Source: Thioalkalivibrio sp. ALJ21
GTDB taxonomy: Bacteria > Pseudomonadota > Gammaproteobacteria > Ectothiorhodospirales > Ectothiorhodospiraceae
Reading direction: 5' to 3'
Length of the DNA: 64,000 nucleotides
Assembly (NCBI RefSeq): GCF_000378605.1
Contig: NZ_KB905156.1
Location: 787,209 to 851,208, forward strand
Numbering within the stretch: position 1 is the first letter of the stretch; each line of letters opens with the position of its first letter. The position numbers were made by a program, and so were the translations under genes. Under the pieces are notes generated by a model. It did not search any database, was not told the origin of the DNA, and saw only the letters and a list, made by a program, of their open reading frames with translations. Of this stretch, positions 1-64,000 are shown one piece after another.

Positions 1-4
1 AAGC

Positions 5-733
5 ATGCGACCCAGTGGCCGACAAGCCGACGAGATGCGCCCGGTGCGTTTTACCCGCCATTTCACCCGGCACGCGGAGGGTTCCGTGCTGGTGGAGTTC
101 GGCGACACCCGGGTGCTGTGCAACGCGACTATCGAGTCGCGCGTGCCGCCGTGGCTGAAGAACAAGGGTCGCGGCTGGGTGACGGCGGAGTACAGCATGC
201 TGCCGCGCTCCACGCATGACCGCATGGCGCGCGAGGCCGCTCGCGGCAAGCTGGGCGGGCGCACCATGGAGATCCAGCGCCTGATCGGCCGCTCCCTGCG
301 CGCCGTGGTTGACCTGGAGGCCCTGGGCGAGCGCCAGATCATCGTCGACTGCGACGTGATTCAGGCCGACGGCGGGACCCGTACCGCCTCGATCAGCGGC
401 GCCTATGTCGCCCTGCGCGATGCGATCCGCAAGGCGCGCGAACAGGGCATGATCCGCAAGGACCCGCTGCACGGGCACCTGGCGGCGATCTCCGTGGGCA
501 TCTTCAACGGCACGCCGGTACTCGACCTGGATTACGACGAGGACTCCCAGGCCGAGACCGACCTGAACCTGGTGATGAACGAGGCCGGCGGCGTGATCGA
601 GATCCAGGGGACGGCCGAGGGCCATGCCTTCCGCCGCGACGAGCTGAACCAGATGCTGGATCTCGGCGAGAAGGGCATCCAGCAGATCGTCGAGGCCCAG
701 CGGGCGGCGCTGGCCGAGGGAGACACTGATTGA
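5..733 (+). CDS. rph: ribonuclease PH
   Basis: Phosphorolytic 3'-5' exoribonuclease that trims tRNA 3' ends. The protein has 242 residues, close to the usual 238. It begins with the family's MRPSGR signature and carries the conserved [13 protein letters not shown] and [13 protein letters not shown] blocks, so the start at base 5 is secure even though its ribosome binding site lies outside the window. The last residues, EGDTD and the TGA stop, are encoded by the left terminus of the structured repeat that starts at 718, so the native C-terminus seems to have been replaced. It is followed by rdgB and hemW on the same strand, probably as one operon interrupted by the repeat. Confidence 0.97.
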
Positions 734-999
734 TGGACACGTTCGCGTTGGCGCCCCATGTTTCCCGAGACCAGGCGCGGCGCGCAGTCGGTAGTGGTGC
801 TACCGGCAAGCGGCGCAACGCAGGATCGGGGAACATGGGGTGCCAACCCCACAAATTCTTGACGGACGGGGCTCGGCCGATTTTGCCCGCTGACTGCGTT
901 GCGGCTCGCTTATGTAGCTCGGCTACACGTCGCTCACCACGCCTTGTCAGCACGCAAAATCGACTCGAGCGCGAACGTGTCCATCAGTCAGTGTCTCCC
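718..999 (+). repeat. structured terminal-inverted-repeat element, copy 1
   Basis: This 282-bp element fills the rph-rdgB gap. Its ends are inverted repeats (GGGAGACACTGAT and ATCAGTCAGTGTCTCCC, imperfect), flanked by A on the left and T on the right. The next segments also pair, GGACACGTTCGCG with CGCGAACGTGTCC. Inside are two long arms. One joins GGCGCCCCATGTTT near 748 to AACATGGGGTGCC near 838 and encloses the hairpin CGGTAG/CTACCG. The other joins CTCGGCCGATTTTGC near 872 to GCAAAATCGACTCGAG near 954 and encloses GTAGC/GCTAC. Three more copies lie in the window. No transposase is present; a MITE-like origin is an inference. Orientation is sense relative to rph and rdgB. Confidence 0.9.
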
Positions 1000-1011
1000 T
1001 GGGGCTGAGTC

Positions 1012-1623
1012 ATGGACCCGTCCCGTCGCGTCGTCCTCGCCACCGGCAACCCCGGCAAGCTGCGCGAGATCCGGGCCCTGCTGGAACCGCTGGGGCTGGC
1101 GATCGAGCCGCAGTCGGAACACGCGGTGCCCGAGGCCGACGAGACCGGGCTGACCTTCGTCGAAAACGCGATCCTCAAGGCGCGCAACGCCGCGCAGCAT
1201 ACCGGCCTGCCCGCAATCGCCGATGACTCCGGCCTGGAGGTCGATGCCCTGCGCGGCCAGCCGGGCATCTACTCCGCGCGTTATGCGGGGCCGGAGGCGG
1301 ACGATGCCGCGAACAACGCCAGGCTGCTGGAGGCCCTGGCGGGTGTTCCCGAGGCCCAGCGAGCCGCGCGGTTTCGCGCAGTCGTCGTGTTTCTGGAGCA
1401 TGCCGAGGATCCTTCGCCGCTGATCGCCGAAGGGGTCTGGCCGGGTCGTATCGTCGAGCAGCCCAGCGGTGCCAACGGATTCGGCTACGACCCGCTGTTC
1501 TTTGTGCCCGAGGAGGGCTGCACCTCGGCCGAGCTGAGTCCGGAGGCCAAGAATCGCCTGAGCCATCGCGGCCAGGCCCTGGCCAAACTGGTGGCACAAC
1601 TGCGGGAACGTGCCGATCACTGA
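1012..1623 (+). CDS. rdgB: dITP/XTP pyrophosphatase (RdgB/HAM1)
   Basis: House-cleaning enzyme that hydrolyses XTP, dITP and ITP to monophosphates, keeping deaminated purines out of DNA and RNA. The 203-residue length fits the family. Visible motifs are TGNPGK near residue 11 (triphosphate binding), [12 protein letters not shown] near 70, and GFGYDPLF near 156, followed by the conserved SHRGQA stretch at the C-terminus. It starts 12 bases after repeat copy 1, so its ribosome binding region lies next to the repeat's right end. The rdgB-hemW pairing downstream is common in gammaproteobacteria. Confidence 0.96.
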
Positions 1624-1644
1624 GCCGGCGCCTATGCTCGCGGC

Positions 1645-2847
1645 ATGAGCGCATTCCCGACCCCGCTGCCCCTAGCCCTGTACGTGCACCTGCCCTGGTG
1701 CGTGCGCAAGTGCCCGTACTGCGACTTCAACTCCCACGAGCCGCGGGGCGAGGCCCCGTTCGACGCGTATGTCGAGGCGCTGATGCGCGACCTCGAGTCG
1801 CAGCTGCCGGATGTCTGGGGGCGGCGCGTGGACAGCGTGTTCATCGGCGGCGGCACACCCAGCCTGTTCCCGCCCGAGGCGCTGGCGGACCTGCTCTCCG
1901 GTCTGCGTGCGCGGCTGCCCCTGCGCCCGGATGCCGAGATCACGCTGGAGGCCAACCCCGGCACCGCGGATCGCGCGTACTTCCGTGGCTACCGCGAGGC
2001 CGGGGTCAACCGACTGTCGCTGGGTATCCAGAGCTTCGACGACGCCATGCTCGAGCGACTGGGGCGTATCCATGGCGGGGCCGAGGCCCATGCCGCGGTC
2101 GAGCATGCCCGCGGTGCCGGGTTCGACAATATCAACCTGGATCTGATGTTCGGCCTGCCGCAGCAGTCCGTCGAGGCAGGGCTGGCGGATCTCCGGGCCG
2201 CGATCGAACAGGAACCCGAGCACATCTCCTGGTATCAGCTGACCCTGGAGCCCAATACCTATTTCGCAGCCCGGCCCCCGGTATTGCCGCCGGATTCCAC
2301 GATCGAGGAATTGTTCACACAAGGACAATGTGTGCTGGCTGCGGCTGGCTATACTCGATACGAGGTTTCCGCGTACGCCACGAGGGGGCGGGAATGCCGG
2401 CACAACCGCAACTACTGGACGTTCGGCGACTACCTCGGCATCGGGGCCGGGGCCCACGGCAAGCTGACGTTGCCGTCCCAGGGGAGGGTGCTGCGGCGGA
2501 CCAAGCCGCGTCAGCCCGCAGCCTACCTGGAGACGCCCGAGCAGCACCGCGACCAGGCAGTCCCCGAGGCCGAACTCCCGTTCGAGTTCATGCTCAACGC
2601 GTTGCGGCTGGTCGAGGGAGTGCCCGCGCATTGCTTCGAGGAGCGCTGCGGTCTGGACCTGGCTGCGCTGGAGCCGGCCCTGGACACGCTGCGGGCAGAG
2701 GGTCTGCTGGTGCCCGATCCGCAGCGCCTGCAGCCGACCGAACGCGGCCTGGCCTTTCTCAATGACATTCTGGAGCGTTTTTTGTCGGATGCGGCGGGTG
2801 TGACAGCCGGGACCCAGGTCATTGTGGGTCCGGAGGAGGTGCGGTGA
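1645..2847 (+). CDS. hemW: heme chaperone HemW, radical SAM protein
   Basis: Radical-SAM family protein related to coproporphyrinogen III dehydrogenase HemN. HemW itself is regarded as a heme-trafficking chaperone. The 400-residue protein has the cluster motif C19-x3-C23-x2-C26 within LPWCVRKCPYC, the GGGTPSL glycine motif near residue 69, and a C-terminal HemN-type domain. The single tyrosine before the CxxxCxxC motif and the lack of an N-terminal extension favour HemW over HemN. Its stop overlaps the start of the following small gene, implying translational coupling. Confidence 0.92.
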   Translation: MSAFPTPLPLALYVHLPWCVRKCPYCDFNSHEPRGEAPFDAYVEALMRDLESQLPDVWGRRVDSVFIGGGTPSLFPPEALADLLSGLRARLPLRPDAEITLEANPGTADRAYFRGYREAGVNRLSLGIQSFDDAMLERLGRIHGGAEAHAAVEHARGAGFDNINLDLMFGLPQQSVEAGLADLRAAIEQEPEHISWYQLTLEPNTYFAARPPVLPPDSTIEELFTQGQCVLAAAGYTRYEVSAYATRGRECRHNRNYWTFGDYLGIGAGAHGKLTLPSQGRVLRRTKPRQPAAYLETPEQHRDQAVPEAELPFEFMLNALRLVEGVPAHCFEERCGLDLAALEPALDTLRAEGLLVPDPQRLQPTERGLAFLNDILERFLSDAAGVTAGTQVIVGPEEVR

Positions 2848-3041
2848 TGCGACCGGTGGAGTTTGTCGGCTTTACCTGCCCCTGGTGTGGCGAACCGGGC
2901 GAGACGACGGTGGATATGGTCAGCGCGGACCGGGAATGGATCGAGGACTGTGCCGTGTGCTGCGCGCCCATCGTGTTTCGGCGCGTCGAGGCCCCGGATG
3001 CCGAGATCCCGCAGGTGGAGGCCATTCGGGAGGGCGGATGA
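2847..3041 (+). CDS. CPXCG-motif cysteine-rich small protein
   Basis: Small 64-residue protein with CPWCG near the N-terminus and CAVCC about 30 residues later, a probable four-cysteine metal knuckle. It matches the family called CPXCG motif-containing cysteine-rich protein, whose function is unknown. An AGGAG-like site lies at about 2831-2836. The ATG at 2847 overlaps the hemW TGA; a GTG at 2844 is an alternative start. The stop codon overlaps the ATG of the next gene, so hemW, this gene and the Rof-like gene are translationally coupled. Confidence 0.8.
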   Translation: MRPVEFVGFTCPWCGEPGETTVDMVSADREWIEDCAVCCAPIVFRRVEAPDAEIPQVEAIREGG

Positions 3042-3286
3042 GTGTGACCCCGCCGTATACGCCGATCGCCTGCGAGCGCTACTCTGAGCTGGAGTTGGCG
3101 ATTCTGCGCGGGCAGCACCTGCGCACCCACTGGCGCCGGGGCGAAATGGATCGGATTGCGGTGGTGCGGCCCCTGGATTTGCGCACCCGGCGCGGGGCCG
3201 AGTACCTGATCCTGCGCGACGCCGAGGGTCGGCGCCAGTGGTGGCGGCTGGACCGCCTGGTCAGCTTCGAGCCGGTGCCCGGCTGA
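3038..3286 (+). CDS. rof: Rho-binding antiterminator, Rof-like
   Basis: This 82-residue protein resembles Rof (YaeO), a small Sm-fold protein that binds Rho and inhibits termination. The pattern is typical: a short lead ending in PIACERYSELELAI, a basic central strand around LRTHW, then EYLILRDAEGRRQWWRLDRLVSF. The ATG overlaps the stop of the CPXCG gene. The gene converges tail to tail with rho, with about 40 bases between the stops, so inhibitor and target are direct neighbours. A second, broken homologue lies at 42244. Function is inferred from similarity recognised by eye. Confidence 0.75.
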   Translation: MSVTPPYTPIACERYSELELAILRGQHLRTHWRRGEMDRIAVVRPLDLRTRRGAEYLILRDAEGRRQWWRLDRLVSFEPVPG

Positions 3287-3326
3287 TACGCCGTCCTTGC
3301 ACGGCGACCGCCTGGCCCGCTTCGCG

Positions 3327-4586
<1,260 letters not shown>

Positions 4587-4759
4587 TCGTGGGGTGCTGT
4601 GTTCAACGTGGATGATCGGCGACCGGGGATGGCCGCTCGGCTTGCCTTGGATTGAGTATCGGGGGCAGGTAGCGGTCTGGCGACCGCCTGAACTAAACCG
4701 ATGGTAAGCGACGCGCCCGCTTGGGGCAAGGCCTGGTGGCGTCGTTTTTTTGGTACTGC

Positions 4760-4789
4760 TACCCCGGGGCCGCACGCGGCCCCGGGGTA
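4760..4789 (-). terminator. strong GC hairpin downstream of trxA
   Basis: A perfect inverted repeat: 14-base arms TACCCCGGGGCCGC and GCGGCCCCGGGGTA with a minimal loop. It begins 7 bases after the trxA stop. No U-tract follows on the minus strand (that side is A-rich in the RNA), so it is not a classical Rho-independent terminator. It may protect the trxA mRNA 3' end or separate trxA from rho. Confidence 0.6.
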
Positions 4790-4796
4790 TGCCGGA

Positions 4797-5123
4797 TCAG
4801 AGGTGCTGGTCCAGGAAGGCGGTCAGCTGCGACTTGGACAGCGCGCCGACCTTGGTGGCTTCGACATCGCCATTCTTGAACAGCATCAGCGTCGGGATCC
4901 CGCGAATGCCGTACTTCGGCGGCGTGGACGGGTTCTCGTCGATGTTCAGCTTGGCGACTTTGACCTTGCCGGCGTATTCTTCGGCGATTTCATCCAGAAT
5001 GGGGGCGATCATCTTGCAGGGCCCGCACCACTCGGCCCAGTAGTCCACCAGGACTGGCTGATCCGCCTTCAGGACGTCTTCGTCGAAACCGGCGTCCGAC
5101 GTGTACACAATTTTGTCGCTCAC
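4797..5123 (-). CDS. trxA: thioredoxin 1
   Basis: Cytosolic dithiol-disulfide oxidoreductase of 108 residues, the standard thioredoxin length. The active site WCGPC is at residues 32-36, preceded by VLVDYWAE, and the cis-proline segment [14 protein letters not shown] is present. It is divergent from rhlB, with about 105 bases of shared promoter region. A strong hairpin follows the stop. The trxA-rho order is widespread in gammaproteobacteria. Confidence 0.97.
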
Positions 5124-5228
5124 TCCGAGCCCTCATCACTTGGGTTGGGGGAACAGCCCGCAACGCCGGCTGCACGGCTCTTACTATCGACGATGATCGC
5201 CAGACAGTTCAAGTAATAGAGGATTCAC

Positions 5229-6563
5229 ATGACCGATCCCGCGCAGGAAACGCCCCGCTTCGACCAGCTTGATCTGCCCGAGGCCGTACAGGCGGGTATC
5301 CGCGCCACCGGTTTCGAGACCTGTACGCCGATCCAGGCGCTGACCCTGCCCATTGCGCTGGCCGGGCGGGATGTCGCCGGGCAGGCGCAGACCGGCACGG
5401 GCAAGACGGCGGCCTTTCTGATCGCCACCTTCAACCGTCTGCTGCGCCAGGCGCCCGCGCCCGATCGCCGGGCGACCGATGTGCGCGCCCTGATCGTCGC
5501 CCCGACGCGTGAACTCGCCATCCAGATCCACAAGGATGCCGAGATGCTGGGGCGCGAAACCGGGCTCAAGCTGGCGCTGGCCTATGGCGGTACCGGCTAC
5601 GACAGCCAGCGCGAACAGCTGGAGGCCGGAGCCGACATCCTGATCGGCACGCCGGGACGGATCATCGACTACTTCAAGCAGAAGGTGTTCGGGCTCAAGC
5701 ACACCGAGGTGGTGGTGCTGGACGAGGCGGATCGCATGTTCGATCTTGGCTTCATCAAGGACGTGCGCTTCCTGATGCGTCGCTGCGCCCCGGCCAGCGA
5801 GCGGCTGTCCATGCTGTTCTCGGCCACGCTGTCGCTGCGCGTGATGGAGCTGGCCTATGAGCACATGAACAACCCGGAAAAGGTCCAGGTCGAGGCCGAG
5901 ACCCTGACCGCGGATCGCGTGCGCCAGATGATCTACTACCCGGCGAACGAAGAGAAGATCCCGCTGCTGCTGGGACTTGCGCGCGATCTCAAGCCGGAGC
6001 GTGCCATCGTGTTCGTGAACACCAAGCACGGTGCCGAGAAGGTCTGTGACTGGCTGAATGCGAACGGGCAGAAAGCGGCGCTGCTCTCGGGCGATGTGCC
6101 GCAGAAGAAGCGCTCGAGCCTGCTGGAGCGCTTTACCGCGGGCGAGTACACCTTTCTCGTGGCGACCGACGTTGCGGCGCGCGGGCTGCACATCCCGGCC
6201 GTGACCCATGTGTTCAACTTTGATCTGCCGCAGTCGGGCGAGGACTATGTGCACCGTATCGGGCGCACGGCGCGCGCCGGGGCCGAGGGCGACGCCATCA
6301 GTTTCGGCTGCGAGGACTCCGCGTTCTATCTGCCGGACATCGAGTCCTATCTCGGCGAGCGCATCCCCACCGAGACCGTGGATCCCGCAGCCCTGTTCAG
6401 CGACCCGGTGCGCCCGAAGCCGCGCCCGCGCAAGCCGCGCGATGACCGGCGCGGCGGTGGTCGCGGGGGCAGCGGACGCGGTGGCTCGCACGGGTCGGGC
6501 AAGCCGTCGGGTGGCGGTGGCCATCGTCGTCGCAGCGGGGGCGACAAGCCAAAGGGCCCCTGA
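5229..6563 (+). CDS. rhlB: DEAD-box ATP-dependent RNA helicase RhlB
   Basis: RNA helicase, in enterobacteria part of the RNA degradosome. The 444-residue protein has all core motifs: the Q-motif region FETCTPIQ near 30, Walker A AQTGTGKT at 53-60, PTREL, TPGR, DEAD near 165, SAT, and HRIGRTAR. The C-terminal 60 residues are basic and glycine/arginine-rich (repeats of RGG and GSG type), a probable RNA-binding tail. Its location beside divergent trxA and rho matches the enteric arrangement and supports RhlB rather than another DEAD-box paralogue. Confidence 0.93.
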
Positions 6564-6605
6564 GCCGTTCTGCGAACGGGCGCAAGAGGGAAAGGCAGGC
6601 GGAAA

Positions 6606-6681
6606 TGGTGCCGACGGCAGGAGTCGAACCTGCGACCTATCGATTACGAATCGATTGCTCTACCAACTGAGCTACGTCGGC
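6606..6681 (-). tRNA. tRNA-Thr (anticodon CGU)
   Basis: Read on the minus strand this is a full cloverleaf with acceptor GCCGACG pairing with CGTCGGC and an encoded CCA end. The D-arm contains AGCTCAGTTGGTAGAGC, the anticodon loop is TTCGTAA, and the T-arm has GGTTCGACTCC. The anticodon CGT reads ACG. It sits between rhlB and the Fur-like gene. Confidence 0.96.
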
Positions 6682-6750
6682 GAAGCGCGCCATAATAGCG
6701 GGGGTGGGGCTCGACAACAATCCCGCGCGACCGGCAGCGCGGGTTCCGGA

Positions 6751-7188
6751 TCAGGCCTTGCGGTCGCTGACCCGGATAATCACGTCCACACCCAGCAGTT
6801 CCTTGCCTTCCGGCAGCGGGGGCAGGTGCGAGATATCGACCCGCGCGGGATCGACATCTTCCAGCTCGCCGGTGTCGGTGTGGAACAGGTGATGGTGCGG
6901 ATTCAGGTTGGAGTCGTAGAACAGCTTGGTCGGATCGATCACGACCTCGCGCACCAGGCCCTTCTCCGCAAACAGCTTGAGCGTGTTGTAGACCGTGGCC
7001 TTGGAGACGCGCGACGAATGCTGCACCAGGCGGCCGAGGATTTGTTCGGCGCTCAGATGCTGATGGCGCGCGAACATCACGCGGGCGATCTCCACGCGCT
7101 GTTCGGTCGGAGAGATCGCATGTTCGCGCAGCAGCGCGCGGGCGTCGTCGACGTCCAGCAGATTCGGATTGTCAGATATAGCAGACAT
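6751..7188 (-). CDS. Fur-family regulator without cysteines (Irr/PerR-like)
   Basis: DNA-binding metalloregulator of 145 residues. The N-terminal winged helix contains the Fur-family recognition stretch SKATVYNTLKLFAEKGL near residues 62-78. A histidine cluster, HHH at 98-100, stands where Fur and Irr carry regulatory metal or heme ligands. The protein has no cysteine at all, so the structural CxxC zinc sites of Fur, Zur and PerR are missing; that and the HHH cluster resemble Irr-type proteins. Ligand and targets cannot be told from sequence. It lies between two tRNA genes on the same strand, with an AT-rich promoter region around 7190-7210. Confidence 0.82.
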   Translation of the reverse strand: MSAISDNPNLLDVDDARALLREHAISPTEQRVEIARVMFARHQHLSAEQILGRLVQHSSRVSKATVYNTLKLFAEKGLVREVVIDPTKLFYDSNLNPHHHLFHTDTGELEDVDPARVDISHLPPLPEGKELLGVDVIIRVSDRKA

Positions 7189-7272
7189 ATTCCGGACAAT
7201 ATAACAGCTGCTGGATCACGTCCAGATCACGTCAGTCCGATGGGGGTCCGGAGGCGCAAGCCTCTGATAGAA

Positions 7273-7346
7273 TGGAGCGGGTGATGGGAATCGAACCCAC
7301 ATTAAGAGCTTGGGAAGCTCCCGTTCTACCATTGAACTACACCCGC
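7273..7346 (-). tRNA. tRNA-Gly (anticodon CCC)
   Basis: On the minus strand a 74-base cloverleaf including the encoded CCA. The acceptor GCGGGTG pairs with CACCCGC, the anticodon loop is TTCCCAA, and the T-arm contains GGTTCGATTCC. The anticodon CCC reads GGG. It lies just upstream of and divergent from thiS. Confidence 0.95.
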
Positions 7347-7411
7347 TTGAGTCGGCGATTGTAGGTCTTGTTGGCCTCCGGCTCAACGGCAAAGTGACCA
7401 GTCGAAGAACT

Positions 7412-7618
7412 ATGCAGATTCAGCTGAACGGCGAACCCTTCGAACTCCCGGAAGATGGCGAGGCCACCCTGGCTGCGCTGATCGAGGCACGAGGCCTGGG
7501 TGGCCACCGCCTGGCGGTGGAGGTCAACGAGGAACTGGTGCCGCGCAGCGAGCACGCCGCGCACCCGTTGCATCCCGGCGATCGCGTGGAGATCGTACAG
7601 GCGATTGGGGGCGGTTGA
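7412..7618 (+). CDS. thiS: thiamine biosynthesis sulfur carrier ThiS
   Basis: Ubiquitin-like sulfur carrier of 68 residues whose C-terminal glycines (AIGGG) are thiocarboxylated and deliver sulfur to ThiG for thiazole formation. It begins [12 protein letters not shown] and ends exactly at the diglycine, as the family requires. thiG follows 43 bases downstream. Only about 65 bases separate it from tRNA-Gly, which leaves no room for a TPP riboswitch on this side. Confidence 0.94.
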
Positions 7619-7661
7619 GTCCGAGTCGCCGTCCGTAACTACTTTCAACGAAGGAATCACC

Positions 7662-8468
7662 ATGACCGAATCGGCCGCTGCGTCTGCCGACGACCTCTTC
7701 CGCGTGGGTTCACGCGAGTTCACCTCCCGTCTGTTGGTGGGCACTGGAAAGTATCGTGACCTCGATCAGACCCGTGATGCCATCGAGGCCAGCGGGGCGG
7801 AGATCGTCACGGTCGCGATCCGCCGCACCAACATCGGCCAGAATCCGGACGAGCCCAACCTGCTGGACGTGATCTCGCCGGAGCGCTACACGCTGCTGCC
7901 GAACACGGCCGGCTGCTTTACCGCCGATGACGCGATCCGTACATGCCGTCTGGCGCGCGAGCTGCTGGACGGCCACAGCCTGGTGAAGCTGGAGGTGCTG
8001 GGCGACGAGAAGACCCTGTATCCGGACGCGTTCGAGACCGTGAAGGCCGCGGAGATCCTGGTGGCCGAGGGCTTCGACGTGATGGTCTACACGACGGATG
8101 ACCCGCTGCTGGCCCGGCGTCTGGAGGACATCGGCTGTCAGGCGATCATGCCGCTGGCCGCCCCGATCGGCTCCGGGCTGGGCATCCAGAACCGCTACAA
8201 CATCCGCGAGATCGTCGAAAACGCCAAGGTGCCGGTGCTGGTCGACGCCGGCGTGGGCACGGCCTCGGACGCCTCGATCGCGATGGAGCTGGGCTGCGAC
8301 GGCGTGCTGATGAATACGGCCATCGCGGCTGCCGAGGACCCGGTGATGATGGCCTCGGCCATGCGTCACGCGATCATCGCCGGGCGTCAGGCCTACCGTG
8401 CCGGGCGCATGGCGCCGCGGCGCTACGCCTCGGCCTCCTCGCCGCAGACCGGCCTGTTCTTCAGCTGA
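7662..8468 (+). CDS. thiG: thiazole synthase ThiG
   Basis: Forms the thiazole phosphate of thiamine from deoxyxylulose phosphate, dehydroglycine and ThiS thiocarboxylate. The 268-residue TIM-barrel protein has [10 protein letters not shown] near residue 22, [11 protein letters not shown] near 85, the Schiff-base lysine segment VKLEVLGD near 110, and the phosphate-binding GIQNRYNI and [10 protein letters not shown] loops. Start is the ATG after AAGGAATCACC. The TGA stop directly abuts repeat copy 2, whose flanking A is the last base of the stop codon. Confidence 0.96.
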
Positions 8469-8780
8469 GGGAGACACTGATCAATGTACACACTCGCGTT
8501 GGTACCCCAGGTTTTCCGAGGCAAGACGCGTCGCGCAGCGGGTAGTGGTTCTACCCGCCCGTTCTTGATTGAATCGGGGCGCAACGCAGGATCGGGGAAC
8601 CTGGGGTGCCAACCCCACAACTTAATGAACGAAGGGGCTCGGCCGCCCGTTGTTATCAAAAACGGGCGCGCGCACTGCGTTGCGGCTCCCTTGTGCAGAA
8701 TGACTGCACGGCGGTCACCGCGCCTTGTTCGCACGCAAAAGCGACGAAGCAGCGAGCGTGTACATTGGTCAGTGTCTCCC
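8469..8780 (+). repeat. structured terminal-inverted-repeat element, copy 2
   Basis: At 312 bp this is the longest of the four copies. It occupies the whole thiG-trmB gap in the same sense orientation as copy 1. The termini pair (GGGAGACACTGA with TCAGTGTCTCCC). The first arm reads ACCCCAGGTTTTCC against GGGGAACCTGGGGT; compared with copy 1, a T-A pair has become G-C. The inner hairpin is CGGGTAG/CTACCCG, and the distal hairpin is GTGCAG/CTGCAC. Extra length lies in loops, for example near 8563-8577. No other feature is seen in this stretch. Confidence 0.9.
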
Positions 8781-8785
8781 TGGGC

Positions 8786-9508
8786 ATGAGCGAACCCGCT
8801 GATTCCGTTCCCGACGACAAGCCCTTTTACCGGCGTATCCGCAGTTTCGTGCGCCGCGAGGGGCGGCTGACGCCGGGCCAGCAGCGCGCGCTGGACGAGC
8901 TGCTGCCGCGCTTCGGGCTCGCGTTGCCGGAGCCCGCGGCGCCGCTGGACCTGGCGGCCGTCTTCGGTCGCCAGGCGCCGGTCACGCTGGAGATCGGTTT
9001 TGGCGATGGCGAGAGCCTGGCCGAACAGGCGGCGCAGAATCCGGGGCGCGATTACATCGGCACCGAGGTCCATCGCCCGGGCGTGGGTCACCTGCTGCGC
9101 GAGGTGGAGCAGCGCGGCCTGACCAACGTGCGCGTCTCCGACCACGATGCCGTGGAGTTGCTGGAGCACTACATCGCGCCGGCGGCCCTGGACGGCGTGC
9201 AGGTGTATTTCCCCGACCCCTGGCACAAGAAGCGCCACCACAAGCGCCGCCTGATCCAGCCGCCGTTCGTGCGTCTGCTGGCCTCGCGCATGCGTCCGGG
9301 CGGGCGGCTGCATCTGGCGACCGACTGGGCCGAATACGCCGAGCACATGATGGCGGTACTGGAAGAGTGCGCGCCGTGGTTCGAGCCGGACGGCCCGGTG
9401 CCGGCCCCGGGGCGGCCGCCGGAACGCCCGGTCACCAAGTTCGAGCGCCGCGGCGAGCGGCGCGGTCACGCGGTGGCCGACCTGCTCTACCGGCGGACCA
9501 ACGCCTGA
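8786..9508 (+). CDS. trmB: tRNA (guanine-N7-)-methyltransferase
   Basis: SAM-dependent enzyme that makes m7G46 in tRNA. With the ATG at 8786 the protein has 240 residues. It shows LEIGFGDGESL (SAM motif I) near residue 72, the acidic IGTEVHRPG strand, the PDPWHKKRHHKRR signature near 148, and the C-terminal TKFERRGERRGH motif typical of TrmB. The start lies 5 bases after the end of repeat copy 2, so initiation signals overlap the repeat's terminus (GTGTCTCCC). It may be cotranscribed with thiSG through the repeat. Confidence 0.95.
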   Translation: MSEPADSVPDDKPFYRRIRSFVRREGRLTPGQQRALDELLPRFGLALPEPAAPLDLAAVFGRQAPVTLEIGFGDGESLAEQAAQNPGRDYIGTEVHRPGVGHLLREVEQRGLTNVRVSDHDAVELLEHYIAPAALDGVQVYFPDPWHKKRHHKRRLIQPPFVRLLASRMRPGGRLHLATDWAEYAEHMMAVLEECAPWFEPDGPVPAPGRPPERPVTKFERRGERRGHAVADLLYRRTNA

Positions 9509-9514
9509 CGGGCC

Positions 9515-10855
9515 TCAGGCCTCGCCCATCCACCAGGCGCTGACCGCGCCGGCCAGGCTCATCAGGGCGAGCACGAAGATCGCAACCTCGGTGCCCGCCA
9601 GTTGAGCCAGCAGCCCGAACAGCCCGCCCACGAGTAGCAGCGCCCCGATCACGGTATTGCTGACGGCGGTGAACGCGGCGCGGGTCTTCTCGGTGGCCAT
9701 GTCCACCAGATAGGTCTTGCGCCCCAGCCGCACGCCGGCATGGCTGACCCCCAGCAGGAAGAACAGCAGGGCATAGATCACCCCGCCCGGCACCAGCGCC
9801 GAGTCGGTATCCACCGGCGCGAACCAGACGCTCAGGGCGACCAGGAGGCCGAGCCCTGCGGCCAGCAGGCCCGAGAGGATCAGCACCCAGCGAGAGGAAC
9901 GGTCGGACAGGCGTCCCCAGACCGGGGCGCTGACTGCCGACGCCAGGCCGCTCGCCAGGATCAGCAACCCCAGGGTGCCCAGATCCCCGGAGGTCGCATC
10001 CTCCGCCAGCAGCACGTAGAACGGCAATGCCAGGGCCGTGCTCATCAGTAGCGCGCGGGTGAACACGAAATGCCCGAACGCGCGGTCGGTCCACAGCAGG
10101 CGTACCGAGGACAGGGCCTGGGTGATCGCATTGCCGCCGCCCTCGGTGGAGCCCGGCGCCTCGTGCAGGCGGGTAAAGGTCGCGGCCGCCACCCACCAGG
10201 CGCCGGCGGAGGCGGCCAGCAGGGCGACGAACACGCCAATGCCGGCTTCCTCCAGGTTCGCCAAAGTCAGATAGACCCCCAGGCCCAGCGTGAAGAAGCC
10301 GGCCAGCGAGGCGGCATAGCCCATCACGGTGCCGCGGCGCTGCTTGGCGATTGTCTTGCCGAGCACGTCCTTCGAGGCGACCGAGTTGATCCCGCGCGCC
10401 AGCGCGAACACGGCCAGCAGCCCGAGGATTGCCCAGCCCGCCGCCGTGCCTTCCAGGGTCAGGGCGACGATCGCCATCCCGGCGACCGCCAGCCCCGAGA
10501 GGACCGAGCCCAGTATCCAGAATCCCTTGCGGATGGCGCGGCGGCGAATGGAGGCGGCGACGAACAGTTGCGGGAGCAGCGAGCCGGATTCGCGGATCGG
10601 GACGAGGAAGCCGGCAAACGCCGCCGGGGCACCGAGGGCCCCCAGCAGCCAGGCCAGCACCAGCCGCGCCGAGGCCAACTCGTCGCCAATCTTGCTCAGT
10701 GTGTTGGAGACCAGGTGGACGAAGAAGTTGGCGGGCTGCGCGCGGCAGGCATCCTCCGGGATGTCCTTGCAGACGCGCGCGTCTTCCTCCCCGGCGATGG
10801 TCTCGTACAGGTGCAGGATTGGACGCGGCAGCTTTTCCGAGGCGGTCTCGGCCAT
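9515..10855 (-). CDS. MFS transporter, substrate unknown
   Basis: Integral membrane protein of 446 residues with about 12 predicted hydrophobic helices. A soluble cytoplasmic lead of some 70 residues contains three cysteines before the first clear helix. Repeated R/K-rich loops (SIRRRAIRKGF, KTIAKQRRGTVMG, GRLSDRSSRW) are typical of the major facilitator superfamily. No neighbour indicates its substrate. Its stop lies 6 bases from the trmB stop on the other strand, so the genes converge without an obvious hairpin between them. It lies downstream of metA, with an 8-bp inverted repeat (GCGGGTAG/CTACCCGC, 10930-10968) between. Confidence 0.75.
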   Translation of the reverse strand: MAETASEKLPRPILHLYETIAGEEDARVCKDIPEDACRAQPANFFVHLVSNTLSKIGDELASARLVLAWLLGALGAPAAFAGFLVPIRESGSLLPQLFVAASIRRRAIRKGFWILGSVLSGLAVAGMAIVALTLEGTAAGWAILGLLAVFALARGINSVASKDVLGKTIAKQRRGTVMGYAASLAGFFTLGLGVYLTLANLEEAGIGVFVALLAASAGAWWVAAATFTRLHEAPGSTEGGGNAITQALSSVRLLWTDRAFGHFVFTRALLMSTALALPFYVLLAEDATSGDLGTLGLLILASGLASAVSAPVWGRLSDRSSRWVLILSGLLAAGLGLLVALSVWFAPVDTDSALVPGGVIYALLFFLLGVSHAGVRLGRKTYLVDMATEKTRAAFTAVSNTVIGALLLVGGLFGLLAQLAGTEVAIFVLALMSLAGAVSAWWMGEA

Positions 10856-10990
10856 GGGTACCTTTGGTTACAGGGAGTCTCTCGTCATTGCGAGGCCCCG
10901 GGGGCGCAGCACTTGCCGAAGACTGATGCGCGGGTAGAAGCCGGTAGCCCCGGGAGGTGACTACCCGCTTGGCTCGCCTTCCGGGCTGGG

Positions 10991-12061
10991 TTAGCGCCGG
11001 CCGGCGAGCGGGTCGTTCGGGTCGACGCTGTCGCGAAACGGCTTGCGCCGGTCGAGGTTCGTCAACTGGTAGACGTTGCCCAGCCAGTTGTTCATCACCG
11101 CGAGCGCCGTGTCGTGCCAGGTGTTGTCCAGGCGGTCGAGCAGCAGTGCCTCCGGCAGTGCCGGGATCTCGGTGCAGTGCTCGACCGCCACCTGCACGTG
11201 CTCGCGGTGCTCGTCGAGGATCGCCGCTGCCTGCGGCAGCAGGTAGTTCTCCGGCAGGGGCGGATAGCTCTCGCGCTCGCCCTGGATGTAGCGCACGACC
11301 TCGCGCTTGTACTCCTTGAGCAGGCTGATCGAGTCGTACTCCGGGTGCCCCTGGAAGAAGACCATGCGAAAGCCGTCCGGCGAGGCGCCCAGGTGAATGC
11401 CTGCGTCCTCGCTCTCGACCAGCACGCGCAGGCCGTGACGTTCGAACTGCTCGCGCGAGACATCGTTGTAGCGCGAGTGCGGCACGTCGAAACGCGTGTT
11501 AACGCCGGTGACCAGCGGGTGGCCGCGGTCCACCACGCGATGCGGGAACACGCCCCACAGCTTCTCGCCCATGTGCACGCGGTGCTCGCCGTAGCGGGCC
11601 TGCAGTACGGCGTGGGTGGCGAGGCAGGAGCACAGCGTGGAGGTCACGTTGTCCCAGGCCCAGTCGACGACCTCCGCCAGGGGCTCCCAGAACGGTTCCA
11701 GCGCCAGATCGGGCTGGGTCACGTTGGCCCCGGTGATGATCAGCGCGTCGAGGCCTTCCTTCTTCAGATCCTCGAAGTCCTCGTAGTACTGCTTGATGTG
11801 ATCGCGCCCCTTCGGCCCGCGCTTGAGCTGCGGCAGGGTGAAGGGGTGGATGTAGAACTGCGCGATCTGGTTGCTCTCGCCGATCAGGCGGAAGAACTGG
11901 CGCTCGGTGGCCGCCAGGGCGGCGTCCGGCATCATGTTCAGCAGCCCGATATGCAGCGCGCGGATCTCCTGCTGCTGGGCGAAGTCGCTGGGCAGTACGG
12001 TCTCGCCCTCGCTCTTCAGGCGGGCGAAGGTGGGCAGGTCGGAGTGGGCAACGAGTGGCAT
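10991..12061 (-). CDS. metA: homoserine O-acyltransferase, MetA family
   Basis: Acylates homoserine as the first step of methionine synthesis. The 356-residue protein has the class-I glutamine-amidotransferase-like fold: TGANV near 110, the nucleophile segment STLCSC (Cys146 aligned with E. coli Cys142), and the His/Glu part FQGHPEYD near 235. It is about 45 residues longer than E. coli MetA. Position 115 is Thr where E. coli has Gly111 and acetyl-specific enzymes have Glu, so the acyl donor is uncertain. Its start overlaps by one base the stop of the upstream P-loop gene. Confidence 0.85.
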   Translation of the reverse strand: MPLVAHSDLPTFARLKSEGETVLPSDFAQQQEIRALHIGLLNMMPDAALAATERQFFRLIGESNQIAQFYIHPFTLPQLKRGPKGRDHIKQYYEDFEDLKKEGLDALIITGANVTQPDLALEPFWEPLAEVVDWAWDNVTSTLCSCLATHAVLQARYGEHRVHMGEKLWGVFPHRVVDRGHPLVTGVNTRFDVPHSRYNDVSREQFERHGLRVLVESEDAGIHLGASPDGFRMVFFQGHPEYDSISLLKEYKREVVRYIQGERESYPPLPENYLLPQAAAILDEHREHVQVAVEHCTEIPALPEALLLDRLDNTWHDTALAVMNNWLGNVYQLTNLDRRKPFRDSVDPNDPLAGRR

Positions 12062-12912
12062 TAGAGGCGTGCCTCCCGTTCCAGGGCCATGCAGACCAGG
12101 TCGTCGAAGTCCGCGGCGGTGCGGACCTGCGCGAGCTCGGTGGTGCTGATGGTGTAGCCGTGCGCCTCCGCGATCGCCTCGTAGCGTGGCAGACGCGCGC
12201 GGAACAGGCGCGAGAACACCCAGCGCACAAAGGCGTCCGGGTCGATCTGGGCGACATAGTCCAGCCCCTCGTCGCGCATGTATTCGGCCAGCTGCTGGTC
12301 GAGGAAGGCCTCGCGGTAGTACAGCGGCTTCGGGTCGCGTTCCGCGCGTTCGATCAGCTGGCGCTCGTCCTCGTCCGTCGCCTTGATGTAGAGGATGAGC
12401 GTGTGCTCGGCGAGCGTCTCCAGCACGCCGGGGCTGTCCAGCTCGCAGACCGAGCCGCCGGCATCGTTGACGAAATGCGGATACCCGAACAGCGTCTGTG
12501 ACTTGTGGATGAAGTCCGGCACGTCGAGCATCGCCTGCACCTCGGCCTCGTGGTGCAGGTTCTGGCGGCGCTTGAACTCGGTCAGCGGCAGGCCGCCCTG
12601 TTCCGGGTTGCCGAGCTTGCCGAGGAAGCTCGCGACCGGGTGCAGGTTGTCCACCGTGATGTTGTTAATGATCTGGATCGAGTCCGAGCGCAGCAGGTCG
12701 CGCAGAAACGGCACGGCCATCGCCTGGGCCTTGATGTTGTCCAGGATCGGTTCGCTCAGGTAGCGCGTACCGATGCGGTAGTCACCCGAGTAGTGGAACC
12801 ACTCCTCGCGCCGGAGCATGTTGGACAGGCGCGTCTTGCCGACACCGGACATCCCCAGCAGGGTGATCCGGCGGTGGTCCAGTTGGCGGTATTCCTCGGG
12901 CGTCAGGCGCAT
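12061..12912 (-). CDS. P-loop ATPase/kinase-like protein coupled to metA
   Basis: Soluble protein of 283 residues with a Walker A motif GMSGVGKTRLS near residues 19-29. A nucleotide-kinase-like region follows (YRIGTRYLSEPI), then an acidic, helix-rich second half with DSPGVLETLAEHTLILYIKATDEDE. No precise family is recognised. The stop and the metA start share one base (TAATG), so the two are translationally coupled. This suggests a role in regulating or supporting methionine biosynthesis, but that is inference. Confidence 0.7.
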   Translation of the reverse strand: MRLTPEEYRQLDHRRITLLGMSGVGKTRLSNMLRREEWFHYSGDYRIGTRYLSEPILDNIKAQAMAVPFLRDLLRSDSIQIINNITVDNLHPVASFLGKLGNPEQGGLPLTEFKRRQNLHHEAEVQAMLDVPDFIHKSQTLFGYPHFVNDAGGSVCELDSPGVLETLAEHTLILYIKATDEDERQLIERAERDPKPLYYREAFLDQQLAEYMRDEGLDYVAQIDPDAFVRWVFSRLFRARLPRYEAIAEAHGYTISTTELAQVRTAADFDDLVCMALEREARL

Positions 12913-12922
12913 GTCGGCTCAG

Positions 12923-13063
12923 TTAACGTCGCAGGATGAACAGGATACCTGCGATCACGGCCAGACCGCTGATCACATAGTGGTCGTACTGAAACTGCAG
13001 CCCCAGCAGGCCGCGCAGGCCGAACAGGATCAGCCACGCGCCCAGCAGAATGTTTCCAAGCAT
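12923..13063 (-). CDS. small membrane protein, 46 residues
   Basis: Unrecognised tiny gene upstream of the P-loop gene. It encodes MLGNILLGAWLILFGLRGLL, a polar hinge (QFQYDHY), then a second hydrophobic stretch ending in LRR, so two short transmembrane helices. An AGGG lies 6 bases before the ATG at 13063; an in-frame ATG two codons earlier is less well spaced. It probably belongs to the metA transcription unit. Function is unknown. Confidence 0.6.
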   Translation of the reverse strand: MLGNILLGAWLILFGLRGLLGLQFQYDHYVISGLAVIAGILFILRR

Positions 13064-13093
13064 GCGCATCCCTGCGTTTCTCCCTGTCGTTAA

Positions 13094-13657
13094 TTAGCGG
13101 ATCAGTTGGCTCAGTTCGCGGAATTGCGGGTCGGCCGCGTCGCGCAGCCACTCGAACAGGACCGATTCGTGATTTGTGATGATCGCGCCCGCCGCGCGCA
13201 GGCGCTCCAGTCCGTTGCGCTTGCGCATGGTGTCGCGCGAGCAGACCGCGTCCTCGACCACAAATACGGTAACACCTGCGTCCAGCAGTTCGAGAGCCGT
13301 CTGTGTGACGCAGATGTGTGTCTCGGCGCCGGTCAGGACGATCTGGTCGCCACCGGTCAGGCGCGCGTGCAGGTCATCTTCCGCACAGCAGGAGAAGGCC
13401 GTCTTGTCGGTCAGCGTGCCGTGCCCGTCCAGCGCCTGCTGCAGGCTCGCCGCCACCTCGCCCAGCCCCTTTGGGTACTGGCGCGAGACCTCGATCGGGA
13501 CGCCCAGCTTGCGTGCGGCCTCGACGAGCCGTGCGGTGTGGCGCTCCACCGCCTCGCGTTCGCTGTCCGGCATGGCGGCCAGCAGCCGCTCCTGCAGGTC
13601 GATCAGGACCAGGCGGGAGCGGCCACGGTCGCAACGGGCGCGTGGATCGACCGTCAT
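13094..13657 (-). CDS. isochorismatase-family cysteine hydrolase
   Basis: Protein of 187 residues with the family triad: Asp in LVLIDLQERL near residue 20, Lys in TDKTAFSC near 85, and the nucleophilic Cys in GAETHICVTQTALEL near 115, preceded by the cis-peptide region. These enzymes hydrolyse small amides or carbamoyl compounds (nicotinamidase-like); the substrate is unknown. The start overlaps the tolC stop by four bases (ATGA), so it is translated downstream of tolC. Confidence 0.85.
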   Translation of the reverse strand: MTVDPRARCDRGRSRLVLIDLQERLLAAMPDSEREAVERHTARLVEAARKLGVPIEVSRQYPKGLGEVAASLQQALDGHGTLTDKTAFSCCAEDDLHARLTGGDQIVLTGAETHICVTQTALELLDAGVTVFVVEDAVCSRDTMRKRNGLERLRAAGAIITNHESVLFEWLRDAADPQFRELSQLIR

Positions 13658-15003
13658 CGCTCCAGCAACTGGTTGATCGATTCCAGGTCCGCGACGCTCA
13701 GGCGGCCGGCGGCGCGCTGCAGGCGCAGCGAGTCGGTCAGGAACCCGTAGCGGGCCTCCGCGTAGTCGCGCTCGGCGCGGAATACCTCGCGCAGGGCCAG
13801 CAGCACGTCGACCTGGGTACGCGTGCCGACCTCGAACCCGGCCTCGGCCGATTCGAATGCCGCCTGGGTGGAGATCAGTGCCTGCTCCAGGGCGCGTACG
13901 CGCGAGCTGTTCGCGATCACCGACAGGTAGGCGGTGCGGGTGTCCTGGGTGGTGCGGCGTTCAACGAGCGACTGGCCTTCCTGTGCGGCCTGGAAGTCCT
14001 CGCGCGCCTGCCGGGTGAGCGCGCTCACCCGGCCGCCGGTGTAGAACGGCACCTCCAGGCGCACGCCCACCTGGGCCTCGGTCCCCTCGTTGAAGAAGGG
14101 GCCCACTCCCTGCTGGGTGCCGCCGTCGTCGATGCCGTGGAAACGGTTTTCGCTGACCGAGGCGTTCAGGTTCAGGCGCGGGTGCCCCTCGGCGCGCTGG
14201 CGCTGAATCTGTTCGCGGGCGGTCTCGGTGGTCAGGCGCTGGGCGGCCAGCTCCAGGTTGTTTTCCAGCGCGATATCCACCCAGGCCTGGGCATCGGCTG
14301 GCTCCGGCGGGGTCAGTTCGGCGTCCTCGCGCAGGAGATCGAGCTCGTCCCAGTAGGTGTTGGTGATCACCGCGAGCTGTTCACGCGCCACATCCAGCTG
14401 GTTTTCGGCGGCGATACGTTCGGCCTCGGCGATGTCGCGCTGGGCCTGGGCCTCTTTCACGTCGGTGCTGGCGATCAGGCCCACCTCGAAGCGGCGCTCG
14501 GTCTGTTCCAGCTGGCGGCCGATGGCCTCGAGCTCCGCCTCGCGAAAGGCCAGGGTCTCCTGCGCGATCAGCACATCGAAGTAGGCCTCGGATACTCGCA
14601 GGATCAGGTCCTGACGGGCCGCGTCCAGTTCGGCCTCGGCACGTGCGATCTCGAGATCCGCCTGCGCCAGTTCGATGTAGTTGCGCCGGTCGTAGAGGCT
14701 CTGCATCAGCGATACGCCAAAGCTGGTCTGGCGTCCGTCGAAGCTGTCCTGGTTGCGATAGTTGTTGTAGAAGGCGCCGGCCTCGGCATCGCCGGTGATC
14801 TGCGGCAGGAACGCGGAGCGTGCGATCGGGCGGCGCTCGAGAACGCTGCGATATTCGGCCTCGGCCGCGCGCAGTTCGGCGTCTTCCGTAGCGGCGCGCT
14901 CGTAGACCTCAAGCAGGCTGGCGGCGGGGGCGGGGCTGGCCACCAACAGGGCGATGCCGGCAGTCGCCAGCGTGGAGAAGATACGTTTGACGGACCGGTT
15001 CAT
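13654..15003 (-). CDS. tolC: TolC-family outer membrane efflux channel
   Basis: Outer-membrane trimeric channel for type I secretion and tripartite efflux. Starting at the ATG at 15003, after AGGAAG, gives 449 residues with a clear signal peptide (basic MNRSVKR, hydrophobic ATAGIALLVA, cleavage after PAPA). Two internally homologous long coiled-coil repeats follow, with the TolC hallmark SLMQSLYDRRNYIELAQADLE near residue 90. No inner-membrane partner is adjacent. pcm lies upstream on the same strand, a common gammaproteobacterial pairing. Confidence 0.92.
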   Translation of the reverse strand: MNRSVKRIFSTLATAGIALLVASPAPAASLLEVYERAATEDAELRAAEAEYRSVLERRPIARSAFLPQITGDAEAGAFYNNYRNQDSFDGRQTSFGVSLMQSLYDRRNYIELAQADLEIARAEAELDAARQDLILRVSEAYFDVLIAQETLAFREAELEAIGRQLEQTERRFEVGLIASTDVKEAQAQRDIAEAERIAAENQLDVAREQLAVITNTYWDELDLLREDAELTPPEPADAQAWVDIALENNLELAAQRLTTETAREQIQRQRAEGHPRLNLNASVSENRFHGIDDGGTQQGVGPFFNEGTEAQVGVRLEVPFYTGGRVSALTRQAREDFQAAQEGQSLVERRTTQDTRTAYLSVIANSSRVRALEQALISTQAAFESAEAGFEVGTRTQVDVLLALREVFRAERDYAEARYGFLTDSLRLQRAAGRLSVADLESINQLLER

Positions 15004-15123
15004 GGGCGCGGCTTCCTGAAAAGACAGGTAAAGCTCCATCGTAGGGAAACGCCGGGCAATGTGCACGCGGATCCGTGTTTCTGCGATGGAGACCCCGGCG
15101 GGCGGGTGGCCGGGGGTGGGACG

Positions 15124-15780
15124 TCAGAATTCGAACGCGGGCTTCGGTTCGAAACCGACCAGCGGCTCCACACGGGTCTCGAACAGGACGTCGTGGCGGA
15201 CGCTGTCCTCGGTGGTGCGGGTGATCAGGTTGGCCTGCATGATCGGGCCGTCACCGGTGATCACGAACAGCCGGCCACCCAGGGTCAGGTAGCGTTCGAG
15301 GAAGTCGTTGTATTCGGTCATCGCGCCGGTCAGCACGATCACGTCGTAGCGCTCGCGCGGCGGTGCCCACTCGGGGGTCACGGTGGCGGTGCGCAGGCTG
15401 GCGTTCTCCAGCCCCAGGTCGACCAGCGTATTGCGCGCATTCAGACGCAGCTCGTCGATGCGCTCGATGGAGTCGACGTGCGCGGCCAGGCGCGCCAGGC
15501 AGGCGGTGACATAGCCGGAGCCGGTACCGATCTCCAGCACCGTCTCGGTTGGCTGTGCGGCGGCGGCCTGCAGCAGGCGGCCGATCACCACCGGCGGCAA
15601 GGTATGCGAGCCATGGCCGAGCGGGATCTCGGAGTCGGCGTACGCCAGGGCCTTGTAGGCGTCCGGCATGAAGCGTTCGCGCGGGAGCGTTTCCATCACG
15701 TCCAGTACACGCATGTCCAGCACGTCCCAGGGACGGACCTGCTGTTCAACCATGTTCATCCGGGCCAGGGCGAAATCCAT
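15124..15780 (-). CDS. pcm: protein-L-isoaspartate O-methyltransferase family
   Basis: SAM-dependent methyltransferase of 218 residues. It begins MDFALARMNMVEQQVRPWDVLD, typical of the Pcm-like proteins next to tolC, and contains VLEIGTGSGYVTACLARLA (SAM motif I) near residue 82 and ETVLP/HGSHTLPPVV in the substrate region. It may act in isoaspartate repair, but this subgroup is less characterised than classical Pcm. The gene precedes tolC on the same strand with a gap of about 120 bases. Confidence 0.85.
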   Translation of the reverse strand: MDFALARMNMVEQQVRPWDVLDMRVLDVMETLPRERFMPDAYKALAYADSEIPLGHGSHTLPPVVIGRLLQAAAAQPTETVLEIGTGSGYVTACLARLAAHVDSIERIDELRLNARNTLVDLGLENASLRTATVTPEWAPPRERYDVIVLTGAMTEYNDFLERYLTLGGRLFVITGDGPIMQANLITRTTEDSVRHDVLFETRVEPLVGFEPKPAFEF

Positions 15781-15845
15781 CGCGGAGTCCTCGAGTACGT
15801 CAATAGCGGCGAAAGAGTACGTTCGCACGCTCGTCCAGGCAAGTT

Positions 15846-15915
15846 GTAGGAGGCCAGCCCTCTGGCCGATGGGATGTTGATCAGGCCCGATTCGGCCAGA
15901 GGCCTGGCCTCCTAC
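15846..15915. repeat. REP-like inverted pair at the cca stop
   Basis: Two 24-base arms at 15846-15869 and 15892-15915, complementary at 23 of 24 positions, separated by 22 bases. Each arm carries the GTAGGAGGCCAG and CTGGCCGA segments of a REP-type palindrome (GTAGGAG at the outside). The right arm overlaps the cca stop codon: TAG is part of GTAGGAG on the minus strand. It can also act as a 3' hairpin or terminator for cca. Confidence 0.75.
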
Positions 15916-17144
15916 GAGGTCGGGTCGACGCGCAGGGCATCCTCGACTGCCTGGATACGTTCGCGCTCCAGGGCCTCGCCGAGGGCCTTGCCCTTGTGCC
16001 CCTCGGCCATCAGGGTCTGGACGTCGACCCCCTGCGCGGCCGCCACGGCGCGGCGCACCGCATCGGCCTGGGGATAGGGCTTGTCCTGCCAGCCGGTGCG
16101 GCCGCGAAAATCCGCCTCCACCGCGAGCAGGAAAGGCTCGACGTTCTCCGGCCGGCGCAGGGCATCGAGCCCGTCTACCAGTTTCATCACCGTCTTCGGG
16201 CGCAGGTCGAAGACCCGGTGCACCAGCCCGTGGTAGCGCGAGACCCGCACGGCCAGGTCGCGGTAGCGGTTGGGGATGCGCAGGCGCGCGGCCAGCGCGC
16301 GGATCAGTACAACCCCGCGCTCCTCGTGGCCGTGGTGGCTGGGCAGAATCTCGGGGTCGGTGTTGCCCTTGCCGAGGTCGTGGACCAGCGCGGCGAAGCG
16401 GACCTCCGGGGAGTCGGACAGGCGGGTGGCCTGGTCCAGCACCATCAGGGTATGCACGCCGGTATCGATCTCCGGGTGGTAGCGCGCCGGCTGCGGGACG
16501 CCGAACAGGCATTCGATCTCGGGGAACAGGCGGGCCAGCGCCCCGGCCTCGCGCAGTACCTCGATGAAGCGGCGCGGGGCCGGGCTCTTCAGGGCCTTTT
16601 CGCACTCGGCCCAGACGCGCTCCGGTACCAGCGCATCGACCTCGCCGGAGGTGACCAGCTCGCGCATCAGTTCCCGCGTGTCATCGGCGACCCGAAAGCC
16701 CCACGGCTCCAGCTGCGCGGCAAAGCGGGCCACGCGCAGCAGCCGCACCGGGTCCTCGGCGAAGGCGGGCGAGACATGGCGCAGCAGGCGCGCCTCAAGG
16801 TCGGCCTGGCCGTTGTAGGGGTCGATCAGGTGGCCGTCGTTGTCCTCTGCCATCGCGTTGATGGTCAGGTCACGCCGTTCGAGATCGGCCTCCAGTGTGA
16901 CCTCGGGCGAGGCATTGAACTGGAAGCCGTGGTAGCCGCGCGCGGTCTTGCGCTCGGTGCGCGCCAGCGCATATTCCTCGTGCGTCTCGGGGTGCAGGAA
17001 GACCGGGAAATCGCGCCCCACCGGGCGGAAGCCGGCGGCCTCCATGGCCTCGGGCGTGGAGCCCACCACCACGTAGTCGCGTTCATGCACCGGGCGCCCC
17101 AGCAGCCGGTCGCGCACCGCGCCCCCGACGAGATAGGTCTGCAT
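15912..17144 (-). CDS. cca: CCA-adding tRNA nucleotidyltransferase
   Basis: Adds or repairs the tRNA 3' CCA end. Using the ATG at 17144 ([12 protein letters not shown]) gives 410 residues, matching the bacterial class II enzyme with its C-terminal HD domain. Motifs are [11 protein letters not shown] near residue 6, RDYVVVG with the catalytic acidic pair, [10 protein letters not shown] near 90, and HDLGKG plus SRYHG of the HD phosphohydrolase part. The stop codon lies within a REP-like palindrome. It is about 16 bases downstream of the SDR gene and probably cotranscribed. Confidence 0.95.
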
Positions 17145-17160
17145 GGCGCCCGCGCGGCCG

Positions 17161-18123
17161 CTAGCCGCGGTCGACCTCGCGCGTATGGGTGCGCAGGGCC
17201 TGCTTGCGCGCCTCGATGCCGCCACCGAGGTATTCCGGGGCGATCGCCTCGAGGCGCGTCGGGCAGGGCAGGCGGGAGTCGCCTTCGCAGACGCTGTCGA
17301 TGGTCAGCGAGGCGAAGTTGTCGCGCGACAGCGGCTTGCCGGGCACGAATTCGAACACGCTGGCCTGCAGCTTCCCGGCCCAGTCGGGTAGCGCCACGAC
17401 CGGGCGACGATGGCCGATCTGGCGGCCGACATAGCGCACCAACTCTTCCAGGGTGTAGGTCTGCGGGCCGCACAGTTCAAAGCCCTCGCCGAAGGTCTCC
17501 GGATCCTCCAGGGCCTCGACGAAATGCTCGGCGACATCACCCACGTAGACGGGCGCGAACTTCGCATCGGCCCGTGCCAGCGGCATGAGCGGCGAGATCT
17601 TCAGCAGCGTGGCGAAGCGGTTCAGGAAGGAGTCGTCGCGCCCGAAGATCACCGACGGACGAAAGACCGTGACCGGGAACGCGTCGCAGGCGAATACCAG
17701 CTGTTCCGCCTCGCCCTTGGTGCGCAGGTAGTGGCTGGGCGGATTCTCCATGTCGGCCTTCAGCGCGCTCATCTGCAAAAAGCGGCGCACCCCGCAGCTC
17801 TCGGCGGCCGCCAGGGCCTTCTGCGTCAGTTCCACATGCGCGGCACGAAAGCCCGAGCCGTTGCGCCCGCGCTCGTTCAGGATGCCGACCAGGTTGATCA
17901 CCGCATCCTGCCCAGCAAAGACGCGCTCCAGCGTGGCCGGGTCGTGCGCGCTGCCCTCGATCAGATCGACCTCGGGGTTCACCAGCAGGTCACGGTGGCG
18001 GTGCGGGCGGCGCGACAGGACACGCACGCGGATACCGCGATCGATCAGGCGGCGGATGATCTGATGGCCGACAAAGCCGGTGCCGCCGAGCAGGCAGACA
18101 GAGCGAATCGAATCAATCGACAT
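17161..18123 (-). CDS. NAD(P)-binding SDR, complex I NDUFA9-like
   Basis: Atypical extended short-chain dehydrogenase of 320 residues. The Rossmann motif [14 protein letters not shown] is near residue 13, followed by a DLIEGSAHD strand and the conserved [10 protein letters not shown] segment, in which the Tyr-x3-Lys pair is present. It resembles the NDUFA9/ycf39-type family, for which substrates are mostly unknown. It precedes cca on the same strand and diverges from the aldehyde dehydrogenase gene, sharing a promoter region of about 107 bases. Confidence 0.8.
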
Positions 18124-18230
18124 GGTCCCAAGGTCCTTCCGAAAGCCAGTGGGGGTGGTCTTATACTCGGGTGACTGTCAATCTTCAAACCGGGTTCCGC
18201 AAGCGCCCTTTATACTTCAGAGGCCTCGAC

Positions 18231-19598
18231 ATGACCGACCTGACCGCGATCAATCCCGCCACTGGCGAAACCCTGGCCCGTTACCCGCGCATGGGCCCGG
18301 AGGCCCTGGAGGCCGCGCTGGCGCGGGCGGCCAGCGCTCAGCAGGACTGGGCGGGGCATCCGGCTTCGGTACGCGCCCAGTGCCTGCGCGATCTGGCTGC
18401 CGTGCTGCGTGATCAGCGCGAGGCGCTGGCGCGCACTGCCACGCAGGAGATGGGCAAGCGCCTGGTCGAGGCGCGTGCCGAGGTCGACAAGTGTGCGAAT
18501 GCCTGCGATTACTACGCCGACCGCGGTCCGGACTTTCTCCAGGACACGATGATCGCCTCCGACGCGAGCCGTTCGTTCATCGCCTGGCAGCCACTGGGTA
18601 CCGTTCTGCTGGTCATGCCCTGGAACTTCCCCTACTGGCAGGCCTTTCGCCAGGCGCTCCCGGCGACCCTTGCCGGGAACACCGTGCTGCTCAAGCACGC
18701 CTCCAATGTCCCGGGCTGTGCCGAGCACCTGGAACGTGTGTTCACCGAGGCGGGCCTGCCCGAGGGCGTGTTCCAGAACCTGCCGGTCGGGTCGGACGCG
18801 GTAGAGGGCATTATTGCCGATACCCGCGTGCAGGGCGTGAGCCTGACGGGATCGGAAAGGGCCGGGCGCGCGGTGGGCGCGGCTGCCGGCAAGGCGCTCA
18901 AGACCTCGGTGCTGGAGCTGGGCGGCTCGGATGCCTTCGTCGTGCTGGCGGACGCCGATCTCGACCACACCGTCGAGCAGGCGGTGCGCGGGCGTTTTCA
19001 GAACAACGGCGAGACCTGCATCGCCGCCAAGCGCTTCATCGTCGAGGAATCGATTGCGGACGCCTTTGTCGAGCGATTCCGGGCGGCCATCGAGGCGCTG
19101 GTAATCGGCGACCCGATGAGCGACGACACGAATATCGGGCCCCTGGCGCGCGACGATCTGCGCGACGAACTGCACGACCAGGTCAGGCGCAGTGTCGCCG
19201 CTGGCGCGCGGCTCGTGAGCGGCGGCGAGCCGCTGGAGCGGGCGGGCTACTTCTACCCGCCCACGCTGCTGGACGCGGTTGAACCGGGCATGCCTGCATT
19301 CGACGAGGAGACCTTCGGCCCGGTGGCCGCGGTGACCCGTGCCCGCAACGCGGATCACGCGATCACGCTCGCCAACCGCTCGCGTTTCGGTCTGGGCGGC
19401 AGTGTCTGGACCGCCGATCCCGTACGTGGCGAGGCCCTGGCGCGGCGTCTGGAATGCGGCTGTGCCTTCGTCAACGGCATCGTCAAGAGCGACCCGCGCC
19501 TGCCCTTCGGCGGGGTCAAGGACTCGGGCTACGGGCGCGAGCTCTCCGAACTCGGCATCCGCGAATTCCAGAACGCCAAGACCATCTGGGTGGGATAG
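18231..19598 (+). CDS. NAD(P)-dependent succinate-semialdehyde dehydrogenase family
   Basis: Aldehyde dehydrogenase of 455 residues, beginning MTDLTAINPATGETL. It shows MPWNFPYWQ near 125, LTGSERAGRAVGAAAGK near 208, LELGGSDAFVV with the catalytic Glu near 230, NNGETCIAAKR with the catalytic Cys near 262, and FGPVAAVTRA near 355. The overall form matches the SSADH-like family acting on succinate semialdehyde or related aldehydes; the exact substrate is not determined. No gabT or transporter neighbours support a GABA pathway. Confidence 0.88.
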   Translation: MTDLTAINPATGETLARYPRMGPEALEAALARAASAQQDWAGHPASVRAQCLRDLAAVLRDQREALARTATQEMGKRLVEARAEVDKCANACDYYADRGPDFLQDTMIASDASRSFIAWQPLGTVLLVMPWNFPYWQAFRQALPATLAGNTVLLKHASNVPGCAEHLERVFTEAGLPEGVFQNLPVGSDAVEGIIADTRVQGVSLTGSERAGRAVGAAAGKALKTSVLELGGSDAFVVLADADLDHTVEQAVRGRFQNNGETCIAAKRFIVEESIADAFVERFRAAIEALVIGDPMSDDTNIGPLARDDLRDELHDQVRRSVAAGARLVSGGEPLERAGYFYPPTLLDAVEPGMPAFDEETFGPVAAVTRARNADHAITLANRSRFGLGGSVWTADPVRGEALARRLECGCAFVNGIVKSDPRLPFGGVKDSGYGRELSELGIREFQNAKTIWVG

Positions 19599-19622
19599 AA
19601 CCACCCCGGCCAAGAGCGCCCT

Positions 19623-20036
19623 CTAGTGCGCGGGGGCGCTCCGGGGGCGGGCGCGGTACAGGCCGAGTTCCAGGCGACTGTGGCGGTCGGCGTGATCGCG
19701 TTTTTCGAGGATGCGGGCGACCAGGGGCTCGTCGCGGTCCAGCAGTTCGGCGGCCAGGCCGTTGCGGTCCCGTGGCAGGTAGCCGAGCTGGTGGTCCACC
19801 CAGTCGATGGCGACGGCCTTCTCGTCATGCGGGTTCAGCCGTTCCCGGCGCAGGGTCAGGGCCTGGCCGCGCTTCAGGGCGTTCCACAGCTTCGGGGCGT
19901 GGTGGTGGCGGAAACCGGCCAGTGGGATGGTCTGTAGCAGCTCCTCGGTGGTCGCGGTCGCGTTGTAGCGACCGCGTTTGGCGTAGTAGCCGCGCAGGGT
20001 GGGGATCGGGCGGGCCTGCTGGGTCTTGTTGGGCAT
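19623..20036 (-). CDS. HIRAN domain protein
   Basis: Small basic protein of 137 residues using the ATG at 20036 (MPNKTQQ). The core reads ALTLRRERLNPHDEKAVAIDW then LGYLPRDRNGLAAELLD, the pattern of a HIRAN domain, which in other proteins recognises damaged DNA ends or single-stranded 3' termini. The longer upstream reading lacks similarity and is rejected. Its role as a stand-alone protein is unknown. It follows the ATP-grasp gene on the same strand. Confidence 0.72.
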   Translation of the reverse strand: MPNKTQQARPIPTLRGYYAKRGRYNATATTEELLQTIPLAGFRHHHAPKLWNALKRGQALTLRRERLNPHDEKAVAIDWVDHQLGYLPRDRNGLAAELLDRDEPLVARILEKRDHADRHSRLELGLYRARPRSAPAH

Positions 20037-20125
20037 CTCGGACTCCGTTGTTGTCTGGGTCTGGGTCCGTTGTAGCACCGGGGGTGGCTCACAGAATGAG
20101 CCACCGGACCTGAGGGCGTTCTCGC

Positions 20126-21310
20126 TCAGGCGGGTTTGGGCCGGGTCTTGGCAGTAATGGGGGCCTTGACCTTGTTGCCGGGTGGGTCTTGCAGGGGAGG
20201 GGTTGCGGGTACGGGGCGCTGTTCCGGCGGGCGCCAGAGGTGTTCCCAGCCGAGGCCGGTGAAACAGGGGCCCATGGCGGCTTCGGCGAAAGTGATGGCC
20301 GGCAATCGTGCATTCCACTCGAGCAGGCGAACCTCGCCCTGGCGGCTGATGGCCACATCCCAGCCGATGCAGCCGACATGGGGGATCCGGTTGTGGAGTT
20401 TTTCGACGACCGAGACGGCCTCGCGGAAGGCGGGGGTCTCGAGACCCGCGAACATGATGCCGGATACGGGGTGGCGCTCTGTCTCGGTCCAGTCAGGGAG
20501 ATAGCCGAAGGCGCCCAGGCGTCCGGTCTCGACCGAGACGGGGACGTACAGTTCCTCCAGCTCCCCGGTCGCACGATTCAGTGGAATACAGAAATCGGCC
20601 GCCTGCGGAGCGTGCTGGTTCGGGTCGATGCCCGTTCGCAGGAACGCGGCGCGGGCGCGAGCCTGGCCATCGGGATGCAGGACGGTGGTGATGCGCAGCG
20701 TGGTCACAAACCCGGGGGCAATGCGGTCGAACAGTTCATGCTGGACCACGAACTCCTGCAGGGTGCCGTCGGGCAGCTTGCGCAGGCGTTCGCGGTCCAG
20801 TGAACGGGCGTCCAGCAACATCACCCCGCTGCTTTCGCGGCCGCCGTCAGGCTTGAACACGACACGACTGGAATGGCGGAACAGCGTGTGCTCCCAGGCA
20901 TCGTCCGGGATCGGTCGAAAAGATGGAGACATCAGCCGACCGTTCATCACGTGGGCGCGATCGGGAAAGTGCGGGCTGCGAAAGAGATGCCGCGAGAGCG
21001 AGCGGATGCTGGAGATCTGACCCGCCTTGCGGTTGATGGTCGGCAATACCACCTGACTGTAGTAGTTGCCGGGAATCCAGCCCTCGCGAAATTCTCCGGC
21101 CACGGCCGCGTACACCTGAAGCCAGTCGGCATAGCCGTTCCAGCCGAGCACTTCGGTTGCGTATTCTCGCGCCTGGCGGCGGATGGAGCGGGGCAGGCGC
21201 CCCTTTTGTCGCTCGATTGGCCGCAGCAGCTTTGTCGCCTCCCTGCGGTGCACCCGGTAAAGCCGGTAGCGGCCATAACGCCTTTTCCATGAATGATATG
21301 CGCGCCACAC
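20126..21310 (-). CDS. sugar-transfer-associated ATP-grasp protein
   Basis: Protein of 394 residues with a basic N-terminus (WRAYHSWKRRYGRYRLYR). Its ATP-grasp core includes VVFKPDGGRESSGVMLLDA near residue 150 and the metal-binding HVGCIGWDVAISRQGEVRLLEWNARLPAITFAE near 310. This layout matches the ATP-grasp family found in sugar-transfer or polysaccharide clusters. No glycosyltransferase is nearby. The start is uncertain: the GTG at 21310 has an AGGAG only one or two bases away. The proline/lysine-rich tail is likely disordered. Confidence 0.72.
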   Translation of the reverse strand: MWRAYHSWKRRYGRYRLYRVHRREATKLLRPIERQKGRLPRSIRRQAREYATEVLGWNGYADWLQVYAAVAGEFREGWIPGNYYSQVVLPTINRKAGQISSIRSLSRHLFRSPHFPDRAHVMNGRLMSPSFRPIPDDAWEHTLFRHSSRVVFKPDGGRESSGVMLLDARSLDRERLRKLPDGTLQEFVVQHELFDRIAPGFVTTLRITTVLHPDGQARARAAFLRTGIDPNQHAPQAADFCIPLNRATGELEELYVPVSVETGRLGAFGYLPDWTETERHPVSGIMFAGLETPAFREAVSVVEKLHNRIPHVGCIGWDVAISRQGEVRLLEWNARLPAITFAEAAMGPCFTGLGWEHLWRPPEQRPVPATPPLQDPPGNKVKAPITAKTRPKPA

Positions 21311-21486
21311 TCCTGAATCCCTTGGTCGTTTTTTAGACGCTGTCCACGTACATGGCGAATGCTAGGAGGCGCGAGACGTTGCCGTCTCGACCAAAGTTCA
21401 CAGAACGCCTGTGTGGATCAGGGGTGTATGCGGATTTTGTGATCCCGAGGGAAGCGTCGGGTTCGCGGATCGCCAAGCGCAGAGCG

Positions 21487-22446
21487 TTACGGGTACTGGC
21501 GGGCCGCTTCCCTGAGGGCTTCGGCGACGCGCGTACGCAGGCTCTCGGGCGCAAGCACCTCGACGCCGGCTCCGTGGCGCAGGATTTCCTGGATCAGCTC
21601 GGTGGGGTCTGCGTAGGGGATGCGCAGGCGGTAGGCCTCGCCCTCGTATTCGCCGATCTGGTCCGGGTGCCAGGTCTCGTCGGCCACCCAGCGGGCGTGC
21701 TCCGGGGTGAAGCGCAGCTCGGCCCATTCCCGCGCCGGGCCGGTGAAGATGCCGAAGGCCGAGCCGGTATGGGCGTCCAGAGTGGCCTCGTCGATGTCGC
21801 GATAGGTGCCCTCGGCCAGGGTTGCCGAGCGGATGCGCTCCAGCGCAAAGGTGCGCAGATCCTGTGCCTGCTCGCACCAGGCGATCAGGTACCAGTTGTC
21901 GCGGTAATAAAGCAGGCGCTGTGGATGCACGACGCGCTGGGTCGCGGTGTCGCGGGCGCGACCGTGGTACTCGATCGCGATCGGCTGCTCGTCCAGTGTG
22001 GCAGCGGCCACGGCCTGAAAACCCTCGCTCCGCCCACCCCGCTGTGCCAGTGGCTGGATACGGATGCGACGACGCACGGCGTCCGGCTGGTGCCCGCCGC
22101 TGGCAAGCAATTCGCGAATGCGGTCCTTCAGCGGGCCCAGCGTGGGTGCCAGCAGACCCGGCTGCACGTCCTCCAGCAGTTGCTCCATGGTCAGAAGTGC
22201 CAGCAGTTCGGACTCGTTGAACCACAGCCCGGGCAGCTCGAAGGCCGGGGCGTCCTGCCCATATCGGTAGCCGTTGGCCTGTGGGTCGTATTCGATCGGC
22301 GCCTGCATGAAATCGCGCATGTACTCGATGTCGCGCTTGATGGTGGCGCGCGAGACCTCGAGCCGCTCCATCAGGTCCGCCAGCGACGGGGGGCGCCGCG
22401 CCTGCAGCAGACGGTGCAGATGAAAGATGCGTTCGGCGCGGTTCAC
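21487..22446 (-). CDS. WYL-domain transcriptional regulator
   Basis: DNA-binding protein of 319 residues. An N-terminal winged helix-turn-helix (SLADLMERLEVSRATIKRDIEYMRD, residues about 20-45) is followed by a WYL domain containing YYRDNWYLIAWCEQAQDLRTFALERI near 180 and a C-terminal WCX region. WYL regulators sense nucleic acids or small ligands and often answer DNA damage or govern defence genes. No obvious target operon lies beside it. Between it and the upstream gene's start region (21311-21486) I see no gene. Confidence 0.85.
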   Translation of the reverse strand: MNRAERIFHLHRLLQARRPPSLADLMERLEVSRATIKRDIEYMRDFMQAPIEYDPQANGYRYGQDAPAFELPGLWFNESELLALLTMEQLLEDVQPGLLAPTLGPLKDRIRELLASGGHQPDAVRRRIRIQPLAQRGGRSEGFQAVAAATLDEQPIAIEYHGRARDTATQRVVHPQRLLYYRDNWYLIAWCEQAQDLRTFALERIRSATLAEGTYRDIDEATLDAHTGSAFGIFTGPAREWAELRFTPEHARWVADETWHPDQIGEYEGEAYRLRIPYADPTELIQEILRHGAGVEVLAPESLRTRVAEALREAARQYP

Positions 22447-22450
22447 CGGG

Positions 22451-22903
22451 TCAGTAGGGGGAAGGGCATTTCCGGAACGCTAAGCGCAACGATGGTCGTT
22501 GCGCAACATCATGGGTCTTGTGGCGGACCGGAACGCTTCGGGTCGAGCCAATCAGCTGGAGGTTTCGGGGCCGGCCGTCGGGTTGGTGTGGTGCTTCACT
22601 GGTCGCGAGCTGTTCGAGCGGGCACTGAGACGTCGCCGAAGCTGCGCACTGTGAGATGCGCGGCCGATTGCGCCGGCAGACGGTAAGCCCTTCCAGACAT
22701 GCTTCCAGCATGAGCTCGCGAATCGTTTCATGTTCGGATTCCCGGGAGCGTGGTCCGCAGCATTCTTCCGGCGCGATCGTGCCGGATTCGAACAGGTGGT
22801 GCAGATCGTCTCCCTGCCACTGGGCGATGACGCGGCGTGAGGCGCTGTCGACGATCCGCAGCGAAGGGTGGGTGCGTTCCAGCCAGGCATCCAGGGTGAA
22901 CAT
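22451..22903 (-). CDS. small protein with Fur-like upstream site
   Basis: Unrecognised protein of 150 residues. The first 75 or so (MFTLDAWLERTHPSLRIVD through ELMLEACLEGLTV) look like a genuine soluble domain; the rest is Cys/Pro/Arg-rich and less protein-like, so the 3' part may be frameshifted or degenerate. A strong AGGAGG lies 6 bases before the ATG at 22903. A Fur-type box sits 17-39 bases upstream, so iron control is likely. The stop is four bases from the WYL gene's start, both on the minus strand. Confidence 0.55.
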   Translation of the reverse strand: MFTLDAWLERTHPSLRIVDSASRRVIAQWQGDDLHHLFESGTIAPEECCGPRSRESEHETIRELMLEACLEGLTVCRRNRPRISQCAASATSQCPLEQLATSEAPHQPDGRPRNLQLIGSTRSVPVRHKTHDVAQRPSLRLAFRKCPSPY

Positions 22904-22919
22904 TCGAGACCTCCTGAAT

Positions 22920-22942
22920 TAAATGAGAAGCGTTCGCAATTG
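22920..22942. promoter_or_regulatory. candidate Fur box
   Basis: The sequence TAAATGAGAAGCGTTCGCAA and following TTG matches 19 of 23 positions with the box at 26709. It resembles classical Fur sites (AATGAGAAT-N-ATTCGCATT type). It lies just upstream of the ribosome binding site of the minus-strand gene ending at 22903. Confidence 0.55.
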
Positions 22943-23119
22943 AAGGTTGACGAAAGACGACGCAGGGGTCAAGTGGCTTTCCGGGTTTTTGTGAAAAGTT
23001 CAGATCCGCCTCTTGGGCTGCCAAGGGAGGAGATGCTGCGGCTCGGGTCCCTCGCGCCCGGGAGGTTACCGCTTGCCGCTTTCAGTGGGGCAGGTCCCGC
23101 GCGATACCGGAGACAAACA

Positions 23120-23763
23120 CTATGGATAGTCCAGACGGAGCGCGAGGCGGCGCTGACCCGCGGGAACGGGTGGCGATCGATGCACCGCGCCGCGCCCATT
23201 TTCCGACGCGTAGCGTTTGCCCTTCATCAGGATGGCCTGTCCGGCTTCGGTGGTTAACGGGGGGCGCCCGCCTAGCACGCCCTCGTTGTCGTTCTGTTGC
23301 AGTCGTTCGCGGTTCAGGTGTCGCTCGTCCGCGTACTCGGTCCCGGGCCCGAAATAGGTGCACAACATGCGAAGGACATTGTTGTCCACATGGAACAGAC
23401 GGCAGGGCTGATGATCGAGGACTTCAAGCTGAATCCTGATGCTGACCACGCTCGCAACGATGGCGAATGCACGGGCGAGATGCTCAATGTCCCGGCCCAG
23501 CAGATGGACCTGGAACGGGGGCTGTCCGGTGGCTTCCAGGAGCCGGAGCCGTACCTGGTCGGGACGGCAGCGGGTATCCAGCAGCATACCCGGCTCGGTA
23601 CTGGCCAGGGCTTCCGACTGAGTCGACAGGGCCGGGTCCAGTGGTCGTCTCCAGATCAGTGCATTGACCTCTTCACGGTGGATGCCCAGGAGCTCCCTGG
23701 ACTGGTCGACGAAGCGATGACGACTGGAGGGCCCGGGGCGATGTGCGGATTGGTTTTTCGGAC

Positions 23764-23767
<4 letters not shown>
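23120..23767 (-). CDS. DUF1826 protein of the zinc-limitation cluster
   Basis: Protein of 215 residues resembling DUF1826 proteins. The most typical stretch is CRLFHVDNNVLRMLCTYFGPGTEY near residue 120, followed by VLLKG-like QAILMKGKRY and AVHRSPPVPAGQRRLALRLDYP at the end. The conserved His, Asp and Cys suggest an oxygenase-like or metal-binding site, but its activity is unknown. Its ATG overlaps the stop of the COG0523 GTPase gene, so the two are coupled; such pairs are typical of Zur regulons. Confidence 0.7.
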
Positions 23768-25020
<1,253 letters not shown>

Positions 25021-25083
25021 TGCTACCTCCAGGGGGAATGCTCGGGCCGCTGGAGTGCGCCCGAGTCGAATGGGGATGCGGCC

Positions 25084-25485
25084 TCAGCGAACGATTACGT
25101 GCTCGGTCTTTTCCTGGCGTTCCTTGACTTCGATGCAGAGGCTGGCCGTGGGACGCGCCAGCAGGCGGGGCAGGCCGATGGGTTCACCGCTCACTTCGCA
25201 GTAGCCGTACTCGCCGGTCTGAATACGATCCAGGGCCTGGTCGATCTTTCGCAGCAGGCGTCCCTCGCGTTCCTGTACCCGCATGGAGAGGAGCCGGGAC
25301 TCCTCCATTGCAGCGCGGTCCAGTTCGTCCGGGGTGCGCTCGTTGTCGAGGAGCCCATCTCGGGCGCCCTCGATGTCGTCCAGGATCTCGTTGCGCATTT
25401 CGAGGAGTCGCTCGCGGAAGTACCCGAGCTGGGCCTCGTTCATGTATTCCTCGGCAGGCATGGCCAGCAGTTCGTCGCGGGTCAT
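25084..25485 (-). CDS. dksA2: zinc-independent DksA paralogue (DksA2)
   Basis: RNA-polymerase secondary-channel factor of 133 residues that acts with ppGpp. The coiled-coil region and the TRRDELDRAAMEESR-type tip, here DELDRAAMEESRLLSM, are present. The zinc finger is degenerate: YGYCEVSGEPIG and SLCIEVKE each keep one of the two cysteines of the normal CxxC pairs. This is the hallmark of the zinc-free DksA2 that replaces DksA when zinc is scarce. It is the first gene of the minus-strand operon facing folE2 across a Zur box. Confidence 0.9.
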   Translation of the reverse strand: MTRDELLAMPAEEYMNEAQLGYFRERLLEMRNEILDDIEGARDGLLDNERTPDELDRAAMEESRLLSMRVQEREGRLLRKIDQALDRIQTGEYGYCEVSGEPIGLPRLLARPTASLCIEVKERQEKTEHVIVR

Positions 25486-25508
25486 GGGGTTCCGTCGGTT
25501 GCGATCAG

Positions 25509-25529
25509 GATGTTATACCATAACGTTTC
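25509..25529. promoter_or_regulatory. Zur operator between dksA2 and folE2
   Basis: GATGTTATACCATAACGTTT plus C contains the perfect inverted pair GTTAT-ACC-ATAAC (25512-25524). It closely matches the gammaproteobacterial Zur consensus and the second site at 31579 (shared GTTATA-NN-ATAACGTTT). It is placed to repress both divergent genes. Confidence 0.8.
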
Positions 25530-25600
25530 GATTGAGCCCCGACAACACGGGTCGGTCACCGGCCTGTGATGGGGTCGACCCGCTTGCAAAAAGGTGTCTT

Positions 25601-26545
25601 ATGTCCTCTACCTGTGTGTCTCCGGCCTCGCCGGATACGGAAACCTCCGCGACCGATCCGCTACCGGATATTGCCGCTTCGGCCGCTACGCACGGCTCCG
25701 CGCTCGACTGGGTTGGTATGGAAGACATCACCCTTCCGCTGTATCTGACCGGCCAGCCGGTGACCGCCCGGGCCAGCGCGGGGGTGAGCCTCGACGACCC
25801 GGGCGCGCGCGGCATCCATATGTCGCGGCTGTACGGGGCCCTGCGGCAGCTGGAGTCCTGCGAGCTGGATGTCGCGCGGCTGTGTGGTGTGCTCGAGGCC
25901 TTTCTGGCTTCGCACGATGGCCTGTCCAGCGTGGCCGAGGTCCGGCTTGCCGGTGAGCTGCCGCTGGAACGGCCGGCCCTGGTCAGTGCGGCTGCGGGCT
26001 GGAAGCGCTACCCGTTCCGGATCGCTGCACGCAGCGAGTCCGGGGCGGTGTCCCTGGAGCTGGAGGTTCAGGTGGGCTATTCCTCCACCTGTCCGTGCTC
26101 CGCCGCCCTGGCGCGGCAGGCGATCCAGGAGCAGTTCGACCGCGACTTCACACGCTCGGCCGTGGATGCGGCAACCGTGCGCGAATGGCTGGGCCGGGCC
26201 GAGGGGATTGTCGCGACCCCCCACAGCCAGCGCAGCGAGGCAACCGTTACGGTCGGTCTGGATCCGCTGATATCGACGCTGCCCCTGCCCGATCTGATCG
26301 ATGGTGTGGAACAGACGCTGGGCACAGCCCTGCAAACGGCGGTGAAGCGTGTCGACGAGAAGGCCTTCGCGCTCGCCAACGGCCGTAACCTGATGTTCTG
26401 CGAAGACGCCGTACGGCGCCTGGACAGCACCCTGCGCCCGGAGTACTCCGCCCGCGGCTATCGCATCCACGTTCGCCATCGCGAGAGTCTGCATTCGCAT
26501 GACGCGGTCGCCCGTGTAGAACGAAGGGCGACCGGCCATCGCTGA
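25601..26545 (+). CDS. folE2: GTP cyclohydrolase IB (FolE2)
   Basis: Makes dihydroneopterin triphosphate from GTP for folate synthesis without needing zinc, so it substitutes for FolE under zinc limitation. From the ATG at 25601 it has 314 residues. It contains the tunnelling-fold core, the catalytic cysteine region SSTCPCSAALARQAI near 165, the TPHSQRSEATV segment near 205, and the terminal NGRNLMFCEDAVRRL motif. The N-terminal 40 residues are variable. The Zur box lies 72 bases upstream. Confidence 0.95.
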   Translation: MSSTCVSPASPDTETSATDPLPDIAASAATHGSALDWVGMEDITLPLYLTGQPVTARASAGVSLDDPGARGIHMSRLYGALRQLESCELDVARLCGVLEAFLASHDGLSSVAEVRLAGELPLERPALVSAAAGWKRYPFRIAARSESGAVSLELEVQVGYSSTCPCSAALARQAIQEQFDRDFTRSAVDAATVREWLGRAEGIVATPHSQRSEATVTVGLDPLISTLPLPDLIDGVEQTLGTALQTAVKRVDEKAFALANGRNLMFCEDAVRRLDSTLRPEYSARGYRIHVRHRESLHSHDAVARVERRATGHR

Positions 26546-26595
26546 AGACATCGGCCCGTTGCGTACTGGCACGCCTGGCGGTAGTGACAATGCAT

Positions 26596-26626
26596 AAAAA
26601 AGCCGCCGGATTGCTCATCCGGCGGC
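26596..26626 (-). terminator. Rho-independent terminator
   Basis: Perfect 10-bp stem GCCGCCGGAT/ATCCGGCGGC with loop TGCTC, followed on the minus strand by six T (plus-strand A run 26596-26601). It terminates minus-strand transcripts, fitting the candidate sRNA or the znu operon. It can also end folE2 weakly as a hairpin. Confidence 0.88.
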
Positions 26627-26710
26627 AACGCTTACGGAGGTTGGAGAGACCAAAGGCAGAAAGCCGCCTTTCGTCTTGGCGACACACAGCTGTCCGGGCT
26701 GCGCATCTAA
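26596..26710 (-). ncRNA. candidate Fur-controlled small RNA
   Basis: A promoter, a Fur-like box and a terminator enclose about 115 bases on the minus strand. The -35 TTGACA (26739-26744) and -10 TATGAT (26717-26722) are 16 bases apart. The RNA would contain a hairpin AAAGGC/GCCTTT near 26652-26671, then the open segment CUCUCCAACCUCCG (26635-26648), which is complementary to Shine-Dalgarno sequences. It ends in a 10-bp GC stem with six U. This is the architecture of RyhB/PrrF-type sRNAs, but no sequence identity to either is recognised. An overlapping reading frame without a ribosome binding site is judged non-coding. Confidence 0.65.
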
Positions 26711-26744
26711 ATGAGAATCATACGCAAATGTGTATTGGTGTCAA
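26708..26744 (-). promoter_or_regulatory. sRNA promoter overlapped by Fur box
   Basis: On the minus strand TTGACA, 16 bases, TATGAT, a near-perfect sigma-70 promoter. The Fur-type box (plus strand TAAATGAGAATCATACGCAA and following ATG, 26708-26730) covers the -10 region and start site, so bound Fur would block initiation. Confidence 0.7.
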
Positions 26745-26798
26745 CATGCTCGGTCAGTAATGCTGTGTGCCGTTTGGTGAACCGGTATCGGCTTGAGG

Positions 26799-27659
26799 CT
26801 ACTCCGGGTTCGGGAGGGTCTGATGAGGCTGCGGCGGGTCGTGCAGGCCGCGATGCCGGTCGGCCATCGGTTCGGCCACGATCAGGTAGTCTGAGCCGTG
26901 TTTCAGCCCCTCCCGGCTGCGGGCCAAAGGCAGGGCGTGTTCACGCAGGGCCTCGATCTGGTGGTGCATGGCCTTGGCCAGACCCTCATCGCTGAGATGC
27001 GGCAGTTGCCGCAGGCACAGGTCGAGCTGGCCGTTGACGAACCGTTCGCGATAGTGGATTGGGAAATAGCGGACATCCAGAACCCGGAATCCCGCGATTC
27101 CAAGCTGGCGCATGACCCAGGATGATGGGTATTCGCGATAGGGCCGGTTGCCCGCAATCAACAGGCAGGCGTCACGCAGGCGTCCGATCTCCCTCACGAG
27201 CGCGCCGGCTTCATCTTTCGGTTCCACCAATACGTAGGGTTCGACGCCCACCAGATACAGTCGGTCGCCCACGTGGGGCCGCAACCGGTGCAGGGCGCGG
27301 TCCTGCCAGTAGGGCGCGAAACCTTCGATGGCCCCGATAAAGTAGTCCAGCAGCACCGTGTCAAAGCGTTCACCGAACAGAAGCTGATCCGACATCCAGT
27401 TGCCGACCAGGATGCGGTCCTGCCGGCGCCGCGCCGCGCCCGCCGCCTTGCGGGTCGTGCGCGCCATTTCCTGGGAGGCCGTTACCGCCGTCCAGCGCTC
27501 GGTGTCCAGGCGGCTGATCCACTCGATGGACTTGCGACCCGTCCCGGCATCAAGAAAGCTGCCCCAGGGCTGGTCGCCCTGCGCCTTCTCGATGGCCTGG
27601 AAAATCGGCGAAGTGCCATTCGCACTGGTGGATGACGAGTGGGCGGTGTTGGATGTCAT
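26799..27659 (-). CDS. class I SAM-dependent methyltransferase in the zinc operon
   Basis: Protein of 286 residues. The core begins WGSFLDAGTGRKSIEWISRL near residue 32 (SAM motif I), with FDTVLLDYFIGAIEGFAPYWQ near 100 as the motif IV region, and later basic segments. The substrate is unknown. It is the last gene of the run His-rich OMP, znuA, ATPase, permease, methyltransferase on one strand, so it is probably Zur-controlled. A methyltransferase is not part of standard Znu systems. The first 15 residues are Ser/Thr-rich and probably disordered. Confidence 0.75.
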   Translation of the reverse strand: MTSNTAHSSSTSANGTSPIFQAIEKAQGDQPWGSFLDAGTGRKSIEWISRLDTERWTAVTASQEMARTTRKAAGAARRRQDRILVGNWMSDQLLFGERFDTVLLDYFIGAIEGFAPYWQDRALHRLRPHVGDRLYLVGVEPYVLVEPKDEAGALVREIGRLRDACLLIAGNRPYREYPSSWVMRQLGIAGFRVLDVRYFPIHYRERFVNGQLDLCLRQLPHLSDEGLAKAMHHQIEALREHALPLARSREGLKHGSDYLIVAEPMADRHRGLHDPPQPHQTLPNPE

Positions 27660-27704
27660 GGCGTCAGTCGTTGCTTGCGGTGGGGTGGAACGCGTCGGGT
27701 CGGG

Positions 27705-28475
27705 TCAGCGCAGCATGGCGGCGAGGCGGGCGCCGAGCGCGAGCATGACGTTGACCAGGACCAGCACCGGTGCGAAGGGCTGATCCAGCGGCAGGCTGAT
27801 GGTCCAGGCGACCAGGAAACCGGTCAGTGCGATGCCCTGCGTCCAGAGCACGAGCCCGGTGAGGTTGCGTGCCAGCCAGGCCGCACCCCAGGCCGGCAGT
27901 AGCAGGGTGGCCAGGGCAGCAGGAAGCCCCAGGACCATACTCCCCAGCACGATAGCGGCGACCAGCCAGACGATTTCGCCGAGATGCTGCCAGACCGCCG
28001 GCCTGCTGGCCGCCGGCACATCCGGTGCGATCTGGGCATGCAGCCAGACGCGGAGCAGCACCGGGACCATCAGGACGGTCAGTAGGCCCAGACCGATCGC
28101 TGCCCAGAGCTCGTTGGGACCGGCAAAGTAAAGCTGGCCTTCAGCCCAGGCAGCGGCCGCCAGGCTGGCCTGAGCAAAGTTGGCGGCCAGTAGCGTGACC
28201 GCCGCCAGGCCGGCCAGGAAAACGGCCAGCGGCAGGCGTTCCCGATCCCGGCTGCGCTGCAGCAGCACCATGATCCCGCCACCCAGCAGCAGCGCCACGG
28301 GCAGCACCGGCCAGTGCAAGACCGAGGCGAGTACCCCGCCCACGGCCGCCCATTGCCCCAGGGCCAGCGCCTGCCAGACCGAGCCGCGCAGGAACAGACC
28401 GGCCCCGGCGAGCGCCAGCACCATGGTGACGAGCACGCCGGCAATGAAGGGTGTCAGCAGCAGGTCACCCGGCAT
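27705..28475 (-). CDS. znuB: metal ABC transporter permease, ZnuB-like
   Basis: Integral membrane protein of 256 residues from the ATG at 28475 (MPGDLLLTPFIAG), with about eight hydrophobic helices. It shows the ABC-3 family's LALGQWAAVGGVLAS segment near 45. The start overlaps the end of the ATPase gene by 11 bases. With the neighbouring ATPase and periplasmic binding protein it completes a high-affinity zinc (possibly manganese) importer. The sequence is divergent from enterobacterial ZnuB, so the symbol is by role and context. Confidence 0.8.
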   Translation of the reverse strand: MPGDLLLTPFIAGVLVTMVLALAGAGLFLRGSVWQALALGQWAAVGGVLASVLHWPVLPVALLLGGGIMVLLQRSRDRERLPLAVFLAGLAAVTLLAANFAQASLAAAAWAEGQLYFAGPNELWAAIGLGLLTVLMVPVLLRVWLHAQIAPDVPAASRPAVWQHLGEIVWLVAAIVLGSMVLGLPAALATLLLPAWGAAWLARNLTGLVLWTQGIALTGFLVAWTISLPLDQPFAPVLVLVNVMLALGARLAAMLR

Positions 28476-29073
28476 CCAGGTACTCCGCAAGTGGGTGTTT
28501 CTCCAGGCCGAGCGCCTGCAGGAAGTCATCGTCGTGGCTGGTGATCAGCAGGGTCGTCTCGGCCGGGACCGCCTTGATCAGTTCCACCGCGTCGGCACGG
28601 ACCTCGGCATCCAGATGGTTGGCGGGTTCATCCAGCAGGATCAACCGCTGCGCCGACGAGTCTTCGCCTCGGCTGGTCAGCACGGCGGCCAGACGCAGGA
28701 GTTGCCACTGGCCGCCGCTCAGGCGGTCCAGCCGCCGATCCAGCAGGGCCCGAACGCCCTCATGTTCGGGCACGCTGGCCCCCATCGCGCGAAGCCAGTC
28801 GTGCCCGGACAGGGGCCAGGGCTGCGGGCGGGCGTGGTCCTGAGCCAGCAGGCTGGGGTGCGTACGCGGGGCGAGTTCAAAACGCCCGCCGTGAACGCGG
28901 GCCTGTCCGGTGATGGCTTTCAGCAGTAGCGATTTGCCCACCCCGTTGGGTCCGGTCAGGGCCCAGCGGGCACCTGCCGGGATCTCCAGGGACAAAGGCC
29001 CGATTACCGGACGGTCGAACCCCAGGAGGGCCGACTGGGTATGCAGGATGGGCGGGACTGGCTCGGGTGGCAT
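28465..29073 (-). CDS. znuC: metal ABC transporter ATPase, ZnuC-like
   Basis: ABC ATPase of 202 residues. Walker A is GPNGVGKSLLLKAI near residue 40, the signature LSGGQWQLLRLA near 117, and Walker B RLILLDEPANHLD near 142, followed by the SHD switch histidine. It is shorter than usual ZnuC because the segment between Walker A and the signature is compact. I chose the ATG at 29073; a TTG ten codons upstream is possible. A strong hairpin precedes it after znuA. Confidence 0.82.
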   Translation of the reverse strand: MPPEPVPPILHTQSALLGFDRPVIGPLSLEIPAGARWALTGPNGVGKSLLLKAITGQARVHGGRFELAPRTHPSLLAQDHARPQPWPLSGHDWLRAMGASVPEHEGVRALLDRRLDRLSGGQWQLLRLAAVLTSRGEDSSAQRLILLDEPANHLDAEVRADAVELIKAVPAETTLLITSHDDDFLQALGLEKHPLAEYLDAG

Positions 29074-29108
29074 GCAGGTTCGTGAGAATGGGGCGGTGGC
29101 CAATGATA

Positions 29109-29139
29109 ACGGACCCGGAAAGCGGCTTTCCGGGTCCGT
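29109..29139 (-). terminator. intercistronic hairpin between znuA and znuC
   Basis: Perfect inverted repeat CGGACCCGGAAAGC/GCTTTCCGGGTCCG with a short loop, extended by an A-T pair, followed on the minus strand by TTATCATT. It is likely a partial terminator or 3' stabiliser that keeps the binding protein mRNA more abundant than the ATPase and permease message. Confidence 0.6.
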
Positions 29140-29162
29140 CGTGACAGCGGCTTCTGCTGTCT

Positions 29163-30089
29163 TCAGCGCTGGGGCAGGGCCTGCGCCCAGGTGCTCATCA
29201 GTTCGAGGTAGCCATCGAGGCCGGAGTCCGCCGGCGGATCCAGCGGTACGGCGTGCGTCGGCCAGCCCAGGTTCCGTTCCAGGAATTCGGCGCCGCGAGG
29301 TGGCTGGAACTCGGCGTACAGGACAGTGCCCTCGGTGCCTTCGAGATCATCCACGAGACTGCGCAGATGGCGCGCGGTGGGCGGAATCCCCGGCGCCGGT
29401 TCCAGATAGCCGACGATTTCGACCGGCAGCCACTCTTCCAGATAGTCGAGGTCCTCGTGGTAGACCACGATGCGCTGGTCTGGCTCCACACGCTCGGCCA
29501 GCTTATCGGCGTGTTCGCGCAGGCGGTCGGCGGCTGCCTCTGCGCGCTGCATGAACGCTTCGGCGTGATCCGGGTGCAGCTCGCTCATGCGCTCGGCCAG
29601 CGCGAGCCCGATCTCGGCCATGCGCAGGGGGTCGGCATTGAAATGCGGATTGCCCTCCTCGTGCACGTGGCCCATGTTCGGCCCGTCCATGGTGATGGAA
29701 CGGCGCAGTTCGACCTTGTCGGCCGCGCGGAAGTGGCCCGGCTGCCCCGAGTTGATTGCGCGGTTGTTGGCGCCGCGCTGGGCGGCGGGCAGCCAGCCTT
29801 CCTCGAGGCCGGCCCCGATCTCCAGCAGCATGTCGGCCCGGCGCAGGGCGGCCATGAAGCTGGGGCGGGCGTCAAGGTAATGTGCATCGCGGTCCGGCGG
29901 CGCGAGCACACGGACCTCGGCCTCGTCACCACCGATCTCGCGGGCCAGGGCTCCTAGGCTGGAGGTGGTGGCCACGATGTTCAGTCCGGCGGCCGCCTGC
30001 GCGGGTAGCAGGATGAGGGCAAGTGCCGCCACCGAGGCAACGGCGGCGAGCGTCCGGGTGATACGGGTGCGAGTCTTGCTAAAGGGCAT
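29163..30089 (-). CDS. znuA: periplasmic metal-binding protein, ZnuA-like
   Basis: Solute-binding protein of the TroA/ZnuA cluster, 308 residues from the ATG at 30089. It has a signal peptide: RTRITR, hydrophobic LAAVASVAALALILL, cleavage after AQA. Metal-ligand candidates are His in DRDAHYLDARPS near 62, His in GNPHFNADP near 145, and His in VVYHEDLDYLE near 205, with an acidic residue in YAEFQPPRG. The usual His-rich loop of ZnuA is reduced to MGHVHEEGNPH. It lies 83 bases after the His-rich outer-membrane protein gene. Confidence 0.85.
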   Translation of the reverse strand: MPFSKTRTRITRTLAAVASVAALALILLPAQAAAGLNIVATTSSLGALAREIGGDEAEVRVLAPPDRDAHYLDARPSFMAALRRADMLLEIGAGLEEGWLPAAQRGANNRAINSGQPGHFRAADKVELRRSITMDGPNMGHVHEEGNPHFNADPLRMAEIGLALAERMSELHPDHAEAFMQRAEAAADRLREHADKLAERVEPDQRIVVYHEDLDYLEEWLPVEIVGYLEPAPGIPPTARHLRSLVDDLEGTEGTVLYAEFQPPRGAEFLERNLGWPTHAVPLDPPADSGLDGYLELMSTWAQALPQR

Positions 30090-30172
30090 GCGGGACTCCT
30101 GGTAATATCGGCGTACGGATGGGGCCGGCAGGGCTTCAGCGGTCCTGCCGACCTTGAGCAAGGCAATACTGA

Positions 30173-31501
30173 TCAGAAGCGGTGGGCGCCGTGCGCGCCG
30201 AGGGCTACGTTCAGCTGCAGCATGAATTCCAGCCCGCGGTCGCGATCACCGTCCTCGTCGACGAAGTCGTTCTGCGACAGCTGCGCGCGCAGGAATACCG
30301 GCTCCACCGGGCGGAAGGTCACCTGGGCGGAGTGGCGATAGCTGGTACCGAACGAGGGTTCCGCAAAGTTGCGCTCGCTGCCTTCGTTCGTGGGCAGGCC
30401 GCGATTGGTCAGGCCCAGGGCCTCGGAACGCAGGCCGGCCTCCCAGCGTGGGGCAAAGCCGTACACCCCCTGGATATAGAGACCATCCTGGCGCGCCTTG
30501 CCGCTACCCTGGGCGTTGCCGGCGATGGTGGTCTGGTCTTCGCGACGCTGGTAGTCGACGTCGATCTCGCGATAGAAGTATTCGCCCTGCAGCCGCCAGT
30601 CGCCGTGGCCGTAGGCGCTGCCCGAGCTGTACTTGTAGACGGCGTCCAGCCCTGCGAACCAGGCATCGCCATCCCACTCCTCCAGGCCCGAACCGTGTTC
30701 GGTCTCTTCCTGCCAGGTGCGGGCGTAGCCACCGGAGATGCCGAACTGCATGGCGTGATCCGGCCCCAGGTCGGGCCCGAACTTGGCGAAGGCAGTGATC
30801 AGACGCGGACCCGATACACTGGAGAACGAGGAACGAATCTCGTCGCCGTCGTTGGTGGTGTGCGAGCCGCCCGAGCCCTGATAGGGGATGAAGCTGTTGT
30901 CGCCCTGGAGGAGCTCCACCCCGAGTTTGGTATAGGTCTCCGTCGGCGCGAGCCAGGTGGCCTGGACGCCGGTTTCCTGCAGGCCGTGGTCGCCGAACAG
31001 GTATTCGTTGACCAGCGGGCGGTCGACGAAGTCCCAGTCATGGCCATGGCGGCTGTTGATGTAGCCGATGTCCGACAGGAATTTGCCCGCCTTGACCTGG
31101 AAGCCGCCCGGCAGGGCGCGGGTGGTCAGGTAGGCCTCTTCGACCTCGACGTGGTCCTCGTCGAACCCGAGCATCAGGAACCCGTCGAACAGGTCGCCGA
31201 GATTGGCCTCAAAGGCCAGTTCGTTGTGCCCCAGGTTGAAGCCGTCGTCGAACCCGTGGTCATGCCCGTGGCCGTGGTCGTGCCCATGGTCATGGCCGTC
31301 ATCGAATCCAGCTGGTTCGCGGATCCCGTGTGACATCTCGTTGTAGTAGATCCCTTCCAGGATCAGCGAGATGTCCAGCCCCCAGTTGCGGTCTCCCGCG
31401 CGCGTCTCCCACTGCTGGGCGGTGGCGGCGGTCGGCACGGCGAGTGCCAGGGCGGTCAGTCCACCCAGGGCGGGGCGGAGCAGGTGCGTGTTGTGCGGCA
31501 T
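30173..31501 (-). CDS. zinc-regulated outer-membrane beta-barrel protein, His-rich
   Basis: Predicted outer-membrane protein of 442 residues from the ATG at 31501. A signal peptide ending TAATA is followed by alternating aromatic/hydrophobic strands and a C-terminal Phe, typical of beta-barrels. Near residues 65-85 there is a repeated Asp/Gly/His loop (DHGHDHGHGHDHG), a likely zinc-binding patch at the cell surface or periplasm. It is the first gene of the znu-like operon, and two Zur-type sites lie 55-100 bases upstream. A role in zinc passage across the outer membrane is inferred. Confidence 0.75.
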   Translation of the reverse strand: MPHNTHLLRPALGGLTALALAVPTAATAQQWETRAGDRNWGLDISLILEGIYYNEMSHGIREPAGFDDGHDHGHDHGHGHDHGFDDGFNLGHNELAFEANLGDLFDGFLMLGFDEDHVEVEEAYLTTRALPGGFQVKAGKFLSDIGYINSRHGHDWDFVDRPLVNEYLFGDHGLQETGVQATWLAPTETYTKLGVELLQGDNSFIPYQGSGGSHTTNDGDEIRSSFSSVSGPRLITAFAKFGPDLGPDHAMQFGISGGYARTWQEETEHGSGLEEWDGDAWFAGLDAVYKYSSGSAYGHGDWRLQGEYFYREIDVDYQRREDQTTIAGNAQGSGKARQDGLYIQGVYGFAPRWEAGLRSEALGLTNRGLPTNEGSERNFAEPSFGTSYRHSAQVTFRPVEPVFLRAQLSQNDFVDEDGDRDRGLEFMLQLNVALGAHGAHRF

Positions 31502-31553
31502 GACGGACTCCCAAACATGTACAGACACGCCGAAGGTCTCGGCGTGAATAGGT

Positions 31554-31598
31554 TGTTATATCGTTACACGGCGATCTCACGTTATAAGATAACGTTTT
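31554..31598. promoter_or_regulatory. tandem Zur sites upstream of the zinc uptake operon
   Basis: A strong site, ACGTTATAAGATAACGTTTT (31579-31598), has the inverted pair GTTAT-AAG-ATAAC. A weaker one, TGTTATATCGTTACA (31554-31568), lies about 26 bp nearer the gene. The strong site shares GTTATA-NN-ATAACGTTT with the folE2/dksA2 operator. Confidence 0.75.
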
Positions 31599-31628
31599 AG
31601 GGCGCAACCCCGACGGAGGCCGGAGGGA

Positions 31629-32141
31629 CTACAGGTGCCTGGGAATCCCGACGCTTGTCAGGGCTTCGGCCCAGGCTTCGAGCTTGGCCTCGAAGCTCCA
31701 GCGCGCGTTGGCCGGACTGGTCGATGGCAGGCGCAGGGCCTCGACGCCGAGTGCCCGGGTCTCGTGCAGGCGGCGAGCGCTCTCCGCGCCGTTGTGCAGG
31801 ACGAGGCGCAGTTCCGGTGCTTCCCGGGTCAGCCGAGTGAGGTCATTGGGTGCGGCGGCACGGATGGCGCTGTCCAGGCTGCCCTCGCGCTGGCAGGTGC
31901 CGTAGACATCCCAGAGGCCGATGCGGTGTTCGAGCAGGCGGCGGATGCGCTCGGGGTATTCAAGGTCGGGGAAGGGTTCGCCAAGGATGGCGGCCATGAT
32001 CGGCCAGAACTGGTTGCGCGGGTTCGCGTAGTACGCCTGGGCCTGGAGGGAGGCCACCCCGGGGAAGCTGCCCAGCACGACGGCGCGGGTGTGGGCGTTC
32101 AGGACCGGTGGAAAGGCCTGAAGGTGAGCGGGCTCGGCCAT
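31629..32141 (-). CDS. DNA-deoxyinosine glycosylase (UDG superfamily)
   Basis: Base-excision enzyme of 170 residues from the ATG at 32141 (MAEPAHLQAF). The motif AVVLGSFPGVASLQAQAYYANPRNQFWP near residue 25 and LPSTSPANARW near 140 match the family 6 uracil-DNA-glycosylase-fold enzymes that remove hypoxanthine from DNA. It starts 10 bases after the zur stop, so it is probably cotranscribed with zur. A functional link to zinc control is not apparent. Confidence 0.82.
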   Translation of the reverse strand: MAEPAHLQAFPPVLNAHTRAVVLGSFPGVASLQAQAYYANPRNQFWPIMAAILGEPFPDLEYPERIRRLLEHRIGLWDVYGTCQREGSLDSAIRAAAPNDLTRLTREAPELRLVLHNGAESARRLHETRALGVEALRLPSTSPANARWSFEAKLEAWAEALTSVGIPRHL

Positions 32142-32151
32142 CCCGGATCGG

Positions 32152-32622
32152 TCAGGCGTTGCGACAGTCCGCGCAGAGCCCGTGCAGTTCGACCATGCGC
32201 GAGTCGATGGCAAAGCCCTGAGCGGTGGCTTCGGCCTCGAGCGCCTGCGTGGCCGGGTCCGGGGTGTGGAATTCGGTGATCTGGCCACAGCCGTCGCAAA
32301 TCATCAGCGCGGATTCGTGGCGTTCGCCCGGGTGGGAGCAGGCGACGAAGCCGTTCAGGCTCTCGATGCGGTGGATCAGACCCTGTTCCAGCAGGAAGGC
32401 CAGGGTCCGGTAGACCGTTGGCGGTTTGATGCTGTGGTCATCCGAGGACAACGCATGGATCAGGTCGTAGGCCTTGATCACGCCGTCGGTGCGCAGGATC
32501 TGTTCGAGGATGCGGCGGCGCTGTTCGGTCAGTCTGGCCCCGCGTCGGGTGCAGACGCGCTCGGCGTCCGCCAGGGCCTGCTCGATATCCGCCGGACTGT
32601 GGGAATGCGCTGTCGAGGTCAT
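32152..32622 (-). CDS. zur: zinc uptake regulator Zur
   Basis: Fur-family zinc-sensing repressor of 156 residues. The winged helix contains KPPTVYRTLAFLLEQGLIHRI near 67-87. The metal sites include CSHPGERHESALMICDGCG near 95-113 and a terminal LCADCRN, giving two CxxC pairs for structural zinc, unlike the cysteine-free homologue at 6751. The operators at 25510 and 31579 are its predicted targets. It lies at the edge of the zinc island and is followed by the glycosylase gene. Confidence 0.92.
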   Translation of the reverse strand: MTSTAHSHSPADIEQALADAERVCTRRGARLTEQRRRILEQILRTDGVIKAYDLIHALSSDDHSIKPPTVYRTLAFLLEQGLIHRIESLNGFVACSHPGERHESALMICDGCGQITEFHTPDPATQALEAEATAQGFAIDSRMVELHGLCADCRNA

Positions 32623-32685
32623 GGCGCCTAGGATAGCGGAAAGTGGCTCGCGCCTCTCGGCGTTGGTCGAGAGGCGCCAGTCTCG

Positions 32686-33741
32686 CTAGCGCAGCTCGAT
32701 CCCTGTTGAATCCGCGTCTTGCGTCACAGGGGTGGCCGAGGCGGCATCCGCGGGCGTTGCCTCCGTCGCTTCGTGACGCGCGAAGACCTCGCCGGCCCAG
32801 CGCGCGCGCTGCTCGGGGGGCTCGGTGCCGTCGCGCCCGACCAGGTGGGCGTCCACGGCAAGCAACCGGCTCTCCAGCCCCTCGCCATTGGCGATCTGGA
32901 TCGCGAGCCCGGGGCGGGCGTTGAGTTCGAGGATCAGGGGGCCGCGGTTCTGGTCGATCACCACGTCCACGCCCAGATAGCCCAGTTTGCTCAGTTCGTA
33001 ACAGCCCGACGCCAGTTGCATCAGGTCACCCCAGCCGGGAATTTCCAGCCCGACAATCGAGTGTTCGGTGTCGGGGTGTTCCCAGATGGGCCGGTTGTGT
33101 TGCACGCCGCCGATGGTCTTGCCGGAAGCCAGGTCGATCCCGGTGCCGACTGCACCCTGGTGCAGGTTGGCCTTGCCGTCGGAGTCCTGGGTGGGCAGGC
33201 GCATCATGGCCATGACCGGGTACCCCCGGTAGACAACGGTGCGGATGTCGGGCACGCCACGATAGGTGATCTGATCGAAGGCCGAGGAGAACCGGACCCG
33301 CTGTTCGATCATCGCCATGTCGGGACGTCCGCCCAGGCTGTACATCCCGGAGAGGATGTTGGAGCAGTGGTCGTGCAGCTCGCTCATCTCCATCGTGCGG
33401 CCGCTGGCGCGCCGCAGCCGGTCCCCGCGCCAGCCGGTAATGACCAGGATGCCGTCGCCGGCGGCCCCATGCGCCGGCTTGATCACGAAGCCGTCGGGAT
33501 AGGCGCGCAACAGACGCTCGAGTTTGCGAATCTCGTGATGCGACCGCACGACCCCGTAGAGTTCGGGCACCGAAAGGCCGGCATCCAGGGCGAGGCGCTT
33601 GGTCTCCAGCTTGTCGTCCACCCGCGGGTAGAAGCGTCGGTGATTGTACTGCGCGATGAAGCGGGCGTTGCGCGCATTCATCCCCACAATGCCTTGCGCG
33701 CGCAAGGTCCGCGGGAGTACGAAGCGTGGCAGCCAGCCCAT
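32686..33741 (-). CDS. alpha-L-glutamate ligase-related ATP-grasp protein
   Basis: RimK-like ATP-grasp protein of 351 residues. It opens with GMNARNARFIAQYNHRRFYPRVDDK, the signature of the glutamate-ligase-related family. Then come FVIKPAHGAAGDGILVI near 95 (ATP-binding loop) and GYLGVDVVIDQNRGPLILELNARPGLAIQIANGEGL near 250 (metal ligands). These proteins form peptide bonds between amino acids or to a protein or peptide acceptor; the acceptor here is unknown. It is the last gene of a three-gene cassette with the 7TM transglutaminase-like and retropepsin-like genes. Confidence 0.88.
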   Translation of the reverse strand: MGWLPRFVLPRTLRAQGIVGMNARNARFIAQYNHRRFYPRVDDKLETKRLALDAGLSVPELYGVVRSHHEIRKLERLLRAYPDGFVIKPAHGAAGDGILVITGWRGDRLRRASGRTMEMSELHDHCSNILSGMYSLGGRPDMAMIEQRVRFSSAFDQITYRGVPDIRTVVYRGYPVMAMMRLPTQDSDGKANLHQGAVGTGIDLASGKTIGGVQHNRPIWEHPDTEHSIVGLEIPGWGDLMQLASGCYELSKLGYLGVDVVIDQNRGPLILELNARPGLAIQIANGEGLESRLLAVDAHLVGRDGTEPPEQRARWAGEVFARHEATEATPADAASATPVTQDADSTGIELR

Positions 33742-33742
33742 G

Positions 33743-35293
33743 CTAGCGATCCTCCGAGCGTTTGGAGGGCTGCATAGCCTCCTGCATGCGGCCGAAACGG
33801 AACAGCTCGCTCAGGCGGTAGCCCGTGTAGCGCCCGAGCAGCAGGGTCATCGCCAGCAGCACCAGCAGCAGTTCGGGGAATACGAACAACAGGTGCTCCA
33901 GGTGGCGATTGGCCATCAGGCCATAGGCGGCCGCGGCCACGGCCAGGCTGCCGATGCCCTGGGTAATCGCGTCCGATGGCCCGTGTTCTTCCCAGACCAC
34001 GGACATGCGCTCGATGGTCATGGCCAGGATGACCATCGGGAACAGCGAGAGCGCGAGCGCCCGTTCGAACCCCAGCTGGTGCGAGAGGATGCTGATCCCC
34101 AGCATCAGCATGATGACCACGCTGACCACTGCGGCCAGTCGCGGTACGAGCAGTAATCGCAGGTGCTCGAGGTAAAAGCGTACAGCCAGGCCGAGTGACA
34201 CGATCAGGGTGAACAGGATGATCCCGGCCAGCAGCTGTGTCTCGCGAAAGGACAGTGCGATCAGTACCGGCATGAACGTCCCGAATGTCTGGACGCCGAT
34301 CACATTGCGCAGGAACACGATGATCATGGCCCCGAGGGGGACCATGAGCAGCACGCGGTAGGTGTTCTGGGTTCCCAGCGGGAGATTCAGGGTGGAGAAC
34401 TCCATCAGCTGCGCGTTCACGGTCTCGCCGAATCGCTGGGCGGTGGTCAGGGCGTCCTGTACGCCCCGCGAGACCGCAAAGCGGACCTCGGCGTCGCGTC
34501 CGTTGGAGACCTCCAGCAGGGGCGCGGAGCCATGGGCCCAGACGACCACATCGTCCGGGTATTCGATCTCGCCCGACAGCGGGTGAATGGGCACCCAGCG
34601 CCGCGTGTTGTGGACCTCGATCCAGGTTTCTGGCCGTATGTCGCGGCGCCCGTCGCGCAGGTGCAACGTGGTGACCATGCGCGCGGGGATCCGGGCCGTA
34701 GCCAGGAGTTCGATCAGCGTCTGACTGCGTTGTACGCGGTCGCCGCCGTCATCGGCGAATACCGCGGCATTCGATGCGGGTGCGGCGTGTGCGAGGTCAT
34801 TGACCAGCACCGAGGCGAAGGTCTGGATATCCGAAGACCGGCTGCGGACGTCCTCGATCAGCGCATCCGCCGCGGAGCGGTAGGGCTCGGTCCATTCAGG
34901 GGCCCCGACGGGGCCTGGGTAGTCAGCGTCCGAGCGGTCATCGCTGTCGCGGTAGAGGGTCGCCCGGTAGTACAGCACCTGTTCTCCGCGCGGCTGCCGG
35001 GTGGTCCATTGGGCGATGCGGTCGTCCTGGCCGCGCAGCGTATTCAGGCCATAGCCGCGCGAGACGAAGCCTTCATCCAGGATGGCGAAATTGGGCAAGC
35101 GATCCGGGATGCGCAACTGCACGTTGGCCGCACCCCCGGTGGGCTGATAACGAACGCGTGCTTCAATCTGCCAGGTCTCGGCCGATGCCCCGGGCATGAC
35201 GGGCATGTCCAGGGCGATGACCTTGTACGCAAAGATCCCGAGCCCGATCGTGCTCAACAGCACGATCAGGATCGGGAGATGAAAACGTCTCAC
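33743..35293 (-). CDS. inactive transglutaminase-like protein fused to 7TM domain
   Basis: Membrane protein of 516 residues. There is one N-terminal helix (LPILIVLLSTIGLGIF), a periplasmic region of about 250 residues with a transglutaminase-like fold (RIPARMVTTLHLRDGRRDIRPETWIEVH), then seven hydrophobic helices from about residue 300. The catalytic Cys expected in the transglutaminase part is not seen, matching the family described as inactive. Its start overlaps the retropepsin-like gene, and it ends two bases from the ATP-grasp start. It may present or transport the ATP-grasp product. Confidence 0.85.
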   Translation of the reverse strand: MRRFHLPILIVLLSTIGLGIFAYKVIALDMPVMPGASAETWQIEARVRYQPTGGAANVQLRIPDRLPNFAILDEGFVSRGYGLNTLRGQDDRIAQWTTRQPRGEQVLYYRATLYRDSDDRSDADYPGPVGAPEWTEPYRSAADALIEDVRSRSSDIQTFASVLVNDLAHAAPASNAAVFADDGGDRVQRSQTLIELLATARIPARMVTTLHLRDGRRDIRPETWIEVHNTRRWVPIHPLSGEIEYPDDVVVWAHGSAPLLEVSNGRDAEVRFAVSRGVQDALTTAQRFGETVNAQLMEFSTLNLPLGTQNTYRVLLMVPLGAMIIVFLRNVIGVQTFGTFMPVLIALSFRETQLLAGIILFTLIVSLGLAVRFYLEHLRLLLVPRLAAVVSVVIMLMLGISILSHQLGFERALALSLFPMVILAMTIERMSVVWEEHGPSDAITQGIGSLAVAAAAYGLMANRHLEHLLFVFPELLLVLLAMTLLLGRYTGYRLSELFRFGRMQEAMQPSKRSEDR

Positions 35294-35838
35294 GAATCGT
35301 CGTCTCCGCAGTCGGGCCGATGCGTGTGTTCGGCCCCAGAGTCGACCAGAATATGTCCGGCCAGGTGCGCGCGGCCAATGAGGGCCTGATAGGTGAGGTT
35401 AGTCCGGTCGATGAGGGTCGTGTCGCCCTTGATGCGCTGGTCGCCGATGCAGAACTCCATCGAGATTACCGGCCGCTCCTGGCTCTCGCCGCTGTGGCGG
35501 CGGATGCGGACGATGCGCTCGACCGGGCGTTCCAGGGTGATATAGGCGTCGTCGTCATCCGGGTCGATGACATCGAAGCGGATCCAGTCCTCGCCGTCGC
35601 GCTCGAACTTTTCCTTGTTGAGTGCGTTCAGGGACGATGATGTCGCCCCCGTGTCCAGGCGCGCCTCCAGCACGATCCCCTCGTCCACGATTTCGACATC
35701 TTCGACGGTGCCCAGAATGGACAGAGACGATGGGTCTTCCTTCGCGTGTGCCGGGGCCAGGGCGAGGGCCAGGCCGAGCAGCATTCCCCCGAAAGCGCTT
35801 TTCGTTAAGCTGGACGGAAGGGTTGGGCGTATGGACAC
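35290..35838 (-). CDS. retropepsin-like aspartic protease, periplasmic
   Basis: Protein of 182 residues starting at the GTG at 35838, which follows a good GAGGAGG site. A signal peptide (hydrophobic [12 protein letters not shown], cleavage after AHA) leads into the aspartic protease motif [15 protein letters not shown] near residue 57. Then comes [28 protein letters not shown], the second family hallmark. Databases often name such proteins ATP-dependent zinc protease, which the sequence does not support. It is the first gene of the three-gene cassette and divergent from ppsA. Confidence 0.85.
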
Positions 35839-35936
35839 GGGGCCTCCTCGATTATGGGGGTCAAAATGGATCCAGTGTATCCCAGAGGCGTCACGGCCCC
35901 ATGTTAGACAGTTCACAAACCTTCTTGGGAGGCGCA

Positions 35937-38297
<2,361 letters not shown>

Positions 38298-38300
38298 GAC

Positions 38301-39116
38301 ATGGCCGATCCGCGGTGCCCGCAGGTGTATCTGGTGTCCGACGGGACCGGGATCACAGCGGAGACGCTGGCGCGTTCGCTGTTCACCCAGTTCCCGGACC
38401 TGGATCCGGCCTGGCATCGACTGCCGTTCGTGCAGACCCCGGGTCGGCTGTCCAGCGTGTTCGCGCGGATCGAGGCCGGGCCGCAACCGGCGGTGGTTGT
38501 GGCCACCCTGGCCAATGCCGACCTGCGCCACGAATTGCGCCACAGCCCCGTCCCGGTGATCGACGTATTCGGGGAGCAGGTCGGGCGGCTGGAGGAGGTG
38601 CTCGGGGTCACGGCCCAGTCGGTGTCCGGGCGGGCCCACGGCATGGGGGACGTGACCCGCTACGACCGTCGCATCGAGGCCCTGAACTACACGCTGTCGC
38701 ACGACGACGGATTGTCCACTCAGGATCTTTCCGTCGCCGACGTGGTGCTGCTGGGCGCCTCGCGTTCGGGCAAGACACCCACGAGTCTCTACCTGGCGAT
38801 GAACTACGGCCTGTTCGCGGCCAACTACCCGCTGGTGCCGGAGGACCTGGGCCGGGATGATACTCCGCACATGCCGCGCAGCCTGCGCGGTCTCGGCGGG
38901 CGCATGGTCGGGCTGACCATCACCCCCCAGCGCCTGTCCCAGATCCGCGAGGGCCGCCGCCCCGGCAGCCAGTACGCAAGCCTTGCTCAGTGCCGCGCGG
39001 AATGTGCCGCGATCCAGGAGTTTCTCGAGACCTGGACCATCCCCCACCTGGATGTCACCGAGCTGTCGATCGAGGAGATCGCGACCCAGGTGCGCGACAC
39101 CCTGGATCGGACCTGA
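38301..39116 (+). CDS. ppsR: PEP synthase regulatory kinase/pyrophosphorylase
   Basis: Bifunctional regulator of 271 residues that inactivates PEP synthase by ADP-dependent phosphorylation and reactivates it by phosphate-dependent pyrophosphorolysis. It shows VYLVSDGTGITAET near residue 9, the P-loop LLGASRSGKTPTSLYLA near 150, and GLTITPQRLSQIREGRRPGS near 205. It is coupled to ppsA with three bases between stop and start, the usual arrangement. Confidence 0.95.
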   Translation: MADPRCPQVYLVSDGTGITAETLARSLFTQFPDLDPAWHRLPFVQTPGRLSSVFARIEAGPQPAVVVATLANADLRHELRHSPVPVIDVFGEQVGRLEEVLGVTAQSVSGRAHGMGDVTRYDRRIEALNYTLSHDDGLSTQDLSVADVVLLGASRSGKTPTSLYLAMNYGLFAANYPLVPEDLGRDDTPHMPRSLRGLGGRMVGLTITPQRLSQIREGRRPGSQYASLAQCRAECAAIQEFLETWTIPHLDVTELSIEEIATQVRDTLDRT

Positions 39117-39208
39117 GGCGCCTGAACTGGTCGGCGTCTTCTTGGCATCCCGTCGGGCATGCCGGAGAATGACGCGCACTTTCCGTTGAACTGCAGCAAG
39201 GAGCCCGC

Positions 39209-39772
39209 ATGAACGCCGCCGGACCCGGACAAGAGATTGCCATCTTCCTGATCAGCGTCGTCTTCGGGATCTACATTATCCTGTTGATCTTGCGCACGAT
39301 CTTCGGGCTGGTGCGGGCGGAATACCACAACCCGATCTCGCAGACGATCGTGATGCTGACCGACCCGCCGCTACGTATCCTGCGACGGGTGATCCCCTCG
39401 GTCGGGCGGGTCGATCTGGCCGCGATCGTGCTGATCATCGTGCTCAAGTGTGTCGAACTCTGGCTGCGCGCCGCGATCCTCGGGGCGGATGTGGGGCTCG
39501 GCGTGATCTTCTACGTCGCCATTCGCGAGGTGCTGACCACCGTCATCTGGGTGTTCATCATCGCCCTGATCGTCGAGGTCGTGATGAGCTGGATTCAGGC
39601 CGGAGGCGGTGGTGGGGGGCACAATCCCATCCTGCGTCTGGTCGGCGACGTCAATCGGCCTATCCTCGGTCCCCTGCGTCGGACGCTGCCGCAGGCCGGG
39701 GCGATCGATTTTTCCCCGATGGTTGCGCTGGTCGGTTTGTACATCTTGCTGATTCTGGTGCGCTCTTTTTGA
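39209..39772 (+). CDS. yggT: YggT-family membrane protein
   Basis: Integral membrane protein of 187 residues containing two tandem YggT repeats. Each has two hydrophobic helices followed by an NPISQ- or NPILR-type segment and a PLRRILP-like loop (PPLRILRRVIPSVGRVD near 55 and PILGPLRRTLPQAGAIDFSP near 155). The biochemical role is unknown, with proposed links to cell-envelope or osmotic processes. In related bacteria yggT often follows proC; here it lies away from proC (45.8 kb). Confidence 0.9.
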   Translation: MNAAGPGQEIAIFLISVVFGIYIILLILRTIFGLVRAEYHNPISQTIVMLTDPPLRILRRVIPSVGRVDLAAIVLIIVLKCVELWLRAAILGADVGLGVIFYVAIREVLTTVIWVFIIALIVEVVMSWIQAGGGGGGHNPILRLVGDVNRPILGPLRRTLPQAGAIDFSPMVALVGLYILLILVRSF

Positions 39773-39875
39773 TCGAGATCATTCGGACCCCGAAACCCTC
39801 CTTTTTTGGCGGTTTCATCCGCACAAAAAGGCGCTAGACTCGAAGACAGGGGATGGTGTCAGCCAAGCCGGCGGC

Positions 39876-39907
39876 ACCGCCTCTGCATTCCCGTAACGGC
39901 AGAGGAG
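39876..39907 (+). promoter_or_regulatory. possible SD-masking hairpin upstream of the DUF4426 gene
   Basis: CCTCTGC near 39880 pairs with GCAGAGG near 39899, across a loop ATTCCCGTAACG. The right arm includes most of the AGAGGAG ribosome binding site of the gene at 39914, so the hairpin could limit initiation, for example in a temperature- or ligand-dependent way. Confidence 0.4.
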
Positions 39908-39913
39908 TCAGCC

Positions 39914-40366
39914 ATGGTAAGAGTGCATCGGGTCATCACCGGCTTCATCGTCGCCTTGGCGGCGGTTGTCCTCGGCAGCTCGATCGCGTCCGCCAACGAG
40001 GCGGAATTCGATAACTACGTGGTGTACTACAACGTCATCAACACCACCTTCCTCTCCCCCGAGGTCGCCCAGGCCTACGACGTGCGCCGCAGTTCCAACC
40101 GCGCAATGCTCAACGTCACCGTGATGGAACGCACCGACGACGGGCTCAAGGCCGTCTCCGCGAATCTCAGCGGTACCGCGACCAACATGAACGACCAGAT
40201 GCGCAACCTGCGCTTTCGGGAGATCCAGGATGGCGATGCCATCTATCAGCTTTCCGAGGTGACCGTTCGCCGCGGCGAGACCCTCGAGTTCGCACTCGAG
40301 GTAACGCCGGAAGGCAGCGAGCGGACCCTGCCCATCAGCTTCAGTCGCGAGTTCTTCGCCGACTGA
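39914..40366 (+). CDS. DUF4426 periplasmic protein
   Basis: Secreted protein of 150 residues from the ATG at 39914, preceded by AGAGGAG. A signal peptide (VRVHRVITGF, hydrophobic IVALAAVVLGSS, cleavage after SANA-like ASA) precedes EFDNYVVYYNVINTTFLSPEVAQAYDV, the start of the DUF4426 domain. The family is often found near metX/metW, yggT and rdgB in Pseudomonas, matching its place after yggT. Function is unknown. Confidence 0.85.
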   Translation: MVRVHRVITGFIVALAAVVLGSSIASANEAEFDNYVVYYNVINTTFLSPEVAQAYDVRRSSNRAMLNVTVMERTDDGLKAVSANLSGTATNMNDQMRNLRFREIQDGDAIYQLSEVTVRRGETLEFALEVTPEGSERTLPISFSREFFAD

Positions 40367-40377
40367 GCCATTGATAT

Positions 40378-40397
40378 CCCCCGCCGGGAGGCGGGGG
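40378..40397. terminator. bidirectional hairpin between convergent genes
   Basis: Perfect 8-bp stem CCCCCGCC/GGCGGGGG with GGGA loop, placed between the DUF4426 stop and the stop of the minus-strand membrane protein gene. No U-tract, so efficiency is uncertain. Confidence 0.6.
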
Positions 40398-41069
40398 TTA
40401 CATTGCCAGCCGTAGCAGCATCCAGCCGCCGTAAAGCAGGATCGCGGCTCCCGCCAGGGCGCGAACCCAGCGTTGTTGCACAAACGCAGCCATACGCGCC
40501 GCGAAGACCCCCATCAGTAGCAGGTTCGGCAACGTGCCCAGGGCAAAGGCCGCCATCAGCAGCGCGCCCTCGGTGGCCCCGCCGGCGCCGAGCGACCAGG
40601 CCAGCACGCTGTAGACCAGGCCGCAGGGCAGCCAGCCCCAAAGCCCGCCCACCAGCAGGGCCTGACCGGCATTGCGCACTGGCAACAACCGCCGACCCAG
40701 CGGCTCGATACGACGCCACACCACGCCGCCGGCCTGCTCCAGACGTGCCAGTACCGGCCACCAGCCACCGATGTACAGCCCCAGCAGGATCAGGAAGGCC
40801 GCGGCAAACCCCTGCAGGATCGCCTGCCCGGCCGGCAGGCCGCCCAGCAGGGTGGCACCCAGCCAGCCGGCGAGGGCCCCGGCGATCACATAGCTGGCCA
40901 TGCGCCCGAGGTTGTAGGCCAGGAGCAGGTCGAACCCCGGGCCCCGGCGGCCGTGTCCGAGCGAGATCGCGCCCACGATGCCGCCGCACATCCCGAGGCA
41001 GTGAACACCTCCCAGGATGCCCACTGCGAGGGCCGCGAGCAGCGTGCCCGGGTCGCCCATCAGCGCCAC
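40398..41069 (-). CDS. SafE/TauE-like membrane protein (UreH/CcoH type)
   Basis: Integral membrane protein of 223 residues with about six helices. The N-terminal GGVHCLGMCGGIVGA motif carries two cysteines and a histidine, and later WGWLPCGLVYSVLAW carries another Cys-Pro. This is the DsbD-like subgroup labelled sulfite exporter TauE/SafE, often next to cbb3 oxidase assembly genes and thought to handle copper or thiols. No cco genes are in the window. The TerB-like gene lies just upstream on the same strand. Confidence 0.85.
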   Translation of the reverse strand: MALMGDPGTLLAALAVGILGGVHCLGMCGGIVGAISLGHGRRGPGFDLLLAYNLGRMASYVIAGALAGWLGATLLGGLPAGQAILQGFAAAFLILLGLYIGGWWPVLARLEQAGGVVWRRIEPLGRRLLPVRNAGQALLVGGLWGWLPCGLVYSVLAWSLGAGGATEGALLMAAFALGTLPNLLLMGVFAARMAAFVQQRWVRALAGAAILLYGGWMLLRLAM

Positions 41070-41075
41070 TCCCTG

Positions 41076-41549
41076 TCAGTCCGGATCGGCGGCATCGCCC
41101 AGGACCTCGTGCTTGGTGCGGATGAATGTCGAGTGCGGGACATACAGGAGGTCGGCCAGGTGCCGGATTACGGCCTCCTGGCGCTTGTGCAGGTCCTGGT
41201 TAGCCCAGGCGGCGCGCCACAGTGCGCGCATGATGTCTGCCTTCTGGTCGGCATCGAAGGCTGCGTTGACCTCGCGCACCATCGGGTGGATGGATACCAG
41301 CTCGTCGCTCTTTTCCCGCGCGATTTCGAGCAGGCCGTCAGCGGTGTCCGCATCCAGTTCGAACAGCTCGACCAGGCTGGCGCGCACGGAGTCGAGCTCG
41401 ACCTCGTGCAGTTCGAAGTCGGCGCGGCAGACCTCCATGATCAGCGCGGCTGCCGCACGTTGCAGGCGGTGTTCATTGTCGCCGGATTCGGTGTCGCTCA
41501 GATCCGTGCGCATCAGGCGCTGCCAGTGGCGGCGCAGCTCGTCGATCAT
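41076..41549 (-). CDS. TerB-family protein
   Basis: All-helical acidic protein of 157 residues with the TerB/DjlA N-terminal pattern. LQRAAAALIMEVCRADFELHEVELDSVRASLVELFEL is near 30-65 with acidic clusters, followed by a second helical repeat ending LADLLYVPHSTFIRTKHEVLG. Stand-alone TerB-like proteins are common in gammaproteobacteria; metal or membrane-stress roles are proposed but unproven. It ends six bases before the start of the membrane protein gene and is divergent from queC. Confidence 0.82.
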   Translation of the reverse strand: MIDELRRHWQRLMRTDLSDTESGDNEHRLQRAAAALIMEVCRADFELHEVELDSVRASLVELFELDADTADGLLEIAREKSDELVSIHPMVREVNAAFDADQKADIMRALWRAAWANQDLHKRQEAVIRHLADLLYVPHSTFIRTKHEVLGDAADPD

Positions 41550-41593
41550 CAGGGTTCCTTTCTGCGGGCGTGTGCTTTGCGTATGGTGCCCGA

Positions 41594-42247
41594 ATGCACG
41601 CCACGGACAAGTACACGGGTGAATCGCCCCCCGATCTGCTCCTGCTGTCCGGGGGTATCGAGAGCAGCGCCCTGCTGGCGCAGCGGCATGCGCAGGCCCG
41701 ACCGCTGCGCGCCATGTGGGTGGACTATGGCCAGCGCAATGCCGAACGCGAGCGGGCTGCGATCCGCGCCCTGGGCGCGGACTATGGGGTCGACCCCGTC
41801 GAGATGGACCTGCGCGCGCTGCGCCAGGCGTTTGCCAAACGTTCGGAGTGGGTCGCGCATGTGCCGCTCCCGCAGCGCAACCTGCTGGTGCTGGCGCTGG
41901 CGATCAACCTTGCCGAGCACCAGGGGGCGGCGCGTATCCTGCTGGCCCTCAATCGCGAGGACCAGGGGCATGGCCCGGGCTCGCACCCATCCTTTATCGG
42001 GCACCTCGCGGCGCTGGCGGACGAGCTGGTACCGGGGCTGGTGATCGAGGCCCCGCTGATCGCGCAGTCCAAGGCCGATATCATCTACACCACCGATCCG
42101 CTGGGGATCGACTGGTCCCGCACGTGGAGCTGCCTTCTGGCACAATCGCTCCACTGCGGGCGCTGCCCGCAGTGCCAGGCGCGCCGCGCGGCCTTTGCCT
42201 CGGCGGGCGTGCCGGATCCCACCGACTACCGCGAACCACCCCGATGA
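41594..42247 (+). CDS. queC: 7-cyano-7-deazaguanine synthase-like (QueC/ExsB)
   Basis: PP-loop ATP pyrophosphatase family enzyme of 217 residues that would convert carboxydeazaguanine and ammonia to preQ0 for queuosine. The PP-loop is LLLSGGIESSALLAQ near residue 17 (Glu replaces the usual Asp in SGGxDS). The C-terminal zinc site is HCGRCPQCQARRAAF. At 217 residues it fits QueC but is divergent in the middle. The ATG at 41594 is preferred to a GTG at 41570. Its stop overlaps the ATG of the interrupted rof-like gene. Confidence 0.75.
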   Translation: MHATDKYTGESPPDLLLLSGGIESSALLAQRHAQARPLRAMWVDYGQRNAERERAAIRALGADYGVDPVEMDLRALRQAFAKRSEWVAHVPLPQRNLLVLALAINLAEHQGAARILLALNREDQGHGPGSHPSFIGHLAALADELVPGLVIEAPLIAQSKADIIYTTDPLGIDWSRTWSCLLAQSLHCGRCPQCQARRAAFASAGVPDPTDYREPPR

Positions 42248-42753
42248 CCGAGTCCGTCCTTCCCAAACATGTGATCGAACGCCTGGAGATCGCCATTCTC
42301 ACAGGCGAGACCCTGCAGCTGAACTGGGCCGAGCCCGATTCCAGTCAGGCCGAGGGAAACACTGATCAATGTGCACACTCGCGCTCGAGTCGCTTTTGCG
42401 TGCGAACAAGGCGCGGTGACTGCCGTGCAGTCACTCTGCACAAAGGAGCCGCAACGCCGTGCGCGCGCAAAAGCGGCCGAGCCCCTTCGGGGTTGGCACC
42501 CCAGGTTCCCCGATCCTGCGTTGCGGCCCTTGCCGGTAGAACCACTACCGGCTGCGCACCGCGCCTTGTCTCGGAAAACCTGGGGTGCCAACGCGAGTGT
42601 GCGCATTGATCAGTGTTTCCCTAGCGGGGCAAGGTGACCCCGCGCGAGGTGCGCGAGGCGGACGGATATCACTGGCTGGACGGCGAGTGCGAGGGGCGTG
42701 ACGTTCAGATCCGGCTGGACCTGATCCGCAACCTGCCGACTCCGGTCAAGTAG
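42244..42753 (+). pseudogene. rof-like gene interrupted by repeat copy 3
   Basis: The first part reads MTESVLPKHVIERLEIAIL then TGETLQLNWAEPDSSQAEG and runs into the repeat at 42354. After the repeat, an open segment from about 42625 reads GKVTPREVREADGYHWLDGE followed by CEGRDVQIRLDLIRNL and a TAG at 42751. Joined, they match the intact Rof-like protein at 3038 (LELAILRGQHL in front, EYLILRDAEGRRQWWRLDRLV behind). The two parts are not in one frame across the element, so the gene is probably inactive. Read-through gives a 121-residue product ending in the repeat. Confidence 0.72.
42354..42621 (-). repeat. structured terminal-inverted-repeat element, copy 3
   Basis: The shortest copy at 268 bp, inverted relative to copies 1 and 2. 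Termini GGGAAACACTGATCAATG and CATTGATCAGTGTTTCCC are perfectly complementary over 18 bases. The outer stem continues as CACTCGCG/CGCGAGTG, where copy 1 has ACGTTCGCG/CGCGAACGT, another set of paired changes. Flanks are A on the left and T on the right, with no obvious target duplication. It splits a rof-like gene and is the only copy antisense to its host transcript. Confidence 0.9.
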
Positions 42754-43429
42754 CGGGTGGTGCCCGGCCCGGCAGTCCGGGCAGCAGGTCGGCCAGCGAC
42801 TCCAGCAACAGAAACTCCCGCGAGTCCATCGGCTCCCCGCGCTCGTCCGGGTAGCGCATGCCGCGCAGTTCCGTCAGGCCCTGCCGGGCTGCGCTGGCCA
42901 GGGCCAGCAGGTTGTCGTCGACCAGCAGCGTGCGTGCCGGATCGTAGGGGGTGATGCGCTGCAGCCGCTCCCAGAAATCGGTGTCTTCCTTCGCGCACTC
43001 GAGGTCGTGGGCAGAGACGATCGTGTCCAGGTGGTCCCCGATCCGCGTGAGCTGATGCTTGAAGTTGTAGACCTTCGGGTGGGCGTTGGTCACCAGCACG
43101 CGTCGGCGGCCGGAGCGATGCAGGGCGTCCAGCAGGGCCTCGGCGTGCGGCTTGATTGCGACGTGGTGGGCCAGCTCGCGCTTCAGCCCCAGCACATCGA
43201 GGCCGGTGAAGCGGGTCCAGTGGTCCACGCAGTACCATTCGAGCTTGCCGCGCACGCGCTGCATCTCGTCTTCCAGGCGTCGGCGGGCGCATTCCGGGTC
43301 GTCCGGCTGGCAGCGGATGTACTCGGCGGGGATCAGCTCGCGCCAGAAGCGGTTGTCAAAGTGCAGGTCCAGCAGTGTACCGTCCATGTCGAACAGCACG
43401 GTATCGATGCCCGACCAGTCGACATGCAC
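42746..43429 (-). CDS. yrfG: GMP/IMP nucleotidase YrfG (HAD family)
   Basis: HAD hydrolase of 227 residues from the GTG at 43429 (VHVDWSGIDTVLFDMDG), preceded by AGGA. The nucleophile motif DMDGTLLDLHFDN is near residue 14, VLVTNAHPKVYNFKHQ near 110 and RTLLVDDNLLAL near 165. The DLHFDNRFWRELIP stretch is typical of YrfG, a 5'-nucleotidase acting on GMP and IMP. An earlier ATG at 43519 would overlap the divergent secreted-protein gene and is less likely. It neighbours nudE and cysQ as in Pseudomonas. Confidence 0.88.
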   Translation of the reverse strand: MHVDWSGIDTVLFDMDGTLLDLHFDNRFWRELIPAEYIRCQPDDPECARRRLEDEMQRVRGKLEWYCVDHWTRFTGLDVLGLKRELAHHVAIKPHAEALLDALHRSGRRRVLVTNAHPKVYNFKHQLTRIGDHLDTIVSAHDLECAKEDTDFWERLQRITPYDPARTLLVDDNLLALASAARQGLTELRGMRYPDERGEPMDSREFLLLESLADLLPGLPGRAPPAT

Positions 43430-43508
43430 CGATGATTCCTGAGGATTCGGATTTTTTTCGGGGTTATTGGGGTCCACAGCGAACGGAACCTCAAAGAGGG
43501 TGATTGCG

Positions 43509-44231
43509 ATGGCTGCCATGGTACCTGAATCCCGTTTGGCCCCTGGCCCGCTGTTTCTGGCGCTGGTCTCCCTGGCGCTGCTGCCGTTTTCCGTGCAGGC
43601 GATGGACCCGGACGACCCCGATTACGACCCGTTCGAGGATGACAGCCTGTGGGGCGAGACTGTATCGCCGGACCAGACCCAGACCACCAGCCCGGAGATC
43701 AAGTTTCTGACCGAGGAGCCGGAGCAGGTTCCTCATCACCACCAGAATCAGATCACGCTGAGCTCGTCTTCGCTGGAGGACGGCTGGGTGGATCTACGCC
43801 AGTGTCACAGCGATATCGCGCCGATCCGGCGCATGGTGCTGGTTTACAACGAAGAGCGAATCGACGAGCTTCAGGTCGAATCCACGACCAACATTGCGCA
43901 CGCCGAGGCGCTGGGCGATCGCGTCGATCTGCGCGGGCTCGAGCAGGACTCCGAGGTCTGCATCACGGCGCGCATGCGCGTGATCGAACACGAGGGGGAG
44001 GGTGTCTACAAGATGGAGAACGGTCCGTTCGTGCGGCGTTTCCTGGATGGCTATTTCCCCATGCGCGTGACCATGGCCGTAAACTGGGGCGATCTGGACC
44101 TGCGTCTGCAGGAGACCCACCCCGAGGCACAGGAAGGCTTCGACGTCGTCGAGTCCGACCATGGCATCATCCTCGACACCCTGTTCGAGGGCGAACTGAG
44201 AACCCAGGTACGGCTGCGCAACGCCGAATAA
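43509..44231 (+). CDS. secreted protein of unknown function
   Basis: Protein of 240 residues from the ATG at 43509. It has a signal peptide (GPLFLALVSLALLPFSVQA) and then a very acidic stretch (MDPDDPDYDPFEDDSLWGE) and a linker with HHHQNQ. The mature domain has two cysteines (LRQCHSDIAP and SEVCITARM) that could form a disulfide. I recognise no family. It lies directly upstream of nudE with an 8-base gap, so they are probably cotranscribed. Confidence 0.7.
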   Translation: MAAMVPESRLAPGPLFLALVSLALLPFSVQAMDPDDPDYDPFEDDSLWGETVSPDQTQTTSPEIKFLTEEPEQVPHHHQNQITLSSSSLEDGWVDLRQCHSDIAPIRRMVLVYNEERIDELQVESTTNIAHAEALGDRVDLRGLEQDSEVCITARMRVIEHEGEGVYKMENGPFVRRFLDGYFPMRVTMAVNWGDLDLRLQETHPEAQEGFDVVESDHGIILDTLFEGELRTQVRLRNAE

Positions 44232-44238
44232 AACGTCT

Positions 44239-44784
44239 ATGAGTCGAGACAAACCGGATGTCCAGGGCCGCCGCACGGTGGCCCGCAGTCGGCTGTTCGA
44301 GGTCGAGGAACTGGACCTCGAGTTCAGCAACGGGGCGCGCACCTGTTACGAGCGCCTGATCAGCCGTGGCAACGGCGCAGTCATCGTCGCCCCGGTGCAG
44401 CCGGATCGCACCGTGCTGCTGATCCGCGAGTACGCGGCCGGTACCCACCGCTACGAACTGGGCCTGCCCAAGGGCCGCATCGAGGCGCGCGAGGATATCC
44501 TGGTGGCGGCAAACCGCGAGATCATGGAGGAGGTCGGGTATGGCGGTCACCGCCTGACCCACCTGGGTGCGCTGACCGTCGCGCCCGGCTACATGTCGCA
44601 CGAGACTCATCTGATCGTGGCGCAGGATCTCTACCCACAGCGCGAGGAGGGTGACGAGCCGGAGGACATCGAGGTGGTCCCCTGGTCGCTTGACCGGCTG
44701 GGCGAGCTGGTCACCCGCGAGGATTGTACCGAGGCCCGTTCCATCGCGGCGCTCTACATGGTGCGCGATTTTCTCGACGCCTGA
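44239..44784 (+). CDS. nudE: ADP compounds hydrolase NudE
   Basis: Nudix hydrolase of 181 residues acting on ADP-ribose, NADH and diadenosine polyphosphates. The Nudix box GLPKGRIEAREDILVAAN followed by REIMEEVGY is intact near residue 75. YELGLPKG and the LTVAPGYMSHETHL segment after the box are typical of NudE. Adjacent yrfG and cysQ reproduce the Pseudomonas yrfG-nudE-cysQ cluster. Confidence 0.92.
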   Translation: MSRDKPDVQGRRTVARSRLFEVEELDLEFSNGARTCYERLISRGNGAVIVAPVQPDRTVLLIREYAAGTHRYELGLPKGRIEAREDILVAANREIMEEVGYGGHRLTHLGALTVAPGYMSHETHLIVAQDLYPQREEGDEPEDIEVVPWSLDRLGELVTREDCTEARSIAALYMVRDFLDA

Positions 44785-44841
44785 CCCGGGTTCTGCCAAG
44801 GTACGCGCATCCCGTACCAGTAGAACCACAAGGATGCCCCG

Positions 44842-45675
44842 ATGAACGAACCGCCCAGGGACGCGGCTCTGACCGCCCTGATGCAGGAAGTGGGTGGTCT
44901 GGCCGAGGATGCCGGCCGAGCCATTCTCGAGATCTACGAGACCCGCTTCGCGGTCACCGAAAAGGATGATCGCTCCCCACTGACCGAGGCCGACCTGGCC
45001 GCGCATCGCGTGATTGCCCAGGGCCTGCGCGAGATCGCGCCGGAGTGGCCCGTGTTGTCCGAGGAGGGGCAGGACGTACCGTTCGAACGGCGCAAGCAGT
45101 GGCGGACCTACTGGCTGATCGACCCCCTCGACGGGACCCGCGAGTTCGTCAAGCGTACGGGTGAATTCACGGTCAACATTGCCCTGATCCATGACCACGA
45201 GCCGCTCATGGGCGTGGTCTGGAGCCCCGTGCTTCAGCGTCTGTATGCGGGGCACGCCGGGGGCGGCGCCATCCGCCGTGATGGCTCGGAGGCCCCGCGC
45301 GCCATCGAGGTGGCGCGCGACCGCCTCGATACCGAGCACCCGCTGGTGGCGGGCAGCCGTTCACACGGGGCCGAGCGGCTCAAAGCGGTGCTGGAACGCC
45401 TTGGGCCGCACGAGCTGGTGAGCCTTGGCAGTTCGATGAAGCTCTGCATGGTGGCCGAGGGGGCCGCGGATATTTATCCGCGGCTGGGGCCGACCAGCGA
45501 GTGGGATACCGCGGCGGCGCATGCGGTCGTGCGGGCCGCGGGCGGGCATGTGACGGATCTCCATGGGCAGGAGCTTCGCTACAACACCAAGGAGAGCATG
45601 CTCAATCCCGAGTTTCTGGTCTGCGCCGGTGATCCGGCGCGCTGGCTGCGCCGCCTCGGCCTCCCCGACGACTAG
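44842..45675 (+). CDS. cysQ: 3'(2'),5'-bisphosphate nucleotidase CysQ
   Basis: Hydrolyses PAP (3'-phosphoadenosine 5'-phosphate) from sulfate assimilation and related reactions. The 277-residue inositol-monophosphatase-fold protein has EKDDRSPLTEADLAAH near residue 40, LSEEG near 72, the metal site WLIDPLDGTREFVKRTGEFTVNIALI near 90, and GPTSEWDTAAAHAVVRAAGG near 215. It is 57 bases after nudE. Confidence 0.95.
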   Translation: MNEPPRDAALTALMQEVGGLAEDAGRAILEIYETRFAVTEKDDRSPLTEADLAAHRVIAQGLREIAPEWPVLSEEGQDVPFERRKQWRTYWLIDPLDGTREFVKRTGEFTVNIALIHDHEPLMGVVWSPVLQRLYAGHAGGGAIRRDGSEAPRAIEVARDRLDTEHPLVAGSRSHGAERLKAVLERLGPHELVSLGSSMKLCMVAEGAADIYPRLGPTSEWDTAAAHAVVRAAGGHVTDLHGQELRYNTKESMLNPEFLVCAGDPARWLRRLGLPDD

Positions 45676-45778
45676 CCTTCTCCCGCGCCAGCTAGCGGGC
45701 CTTGATGTGCCCTGGTTGGTCCTCAGCGTCGTTTAGGCCGAACCAAGCTCAGCCTGAAAATCGGTCGCGCGGAGCGCT

Positions 45779-46597
45779 CTACTGTCCGAGTTCGCGCGAG
45801 CGCTCGGCCGCCGCCGCCATCGCGCGGCGCATGAGTCCGCGCAGATCGCCGTCCTCCAGCACCTGCAGGGCCCGCTCGGTGGTGCCGCCCGGCGACGTCA
45901 CGCGGTGACGCAATTCGGCGGGCGGCTCGTCGCTCTCGGCAGCCAGCCGGGTCGCACCCGCCAGCGTGCCAAGGGTCAGTTCCAGTGCGGTGTCGGGCGG
46001 CAGGCCGAGCGACTGCGCGGCCTCCTGCATCGCCTCGATCATCAGGAAGACGTAGGCCGGGCCGCTGCCCGAGGTCGCGGTGACCGCGTGCATTAGCTCC
46101 TCGTCCGCCACCGGGATCGCCCGCCCCACCGACCCCAGCAGACGGGTGGCGGTGTCGCGGTCCTCGGCGGTGGCCGTGGGGGCGGCGAACAGGCCGGTTA
46201 CGCCGGCGCCGACCAGGGCCGGTGTGTTGGGCATTGCACGGACGAGGCGGGTGTCGTCACCCAGCCAGCGGGCCAGTTGGGCCGTGGTGATGCCGGCGGC
46301 CACCGAGATCACCAGGGGCTGCCTGCGGGTGACCGCCTCGCGCAGCGAAGGGGCCAGGTCCGGCAGGGTTTGAGGCTTGACCGCGAGGACCAGCGTGGCG
46401 CTGTCCTCGGCGAGCGTCTCGGCACTCGCGGCCTGCAGCCCGGGGTAGCGGGCCTGGAGATCGCGCATGCGTTCGGCGCTCTTGTCGGCGATGGCGATGC
46501 GCGCGGCGTCATGGCCGGACTGGATCAGGCCCTGCAGCAGGGCTTCGCCCATGTTGCCGGCGCCGATAAAGCCGACTTCGAAGCGGTGTTCCGTCAT
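45779..46597 (-). CDS. proC: pyrroline-5-carboxylate reductase
   Basis: Last step of proline synthesis, reducing pyrroline-5-carboxylate with NAD(P)H. The 272-residue enzyme has the Rossmann motif GFIGAGNMGEALLQGL near residue 9, VLAVKPQ near 70, VRAMPNTPALVGAGVTGL near 118, and the P5C signature ELRHRVTSPGGTTERALQVLEDG near 228. It lies 14 bases after yggS, and both are divergent from pilT, the standard gammaproteobacterial order. Confidence 0.96.
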   Translation of the reverse strand: MTEHRFEVGFIGAGNMGEALLQGLIQSGHDAARIAIADKSAERMRDLQARYPGLQAASAETLAEDSATLVLAVKPQTLPDLAPSLREAVTRRQPLVISVAAGITTAQLARWLGDDTRLVRAMPNTPALVGAGVTGLFAAPTATAEDRDTATRLLGSVGRAIPVADEELMHAVTATSGSGPAYVFLMIEAMQEAAQSLGLPPDTALELTLGTLAGATRLAAESDEPPAELRHRVTSPGGTTERALQVLEDGDLRGLMRRAMAAAAERSRELGQ

Positions 46598-46611
46598 GCG
46601 GACTCCTGTTT

Positions 46612-47325
46612 TTAATCGTTTCTTGCGGGTGTGTTGCGGGGCCCGAACAGGGCGGTCCCGATGCGGACCAGGGTGGCGCCCTCGAGGATCGCGGCCTCGA
46701 GATCGCCGGACATGCCCATGGACAGCGTATCCAGGTCATGTCCCCGCGCATTGAGCTCGTCCTTCAGCTGCCGCAGACGGGCAAACGGCCGGCGTTGGCG
46801 CTCGTGATCGCTCTCGGCGGCCGGCAGGGTCATCAGCCCGCGCAGCGTCAGCCCGGGCAGATTCGCGACGGTGTCGGCCAGCGCGGCGGCAGCCTCCGGC
46901 GGGACGCCCGCCTTCTGGCTCTCGCCCGAGACATTGATCTGCAGGCAGACCTGCAACGGCGGCAGGTGTTCCGGGCGTTGTAGCGACAGGCGGCGGGCAA
47001 TGCGTTCGCGGTCGATGGTGTGTACCCAGTGGGCGCGCTCGGCCACGGGGCGGGTCTTGTTGCTCTGCAGCGCGCCGATGTAGTGCCACTCGAGGTCCGG
47101 GGGGGTCGGGCCGGTCTCGAGGGCGTCGAACTTGTCGATGAACTCCTGCACGTAGTTCTCGCCGAACGCCGTCTGCCCGAGGGCGTGTAGCGCGCGGATG
47201 TCGTCGGCCGTACGCGTCTTGGATACGGCCAGAAGACGCACGCTTCCGGGGTCGCGTCCGGCCTGCTCGCAGGCGTGAACGATACGTTCGCGAACGGCCC
47301 TGAATGCGTGGTCTGGTGCGTTCAT
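46612..47325 (-). CDS. yggS: PLP homeostasis protein YggS
   Basis: Pyridoxal-phosphate-binding protein without known catalysis, 237 residues from the ATG at 47325. The PLP lysine lies in LLAVSKTRTADDIRALHALGQTAFGENYVQE near residue 32, followed by WHYIGALQSNKTRPVAE near 78 and LSMGMSGDLEAAILEGATLVRIGTALFG at the C-terminus. It influences B6 and amino-acid balance. It is divergent from pilT, with about 140 bases of shared upstream region. Confidence 0.95.
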   Translation of the reverse strand: MNAPDHAFRAVRERIVHACEQAGRDPGSVRLLAVSKTRTADDIRALHALGQTAFGENYVQEFIDKFDALETGPTPPDLEWHYIGALQSNKTRPVAERAHWVHTIDRERIARRLSLQRPEHLPPLQVCLQINVSGESQKAGVPPEAAAALADTVANLPGLTLRGLMTLPAAESDHERQRRPFARLRQLKDELNARGHDLDTLSMGMSGDLEAAILEGATLVRIGTALFGPRNTPARND

Positions 47326-47468
47326 GGCCCTATGATATAGTCCGGTGAAACGTAAGGGCACCGCTGCCAGGCGGGCGGTGTCCGTCACACGCTGCGGGGC
47401 CCGGAAGGGCGTCGCCCGGGGCGGGGCGCTGGGGCTGGCGGCTCGTTTCCGGTTGTACAGGGGGATGC

Positions 47469-48503
47469 ATGGATATCACGCAGCTGCTGGCCTTTGCGGT
47501 CAAGAACGGGGCCTCGGATCTGCACATCTCGGCGGGCATGCCGCCGATGGTGCGCATCGACGGCGATATGCGCCGCGTGAATGTGCCGGTCATGGACCAC
47601 AAGGAGGTCCAGGGCCTGATCTACGACATCATGAACGACCGCCAGCGCAAGGACTACGAGGAGTTCCTGGAAACGGACTTCTCGTTCGAGGTCACCGGGC
47701 TGGCGCGTTTTCGTGTCAATGCGTTCAATCAGGACCGGGGCGCGGCGGCGGTTTTCCGTACCATCCCCTCCAAGGTGCTCACGCTGGAAGAGCTGGCGGC
47801 ACCGCGCATCTTCGAGGATATCTCCAACTATCCGCGCGGGATCGTGCTGGTCACGGGCCCGACCGGCTCGGGCAAGTCGACCACGCTGGCGGGCATGGTC
47901 AACCACCGCAACGAGAACGACTACGGCCACATCCTGACGATCGAAGACCCGATTGAGTTTGTGCACGAGTCGAAGAAGTCGCTGGTCAACCAGCGCGAGG
48001 TGCACCGCGACACCCACGGCTTTTCCGAGGCGCTGCGTTCCGCGCTGCGCGAGGATCCGGACACCATTCTGGTCGGCGAGCTGCGCGATCTCGAGACGAT
48101 CCGCCTGGCGCTGACCGCGGCGGAGACGGGGCACCTCGTCTTCGGCACCCTGCATACCAGTTCCGCGGCCAAGACGATCGACCGTATCGTCGATGTGTTT
48201 CCGGCGGCCGAGAAGGACATGGTGCGGGCGATGCTGTCCGAGTCGTTGCGGGCGGTCATCGCGCAGACCCTGATGAAAAAGATCGGCGGCGGGCGTATCG
48301 CCGCGCACGAGATCATGCTGGGCACGCCGGCCATCCGCAACCTGATCCGCGAGAACAAGATCGCGCAGATGTACTCGACCATCCAGACCAGCGCCGGCAC
48401 CGGCATGCAGACGCTGGACCAGTGCCTGAAGGACATGCTGGCCCAGGGCGTGATCAGTCGCGAGGACGCCAAGCGCAAGGCCGCCAACCCGGATTCGTTC
48501 TGA
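47469..48503 (+). CDS. pilT: type IV pilus retraction ATPase PilT
   Basis: Hexameric cytoplasmic motor that depolymerises type IV pili for twitching. The 344-residue protein begins MDITQLLAFAVKNGASDLHI. It has Walker A GPTGSGKSTTLA at 130-140, the Asp box LTIEDPIEFVH near 157, Walker B ILVGELRDLETI near 200, the His box LVFGTLHTSSAAKTIDR near 224, and the C-terminal AIRNLIRENK retraction motif. It is the first of three related ATPase genes in a row. Confidence 0.96.
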   Translation: MDITQLLAFAVKNGASDLHISAGMPPMVRIDGDMRRVNVPVMDHKEVQGLIYDIMNDRQRKDYEEFLETDFSFEVTGLARFRVNAFNQDRGAAAVFRTIPSKVLTLEELAAPRIFEDISNYPRGIVLVTGPTGSGKSTTLAGMVNHRNENDYGHILTIEDPIEFVHESKKSLVNQREVHRDTHGFSEALRSALREDPDTILVGELRDLETIRLALTAAETGHLVFGTLHTSSAAKTIDRIVDVFPAAEKDMVRAMLSESLRAVIAQTLMKKIGGGRIAAHEIMLGTPAIRNLIRENKIAQMYSTIQTSAGTGMQTLDQCLKDMLAQGVISREDAKRKAANPDSF

Positions 48504-48544
48504 GCCCGTGCCCCGCCCGGGGGTTCGGCAAGGGGAGAAGCACC

Positions 48545-49717
48545 ATGGATCGTGACAAGGCGATCAAGTACATGCACGACCTCCTCCGCGCCCTGGTGGA
48601 CCGCGAAGGGTCGGACCTGTTCATTACAGTCGGCATGCCGCCGGCGGCCAAGATCGACGGCCGCGTGGTACCAATGACCGAGCAGAAGCTCACGCCTTCG
48701 CATACTCAGGCGCTGGTGCGTGCGCTGATGAACGACAAGCAGTCGGCGGAGTTCGAGCGCCACCAGGAGTGCAATTTCGCGATTGGCCTGCAGGGGGTTT
48801 CGCGCTTCCGCGTGAACGTCTTCACCCAGCGCGGGAGCCCGGGCATGGTCCTGCGCGTGATCAACACGGTGATTCCGAAGTTCGAGGACATCCAGATGCC
48901 GCCGCAGCTGGAGAAGATCACCATGGAGCGGCGCGGGCTGGTGATCTTTGTCGGGGGAACCGGCTCGGGCAAGTCGACCTCGCTGGCGGCGATGATCGGC
49001 TATCGCAACCGTACCTCCGCGGATCACATCGTCACCATCGAGGACCCGATCGAATTCGTCCACGAGCACGACAAGAGCATCATCACCCAGCGCGAGGTGG
49101 GCGTGGACACCGAGGGCTACGAGATTGCGCTGAAGAACACCCTGCGCCAGGCCCCGGACGTAATCCTGATCGGCGAGATCCGTGACCGCGAGACGATGGA
49201 CTACGCGATCGCCTTTGCCGAGACCGGGCACCTGTGCCTCTCCACCCTGCACGCGAACAGCACCAACCAGGCGCTGGATCGCATCATCAACTTCTTCCCC
49301 GAGGACCGGCGCGAACAGCTGCTGATGGACCTGTCACTGAACCTCAAGGCGGTAATCTCGCAGCGCCTGGTGCGGCAGGAGAATGGCGAGGGCCGCGTGC
49401 CGGCGGTAGAGATCCTGATCAACACCCCGTTGATGGCCGACCTGATGCTGAAGGGTGCCGTGCACGAGATGAAGGAACTGATTTCGCGGTCCCGCGAGCA
49501 GGGCATGCAGACCTTCGACCAGGCCCTGTTCGACCTCTACGAGACCCGCAAGATCAGCTACGAGGAGGCCCTGCGCAACGCCGATTCGGTGAACGACCTG
49601 CGGCTGCGCATCAAGCTCGACTCGCAACGGGCACAGGATGACGGTGCACCGGCGGTGGCGGACACGGGCGAGGGCCTGTCCGTGGACGAGCGCCCCGAGG
49701 ACTACAGTGTCCGCTAG
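48545..49717 (+). CDS. pilU: type IV pilus retraction ATPase PilU
   Basis: PilT-dependent accessory retraction motor of 390 residues starting at the ATG at 48545 (MDRDKAIKYMHDLL). It has Walker A GGTGSGKSTSLAAMI near 135, TIEDPIEFVHEHDKSIITQREVG, the motif ILIGEIRDRETMDYA, and HLCLSTLHANSTNQALDR. The family-typical LINTPLMADLMLKGAVHEMKELI near 300 identifies PilU. The C-terminal 30 residues are acidic and variable. It follows pilT by 41 bases. Confidence 0.92.
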   Translation: MDRDKAIKYMHDLLRALVDREGSDLFITVGMPPAAKIDGRVVPMTEQKLTPSHTQALVRALMNDKQSAEFERHQECNFAIGLQGVSRFRVNVFTQRGSPGMVLRVINTVIPKFEDIQMPPQLEKITMERRGLVIFVGGTGSGKSTSLAAMIGYRNRTSADHIVTIEDPIEFVHEHDKSIITQREVGVDTEGYEIALKNTLRQAPDVILIGEIRDRETMDYAIAFAETGHLCLSTLHANSTNQALDRIINFFPEDRREQLLMDLSLNLKAVISQRLVRQENGEGRVPAVEILINTPLMADLMLKGAVHEMKELISRSREQGMQTFDQALFDLYETRKISYEEALRNADSVNDLRLRIKLDSQRAQDDGAPAVADTGEGLSVDERPEDYSVR

Positions 49718-49744
49718 CGGCGGCTGCCGCTCGGGAGATCAGTG

Positions 49745-50863
49745 ATGAGTCAACTGCAGATCGAACCTTACCTGAGCCTGATGGCGCAAAAGGCCGCCTC
49801 GGATCTGTTTTTCCTGACTGGTGCGCCTGCGAGCATCAAGGTCGATGGAGTCCTGCAGCCGATCTCGCGCAAGGCCCTGGCCTCCGGCCAGGCGGAGACC
49901 ATAGCGCGCGAGATGATGAACGAGCATCAGGCCGAGATCTTCGAGCGCGAGACGGCGGTCAACTTTGGTATCTCGCGTTCCGGGCTCGGGCGCTTCCGCG
50001 TGAACGTCTATCGCCAGCGCGGCGAGGTCGCGATGGTGATCCGCTTCATCCGCATGTCCATCCCGACTATCGAGCAGCTTGGACTGCCCCCGGTGCTGGA
50101 GGAATTCGTCTCGCACCATGACGGGCTGGTGCTGATTGTCGGAGCGACCGGAACCGGCAAGTCCACCACGCTGGCCTCGATGATTGATCACCGTAATACG
50201 CATTCCAGCGGTCATATCCTCACCGTCGAGGACCCGATCGAGTTTCTCTTTACGCACAAGCGTTCGATCGTCGGCCAGCGCGAGGTCGGGATCGACACTC
50301 CAAGCTACGATCACGCCCTGCAGGAAGGGATGCGCGAGGCCCCGGATGTGATCATGATCGGCGAGGTGCGTTCCCGCGAGACCATGCGTGCGGCCCTGAC
50401 CTATGCCGATACCGGCCACCTGGTGCTGACCACGCTGCACGCGACCAACGCTACCCAGGCGCTGGATCGCGTGATCAACCTGTTCCCCGAGGACAACCGC
50501 TCGCAGATCCTCTCGGATCTGTCGCTGAATCTGCGCGCGATCATTGCCCAGCGCCTGCTGCAGACCAAGGACGGTCAGCGTGTGGCCGCGCTGGAGATCA
50601 TGGTGAATACGCCGTATGTCTCCGAACTGATCCGCGACGAGAAGATCAACGAGATCAAGGAGATCATGGCCAAGGGCAGCTCGGTGGGCATGCAGACCTT
50701 CGATCAGGCCATCGTCAAGCTGTTCAAGGGTGGCCGCGTCATGCTGGACGAGGCCCTGAACAAGGCGGACTCGCGTGCCGATCTTGAATGGCGCCTCAAC
50801 TTTGGCGGTGGTGTCTCCGCGGCTGAAGAGACCGAAGAAGACCTTCAGCTTCCCGACAAGTAG
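49745..50863 (+). CDS. third PilT/PilU-type ATPase
   Basis: Another type IV pilus retraction-type ATPase, 372 residues, after pilU. It begins MSQLQIEPYLSLMAQKAASDLFFL with Walker A GATGTGKSTTLASMI near 138, ILTVEDPIEFLFTHKRSIVGQREVG, IMIGEVRSRETMRAAL, and LVLTTLHATNATQALDR. It resembles PilU and PilT2-like paralogues more than PilT. A GTG at 49742 is an alternative start. The stop codon TAG lies inside a REP-like sequence (GTAGGAG). Tandem pilT-pilU-pilT2 is less usual than the pilT-pilU pair. Confidence 0.88.
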   Translation: MSQLQIEPYLSLMAQKAASDLFFLTGAPASIKVDGVLQPISRKALASGQAETIAREMMNEHQAEIFERETAVNFGISRSGLGRFRVNVYRQRGEVAMVIRFIRMSIPTIEQLGLPPVLEEFVSHHDGLVLIVGATGTGKSTTLASMIDHRNTHSSGHILTVEDPIEFLFTHKRSIVGQREVGIDTPSYDHALQEGMREAPDVIMIGEVRSRETMRAALTYADTGHLVLTTLHATNATQALDRVINLFPEDNRSQILSDLSLNLRAIIAQRLLQTKDGQRVAALEIMVNTPYVSELIRDEKINEIKEIMAKGSSVGMQTFDQAIVKLFKGGRVMLDEALNKADSRADLEWRLNFGGGVSAAEETEEDLQLPDK

Positions 50864-50882
50864 GAGCTGGCTTGCCGGCGAA
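50860..50882 (+). repeat. single REP-like palindrome
   Basis: GTAGGAGCTGGCTTGCCGGC and following GAA closely resembles the Pseudomonas REP consensus (GTAGGAGCGGGCTTGCCCGCGA). The small stem is GCTGGC/GCCGGC. Its TAG is the stop codon of the upstream ATPase gene. Confidence 0.65.
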
Positions 50883-50928
50883 GCCCCTGCCAAAGTTGGG
50901 CCAGGGTCTTCCGGGCCGGGCTTTCCCC

Positions 50929-51834
50929 TCAGGCGCGTTCCGGTTGCGGAAAGACATCGGCGGCCGCAAACACCGGCCCGTCCACGCAGACCCGTTTCAT
51001 GGCCACACCCTCGGGGGTACGCACCGGTACCGTGCAGCCGGCGCAGCCGCCCACCGCACAGGCCATGAACTCCTCCAGCGAGACCTGACAGGGCAGGCCG
51101 AACTCCGCCGCCAGTTCCGCGCAGGCCTCGAGCATCGGGTGCGGGCCGCAGGCATAGAGCTCGACCTGGTCACGTTCGGCAGGCGAGAGCGTCTTGAGCC
51201 AGGCCCGGCCGAGATCGGTCACGAAGCCGTCATGGGCGCCGGGGATGCCGGCCTTCGAGGTCAGGCGACAGGCCACGCCCCAGTCCTCCAGCAGTGGCAG
51301 GGTCGCGATCGCCCCGTCCGGCAGCCCCGGCCAGAGGATTTCCGAGGGCTTGGCGCGAAACGGGAACGGAACCTCGGAGCCGAGGATCGCGCGGGTCTGG
51401 CCCGCCTCGCCTTGGCGGCGCAGGTGGTCGGCCAGGAAGATCATCGGGGGGATCCCGACGCCTCCCCCGAGCAGCAGCCGCAGCGGGCGTTCCGGATTCA
51501 GCCGGAACGGGAGCCCGATTGGCCCCAGTACGCTCAGGGAATCACCCACCGGCTGTTGCGACAGCGCCCGCGTGCCGTCGCCCACCACCTTGTAGAGGAA
51601 CTCGACCCACCCGGCCTCGCGGTCGACCCGCTGGATCGACAGGGGGCGCCGCATCGGCAGATTCGGCGAGCACTGGATATGGGCGAACTGCCCGGGCGCG
51701 GCACGGCGCGCGCATTCCGGTGCCTCGACGCGCAGGATCCACTGCCCGGCCCCGGCATCCTGGTTATCGAGGATGCGGGCCGTCTCCTGAAAGATCGTCC
51801 CGCGGTGGGGGCGTTCGGCGTCGGTAGGGGTCAT
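50929..51834 (-). CDS. pyrK: dihydroorotate dehydrogenase electron-transfer subunit-like (PyrK)
   Basis: Ferredoxin-reductase-type flavoprotein of 301 residues. The FAD motif LPMRRPLSIQRVDREAGWVEFLYKVVGDGT is near 60 and the NAD motif LLLGGGVGIPPMIFLA near 120. A C-terminal 2Fe-2S site, EFMACAVGGCAGCTVPV with RVCVDGPVF, is the PyrK hallmark. PyrK normally partners class 1B PyrD, while most gammaproteobacteria use quinone-linked PyrD, so its partner here is not obvious. It follows pyrC' on the minus strand, separated by repeat copy 4. Confidence 0.82.
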   Translation of the reverse strand: MTPTDAERPHRGTIFQETARILDNQDAGAGQWILRVEAPECARRAAPGQFAHIQCSPNLPMRRPLSIQRVDREAGWVEFLYKVVGDGTRALSQQPVGDSLSVLGPIGLPFRLNPERPLRLLLGGGVGIPPMIFLADHLRRQGEAGQTRAILGSEVPFPFRAKPSEILWPGLPDGAIATLPLLEDWGVACRLTSKAGIPGAHDGFVTDLGRAWLKTLSPAERDQVELYACGPHPMLEACAELAAEFGLPCQVSLEEFMACAVGGCAGCTVPVRTPEGVAMKRVCVDGPVFAAADVFPQPERA

Positions 51835-51846
51835 GCGTTGTCCTTA

Positions 51847-52128
51847 GGGAAACACTGATTACTGTACACGCTCGCGCTCGAGTCGCTTTTGCGTGCGAAC
51901 AAGGCGCGGCGACTGCCGTGCAGTCATTCTGCACAAAGGAGCCGCAACGCCGTTCCCGCGCAAAAGCGGCCGAGCCCCTGCATTCAATAGCTTGTGGGGT
52001 TGGTGCCCCAGGTTCCCCGATCCGGCGTTGCGCCGCTTGCGGGTAGAACCACTACCCGCTGCACGACGCGCCTTGTCTCGGAAAACCTGGGGTGCCAACG
52101 CGAGCGTGTACATTATTCAGTGTTTCCC
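51847..52128 (-). repeat. structured terminal-inverted-repeat element, copy 4
   Basis: A 282-bp copy between pyrC' and pyrK, sense relative to their transcription. Termini are GGGAAACACTGA/TCAGTGTTTCCC. The outer stem is GTACACGCTCGCG/CGCGAGCGTGTAC. The second long arm reads GCCGCTTTTGC against GCAAAAGCGAC; copy 1 has GCCGATTTTGC and GCAAAATCGAC, a compensated C-G for A-T change. The inner hairpin is CGGGTAG/CTACCCG. Its end encodes the last five residues and stop of pyrC'. Confidence 0.9.
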
Positions 52129-53408
52129 TCAGTGGGCTGGGTCCAGGCTGGGCGGCCCGCCACCCAGGTCTCGCGAACCTGGCCGGTGAAGGTCCAGCCG
52201 AAAAACGGCGAGTTGCGCCCGGTGCTCAGCCAGTCCTGCTTGCGCATCTCCTGCAGCGCGGTGGGATCGTACAGCACGAAATCGGCGCGCGCGCCGGCGC
52301 CCAGTCGGCCCTGTTCGAAGTCCAGGATCTCGGCAGGTCCGGAGGTCACGCGCGCCAGCGCCTCACCCAGACTCAGCAGGCCATCCTCGACCAGGCGCAG
52401 GGTCAGGGGCAGCAGGGTCTCCAGGGCCGAGATGCCCGGTTCGGTTCCGGCGAACGGCCCCAGCTTGGCGTCCGCCTCGTGCGGCTGGTGGTCCGAGCAG
52501 ATGGCGCTGATCTCCCCGCGCGCGACGGCCGCGCGCAGGCCATCACGGTCGCGCTGGGCTCGCAGCGGCGGAATCACATGGCCGTTCGGATCGTACTCGG
52601 CCACGTCGACCTCGGTCAGAAATAGCTGGTGAGCGGCGACATCGGCGGTGATCGGCAGCCCCTCGGCGCGTGCCTTGGCGATCATCTCGGCCCCGCGGCG
52701 CGTCGACAGGCGCGCGACATGCACGCGCGCCCCGGTCTGTTCCACCAGGGCCAGGATGGCGCCCAGCGCGGCGGTCTCGGCGGCTTCCGGGATTCCTGAC
52801 AGGCCCAGGCGTGTGGAGACGGCGCCCTCGTGCATGCAGCCCGAGCCGGTCAGCGACAGGTCCTGGGCGGGCAGCACGATCGTCAGGCCGAAGGTGGTCG
52901 CGTATTCCAGAGCCCGGCGCAGTACCAGCAGGCTGGCCAGCGGCTTGTGGGCGTTGCTCACACCGCGGGCCCCCGCCTGCTGCAGCGCCGCCATCTCGGC
53001 CAGCTGCTGCCCCTCCAGGCGTTGTGTCAGGGCGCCCAGGGTGTAGACCCGTACGCCGCAGGCCTGCCGGGCGCGGCGCGCAATCAGTTCGATCTCGGCC
53101 GGGGAGTCGATCGGCGGATCGGTATCCGGGGGAATCACGACGCTGGTGATGCCCCCGCGTGCAGCGGCCAGCGTCTCGCTGGCGATGGTAGCCTTGTGCT
53201 CCTCGCCGGGCTCGCGCATGCGCGCGGACAGGTCGATCAGGCCGGGGAATACCCACAGCCCGCTGCCATCAATGCGCCGGCGTGGCTCGAAGCCGTCCGG
53301 TATCTGGCCCCGCGCAAGGATCTCGGCGCCCTGCACGCAGAGCGCCCCGACCTCGTCGTAGTCGTCCGCCGGATCGATGATTCGTACATTCTCGATCAAC
53401 ACACTCAC
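52113..53408 (-). CDS. pyrC': non-catalytic dihydroorotase-like PyrC' subunit
   Basis: Dihydroorotase-fold protein of 431 residues lacking catalytic metal ligands. The HxH motif is replaced by Ser61-Ala-Arg63 in [12 protein letters not shown], and the usual His of HAED is Pro in IVLPAQDL. The later SDHQPHE motif remains. In Pseudomonas such a protein (PyrC', PyrX) is an inactive scaffold that assembles with aspartate transcarbamoylase PyrB. Its start overlaps the pyrB end by four bases. The final residues EGNTE and stop come from repeat copy 4. An active pyrC must lie elsewhere. Confidence 0.88.
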
Positions 53409-54427
53409 GACTGATGCGCCCCCATCACCATGGACATCACGGCCTGGCGGACCGAGATGCCGTAGGTCACCTGCTGCAGGATCACCGAGTGCGGCCCGTC
53501 CGCCACCGCGGACTCGATCTCCACGCCACGATTGGCCGGGCCCGGGTGCATCACCAGGCAGGTGGGGTGTGCCAGTTGCAGGCGGCGCGAGGTCAGACCG
53601 AAAAGCTGGTAGTACTCGTGCTCGGAGGGCAGGTGGGCGTGCTCCATGCGCTCGCGCTGCAGGCGCAGCATGATGATCACGTCGACGTCCTTCAGACCCG
53701 CGTCGAGGTTGTTGTAGACGTGCACGCCGAGCTGGTCGACATCCGCCGGCAGTAGCGAGCAGGGCGCGACCACACGGACCTCGCCGGTCTGCAGGATGTT
53801 GAGCGCGTGGATCTGCGAGCGTGCGACGCGCGAGTGCAGGATGTCGCCGACGATCGCGACCTTCAGCTTGGTGAAGTCGCCCTTGTGCCGGCGGATGGTG
53901 AACATGTCCAGCAGGGCCTGGGTGGGGTGCGCGTGGCGACCGTCACCGGCGTTGAGCACGCTGATGCCGGGGGCGACATGGCGGGCGATGAAATGCGCGG
54001 TCCCGCTTTCCTCGTGGCGTACCACGAACATGTCCACGTTCATCGCCTCGAGGTTGCGCAGGGTATCCAGCAGGCTCTCGCCCTTGACCGCCGACGAGGT
54101 GCTGATGTTGATGTTGAGTACGTCCGCGGACAGGCGCTTGGCGGCCAGTTCGAAGGTGGTGCGGGTGCGGGTGCTGGCCTCGAAGAACAGATTGACGATG
54201 GTCTTGCCGCGCAGCAGCGGGACCTTCTTCACTGCCTTCTCGTTCATGTTCGCGAACGACTCGGCGGTATCCAGGATCTCGTTCAGGAGATCGCGGTTGA
54301 GGCCCTCGATGGTCAACAGGTGGCGCAGCTGGCCGTCATCGGTCAGCTGCAGGCGATTGGGCAACGGGCCCGGCTCCGGCAGGCGGGCGGCGCCGGCCAG
54401 GACCGGGGTGACCACGGTATCGCTCAT
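53405..54427 (-). CDS. pyrB: aspartate carbamoyltransferase catalytic subunit
   Basis: Condenses carbamoyl phosphate and aspartate in pyrimidine synthesis. At 340 residues it has the N-terminal extension of the Pseudomonas-type enzyme. The carbamoyl phosphate loop [19 protein letters not shown] is near 82, [15 protein letters not shown] near 108, [15 protein letters not shown] near 162, and the aspartate-binding MLRLQRERM near 255. The gene overlaps pyrR upstream and pyrC' downstream by four bases each, so the three are translationally coupled and likely form a PyrB-PyrC' complex. Confidence 0.96.
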
Positions 54428-54948
54428 GCGTCGGCGTCCCCATCGGTCTCCAGGGTGACGCGCTCGAGGCGCAGGGGTTCGGGGCCGCGCAGCTTGATCT
54501 GTTCCCGGGTGCCGAGCTCCATGTGCTCCCCGACGATCGCGGCGGCGATCGGCAGCTCGCGCCCGTCGCGCTCGACCAGCACGGCGAGCGTGACCGAGGC
54601 GGGACGGCCGTAGTCGAACAGCTCGTTCAGGGCGGCGCGGATCGTGCGCCCGGTGTAGAGCACGTCATCCACCAGCAGGACATGCACGCCGTCCAGGTCC
54701 TCCGGGAGCTCGGACGGGCGGACCTGTGGATGCATGCCGATGCGCGAGAAGTCGTCGCGGTAGAAGCTGATATCCAGCTTGCCCAGCGGCCTCTCCACCC
54801 CGAGGCGCTCGCGCAGGTGCTCGGCGATCCAGACACCGCCGGAGTGGATGCCGACCACCATCGGGTTGTCGATGTCGTGCCTGGCCAGGTACTGGCGCGT
54901 CTGGTCGGCCATGCGGTCGAGCAGGGTTGGGACGTCCGGCGTCTTCAT
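54424..54948 (-). CDS. pyrR: PyrR bifunctional regulator/uracil phosphoribosyltransferase
   Basis: PRTase-fold protein of 174 residues from the ATG at 54948. PRPP-binding motif [23 protein letters not shown] is near residue 88, and [13 protein letters not shown] plus [16 protein letters not shown] are typical of PyrR. In Gram-positive bacteria PyrR attenuates pyr transcription; in gammaproteobacteria its role is less clear and may be only UPRTase. No PyrR-type attenuator is recognised upstream. It overlaps ruvX and pyrB starts. Confidence 0.93.
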
Positions 54949-55337
54949 GCGTTCTCCTGAAACCAGCCTTCGAGGATGACCGCGGCAGCGTGGGCGTCCA
55001 GCCCCGGGTCGTGGCGTCCCCGCCCGCTGCGCTCGCGGGCCAGGTGCGATGTCAGATGCTCGTCGTACCAGTATACCGGCTGGCCGTAGCGCGCTTCGAG
55101 GGCGGCCCCGAACGCGCGGATGCGTTTCGCCAGCGGCGTGGGCTTCCCGTCCGCCTGGGTGGGCCAGCCGACGACAAAGCCCTCGGGCGCCCACTCGCTC
55201 ACCAGAGTGTCGATCACGGACCAGAGTTCCGGTGAATCGGTGTTGAGCGTGCGCAGCCCGCGCGCCGCGCCGGTCAGTTCCTCGCCCACTGCGATCCCGA
55301 TCCGCCGGCGGCCGTAGTCGAAGGCCAGAAGCCCCAT
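54945..55337 (-). CDS. ruvX: Holliday junction resolvase-like RuvX/YqgF
   Basis: RNase H-fold nuclease of 130 residues, implicated in 16S rRNA 5' processing and Holliday-junction cleavage. It begins MGLLAFDYGRRRIGIAVGEE with the first catalytic Asp at residue 7. PEGFVVGWPTQADGK near 50 and the terminal LDAHAAAVILEGWF with the last catalytic Asp complete the site. It overlaps pyrR by four bases and follows the yqgE gene by about 18 bases. Confidence 0.95.
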   Translation of the reverse strand: MGLLAFDYGRRRIGIAVGEELTGAARGLRTLNTDSPELWSVIDTLVSEWAPEGFVVGWPTQADGKPTPLAKRIRAFGAALEARYGQPVYWYDEHLTSHLARERSGRGRHDPGLDAHAAAVILEGWFQENA

Positions 55338-55355
55338 GACGTTGCCGGGCCCGCC

Positions 55356-55934
55356 TCAGGCGTGGCCGGGCGCGGAGCTGATCAGGTTGACGTCGATCCC
55401 GATCAGCTTGGCCGCCGCGGCCCAGCGCTCGGCGCTGGGGTGGTCGAACAGGATGTCGGCATCGGCGCGGGTGGTCAGCCAGGCGTTCTCGGACAGTTCG
55501 CTCTCGAGCTGCCCCGGTCCCCAGCCGGCGTGCCCCAGGGCGATGAGGACGCGGTTCGGGCCGCGGCCCTCGTTGATGGCCTCCAGGATGTCGCGCGAGG
55601 TGGTCAGCACGATGGAGTCGGTGATGGGCTGGCTGCCCCGCCACTCGGGCTTGCCGGTGTGCAGCACGAAACCGTGCTCGGGCTGGACCGGGCCGCCCCG
55701 GTAGACCGGGATCTCCGGCAGCTCGTCGCGAGGCTCGAGATCGACGTGCTGCAGCAGGTCGCGCAGCGACAACTCGGTGGGCTGGTTGATCACGAGCCCC
55801 AGGGCCCCTTCGGCGTCGTGGTCGCAGATATAGGTGACCGCATGGCTGAAGTAGCCATCGTTCAGGCTCGGCATCGCGATCAGGAAATGATCGCGCAGGC
55901 TGGCCGCGCTCGAGCTGGAAGGGGCTTGCGTCAT
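55356..55934 (-). CDS. yqgE: YqgE/AlgH family protein
   Basis: Protein of 192 residues of the UPF0301 family. It has DHFLIAMPSLNDGYFSHAVTYICDHDAEGALGLVINQPTE near residues 14-53, PVYRGGPVQPEHGFVLH near 76, and LIALGHAGWGPGQLESELSENAW near 130. AlgH in Pseudomonas affects alginate and quorum-related regulation, but a molecular function is not established. The yqgE-ruvX-pyrR-pyrB order is conserved in Pseudomonas. Confidence 0.95.
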   Translation of the reverse strand: MTQAPSSSSAASLRDHFLIAMPSLNDGYFSHAVTYICDHDAEGALGLVINQPTELSLRDLLQHVDLEPRDELPEIPVYRGGPVQPEHGFVLHTGKPEWRGSQPITDSIVLTTSRDILEAINEGRGPNRVLIALGHAGWGPGQLESELSENAWLTTRADADILFDHPSAERWAAAAKLIGIDVNLISSAPGHA

Positions 55935-55981
55935 GTGTTCAGTATCGACGCTGCTCCGTTATGCCGCAAGGAACCCGGGGC

Positions 55982-56914
55982 CTACCGAATCTGCTCCATC
56001 TGGTCGCGGCGGAAGGCCCAGGTCCGGGTGATTACGAGCTCGTCGTATTCCTCGCGCATCTGTTCGGTAAACGGGGCATAGGGCGCGGCCAGCTCCACAA
56101 TGCGCATCGCGGCCTGGTCCAGCACCGGCTCGCCGGAGCTGCGGGCGATCTCGATGTTCATCAGCTCGCCATCCGGGTTCAGGCGCACCGACAGCACCAG
56201 TGTACCGGACAGGCCCCGGCGGCGGGCCTCGTCGGGGTAGTTCAGATTGCCGACGCGCTCGACCTTGTTGATCCAGGCCTGCAGATACGCGGCCTCCGGC
56301 GCGCTGCGCGCGGCGAGGCTGTCGAGGTAGCGGGTACGGGTGGCGCGGGTGGAGAATTCGCGGCGCTCCTCGGCCGGGGCGGCGCGCGCGGTGTCCAGGC
56401 CCCGGTTCATCAGCGCGGCGGCCGACGGGCGTTCCTCCGCCTCGGGCGATTCGATCGGGTCCGGTTCGGCGACCTCGGGGGCAGTCGGTTCCGCGTCGTC
56501 CGTCTCGGCATCCACGGCCTCGGGTTCGGGCTCCGGTTCCGGCTGGGCGGGCTCCATGACCAGTGGCCCTGGGTCTGGCAGCGTGGCTTCGACGCCCTCG
56601 GGTTCCGGTTCGCCGACACCCTCGGTCTCGGCCTCCGGGGATAACGCCTCCTGCACTTCCTCGCCTTCGCCGCTGGCGGCCTGGTCCTCGGTGGCGATGC
56701 GTTCGACCTCTTCCGGCTCTGGCGCCTGCGCGTCCGGGTCGGTCACCCAGGTCACGTCCAGGGGCTCGCGGGAAGGCGTGTCCAGTGGGTCCACGGCGAA
56801 GCCGATGCCGAGGATGATCAGGGCATGCGCGACCACGGCCAGAAACAGCATCGGGCCCAACTGGCCACGATGCTGCGGAGATTCGGGTTCAAGGATGCCG
56901 TGCGAGACGGGCAT
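55982..56914 (-). CDS. TonB-family energy transducer (TonB3-like)
   Basis: Periplasm-spanning protein of 310 residues with one N-terminal membrane helix (GPMLFLAVVAHALIILGIGFAVD). A long Glu/Pro-rich linker from about 50 to 170 (EPEPEPE, EAEERPS) leads to a C-terminal TonB fold (VERVGNLNYPDEARRRGLSGTLVLSVRLNPDGELMNIEIARSSG). Its place between yqgE and gshB/pilG matches Pseudomonas TonB3, which is linked to twitching motility and pilus assembly rather than iron uptake. The overlap with the Gx transporter stop suggests cotranscription. Confidence 0.88.
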   Translation of the reverse strand: MPVSHGILEPESPQHRGQLGPMLFLAVVAHALIILGIGFAVDPLDTPSREPLDVTWVTDPDAQAPEPEEVERIATEDQAASGEGEEVQEALSPEAETEGVGEPEPEGVEATLPDPGPLVMEPAQPEPEPEPEAVDAETDDAEPTAPEVAEPDPIESPEAEERPSAAALMNRGLDTARAAPAEERREFSTRATRTRYLDSLAARSAPEAAYLQAWINKVERVGNLNYPDEARRRGLSGTLVLSVRLNPDGELMNIEIARSSGEPVLDQAAMRIVELAAPYAPFTEQMREEYDELVITRTWAFRRDQMEQIR

Positions 56915-57434
56915 GGCGCTGGATCCGGGGGTCTGCGAGCACGTGTGCGGCCAGTATACCGGTCACGCTGCCGGCAATCAGAGCGGCCAGCAAAAGTGGG
57001 GGTAGCACCAGTGGCAGGTTCGGGTGGGGGATGATCACGCCCCAGGCCAGCAGGAACTGGCCGGTGATGTGCGCCATCGCCGCGGCGATGGCGAGGCCCA
57101 GCGCGCCGATATGTCGTGGCGCCAGCGGGCGCAGCAGGCCGAGCGCGGCCAGGGCGGCCAGGGCGCCGGCCAGCGACAGCCAGAAGGCGGGGCTCAGCAG
57201 CGTGCCGAGCAAAAGGGCGGCGCCGACGACCCGGATCAGCGTGACGGCGACTGCCGCGCGCCAGCCGAGGGTGAGCAGGGCGATCAGGGTCACGATGTTC
57301 GCGAGCCCCGGCTTGATGCCCGGAACCGGGCTCGGGATCGCCGCTTCCAGGACCTGGACACCGATGGCGATGGCGGCCAGCGCGGCGATCGCGCGGTCGC
57401 GCTGTGTCAGCGTGTCGGGGGATGGTGCGGTCAC
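56889..57434 (-). CDS. Gx transporter family membrane protein
   Basis: Integral membrane protein of 181 residues from a GTG at 57434, eight bases after the NusG-II gene's stop (an alternative start at 57473 would overlap that gene). It has about five helices and the motif PSPVPGIKPGLANIVTLIALL near 35-55, typical of proteins labelled heptaprenyl diphosphate synthase component I or Gx transporter. Found with NusG-II and ApbE proteins, it may belong to a flavin- or quinone-related membrane system. Substrate unknown. Confidence 0.8.
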   Translation of the reverse strand: MTAPSPDTLTQRDRAIAALAAIAIGVQVLEAAIPSPVPGIKPGLANIVTLIALLTLGWRAAVAVTLIRVVGAALLLGTLLSPAFWLSLAGALAALAALGLLRPLAPRHIGALGLAIAAAMAHITGQFLLAWGVIIPHPNLPLVLPPLLLAALIAGSVTGILAAHVLADPRIQRHARLARHP

Positions 57435-57441
57435 GTCGGGC

Positions 57442-57816
57442 TCAGTAGTGAAGGCTGTCGTAACCGGGGCCACGACCCTGAACCTGCAGGGTCAGCCGAT
57501 TGGGCAGACTGACCGCTACCTCGCCGTGTCGCTGCAGCCAGCCGCTGTTCTCGCAGATGTTGCGCGTACCGGGGGAGTCGGCGCAGCGGGCCCTGCCCGG
57601 TTCGATCTGCACGCGGGTGATGCCGGCAGGCCCCTGGATCTCGATCTCGCGGGTGCGGTCCAGGGGCTCCTGCCGCGGCGGCTCGCCGGTCTGGGTGATC
57701 ACCAGCATGGAGGCCTTGGTATCCGGCAGGTAGGCAAGGGCAAAGGCCGCGACCACGGCGGCGCTGGCCAGGGCGGCGATCAGCCCGTCGCCCCAGCGCA
57801 GGTCGGAAAACGTCAC
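57442..57816 (-). CDS. NusG domain II-containing membrane-anchored protein
   Basis: Protein of 124 residues with an N-terminal helix (GLIAALASAAVVAAFALAYL) and an extracytoplasmic NusG domain II-like fold. This includes IEIQGPAGITRVQIEPGRARCADSPGTRNICENSGWL, in which two cysteines may form a disulfide. Such proteins co-occur with ApbE and Gx transporters and are predicted to help FMN transfer or an associated redox complex. It overlaps the apbE end by four bases. Confidence 0.82.
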   Translation of the reverse strand: MTFSDLRWGDGLIAALASAAVVAAFALAYLPDTKASMLVITQTGEPPRQEPLDRTREIEIQGPAGITRVQIEPGRARCADSPGTRNICENSGWLQRHGEVAVSLPNRLTLQVQGRGPGYDSLHY

Positions 57817-58874
57817 GGCAGCTCGCGCTCCTCGAGCGCGGGCTGTGCGTCTTCCAGGCGCACGCGTTCGGCCATCGCCGGGGTCGCCTCGATGCGGTCA
57901 TCGAGTACCACCAGGGCGGACTCGATACCCATCTTGCGGGCGTAGCGCGGCCATTCCTCGGGGCCGGCAATCATCAGCGTGGTCGCGGCGGCATCGGCCA
58001 GGGCGGGGTCGCTGTGCAGCACGGTGACCCCGTGGATGCCCTCGCTGGGACGTCCGCTGCGGGGGTCGATGACGTGGTGGATGTGTTGGCCTTCCCATTC
58101 GTAGCCGCGCTCGTAGTCGCCGGAGCTGAACAGCGCCTCGCCCGCGTCGAGTTCGATGCTGCCAAGAATGCCGCCCTGCGGGTGGCGGATCGCGACCTGC
58201 CAGGCCCGGTCCGTGGGGCGACCGAGGGTCATCAGGTCGCCACCGGCGTTGAAGATCGCGGCCCCCACGCCCTGGTCCTGCAGCAGGTCGAGCATGCGTT
58301 CGACGGCGAGGCCCTTGGCGAGCCCCCCGAAGTCCAGTTGCAGGTCCGCGTGCTGGCCGCGCAGACGCACCCCGTTGCGCTCGACGTCGCGCATGCTGGG
58401 CGGATCCTCTAGCAGCGCCTCCAGGGTTTCGTCGTCCGGTGGCGGCCCTTCGGGCTCGTCCTGATGAAAGCCCCAGGCGGCGATCAGCTTGCCCAGCGCC
58501 GGGTTGAACAGGCCGTCGCTCAGCTCTTCCATCTCCTTGCCACGTTCGATCAGGGGCAGTACGGAGGGCGGGGCGCTGAACTCGGCCCGAAGCGCCAGCA
58601 GTTCATTGGTGCGTCCGAGCGATCCCGGCTCCCAGGCATGCCAGGAGGTATGCAGGATCTCCAGTTCGGCTTGCAACTCCGATTCCAGTGCTTCCAGATC
58701 GTAGGCCCCGGCGGGGTAGAGCGTGACGTCCACGATCGTGCCGAACGCGAAGAAGTTCAGGGTCTCGGTGTCGGGCGTGTCGCGGTCGCAGCCGGCCAGG
58801 GCCAGCGCGGCGAGCAGGAGCGGTCCGACGAGGCCCTGGCGGGTGCGCGGAAACGGGATCGGCATGGGCATCAC
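57813..58874 (-). CDS. apbE: FAD:protein FMN transferase ApbE
   Basis: Periplasmic lipoprotein of 353 residues that attaches FMN to a Thr/Ser of target flavoproteins such as NqrB/C or RnfG. The lipobox LALAGCDRD is near residue 27. LQLDFGGLAKGLAVERML is near 195, AAIFNAGGDLMTLG near 225 and IHHVIDPRSGRPSEGIHGVTVL near 290, all canonical ApbE motifs. No nqr or rnf genes are in the window, so the acceptor is unknown. gshB lies ten bases upstream on the same strand. Confidence 0.93.
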   Translation of the reverse strand: MMPMPIPFPRTRQGLVGPLLLAALALAGCDRDTPDTETLNFFAFGTIVDVTLYPAGAYDLEALESELQAELEILHTSWHAWEPGSLGRTNELLALRAEFSAPPSVLPLIERGKEMEELSDGLFNPALGKLIAAWGFHQDEPEGPPPDDETLEALLEDPPSMRDVERNGVRLRGQHADLQLDFGGLAKGLAVERMLDLLQDQGVGAAIFNAGGDLMTLGRPTDRAWQVAIRHPQGGILGSIELDAGEALFSSGDYERGYEWEGQHIHHVIDPRSGRPSEGIHGVTVLHSDPALADAAATTLMIAGPEEWPRYARKMGIESALVVLDDRIEATPAMAERVRLEDAQPALEERELP

Positions 58875-58883
58875 CTCGCGGGG

Positions 58884-59825
58884 TCAGGGGTGGGTCAGGT
58901 AATCGATGAACTGGCCGGCGAGGTCATCGTCGCGGGCGGCATCGAGTTCGCGTACGCCGGTGGGGCTGGTCACGTTGATCTCGGTCAGGTAGTCGCCGAT
59001 TACGTCGATACCGACGAAGTCCAGGCCGCGACGCTTGAGCTCGGGGGCGATCTGCGCGCAGATCCAGCGGTCGCGATCGGTCAGGGGTACGGCCTCGCCG
59101 CGCCCGCCGGCGGCCAGGTTGGCCCGGGTCTCGCCCTCGGCCGGGATACGTGCCAGCGCATGATCGTAGGGTTCGCCCCCGATCAGGATGATGCGCTTGT
59201 CGCCGGCGGTGTATTCCGGCAGGAAGCGCTGGGCGACAATGGTGCGCCGATCGAATTCGGTCATGGTCTCGAGGATGACCGAGAGGTTGGGGTCGCCCTC
59301 GCGGATGCGGAATACCGAAGCCCCGCCCATGCCGTCCAGTGGTTTGACCACGATGTCGCCGTGGTGCTCGAGGAAGGCGCGGATGCGCGCGCGGTCGCGG
59401 GTGATCAGGGTCGGCGGCCCGCAGTCGACGAAATGCGTGGCGAAGGCCTTCTCGTTTACATCGCGCAGGGCTCCGGGTCGATTCACCACGCGTACGCCGT
59501 CCCGCTCGGCCAGGTCCAGGGCGTAGGTAGCGTAGATGTATTCGAGGTCGAACGGCGGGTCCTTGCGCATCAGCAGGAGATCGAAGCGGCTGGCGTCGCC
59601 TTCTTGTTCGGGCCCCAGGGTGTAGTAGTCCTCGCGCTGGTCGTGCACTGCCACCGGGCGACTGCGGACCTGCGCGCGCCCCTCTTCGATCCACAGGTCG
59701 CCGGGTTCCAGATAATGCAGGCGGTGTCCGCGTGCCTGGGCGGCGAGCAGCATGGCGAAGGTGGTGTCCTTCCAGGGCTTGATGCTGGCGATTGGGTCCA
59801 TCAGGACAGCGATGTCATGCGCCAC
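58884..59825 (-). CDS. gshB: glutathione synthetase
   Basis: ATP-grasp ligase of 313 residues joining gamma-glutamylcysteine and glycine. It begins AHDIAVLMDPIASIKPWKDTTFAMLLAAQ, with DPPFDLEYIYATYALDLAE near 90, VVKPLDGMGGASVFRI near 158, and the C-terminal FVGIDVIGDYLTEINVTSPTGVREL near 275. It is divergent from pilG, and the position gshB next to pilG is conserved in Pseudomonas. The region 59826-60031 holds promoters but no gene that I can support. Confidence 0.96.
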   Translation of the reverse strand: MAHDIAVLMDPIASIKPWKDTTFAMLLAAQARGHRLHYLEPGDLWIEEGRAQVRSRPVAVHDQREDYYTLGPEQEGDASRFDLLLMRKDPPFDLEYIYATYALDLAERDGVRVVNRPGALRDVNEKAFATHFVDCGPPTLITRDRARIRAFLEHHGDIVVKPLDGMGGASVFRIREGDPNLSVILETMTEFDRRTIVAQRFLPEYTAGDKRIILIGGEPYDHALARIPAEGETRANLAAGGRGEAVPLTDRDRWICAQIAPELKRRGLDFVGIDVIGDYLTEINVTSPTGVRELDAARDDDLAGQFIDYLTHP

Positions 59826-60031
59826 GAGCGGTTCCGCGGTGTCGAAGTGTGGCTCGAGTATGCCATGTCATTGCGGCGCTTATGGATCCCCGTCCAGACA
59901 GGGCAACTGTGTGCCTTCGCTCGCACTCCTTGCGCTGCTCGCGGGGGCAGGCAATATCATTGTGTGCTGTTTGTCACGGACTCGAGCTTCCGATAGATTC
60001 GGGGGCGCAGAGAGCCTTCAGGGGGAGCAGG

Positions 60032-60451
60032 GTGGCGAACGCATTGGCAGAAGCGGACTCGGCCGCCGAGTTTCAGGGGCTGAAAGTCATGGTCATTGAT
60101 GACAGCAAGACCATTCGGCGCACGGCCGAATCCTTGCTGCAAAAGCACGGTGCGGACGTCATTACGGCCGTGGATGGCTTCGAGGCCCTGTCCAAGGTGG
60201 CCAACTCCAACCCGGATATCATCTTTATCGATGTCATGATGCCGCGTCTGGATGGCTACCAGACCTGTGCCCTGATCAAGAACAACAAACGGTTCCGGGC
60301 CACGCCGATCATCATGCTGTCGAGCAAGGACAGCGTGTTCGACAAGGCCAAGGGCCGCGTGGTTGGCTCCGAGGATTACCTGACCAAGCCCTTCACCCGG
60401 GATGACCTCCTGGGTGCGATGCGCCAGTACACTCGCCCGGCAGGAAGCTGA
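60032..60451 (+). CDS. pilG: twitching motility response regulator PilG
   Basis: CheY-like single-domain response regulator of the Pil-Chp pathway, 139 residues from a GTG at 60032 preceded by a GGGGGAG site. The receiver domain shows LKVMVIDDSKTIRRTAESLL with the acidic pair, phospho-acceptor Asp in DIIFIDVMMPRLDGYQTC near 72, Thr/Ser in IIMLSSKDSVFDKAKG, and Lys in DYLTKPFTRDDLL. The 16-residue extension before the domain fits PilG. It promotes pilus extension and cAMP signalling in Pseudomonas. Confidence 0.95.
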   Translation: MANALAEADSAAEFQGLKVMVIDDSKTIRRTAESLLQKHGADVITAVDGFEALSKVANSNPDIIFIDVMMPRLDGYQTCALIKNNKRFRATPIIMLSSKDSVFDKAKGRVVGSEDYLTKPFTRDDLLGAMRQYTRPAGS

Positions 60452-60489
60452 AACCCGCCGCACCACAAGATGCCGACAAGGAACGACCC

Positions 60490-60855
60490 ATGGCCCGCAT
60501 CCTGATCGTTGATGACTCCCCGACCGAGATCCATGTCCTGCGCACCATGCTGGAGAAGCATGGCCATGCCGTGACCACGGCCGAAAGCGGCGAGGAGGGC
60601 GTGGCTGCGGCCAAGGCGCAGGTCCCGGATCTGGTGCTGATGGATGTGGTGATGCCGGGGCTCAATGGCTTCCAGGCCACCCGCGAGTTGTCGAAATCGG
60701 ACGAGACCTCGCATGTGCCCGTGGTCGTGGTGTCGACCAAGGACCAGGCCACGGACCGGGTCTGGGCCATGCGCCAGGGGGCTCGGGACTACATCACCAA
60801 GCCGGTGGCGGAAAAGGACCTGCTGCAAACCATCGGTAAGTACCTGAACGCATGA
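60490..60855 (+). CDS. pilH: twitching motility response regulator PilH
   Basis: Second CheY-like regulator, 121 residues. It begins MARILIVDDSPTEIHVLRTMLEKHGH, with the phospho-acceptor in DLVLMDVVMPGLNGFQATREL near 52, VVVVSTKDQATDRVWAMRQGARDYITKPV near 83-111, and a short C-terminus. In Pseudomonas it counteracts PilG and favours retraction through PilT. It overlaps the pilI start by four bases. Confidence 0.95.
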   Translation: MARILIVDDSPTEIHVLRTMLEKHGHAVTTAESGEEGVAAAKAQVPDLVLMDVVMPGLNGFQATRELSKSDETSHVPVVVVSTKDQATDRVWAMRQGARDYITKPVAEKDLLQTIGKYLNA

Positions 60856-61430
60856 AGATCGAGCGGTCCACGCCCTACGCCCTGCTCGCGAGTCTCGATC
60901 GCGAAGGGCGTCGCGTGAACCGCGAGCTGCGACGGGATATCGGCACGGGCTGGCGCGGGGTGTTGCTCCGTGTCGCCGATTTCCGTTTTCTGGTCGACAT
61001 GGACTCGATCGCCGAGGTGGCCGACCCGCTGTCGCTGACGCGGGTGCCGCTGGCGGATCCGGCCGTGCTGGGTGTGGGGAATCTGCGCGGGCTGGTCCTG
61101 CCGGTTTTCGACATGGGCAAGCTGCTGCTGGATACCCCCCTGCCGCACGACGCGAGCGGGCAGCGCGTGGTGGTGGCCCCCCAGGGACACGGGATGGCCG
61201 GGTTGCTGGTGAGCCAGGTCGAGGGCATGCGGCGCTGCATTCCGTCGCAACGGCGACTGGAGGTGTCGGTGCCTGATGGCGTGCGCCCCTTTATTACCGG
61301 CGGATTCGATCTCGGGCACCGGCTGCACCCGGTGCTGGATCTGGATCTGCTTTTGAATGACACCAATCGCTTTGCCGGCATGGAGCTGGCTGGGGCATCG
61401 AATACCGAACAGACCGCGGCCGCTGTATAA
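60852..61430 (+). CDS. pilI: CheW-like adaptor PilI
   Basis: CheW-domain coupling protein of 192 residues linking the receptor PilJ to the kinase ChpA. It contains RGVLLRVADFRFLVDMDSIAEVADPLSLTRVPLADPAVLGVGNLRGLVLPVFDMGKLL near 40-95, the typical CheW first half, and GLLVSQVEGMRRCIP near 115. ATGA overlap with pilH indicates coupling. About 35 bases separate it from pilJ. Confidence 0.93.
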   Translation: MKIERSTPYALLASLDREGRRVNRELRRDIGTGWRGVLLRVADFRFLVDMDSIAEVADPLSLTRVPLADPAVLGVGNLRGLVLPVFDMGKLLLDTPLPHDASGQRVVVAPQGHGMAGLLVSQVEGMRRCIPSQRRLEVSVPDGVRPFITGGFDLGHRLHPVLDLDLLLNDTNRFAGMELAGASNTEQTAAAV

Positions 61431-61465
61431 GCGGAGCCGGCGGGCTGCAACAGGGGGTTTGACGT

Positions 61466-63544
61466 ATGGGATCGAGTCGACGCTTGCGCAATATCGTCCT
61501 CGGGGGGCTGCTGGTGCTGGCCCTGATCGCGACGGGCGTGGCCTTTACCTACCACGAATTCGAGCAAAGCCAGTATCGCGACCGTGTCGCCCTGGCCAGC
61601 GAGATGCAGCTGCTTTCGCAGCGATTGGCGACGGGTACCCTGGAAGCGGCCGGGGGCTCCGAACAGGCGATCACCGATATCACGGAGTTGCGTAATCGCT
61701 TCGATGACCAGCTCGAGCGCCTGCGCGATGGTGGTGACGGCCTGCTGCCGCTGCCGGAGGCGGTCTCCAGTGATCTCGCGGCCGTCAACCGGGAATGGTC
61801 GCTTTATCGCGACGACGTCACCACCGTCATCGTGGGCTCGGATGATATCGAGCAGGTGACGGAATTTTCCGAGGCGGTGGAGGCCTTCTCGCCGGAGCTG
61901 GCACGCCTGTCCGATGATGTCGTGCGGCGCATGGTCCAGATCGGCGAATCGCCGGAGCAGGTCTATGTGGCCTCGCGCCAGACGATGCTGATTCAGCGTA
62001 TCGCCAACAACCTCAACCAAGTGTTGCAGGGTGGCGCGGCCGCGGCCACCGCGATCGAGCGCTTCGAGCGTGATGCCACGCTGTACGGGCGTGTGCTCGA
62101 CGGCCTGATCGAGGGCTTCGAGCCCCTGGGCATCGAGCGTGTTAACGACGCCGAGACCCAGCGCATGTTGCAGGAGATCGCGACCTTGTTCATTGCCTTC
62201 AGCGAGGCGGTCGAAGGGGTGCTGGATACCTCGTCGCAGATCTTCGAGATCAACGCCGCGGCCTCGGCCGTCGAGGCCCGCTCGGGGGCGATGCTGGAGG
62301 TGACTGGTGGCCTGGAAGTCGCCCTGAATCGGGAGGCCGAACAGGCGGGTGTGGTCGCCCTGGTCGGCTTTGCCCTGGGTGGTCTGGCGCTGTTGTTGCT
62401 GATCGCGATGGGCCTGTTCCTGTATCGCGACACCAAGCGCGAACTGGCCGAGACCGAGGCGCAGAATGAACGTAACCAGCAGGCGATCCTGCGCCTGCTC
62501 GACGAGATGATGAACCTCGCCGACGGGGACCTCACCGTCAACGCGACTGTGACCGAGGACTTCACCGGCGCGATCGCGGACTCGATGAACTACGCGATCG
62601 AGAACTTGCGTACCCTGGTCGCGACCATCAACACGGTGGCGGCGGATATCAGCGAATCCTCGGCCGCCACCCGTTCGCAGGTGCTGGGGCTGGCCGAGAA
62701 ATCCGAGGAGCAGGCCCGCGAGATCCAGCAGGCGAACGATGCGATCGACGAGGTGAGCCACTCGGTCGACAAGGTCGCGCAGGATGCCGGGCAGTCGGCC
62801 CAGGTGGCACGAAACTCCGTGGAAATCGCATCCAAGGGGGCGGCCACGGTGCGCCGCTCGATCGAGGGGATGGACACCATCCGCGAGCAGATCCAGGAGA
62901 CCGCGAAACGGATCAAGCGCCTGGGCGAATCCTCGCAGGAGATCGGCGACATCATCGGGCTGATCAACGACATCGCCGAACAGACCAACGTGCTTGCGTT
63001 GAACGCGGCGATCCAGGCATCCGCCGCAGGCGAGGCAGGTCGCGGGTTCGCGGTGGTGGCGGACGAGGTCCAGCGCCTCGCGGAGCGCTCTTCCGGGGCG
63101 ACGCGTCAGGTCGAGGGTCTGGTCAAGGCGATCCAGGCGGATACCAGCGAGGCGGTTTCGTCGATGGAACAAAGTACCGCCAACGTGGTGTCCGGGGCCG
63201 AGATGGCCCAGGCGGCGGGCGAGGCGCTGGCCGAGATCGAGCAGGTGTCTGCCGATCTGGCGGATCTGATCGACGGGATCGCGAACTCGGCACGCCAGCA
63301 GTCGGAGATGGCGCGCAACGTGACCTCGATCATGGGCCAGATCCGCGAGATCACCTCGGAGACCACTCAGGGTACCCAGTCCACCGCGGCCGCCATCGGC
63401 GATCTGGCGCAACTGTCCGCGCAGCTCCAGTCCTCGGTGTCGGACTTCAAGCTCCCCGACCCGACGCTACCCGAGCCTGGCGACGATACCGCCGAGCCCG
63501 ATGCGTCCTCCGAGGAAACCGTCCCGAACGAGCAGCGCGCCTGA
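61466..63544 (+). CDS. pilJ: methyl-accepting chemoreceptor PilJ
   Basis: Pilus chemoreceptor of 692 residues. The first membrane helix is near residues 11-28 ([18 protein letters not shown]). The periplasmic part contains two PilJ-type helical repeats, and a second helix spans about 295-320 ([23 protein letters not shown]). A HAMP-like segment and a long signalling coiled coil follow, with the hairpin tip near [49 protein letters not shown] at 493-541. It senses pilus state or surface contact in Pseudomonas. Confidence 0.95.
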
Positions 63545-63559
63545 CGCCGGGCCGCAGAT

Positions 63560-64000
63560 ATGGCACCCAGCGCACTGAATTGGGTCCGCGACGAGCTCGA
63601 CAAGCTCTTTGTCGAACTCCAGGACGCCCTGCGGCGCTATGCCGAGGACCCTGCCTGTAGCGAGTGCCTCGATGAGGCCCGCGCGGGACTGGAGCAGATT
63701 CGCGGCACCCTGACCATGGTGCAGGTCGAGAGCGTGGTCCTGATCTGCGACGAGATGTTGCAGGTGATGGATCTGCAGCAGGGAGCCGAGCCGCCCAGCC
63801 CGGAGGCAACCGAGGCGCTCTTGCGCGCCGCGCTGCAGTTGCCCGACTACCTTGAGCAGGAGGGCGACTCGGAACTGCCTTCGCCGATGATCTTGGTCCC
63901 GTTGCTCAACGAGCTGCGTGCAGCGCGGGGCGCCACCTTGCTGATGGACGTCGCGGCCTTGATGCCGGATCTGCAGGTGGTGGACGACGGTCGAGTCGGG
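63560..64000 (+). CDS. chpA: ChpA-type hybrid histidine kinase, 5' part
   Basis: Begins with ATG at 63560, 15 bases after the pilJ stop, and runs open for 147 codons to the window end. The start MAPSALNWVRDELDKLFVEL and the segments RGTLTMVQVESVVLICDEM and MILVPLLNELRAARG match the N-terminal HPt-like region of ChpA (PilL), the large Pil-Chp kinase. It directly follows pilJ; the pilK methyltransferase gene found between them in Pseudomonas is absent. The rest of the kinase lies beyond the window. Confidence 0.88.
   Translation, partial: MAPSALNWVRDELDKLFVELQDALRRYAEDPACSECLDEARAGLEQIRGTLTMVQVESVVLICDEMLQVMDLQQGAEPPSPEATEALLRAALQLPDYLEQEGDSELPSPMILVPLLNELRAARGATLLMDVAALMPDLQVVDDGRVG

Follow-up and report, generated by a model that had tools for sequence, protein, structure and literature searches.

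A conserved small-RNA gene of Thioalkalivibrio with a Fur-type operator-like dyad, a candidate iron-sparing RNA of the zinc island

The systems closest to the locus described here are RyhB of Enterobacteria and PrrF1/PrrF2 of Pseudomonas, small RNAs (sRNAs) of about 100 nt that have a Fur-type operator on the promoter, end in an intrinsic terminator, occur in two copies and act on the mRNAs of iron proteins. The gene sodB is a target of RyhB. The general features of the two systems are supported in part by the accessible text of PMC9410917, which also describes two further Fur-repressed iron-sparing sRNAs, FsrA of Bacillus subtilis, whose C-rich motif binds Shine-Dalgarno sequences, and IsrR of Staphylococcus, which has conserved single-stranded C-rich regions. 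For Thioalkalivibrio itself, the available part of a 2024 survey of 50 genomes (PMC11109978) presents the motifs mgtE, aceE-II, ykoW, smtA or 'Soda Lake RNA'. These resemble the present RNA as structured RNAs restricted to the genus, but are riboswitch-like or large motifs lying by genes. The same survey counts 10 sRNA candidates in all over its genomes, so the sRNA may already be listed there. No earlier description of it was found in the literature searched, including the accessible parts of PMC11109978, PMC8092127 and PMC9410917.

The analysed stretch of 64,000 nucleotides (the window) contains, on the minus strand at 26744-26596, a small-RNA gene that was established through conservation. 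It lies next to folE2 and is made up as follows.

25601..26545, plus strand: folE2 (Pfam PF02649, GCHY-1), converging on the sRNA
26799..27659, minus strand: ORF of 286 aa, upstream of the sRNA promoter on the same strand
26739..26744, minus strand: -35 box TTGACA, exact in 12 of 14 copies
26717..26722, minus strand: -10 box TATGAT, 16 bases 3' of the -35 box, TATGAT in 9 of 14 copies
26712..26726, minus strand: putative Fur-type operator TGCGTAT-G-ATTCTCA, a 7-1-7 dyad over the -10 box, assigned from sequence only
26596..26710, minus strand: sRNA body of about 115 nt (covariance model R1, 140 bits), with the 5' end placed by the -10 box
26681..26707, minus strand: stem-loop 1, 10 pairs, 4 of them changing on both sides
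26647..26676, minus strand: stem-loop 2, 96.6% of cells paired, five pairs varying on one side and one on both
26635..26648, minus strand: C-rich seed CUCUCCAACCUCCG, exact in 11 of 14 copies and complementary to Shine-Dalgarno regions
26596..26626, minus strand: intrinsic terminator, 10-bp stem and U6, 4 of 10 pairs changing on both sides

In our best reading, this sRNA would be a genus-specific analogue of RyhB and PrrF, not a homologue, with a C-rich seed like those of FsrA and IsrR. It shares with RyhB and PrrF the Fur-type operator on the promoter, the size, the terminator, the presence in two copies and an action on iron-protein mRNAs, which is here predicted. It differs in its C-rich anti-Shine-Dalgarno seed, in the absence of an Rfam match and, from RyhB, in that sodB is not a predicted target. 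At gathering score, Rfam returned two tRNAs only in the whole window and no sRNA family, RyhB (RF00057) and PrrF (RF00444) included; a search of 26560-26790 up to E 10 gave 14 matches, all far below their gathering scores, with neither RyhB nor PrrF among them. The PrrF model also had no match in the whole genome, a result that is weak alone since no control genome matched either. The conserved, mostly unpaired C-rich stretch is of the kind found in FsrA and IsrR, a likeness for which sequence was compared through Rfam only. Unlike the present sRNA, these belong to Gram-positive hosts; FsrA works with FbpABC, and of the three C-rich regions of IsrR two are located in loops, whereas the present RNA has a single such region, between stem-loop 2 and the terminator. 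Phage and plasmid collections contained no match for the sRNA.

Judged from one sequence alone, the promoter and terminator are near chance: in a scan of 25000-28600, one promoter-like site was found against 0.5 expected, and two terminator-like sites against 1.7. Such figures would favour a chance pairing of promoter-like and terminator-like sites with no gene, a reading that is refuted by conservation and now has next to no probability. The gene call is settled because the complete unit recurs in a paralogue and in 12 copies from other genomes, and a real sRNA gene at this position is strongly supported. The promoter matches the consensus at 11 of 12 positions over both boxes, as a near-consensus sigma-70 promoter, and its spacing of 16 is kept in 13 of 14 copies. 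In the five copies without TATGAT, the -10 box reads TATAAT, TATGGT or TATCAT, and every copy has at most two mismatches. The terminator stem-loop (26626-26602) consists of 10 pairs (8 G-C, 2 A-U) followed by TTTTTT. The original prediction had named the promoter, the overlapping Fur-type box, the GC stem with U6 and the exposed seed, and had proposed a search for them in relatives; their coordinates were confirmed, and conservation extends to the gene, its structure, the operator-like dyad and the seed. The predicted distance of about 115 bases to the terminator holds from the -35 box (118 bases to the stem) but not from the -10 box (about 90). Model R1 has a single match within the window, at 26596-26710, and the window copy was among the sequences used to build it.

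The predicted fold comprises the two stem-loops, the single-stranded link CUCCAACCUCCGUAAGCGUU and the terminator, with an energy of -53.2 kcal/mol (z -4.6) that none of 200 shuffles equalled. Within it, 12 of the 14 seed bases are unpaired. Of five further copies folded one at a time, four retain two stem-loops and leave the seed largely free, while L011 folds otherwise; counting the window copy, the seed is mostly unpaired in the minimum-energy fold of five of six copies. In the alignment, 96.1% of base-pair cells are paired, against 35-47% in slid controls. Furthermore, changes on both sides are seen in 9 of 30 base pairs, where shuffles give 1.8 and none of 500 reaches that number, counted on 12 distinct rows of the 13-copy alignment, from which the structure was itself derived, in its favour, and in which kinship of rows inflates counts. 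The fold also bears on a peptide gene of 24 codons (MRSPDSC...) in place of a non-coding RNA. An ATG frame of that length, ending in the seed, occurs in five of the 14 copies; it is missing in the other nine, some of which have frame-shifting indels, and the co-varying RNA pairs likewise make this reading very improbable.

A DNA search of 96 genomes (E 0.01) matched 13: the source genome, ten of the same genus and two of the family. The two family matches (G043 and G046) cover only 20 bases near the terminator and were set aside; G006 matched weakly and was confirmed afterwards as sRNA-bearing. A covariance model built from 13 copies then matched 13 of the 30 genus genomes at E 0.01. As the sole match of G010 is another RNA element, that genome was left out, which gives 14 copies in 12 of 30 Thioalkalivibrio genomes; among them, the G012 copy (L030) was found through the covariance model and checked by eye. 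The 17 non-genus genomes of the order (47 with the 30 of the genus) contained no convincing copy, and the one weak match, in G043 (L037), resembles a chance terminator match and was not counted. A pattern scan across named genomes returned six stretches, all from Thioalkalivibrio: ALJ3, ALJT, ALE14, ALJ7, T. halophilus HL17 and a MAG. The sRNA is restricted to part of this genus. Two copies are present in 2 of the 12 genomes, the source genome included, where the second (C1:437225-437362) is 89% identical over query positions 34-169 of 171. The two copies of ALJ7 (G024, L069) are separated by 3.7 kb (seeds near 5002 and 8685); a 157-aa ORF and a DUF1826 gene flank one of them, folE2 and metE the other.

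Weak model matches in G010, G003, G021 and G024 (L031, L034-L036) belong to the other RNA element and were not counted. This second element was observed at L035 (about 1520-1610), L034, L036, L049 and L055 (G021, G003, G024, G022 and G010), after the stop codon of a gene for a protein of about 150 aa, as a hairpin with a terminator. The hairpin GUCGU-CUCUCCA-ACGAC is present in three genomes, with weaker stems in G022 and G010, and its loop displays the same CUCUCC motif as the sRNA. It may be an sRNA derived from a 3'UTR, or else a partner sharing the seed.

The operator-like dyad agrees with TGAKAAT-n-ATTMTCA at 12 of 14 positions and is symmetric at 5 of 7 dyad positions. Across the 14 copies, the score against the Fur consensus ranges from 10 to 13 of 14 positions, and an element TGNNTAT-n-RTTCKCA, found with a pattern of that kind, overlies the -10 box in every copy. 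Variants include TGCGTAT-G-ATTCGCA in one ALJ7 copy and TGAGTAT-C-ATTCTCA in ALJT. In ALJT, genes for a TonB-dependent haem receptor (TIGR01785, 452.5 bits against a cut-off of 316.85) and HemS (L072:1858-5180) follow the sRNA immediately downstream on its strand. The receptor promoter, TTGACA-16-TATTATTCGCA inside a TGCGAAT-N7-ATTCGCA dyad, has the same design as that of the sRNA. The Zur-like boxes of the zinc island are of the type TGTTATA-n-TATAACA (centres 25518, 31561 and 31587) and unlike the sRNA box. Since the haem-uptake promoter shares the design and the Zur-like boxes differ, Fur appears to be the likeliest repressor. Among the Zur-like boxes, TGTTATACCATAACG (25511-25525) was observed between the dksA-type gene and folE2, and those centred at 31561 and 31587 precede the gene for a 442-aa membrane protein.

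Fur-like boxes are rare in the rest of the genome (864 kb scanned), which counts against Fur control. At 13 or more of 14 positions of TGMKWAT-n-ATWMKCA in these 864 kb, the sRNA box is the sole intergenic site, with one more site inside a gene; the box pattern with one mismatch occurs in the whole genome only in the two sRNA copies and at one intragenic site. A wider Fur regulon was sought and set aside, since the 864 kb contain too few sites matching 12 of 14 positions: four, the sRNA site included. A gene that by eye appears to be erpA is 21 bases away from one of these sites. Fur control, as originally proposed, is favoured, as an interpretation of sequence, by the conserved dyad and by the haem-uptake promoter. 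The U6 terminator tail fits an Hfq-dependent sRNA, an Hfq-like protein was found by sequence pattern near C2 140275, and the sRNA probably acts with Hfq.

The zinc island of the window includes ZigA (over cut-off), a DksA, folE2, AztA-/AztC-like transporter parts (below cut-off) and Zur. A copy of the sRNA is located in this island in 11 of 12 genomes, that of the window among them. By tblastn with ten window proteins, island genes were detected near the sRNA in 10 of the 11 other sRNA genomes, G006 included; none was found within 9.6 kb around the G022 copy or within 11 kb around the second copy of the source genome. The metE gene (Meth_synt domains) lies immediately upstream of the copies in G000 (the second), G022, G024 and G026. 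The gene folE2 is present in 11 of the 30 genus genomes, 10 of which have the sRNA, the eleventh (G007) being 79% complete; G006 and G022 carry the sRNA and lack folE2. Eight of the 12 sRNA genomes retain the convergent arrangement, with about 54 to 101 bases between the sRNA end and that of the folE2 match; the distance is 6.3 kb in ALJT and 4.7 kb in G012. The 286-aa ORF, without a Pfam or NCBIfam match, was observed in the island of eight other genomes. The linkage between sRNA and zinc island is old; linkage is not regulation.

This association is an argument for a real trans-acting sRNA under a different FUR-family regulator, serving zinc or another metal in place of iron. The source genome encodes three FUR-family proteins, one on C3 and two in the window, at about 6841-7110 and at 32155-32622 (Zur, matching the Zur model below its cut-off), and either of the latter two could be that regulator; the rarity of Fur-like boxes elsewhere also speaks for it. 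The protein at about 6841-7110 (PF01475, minus strand) was observed near two tRNA genes. Zinc control is nevertheless unlikely: the sRNA box is unlike the island's Zur-like boxes and takes the form seen in the haem-uptake promoter, and as predicted targets no zinc-island gene ranks better than 192 of 707, folE2 (start at 25601) standing at about 245 of 708. The suggested crosstalk between iron and zinc responses has the conserved gene order in its favour, and the target ranks and the differing box against it. A more specific and rather doubtful form of it is a switch in which folE2, induced through Zur under zinc starvation, would be read through antisense to the sRNA and so quench iron sparing. 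Such read-through is conceivable because the pair converges without a predicted intrinsic terminator between. In the scan of 25000-28600, no plus-strand intrinsic terminator was found between or after the two genes, and it was absent in all three of the eight convergent loci that were checked, that of the window among them.

Returning to iron, and to Fur as the preferred regulator, targets were ranked by the pairing of GUCUCUCCAACCUCCG with positions -35 to +18 of each start together with the opening energy of the target, over 707 genes called by a home-made caller in 864 kb (29% of the genome). A same-strand cluster of four genes, encoding rubrerythrin (PF02915), a protein combining a CCG cysteine-rich domain with 4Fe-4S matches below threshold, an EncFtn-like protein (PF22277) and a DUF3501 protein (PF12007), took ranks 1, 3, 18 and 21 in the first scoring and 2, 4, 20 and 23 of 707 with a second accessibility method. 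Its rank sum was reached by any four-gene same-strand cluster with 0 of 200 shuffled seeds, a control that answers the fact that the cluster had been noticed before testing. When half of the seed was kept during shuffling, it was reached in 0 of 100 cases with CCUCCG and in 1 of 100 with GUCUCUCC. In the first scoring, a cytochrome c read as sox-type, FixQ and FixO ranked 10, 11 and 17, and in a separate 400 kb (340 genes) CheA came second and an Rrf2-family protein read as IscR third.

Overall enrichment of iron proteins among the targets is weak. Of the top 30, five bind iron according to Pfam, or seven with cluster partners, compared with three or four of 28 background genes (drawn at random from rank 61 on, with 2 of 30 dropped for crossing stretch borders). 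The enrichment of iron motifs has p 0.013, yet 22 of 200 shuffled seeds equal it, and in the further 400 kb only four such genes occur, none in the top 40 (p 0.39). In total pairing, the true seed gave 100 starts below -14 kcal/mol against 126+-31 in 30 shuffles, with no excess. Exact GGAGGTTG-N-ATG occurs 18 times in the source genome against 8 for the reversed motif, and by eye no classical iron protein was among these matches. As a conserved target, sodB was rejected: among 30 SOD loci in 29 genomes, pairing was poor in most and fell below -20 kcal/mol only in G006, in G012 and at one second SOD of a genome without the sRNA. The sodB result and the Rfam searches give no support to membership in the RyhB or PrrF families, and the RNA lies outside these families as Rfam defines them. 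RyhB/PrrF-like iron sparing survives as a working mode, carried by one cluster and some single genes: predicted pairing with iron-protein mRNAs goes beyond shuffled seeds for the rubrerythrin cluster, with the general enrichment weak and sodB negative.

These figures also leave room for a real conserved sRNA, possibly Fur-controlled, with targets that are not mainly iron proteins, the rubrerythrin signal being a by-product of Shine-Dalgarno complementarity. Besides the weak enrichment and a total pairing no better than with shuffled seeds, high scores of an ExbB-family protein, an MBL-fold protein and CheA point that way. The shuffle controls for the four-gene cluster and the near-top ranks of FixQ, FixO, a cytochrome c and the IscR-like protein argue against it, and we regard it as slightly less probable than control by another FUR-family regulator.

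The pairing at the rubrerythrin start was compared in 21 of 28 genomes (12 with the sRNA and 9 of 16 without), three of the 28 loci having remained unplaced by pattern in the first scan. It lies between -13.5 and -17.4 kcal/mol in all 12 sRNA genomes, with a mean of -14.9 against -11.7 in the nine without. Among the latter, four are weak (-8.4 to -10.6), G015 has -13.0, and four near relatives (G001, G008, G010 and G020; protein 98-99% identical) keep the site, so the contrast is confounded by descent. For the seven remaining sRNA-free genomes, a separate scan put the pairing at -8.3 to -13.7 kcal/mol. Against shuffled seeds, on pairing alone, mean z was -2.23 in sRNA genomes and -0.79 in the others for rubrerythrin, -1.84 and -1.62 for the CCG protein, and -1.47 and -0.86 for the DUF3501 protein; the EncFtn-like gene, at -0.75 and -0.40, hardly beats shuffled seeds. 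Descent explains part of these contrasts.

Taken together, we favour, with a probability of roughly 0.65, a trans-acting, Fur-repressed sRNA of about 115 nt for iron sparing, found in some Thioalkalivibrio genomes only and duplicated in this one. The RNA would probably be switched on under iron scarcity: as iron becomes scarce, Fur would leave the operator over the -10 box, the sRNA would be transcribed, and its exposed seed would pair, probably with Hfq, with the Shine-Dalgarno regions of mRNAs. As to the direction of regulation, we infer that pairing would lower the translation of iron-storing and iron-using proteins. Iron sparing is the likeliest work of the sRNA, and rubrerythrin and the EncFtn-like protein would be affected before others. 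The first targets would be the rubrerythrin, CCG-domain, EncFtn-like and DUF3501 cluster, and the IscR-like regulator, the sox-type cytochrome and the cbb3 oxidase subunits are further possible ones.

Iron is poorly soluble at soda-lake pH, which makes the question of iron sparing a physiologically pointed one in these hosts. If the reading is true, a haloalkaliphilic sulfur-oxidising chemolithotroph joins the bacteria with a Fur-controlled iron-sparing sRNA. The lack of an Rfam relation to RyhB and PrrF, together with a C-rich seed as in the Gram-positive analogues, would suggest that the same solution arose independently. The best predicted target cluster, which includes rubrerythrin and an encapsulated-ferritin-like protein, hints that the RNA turns off iron storage, in the setting of an energy metabolism rich in haem and Fe-S proteins.
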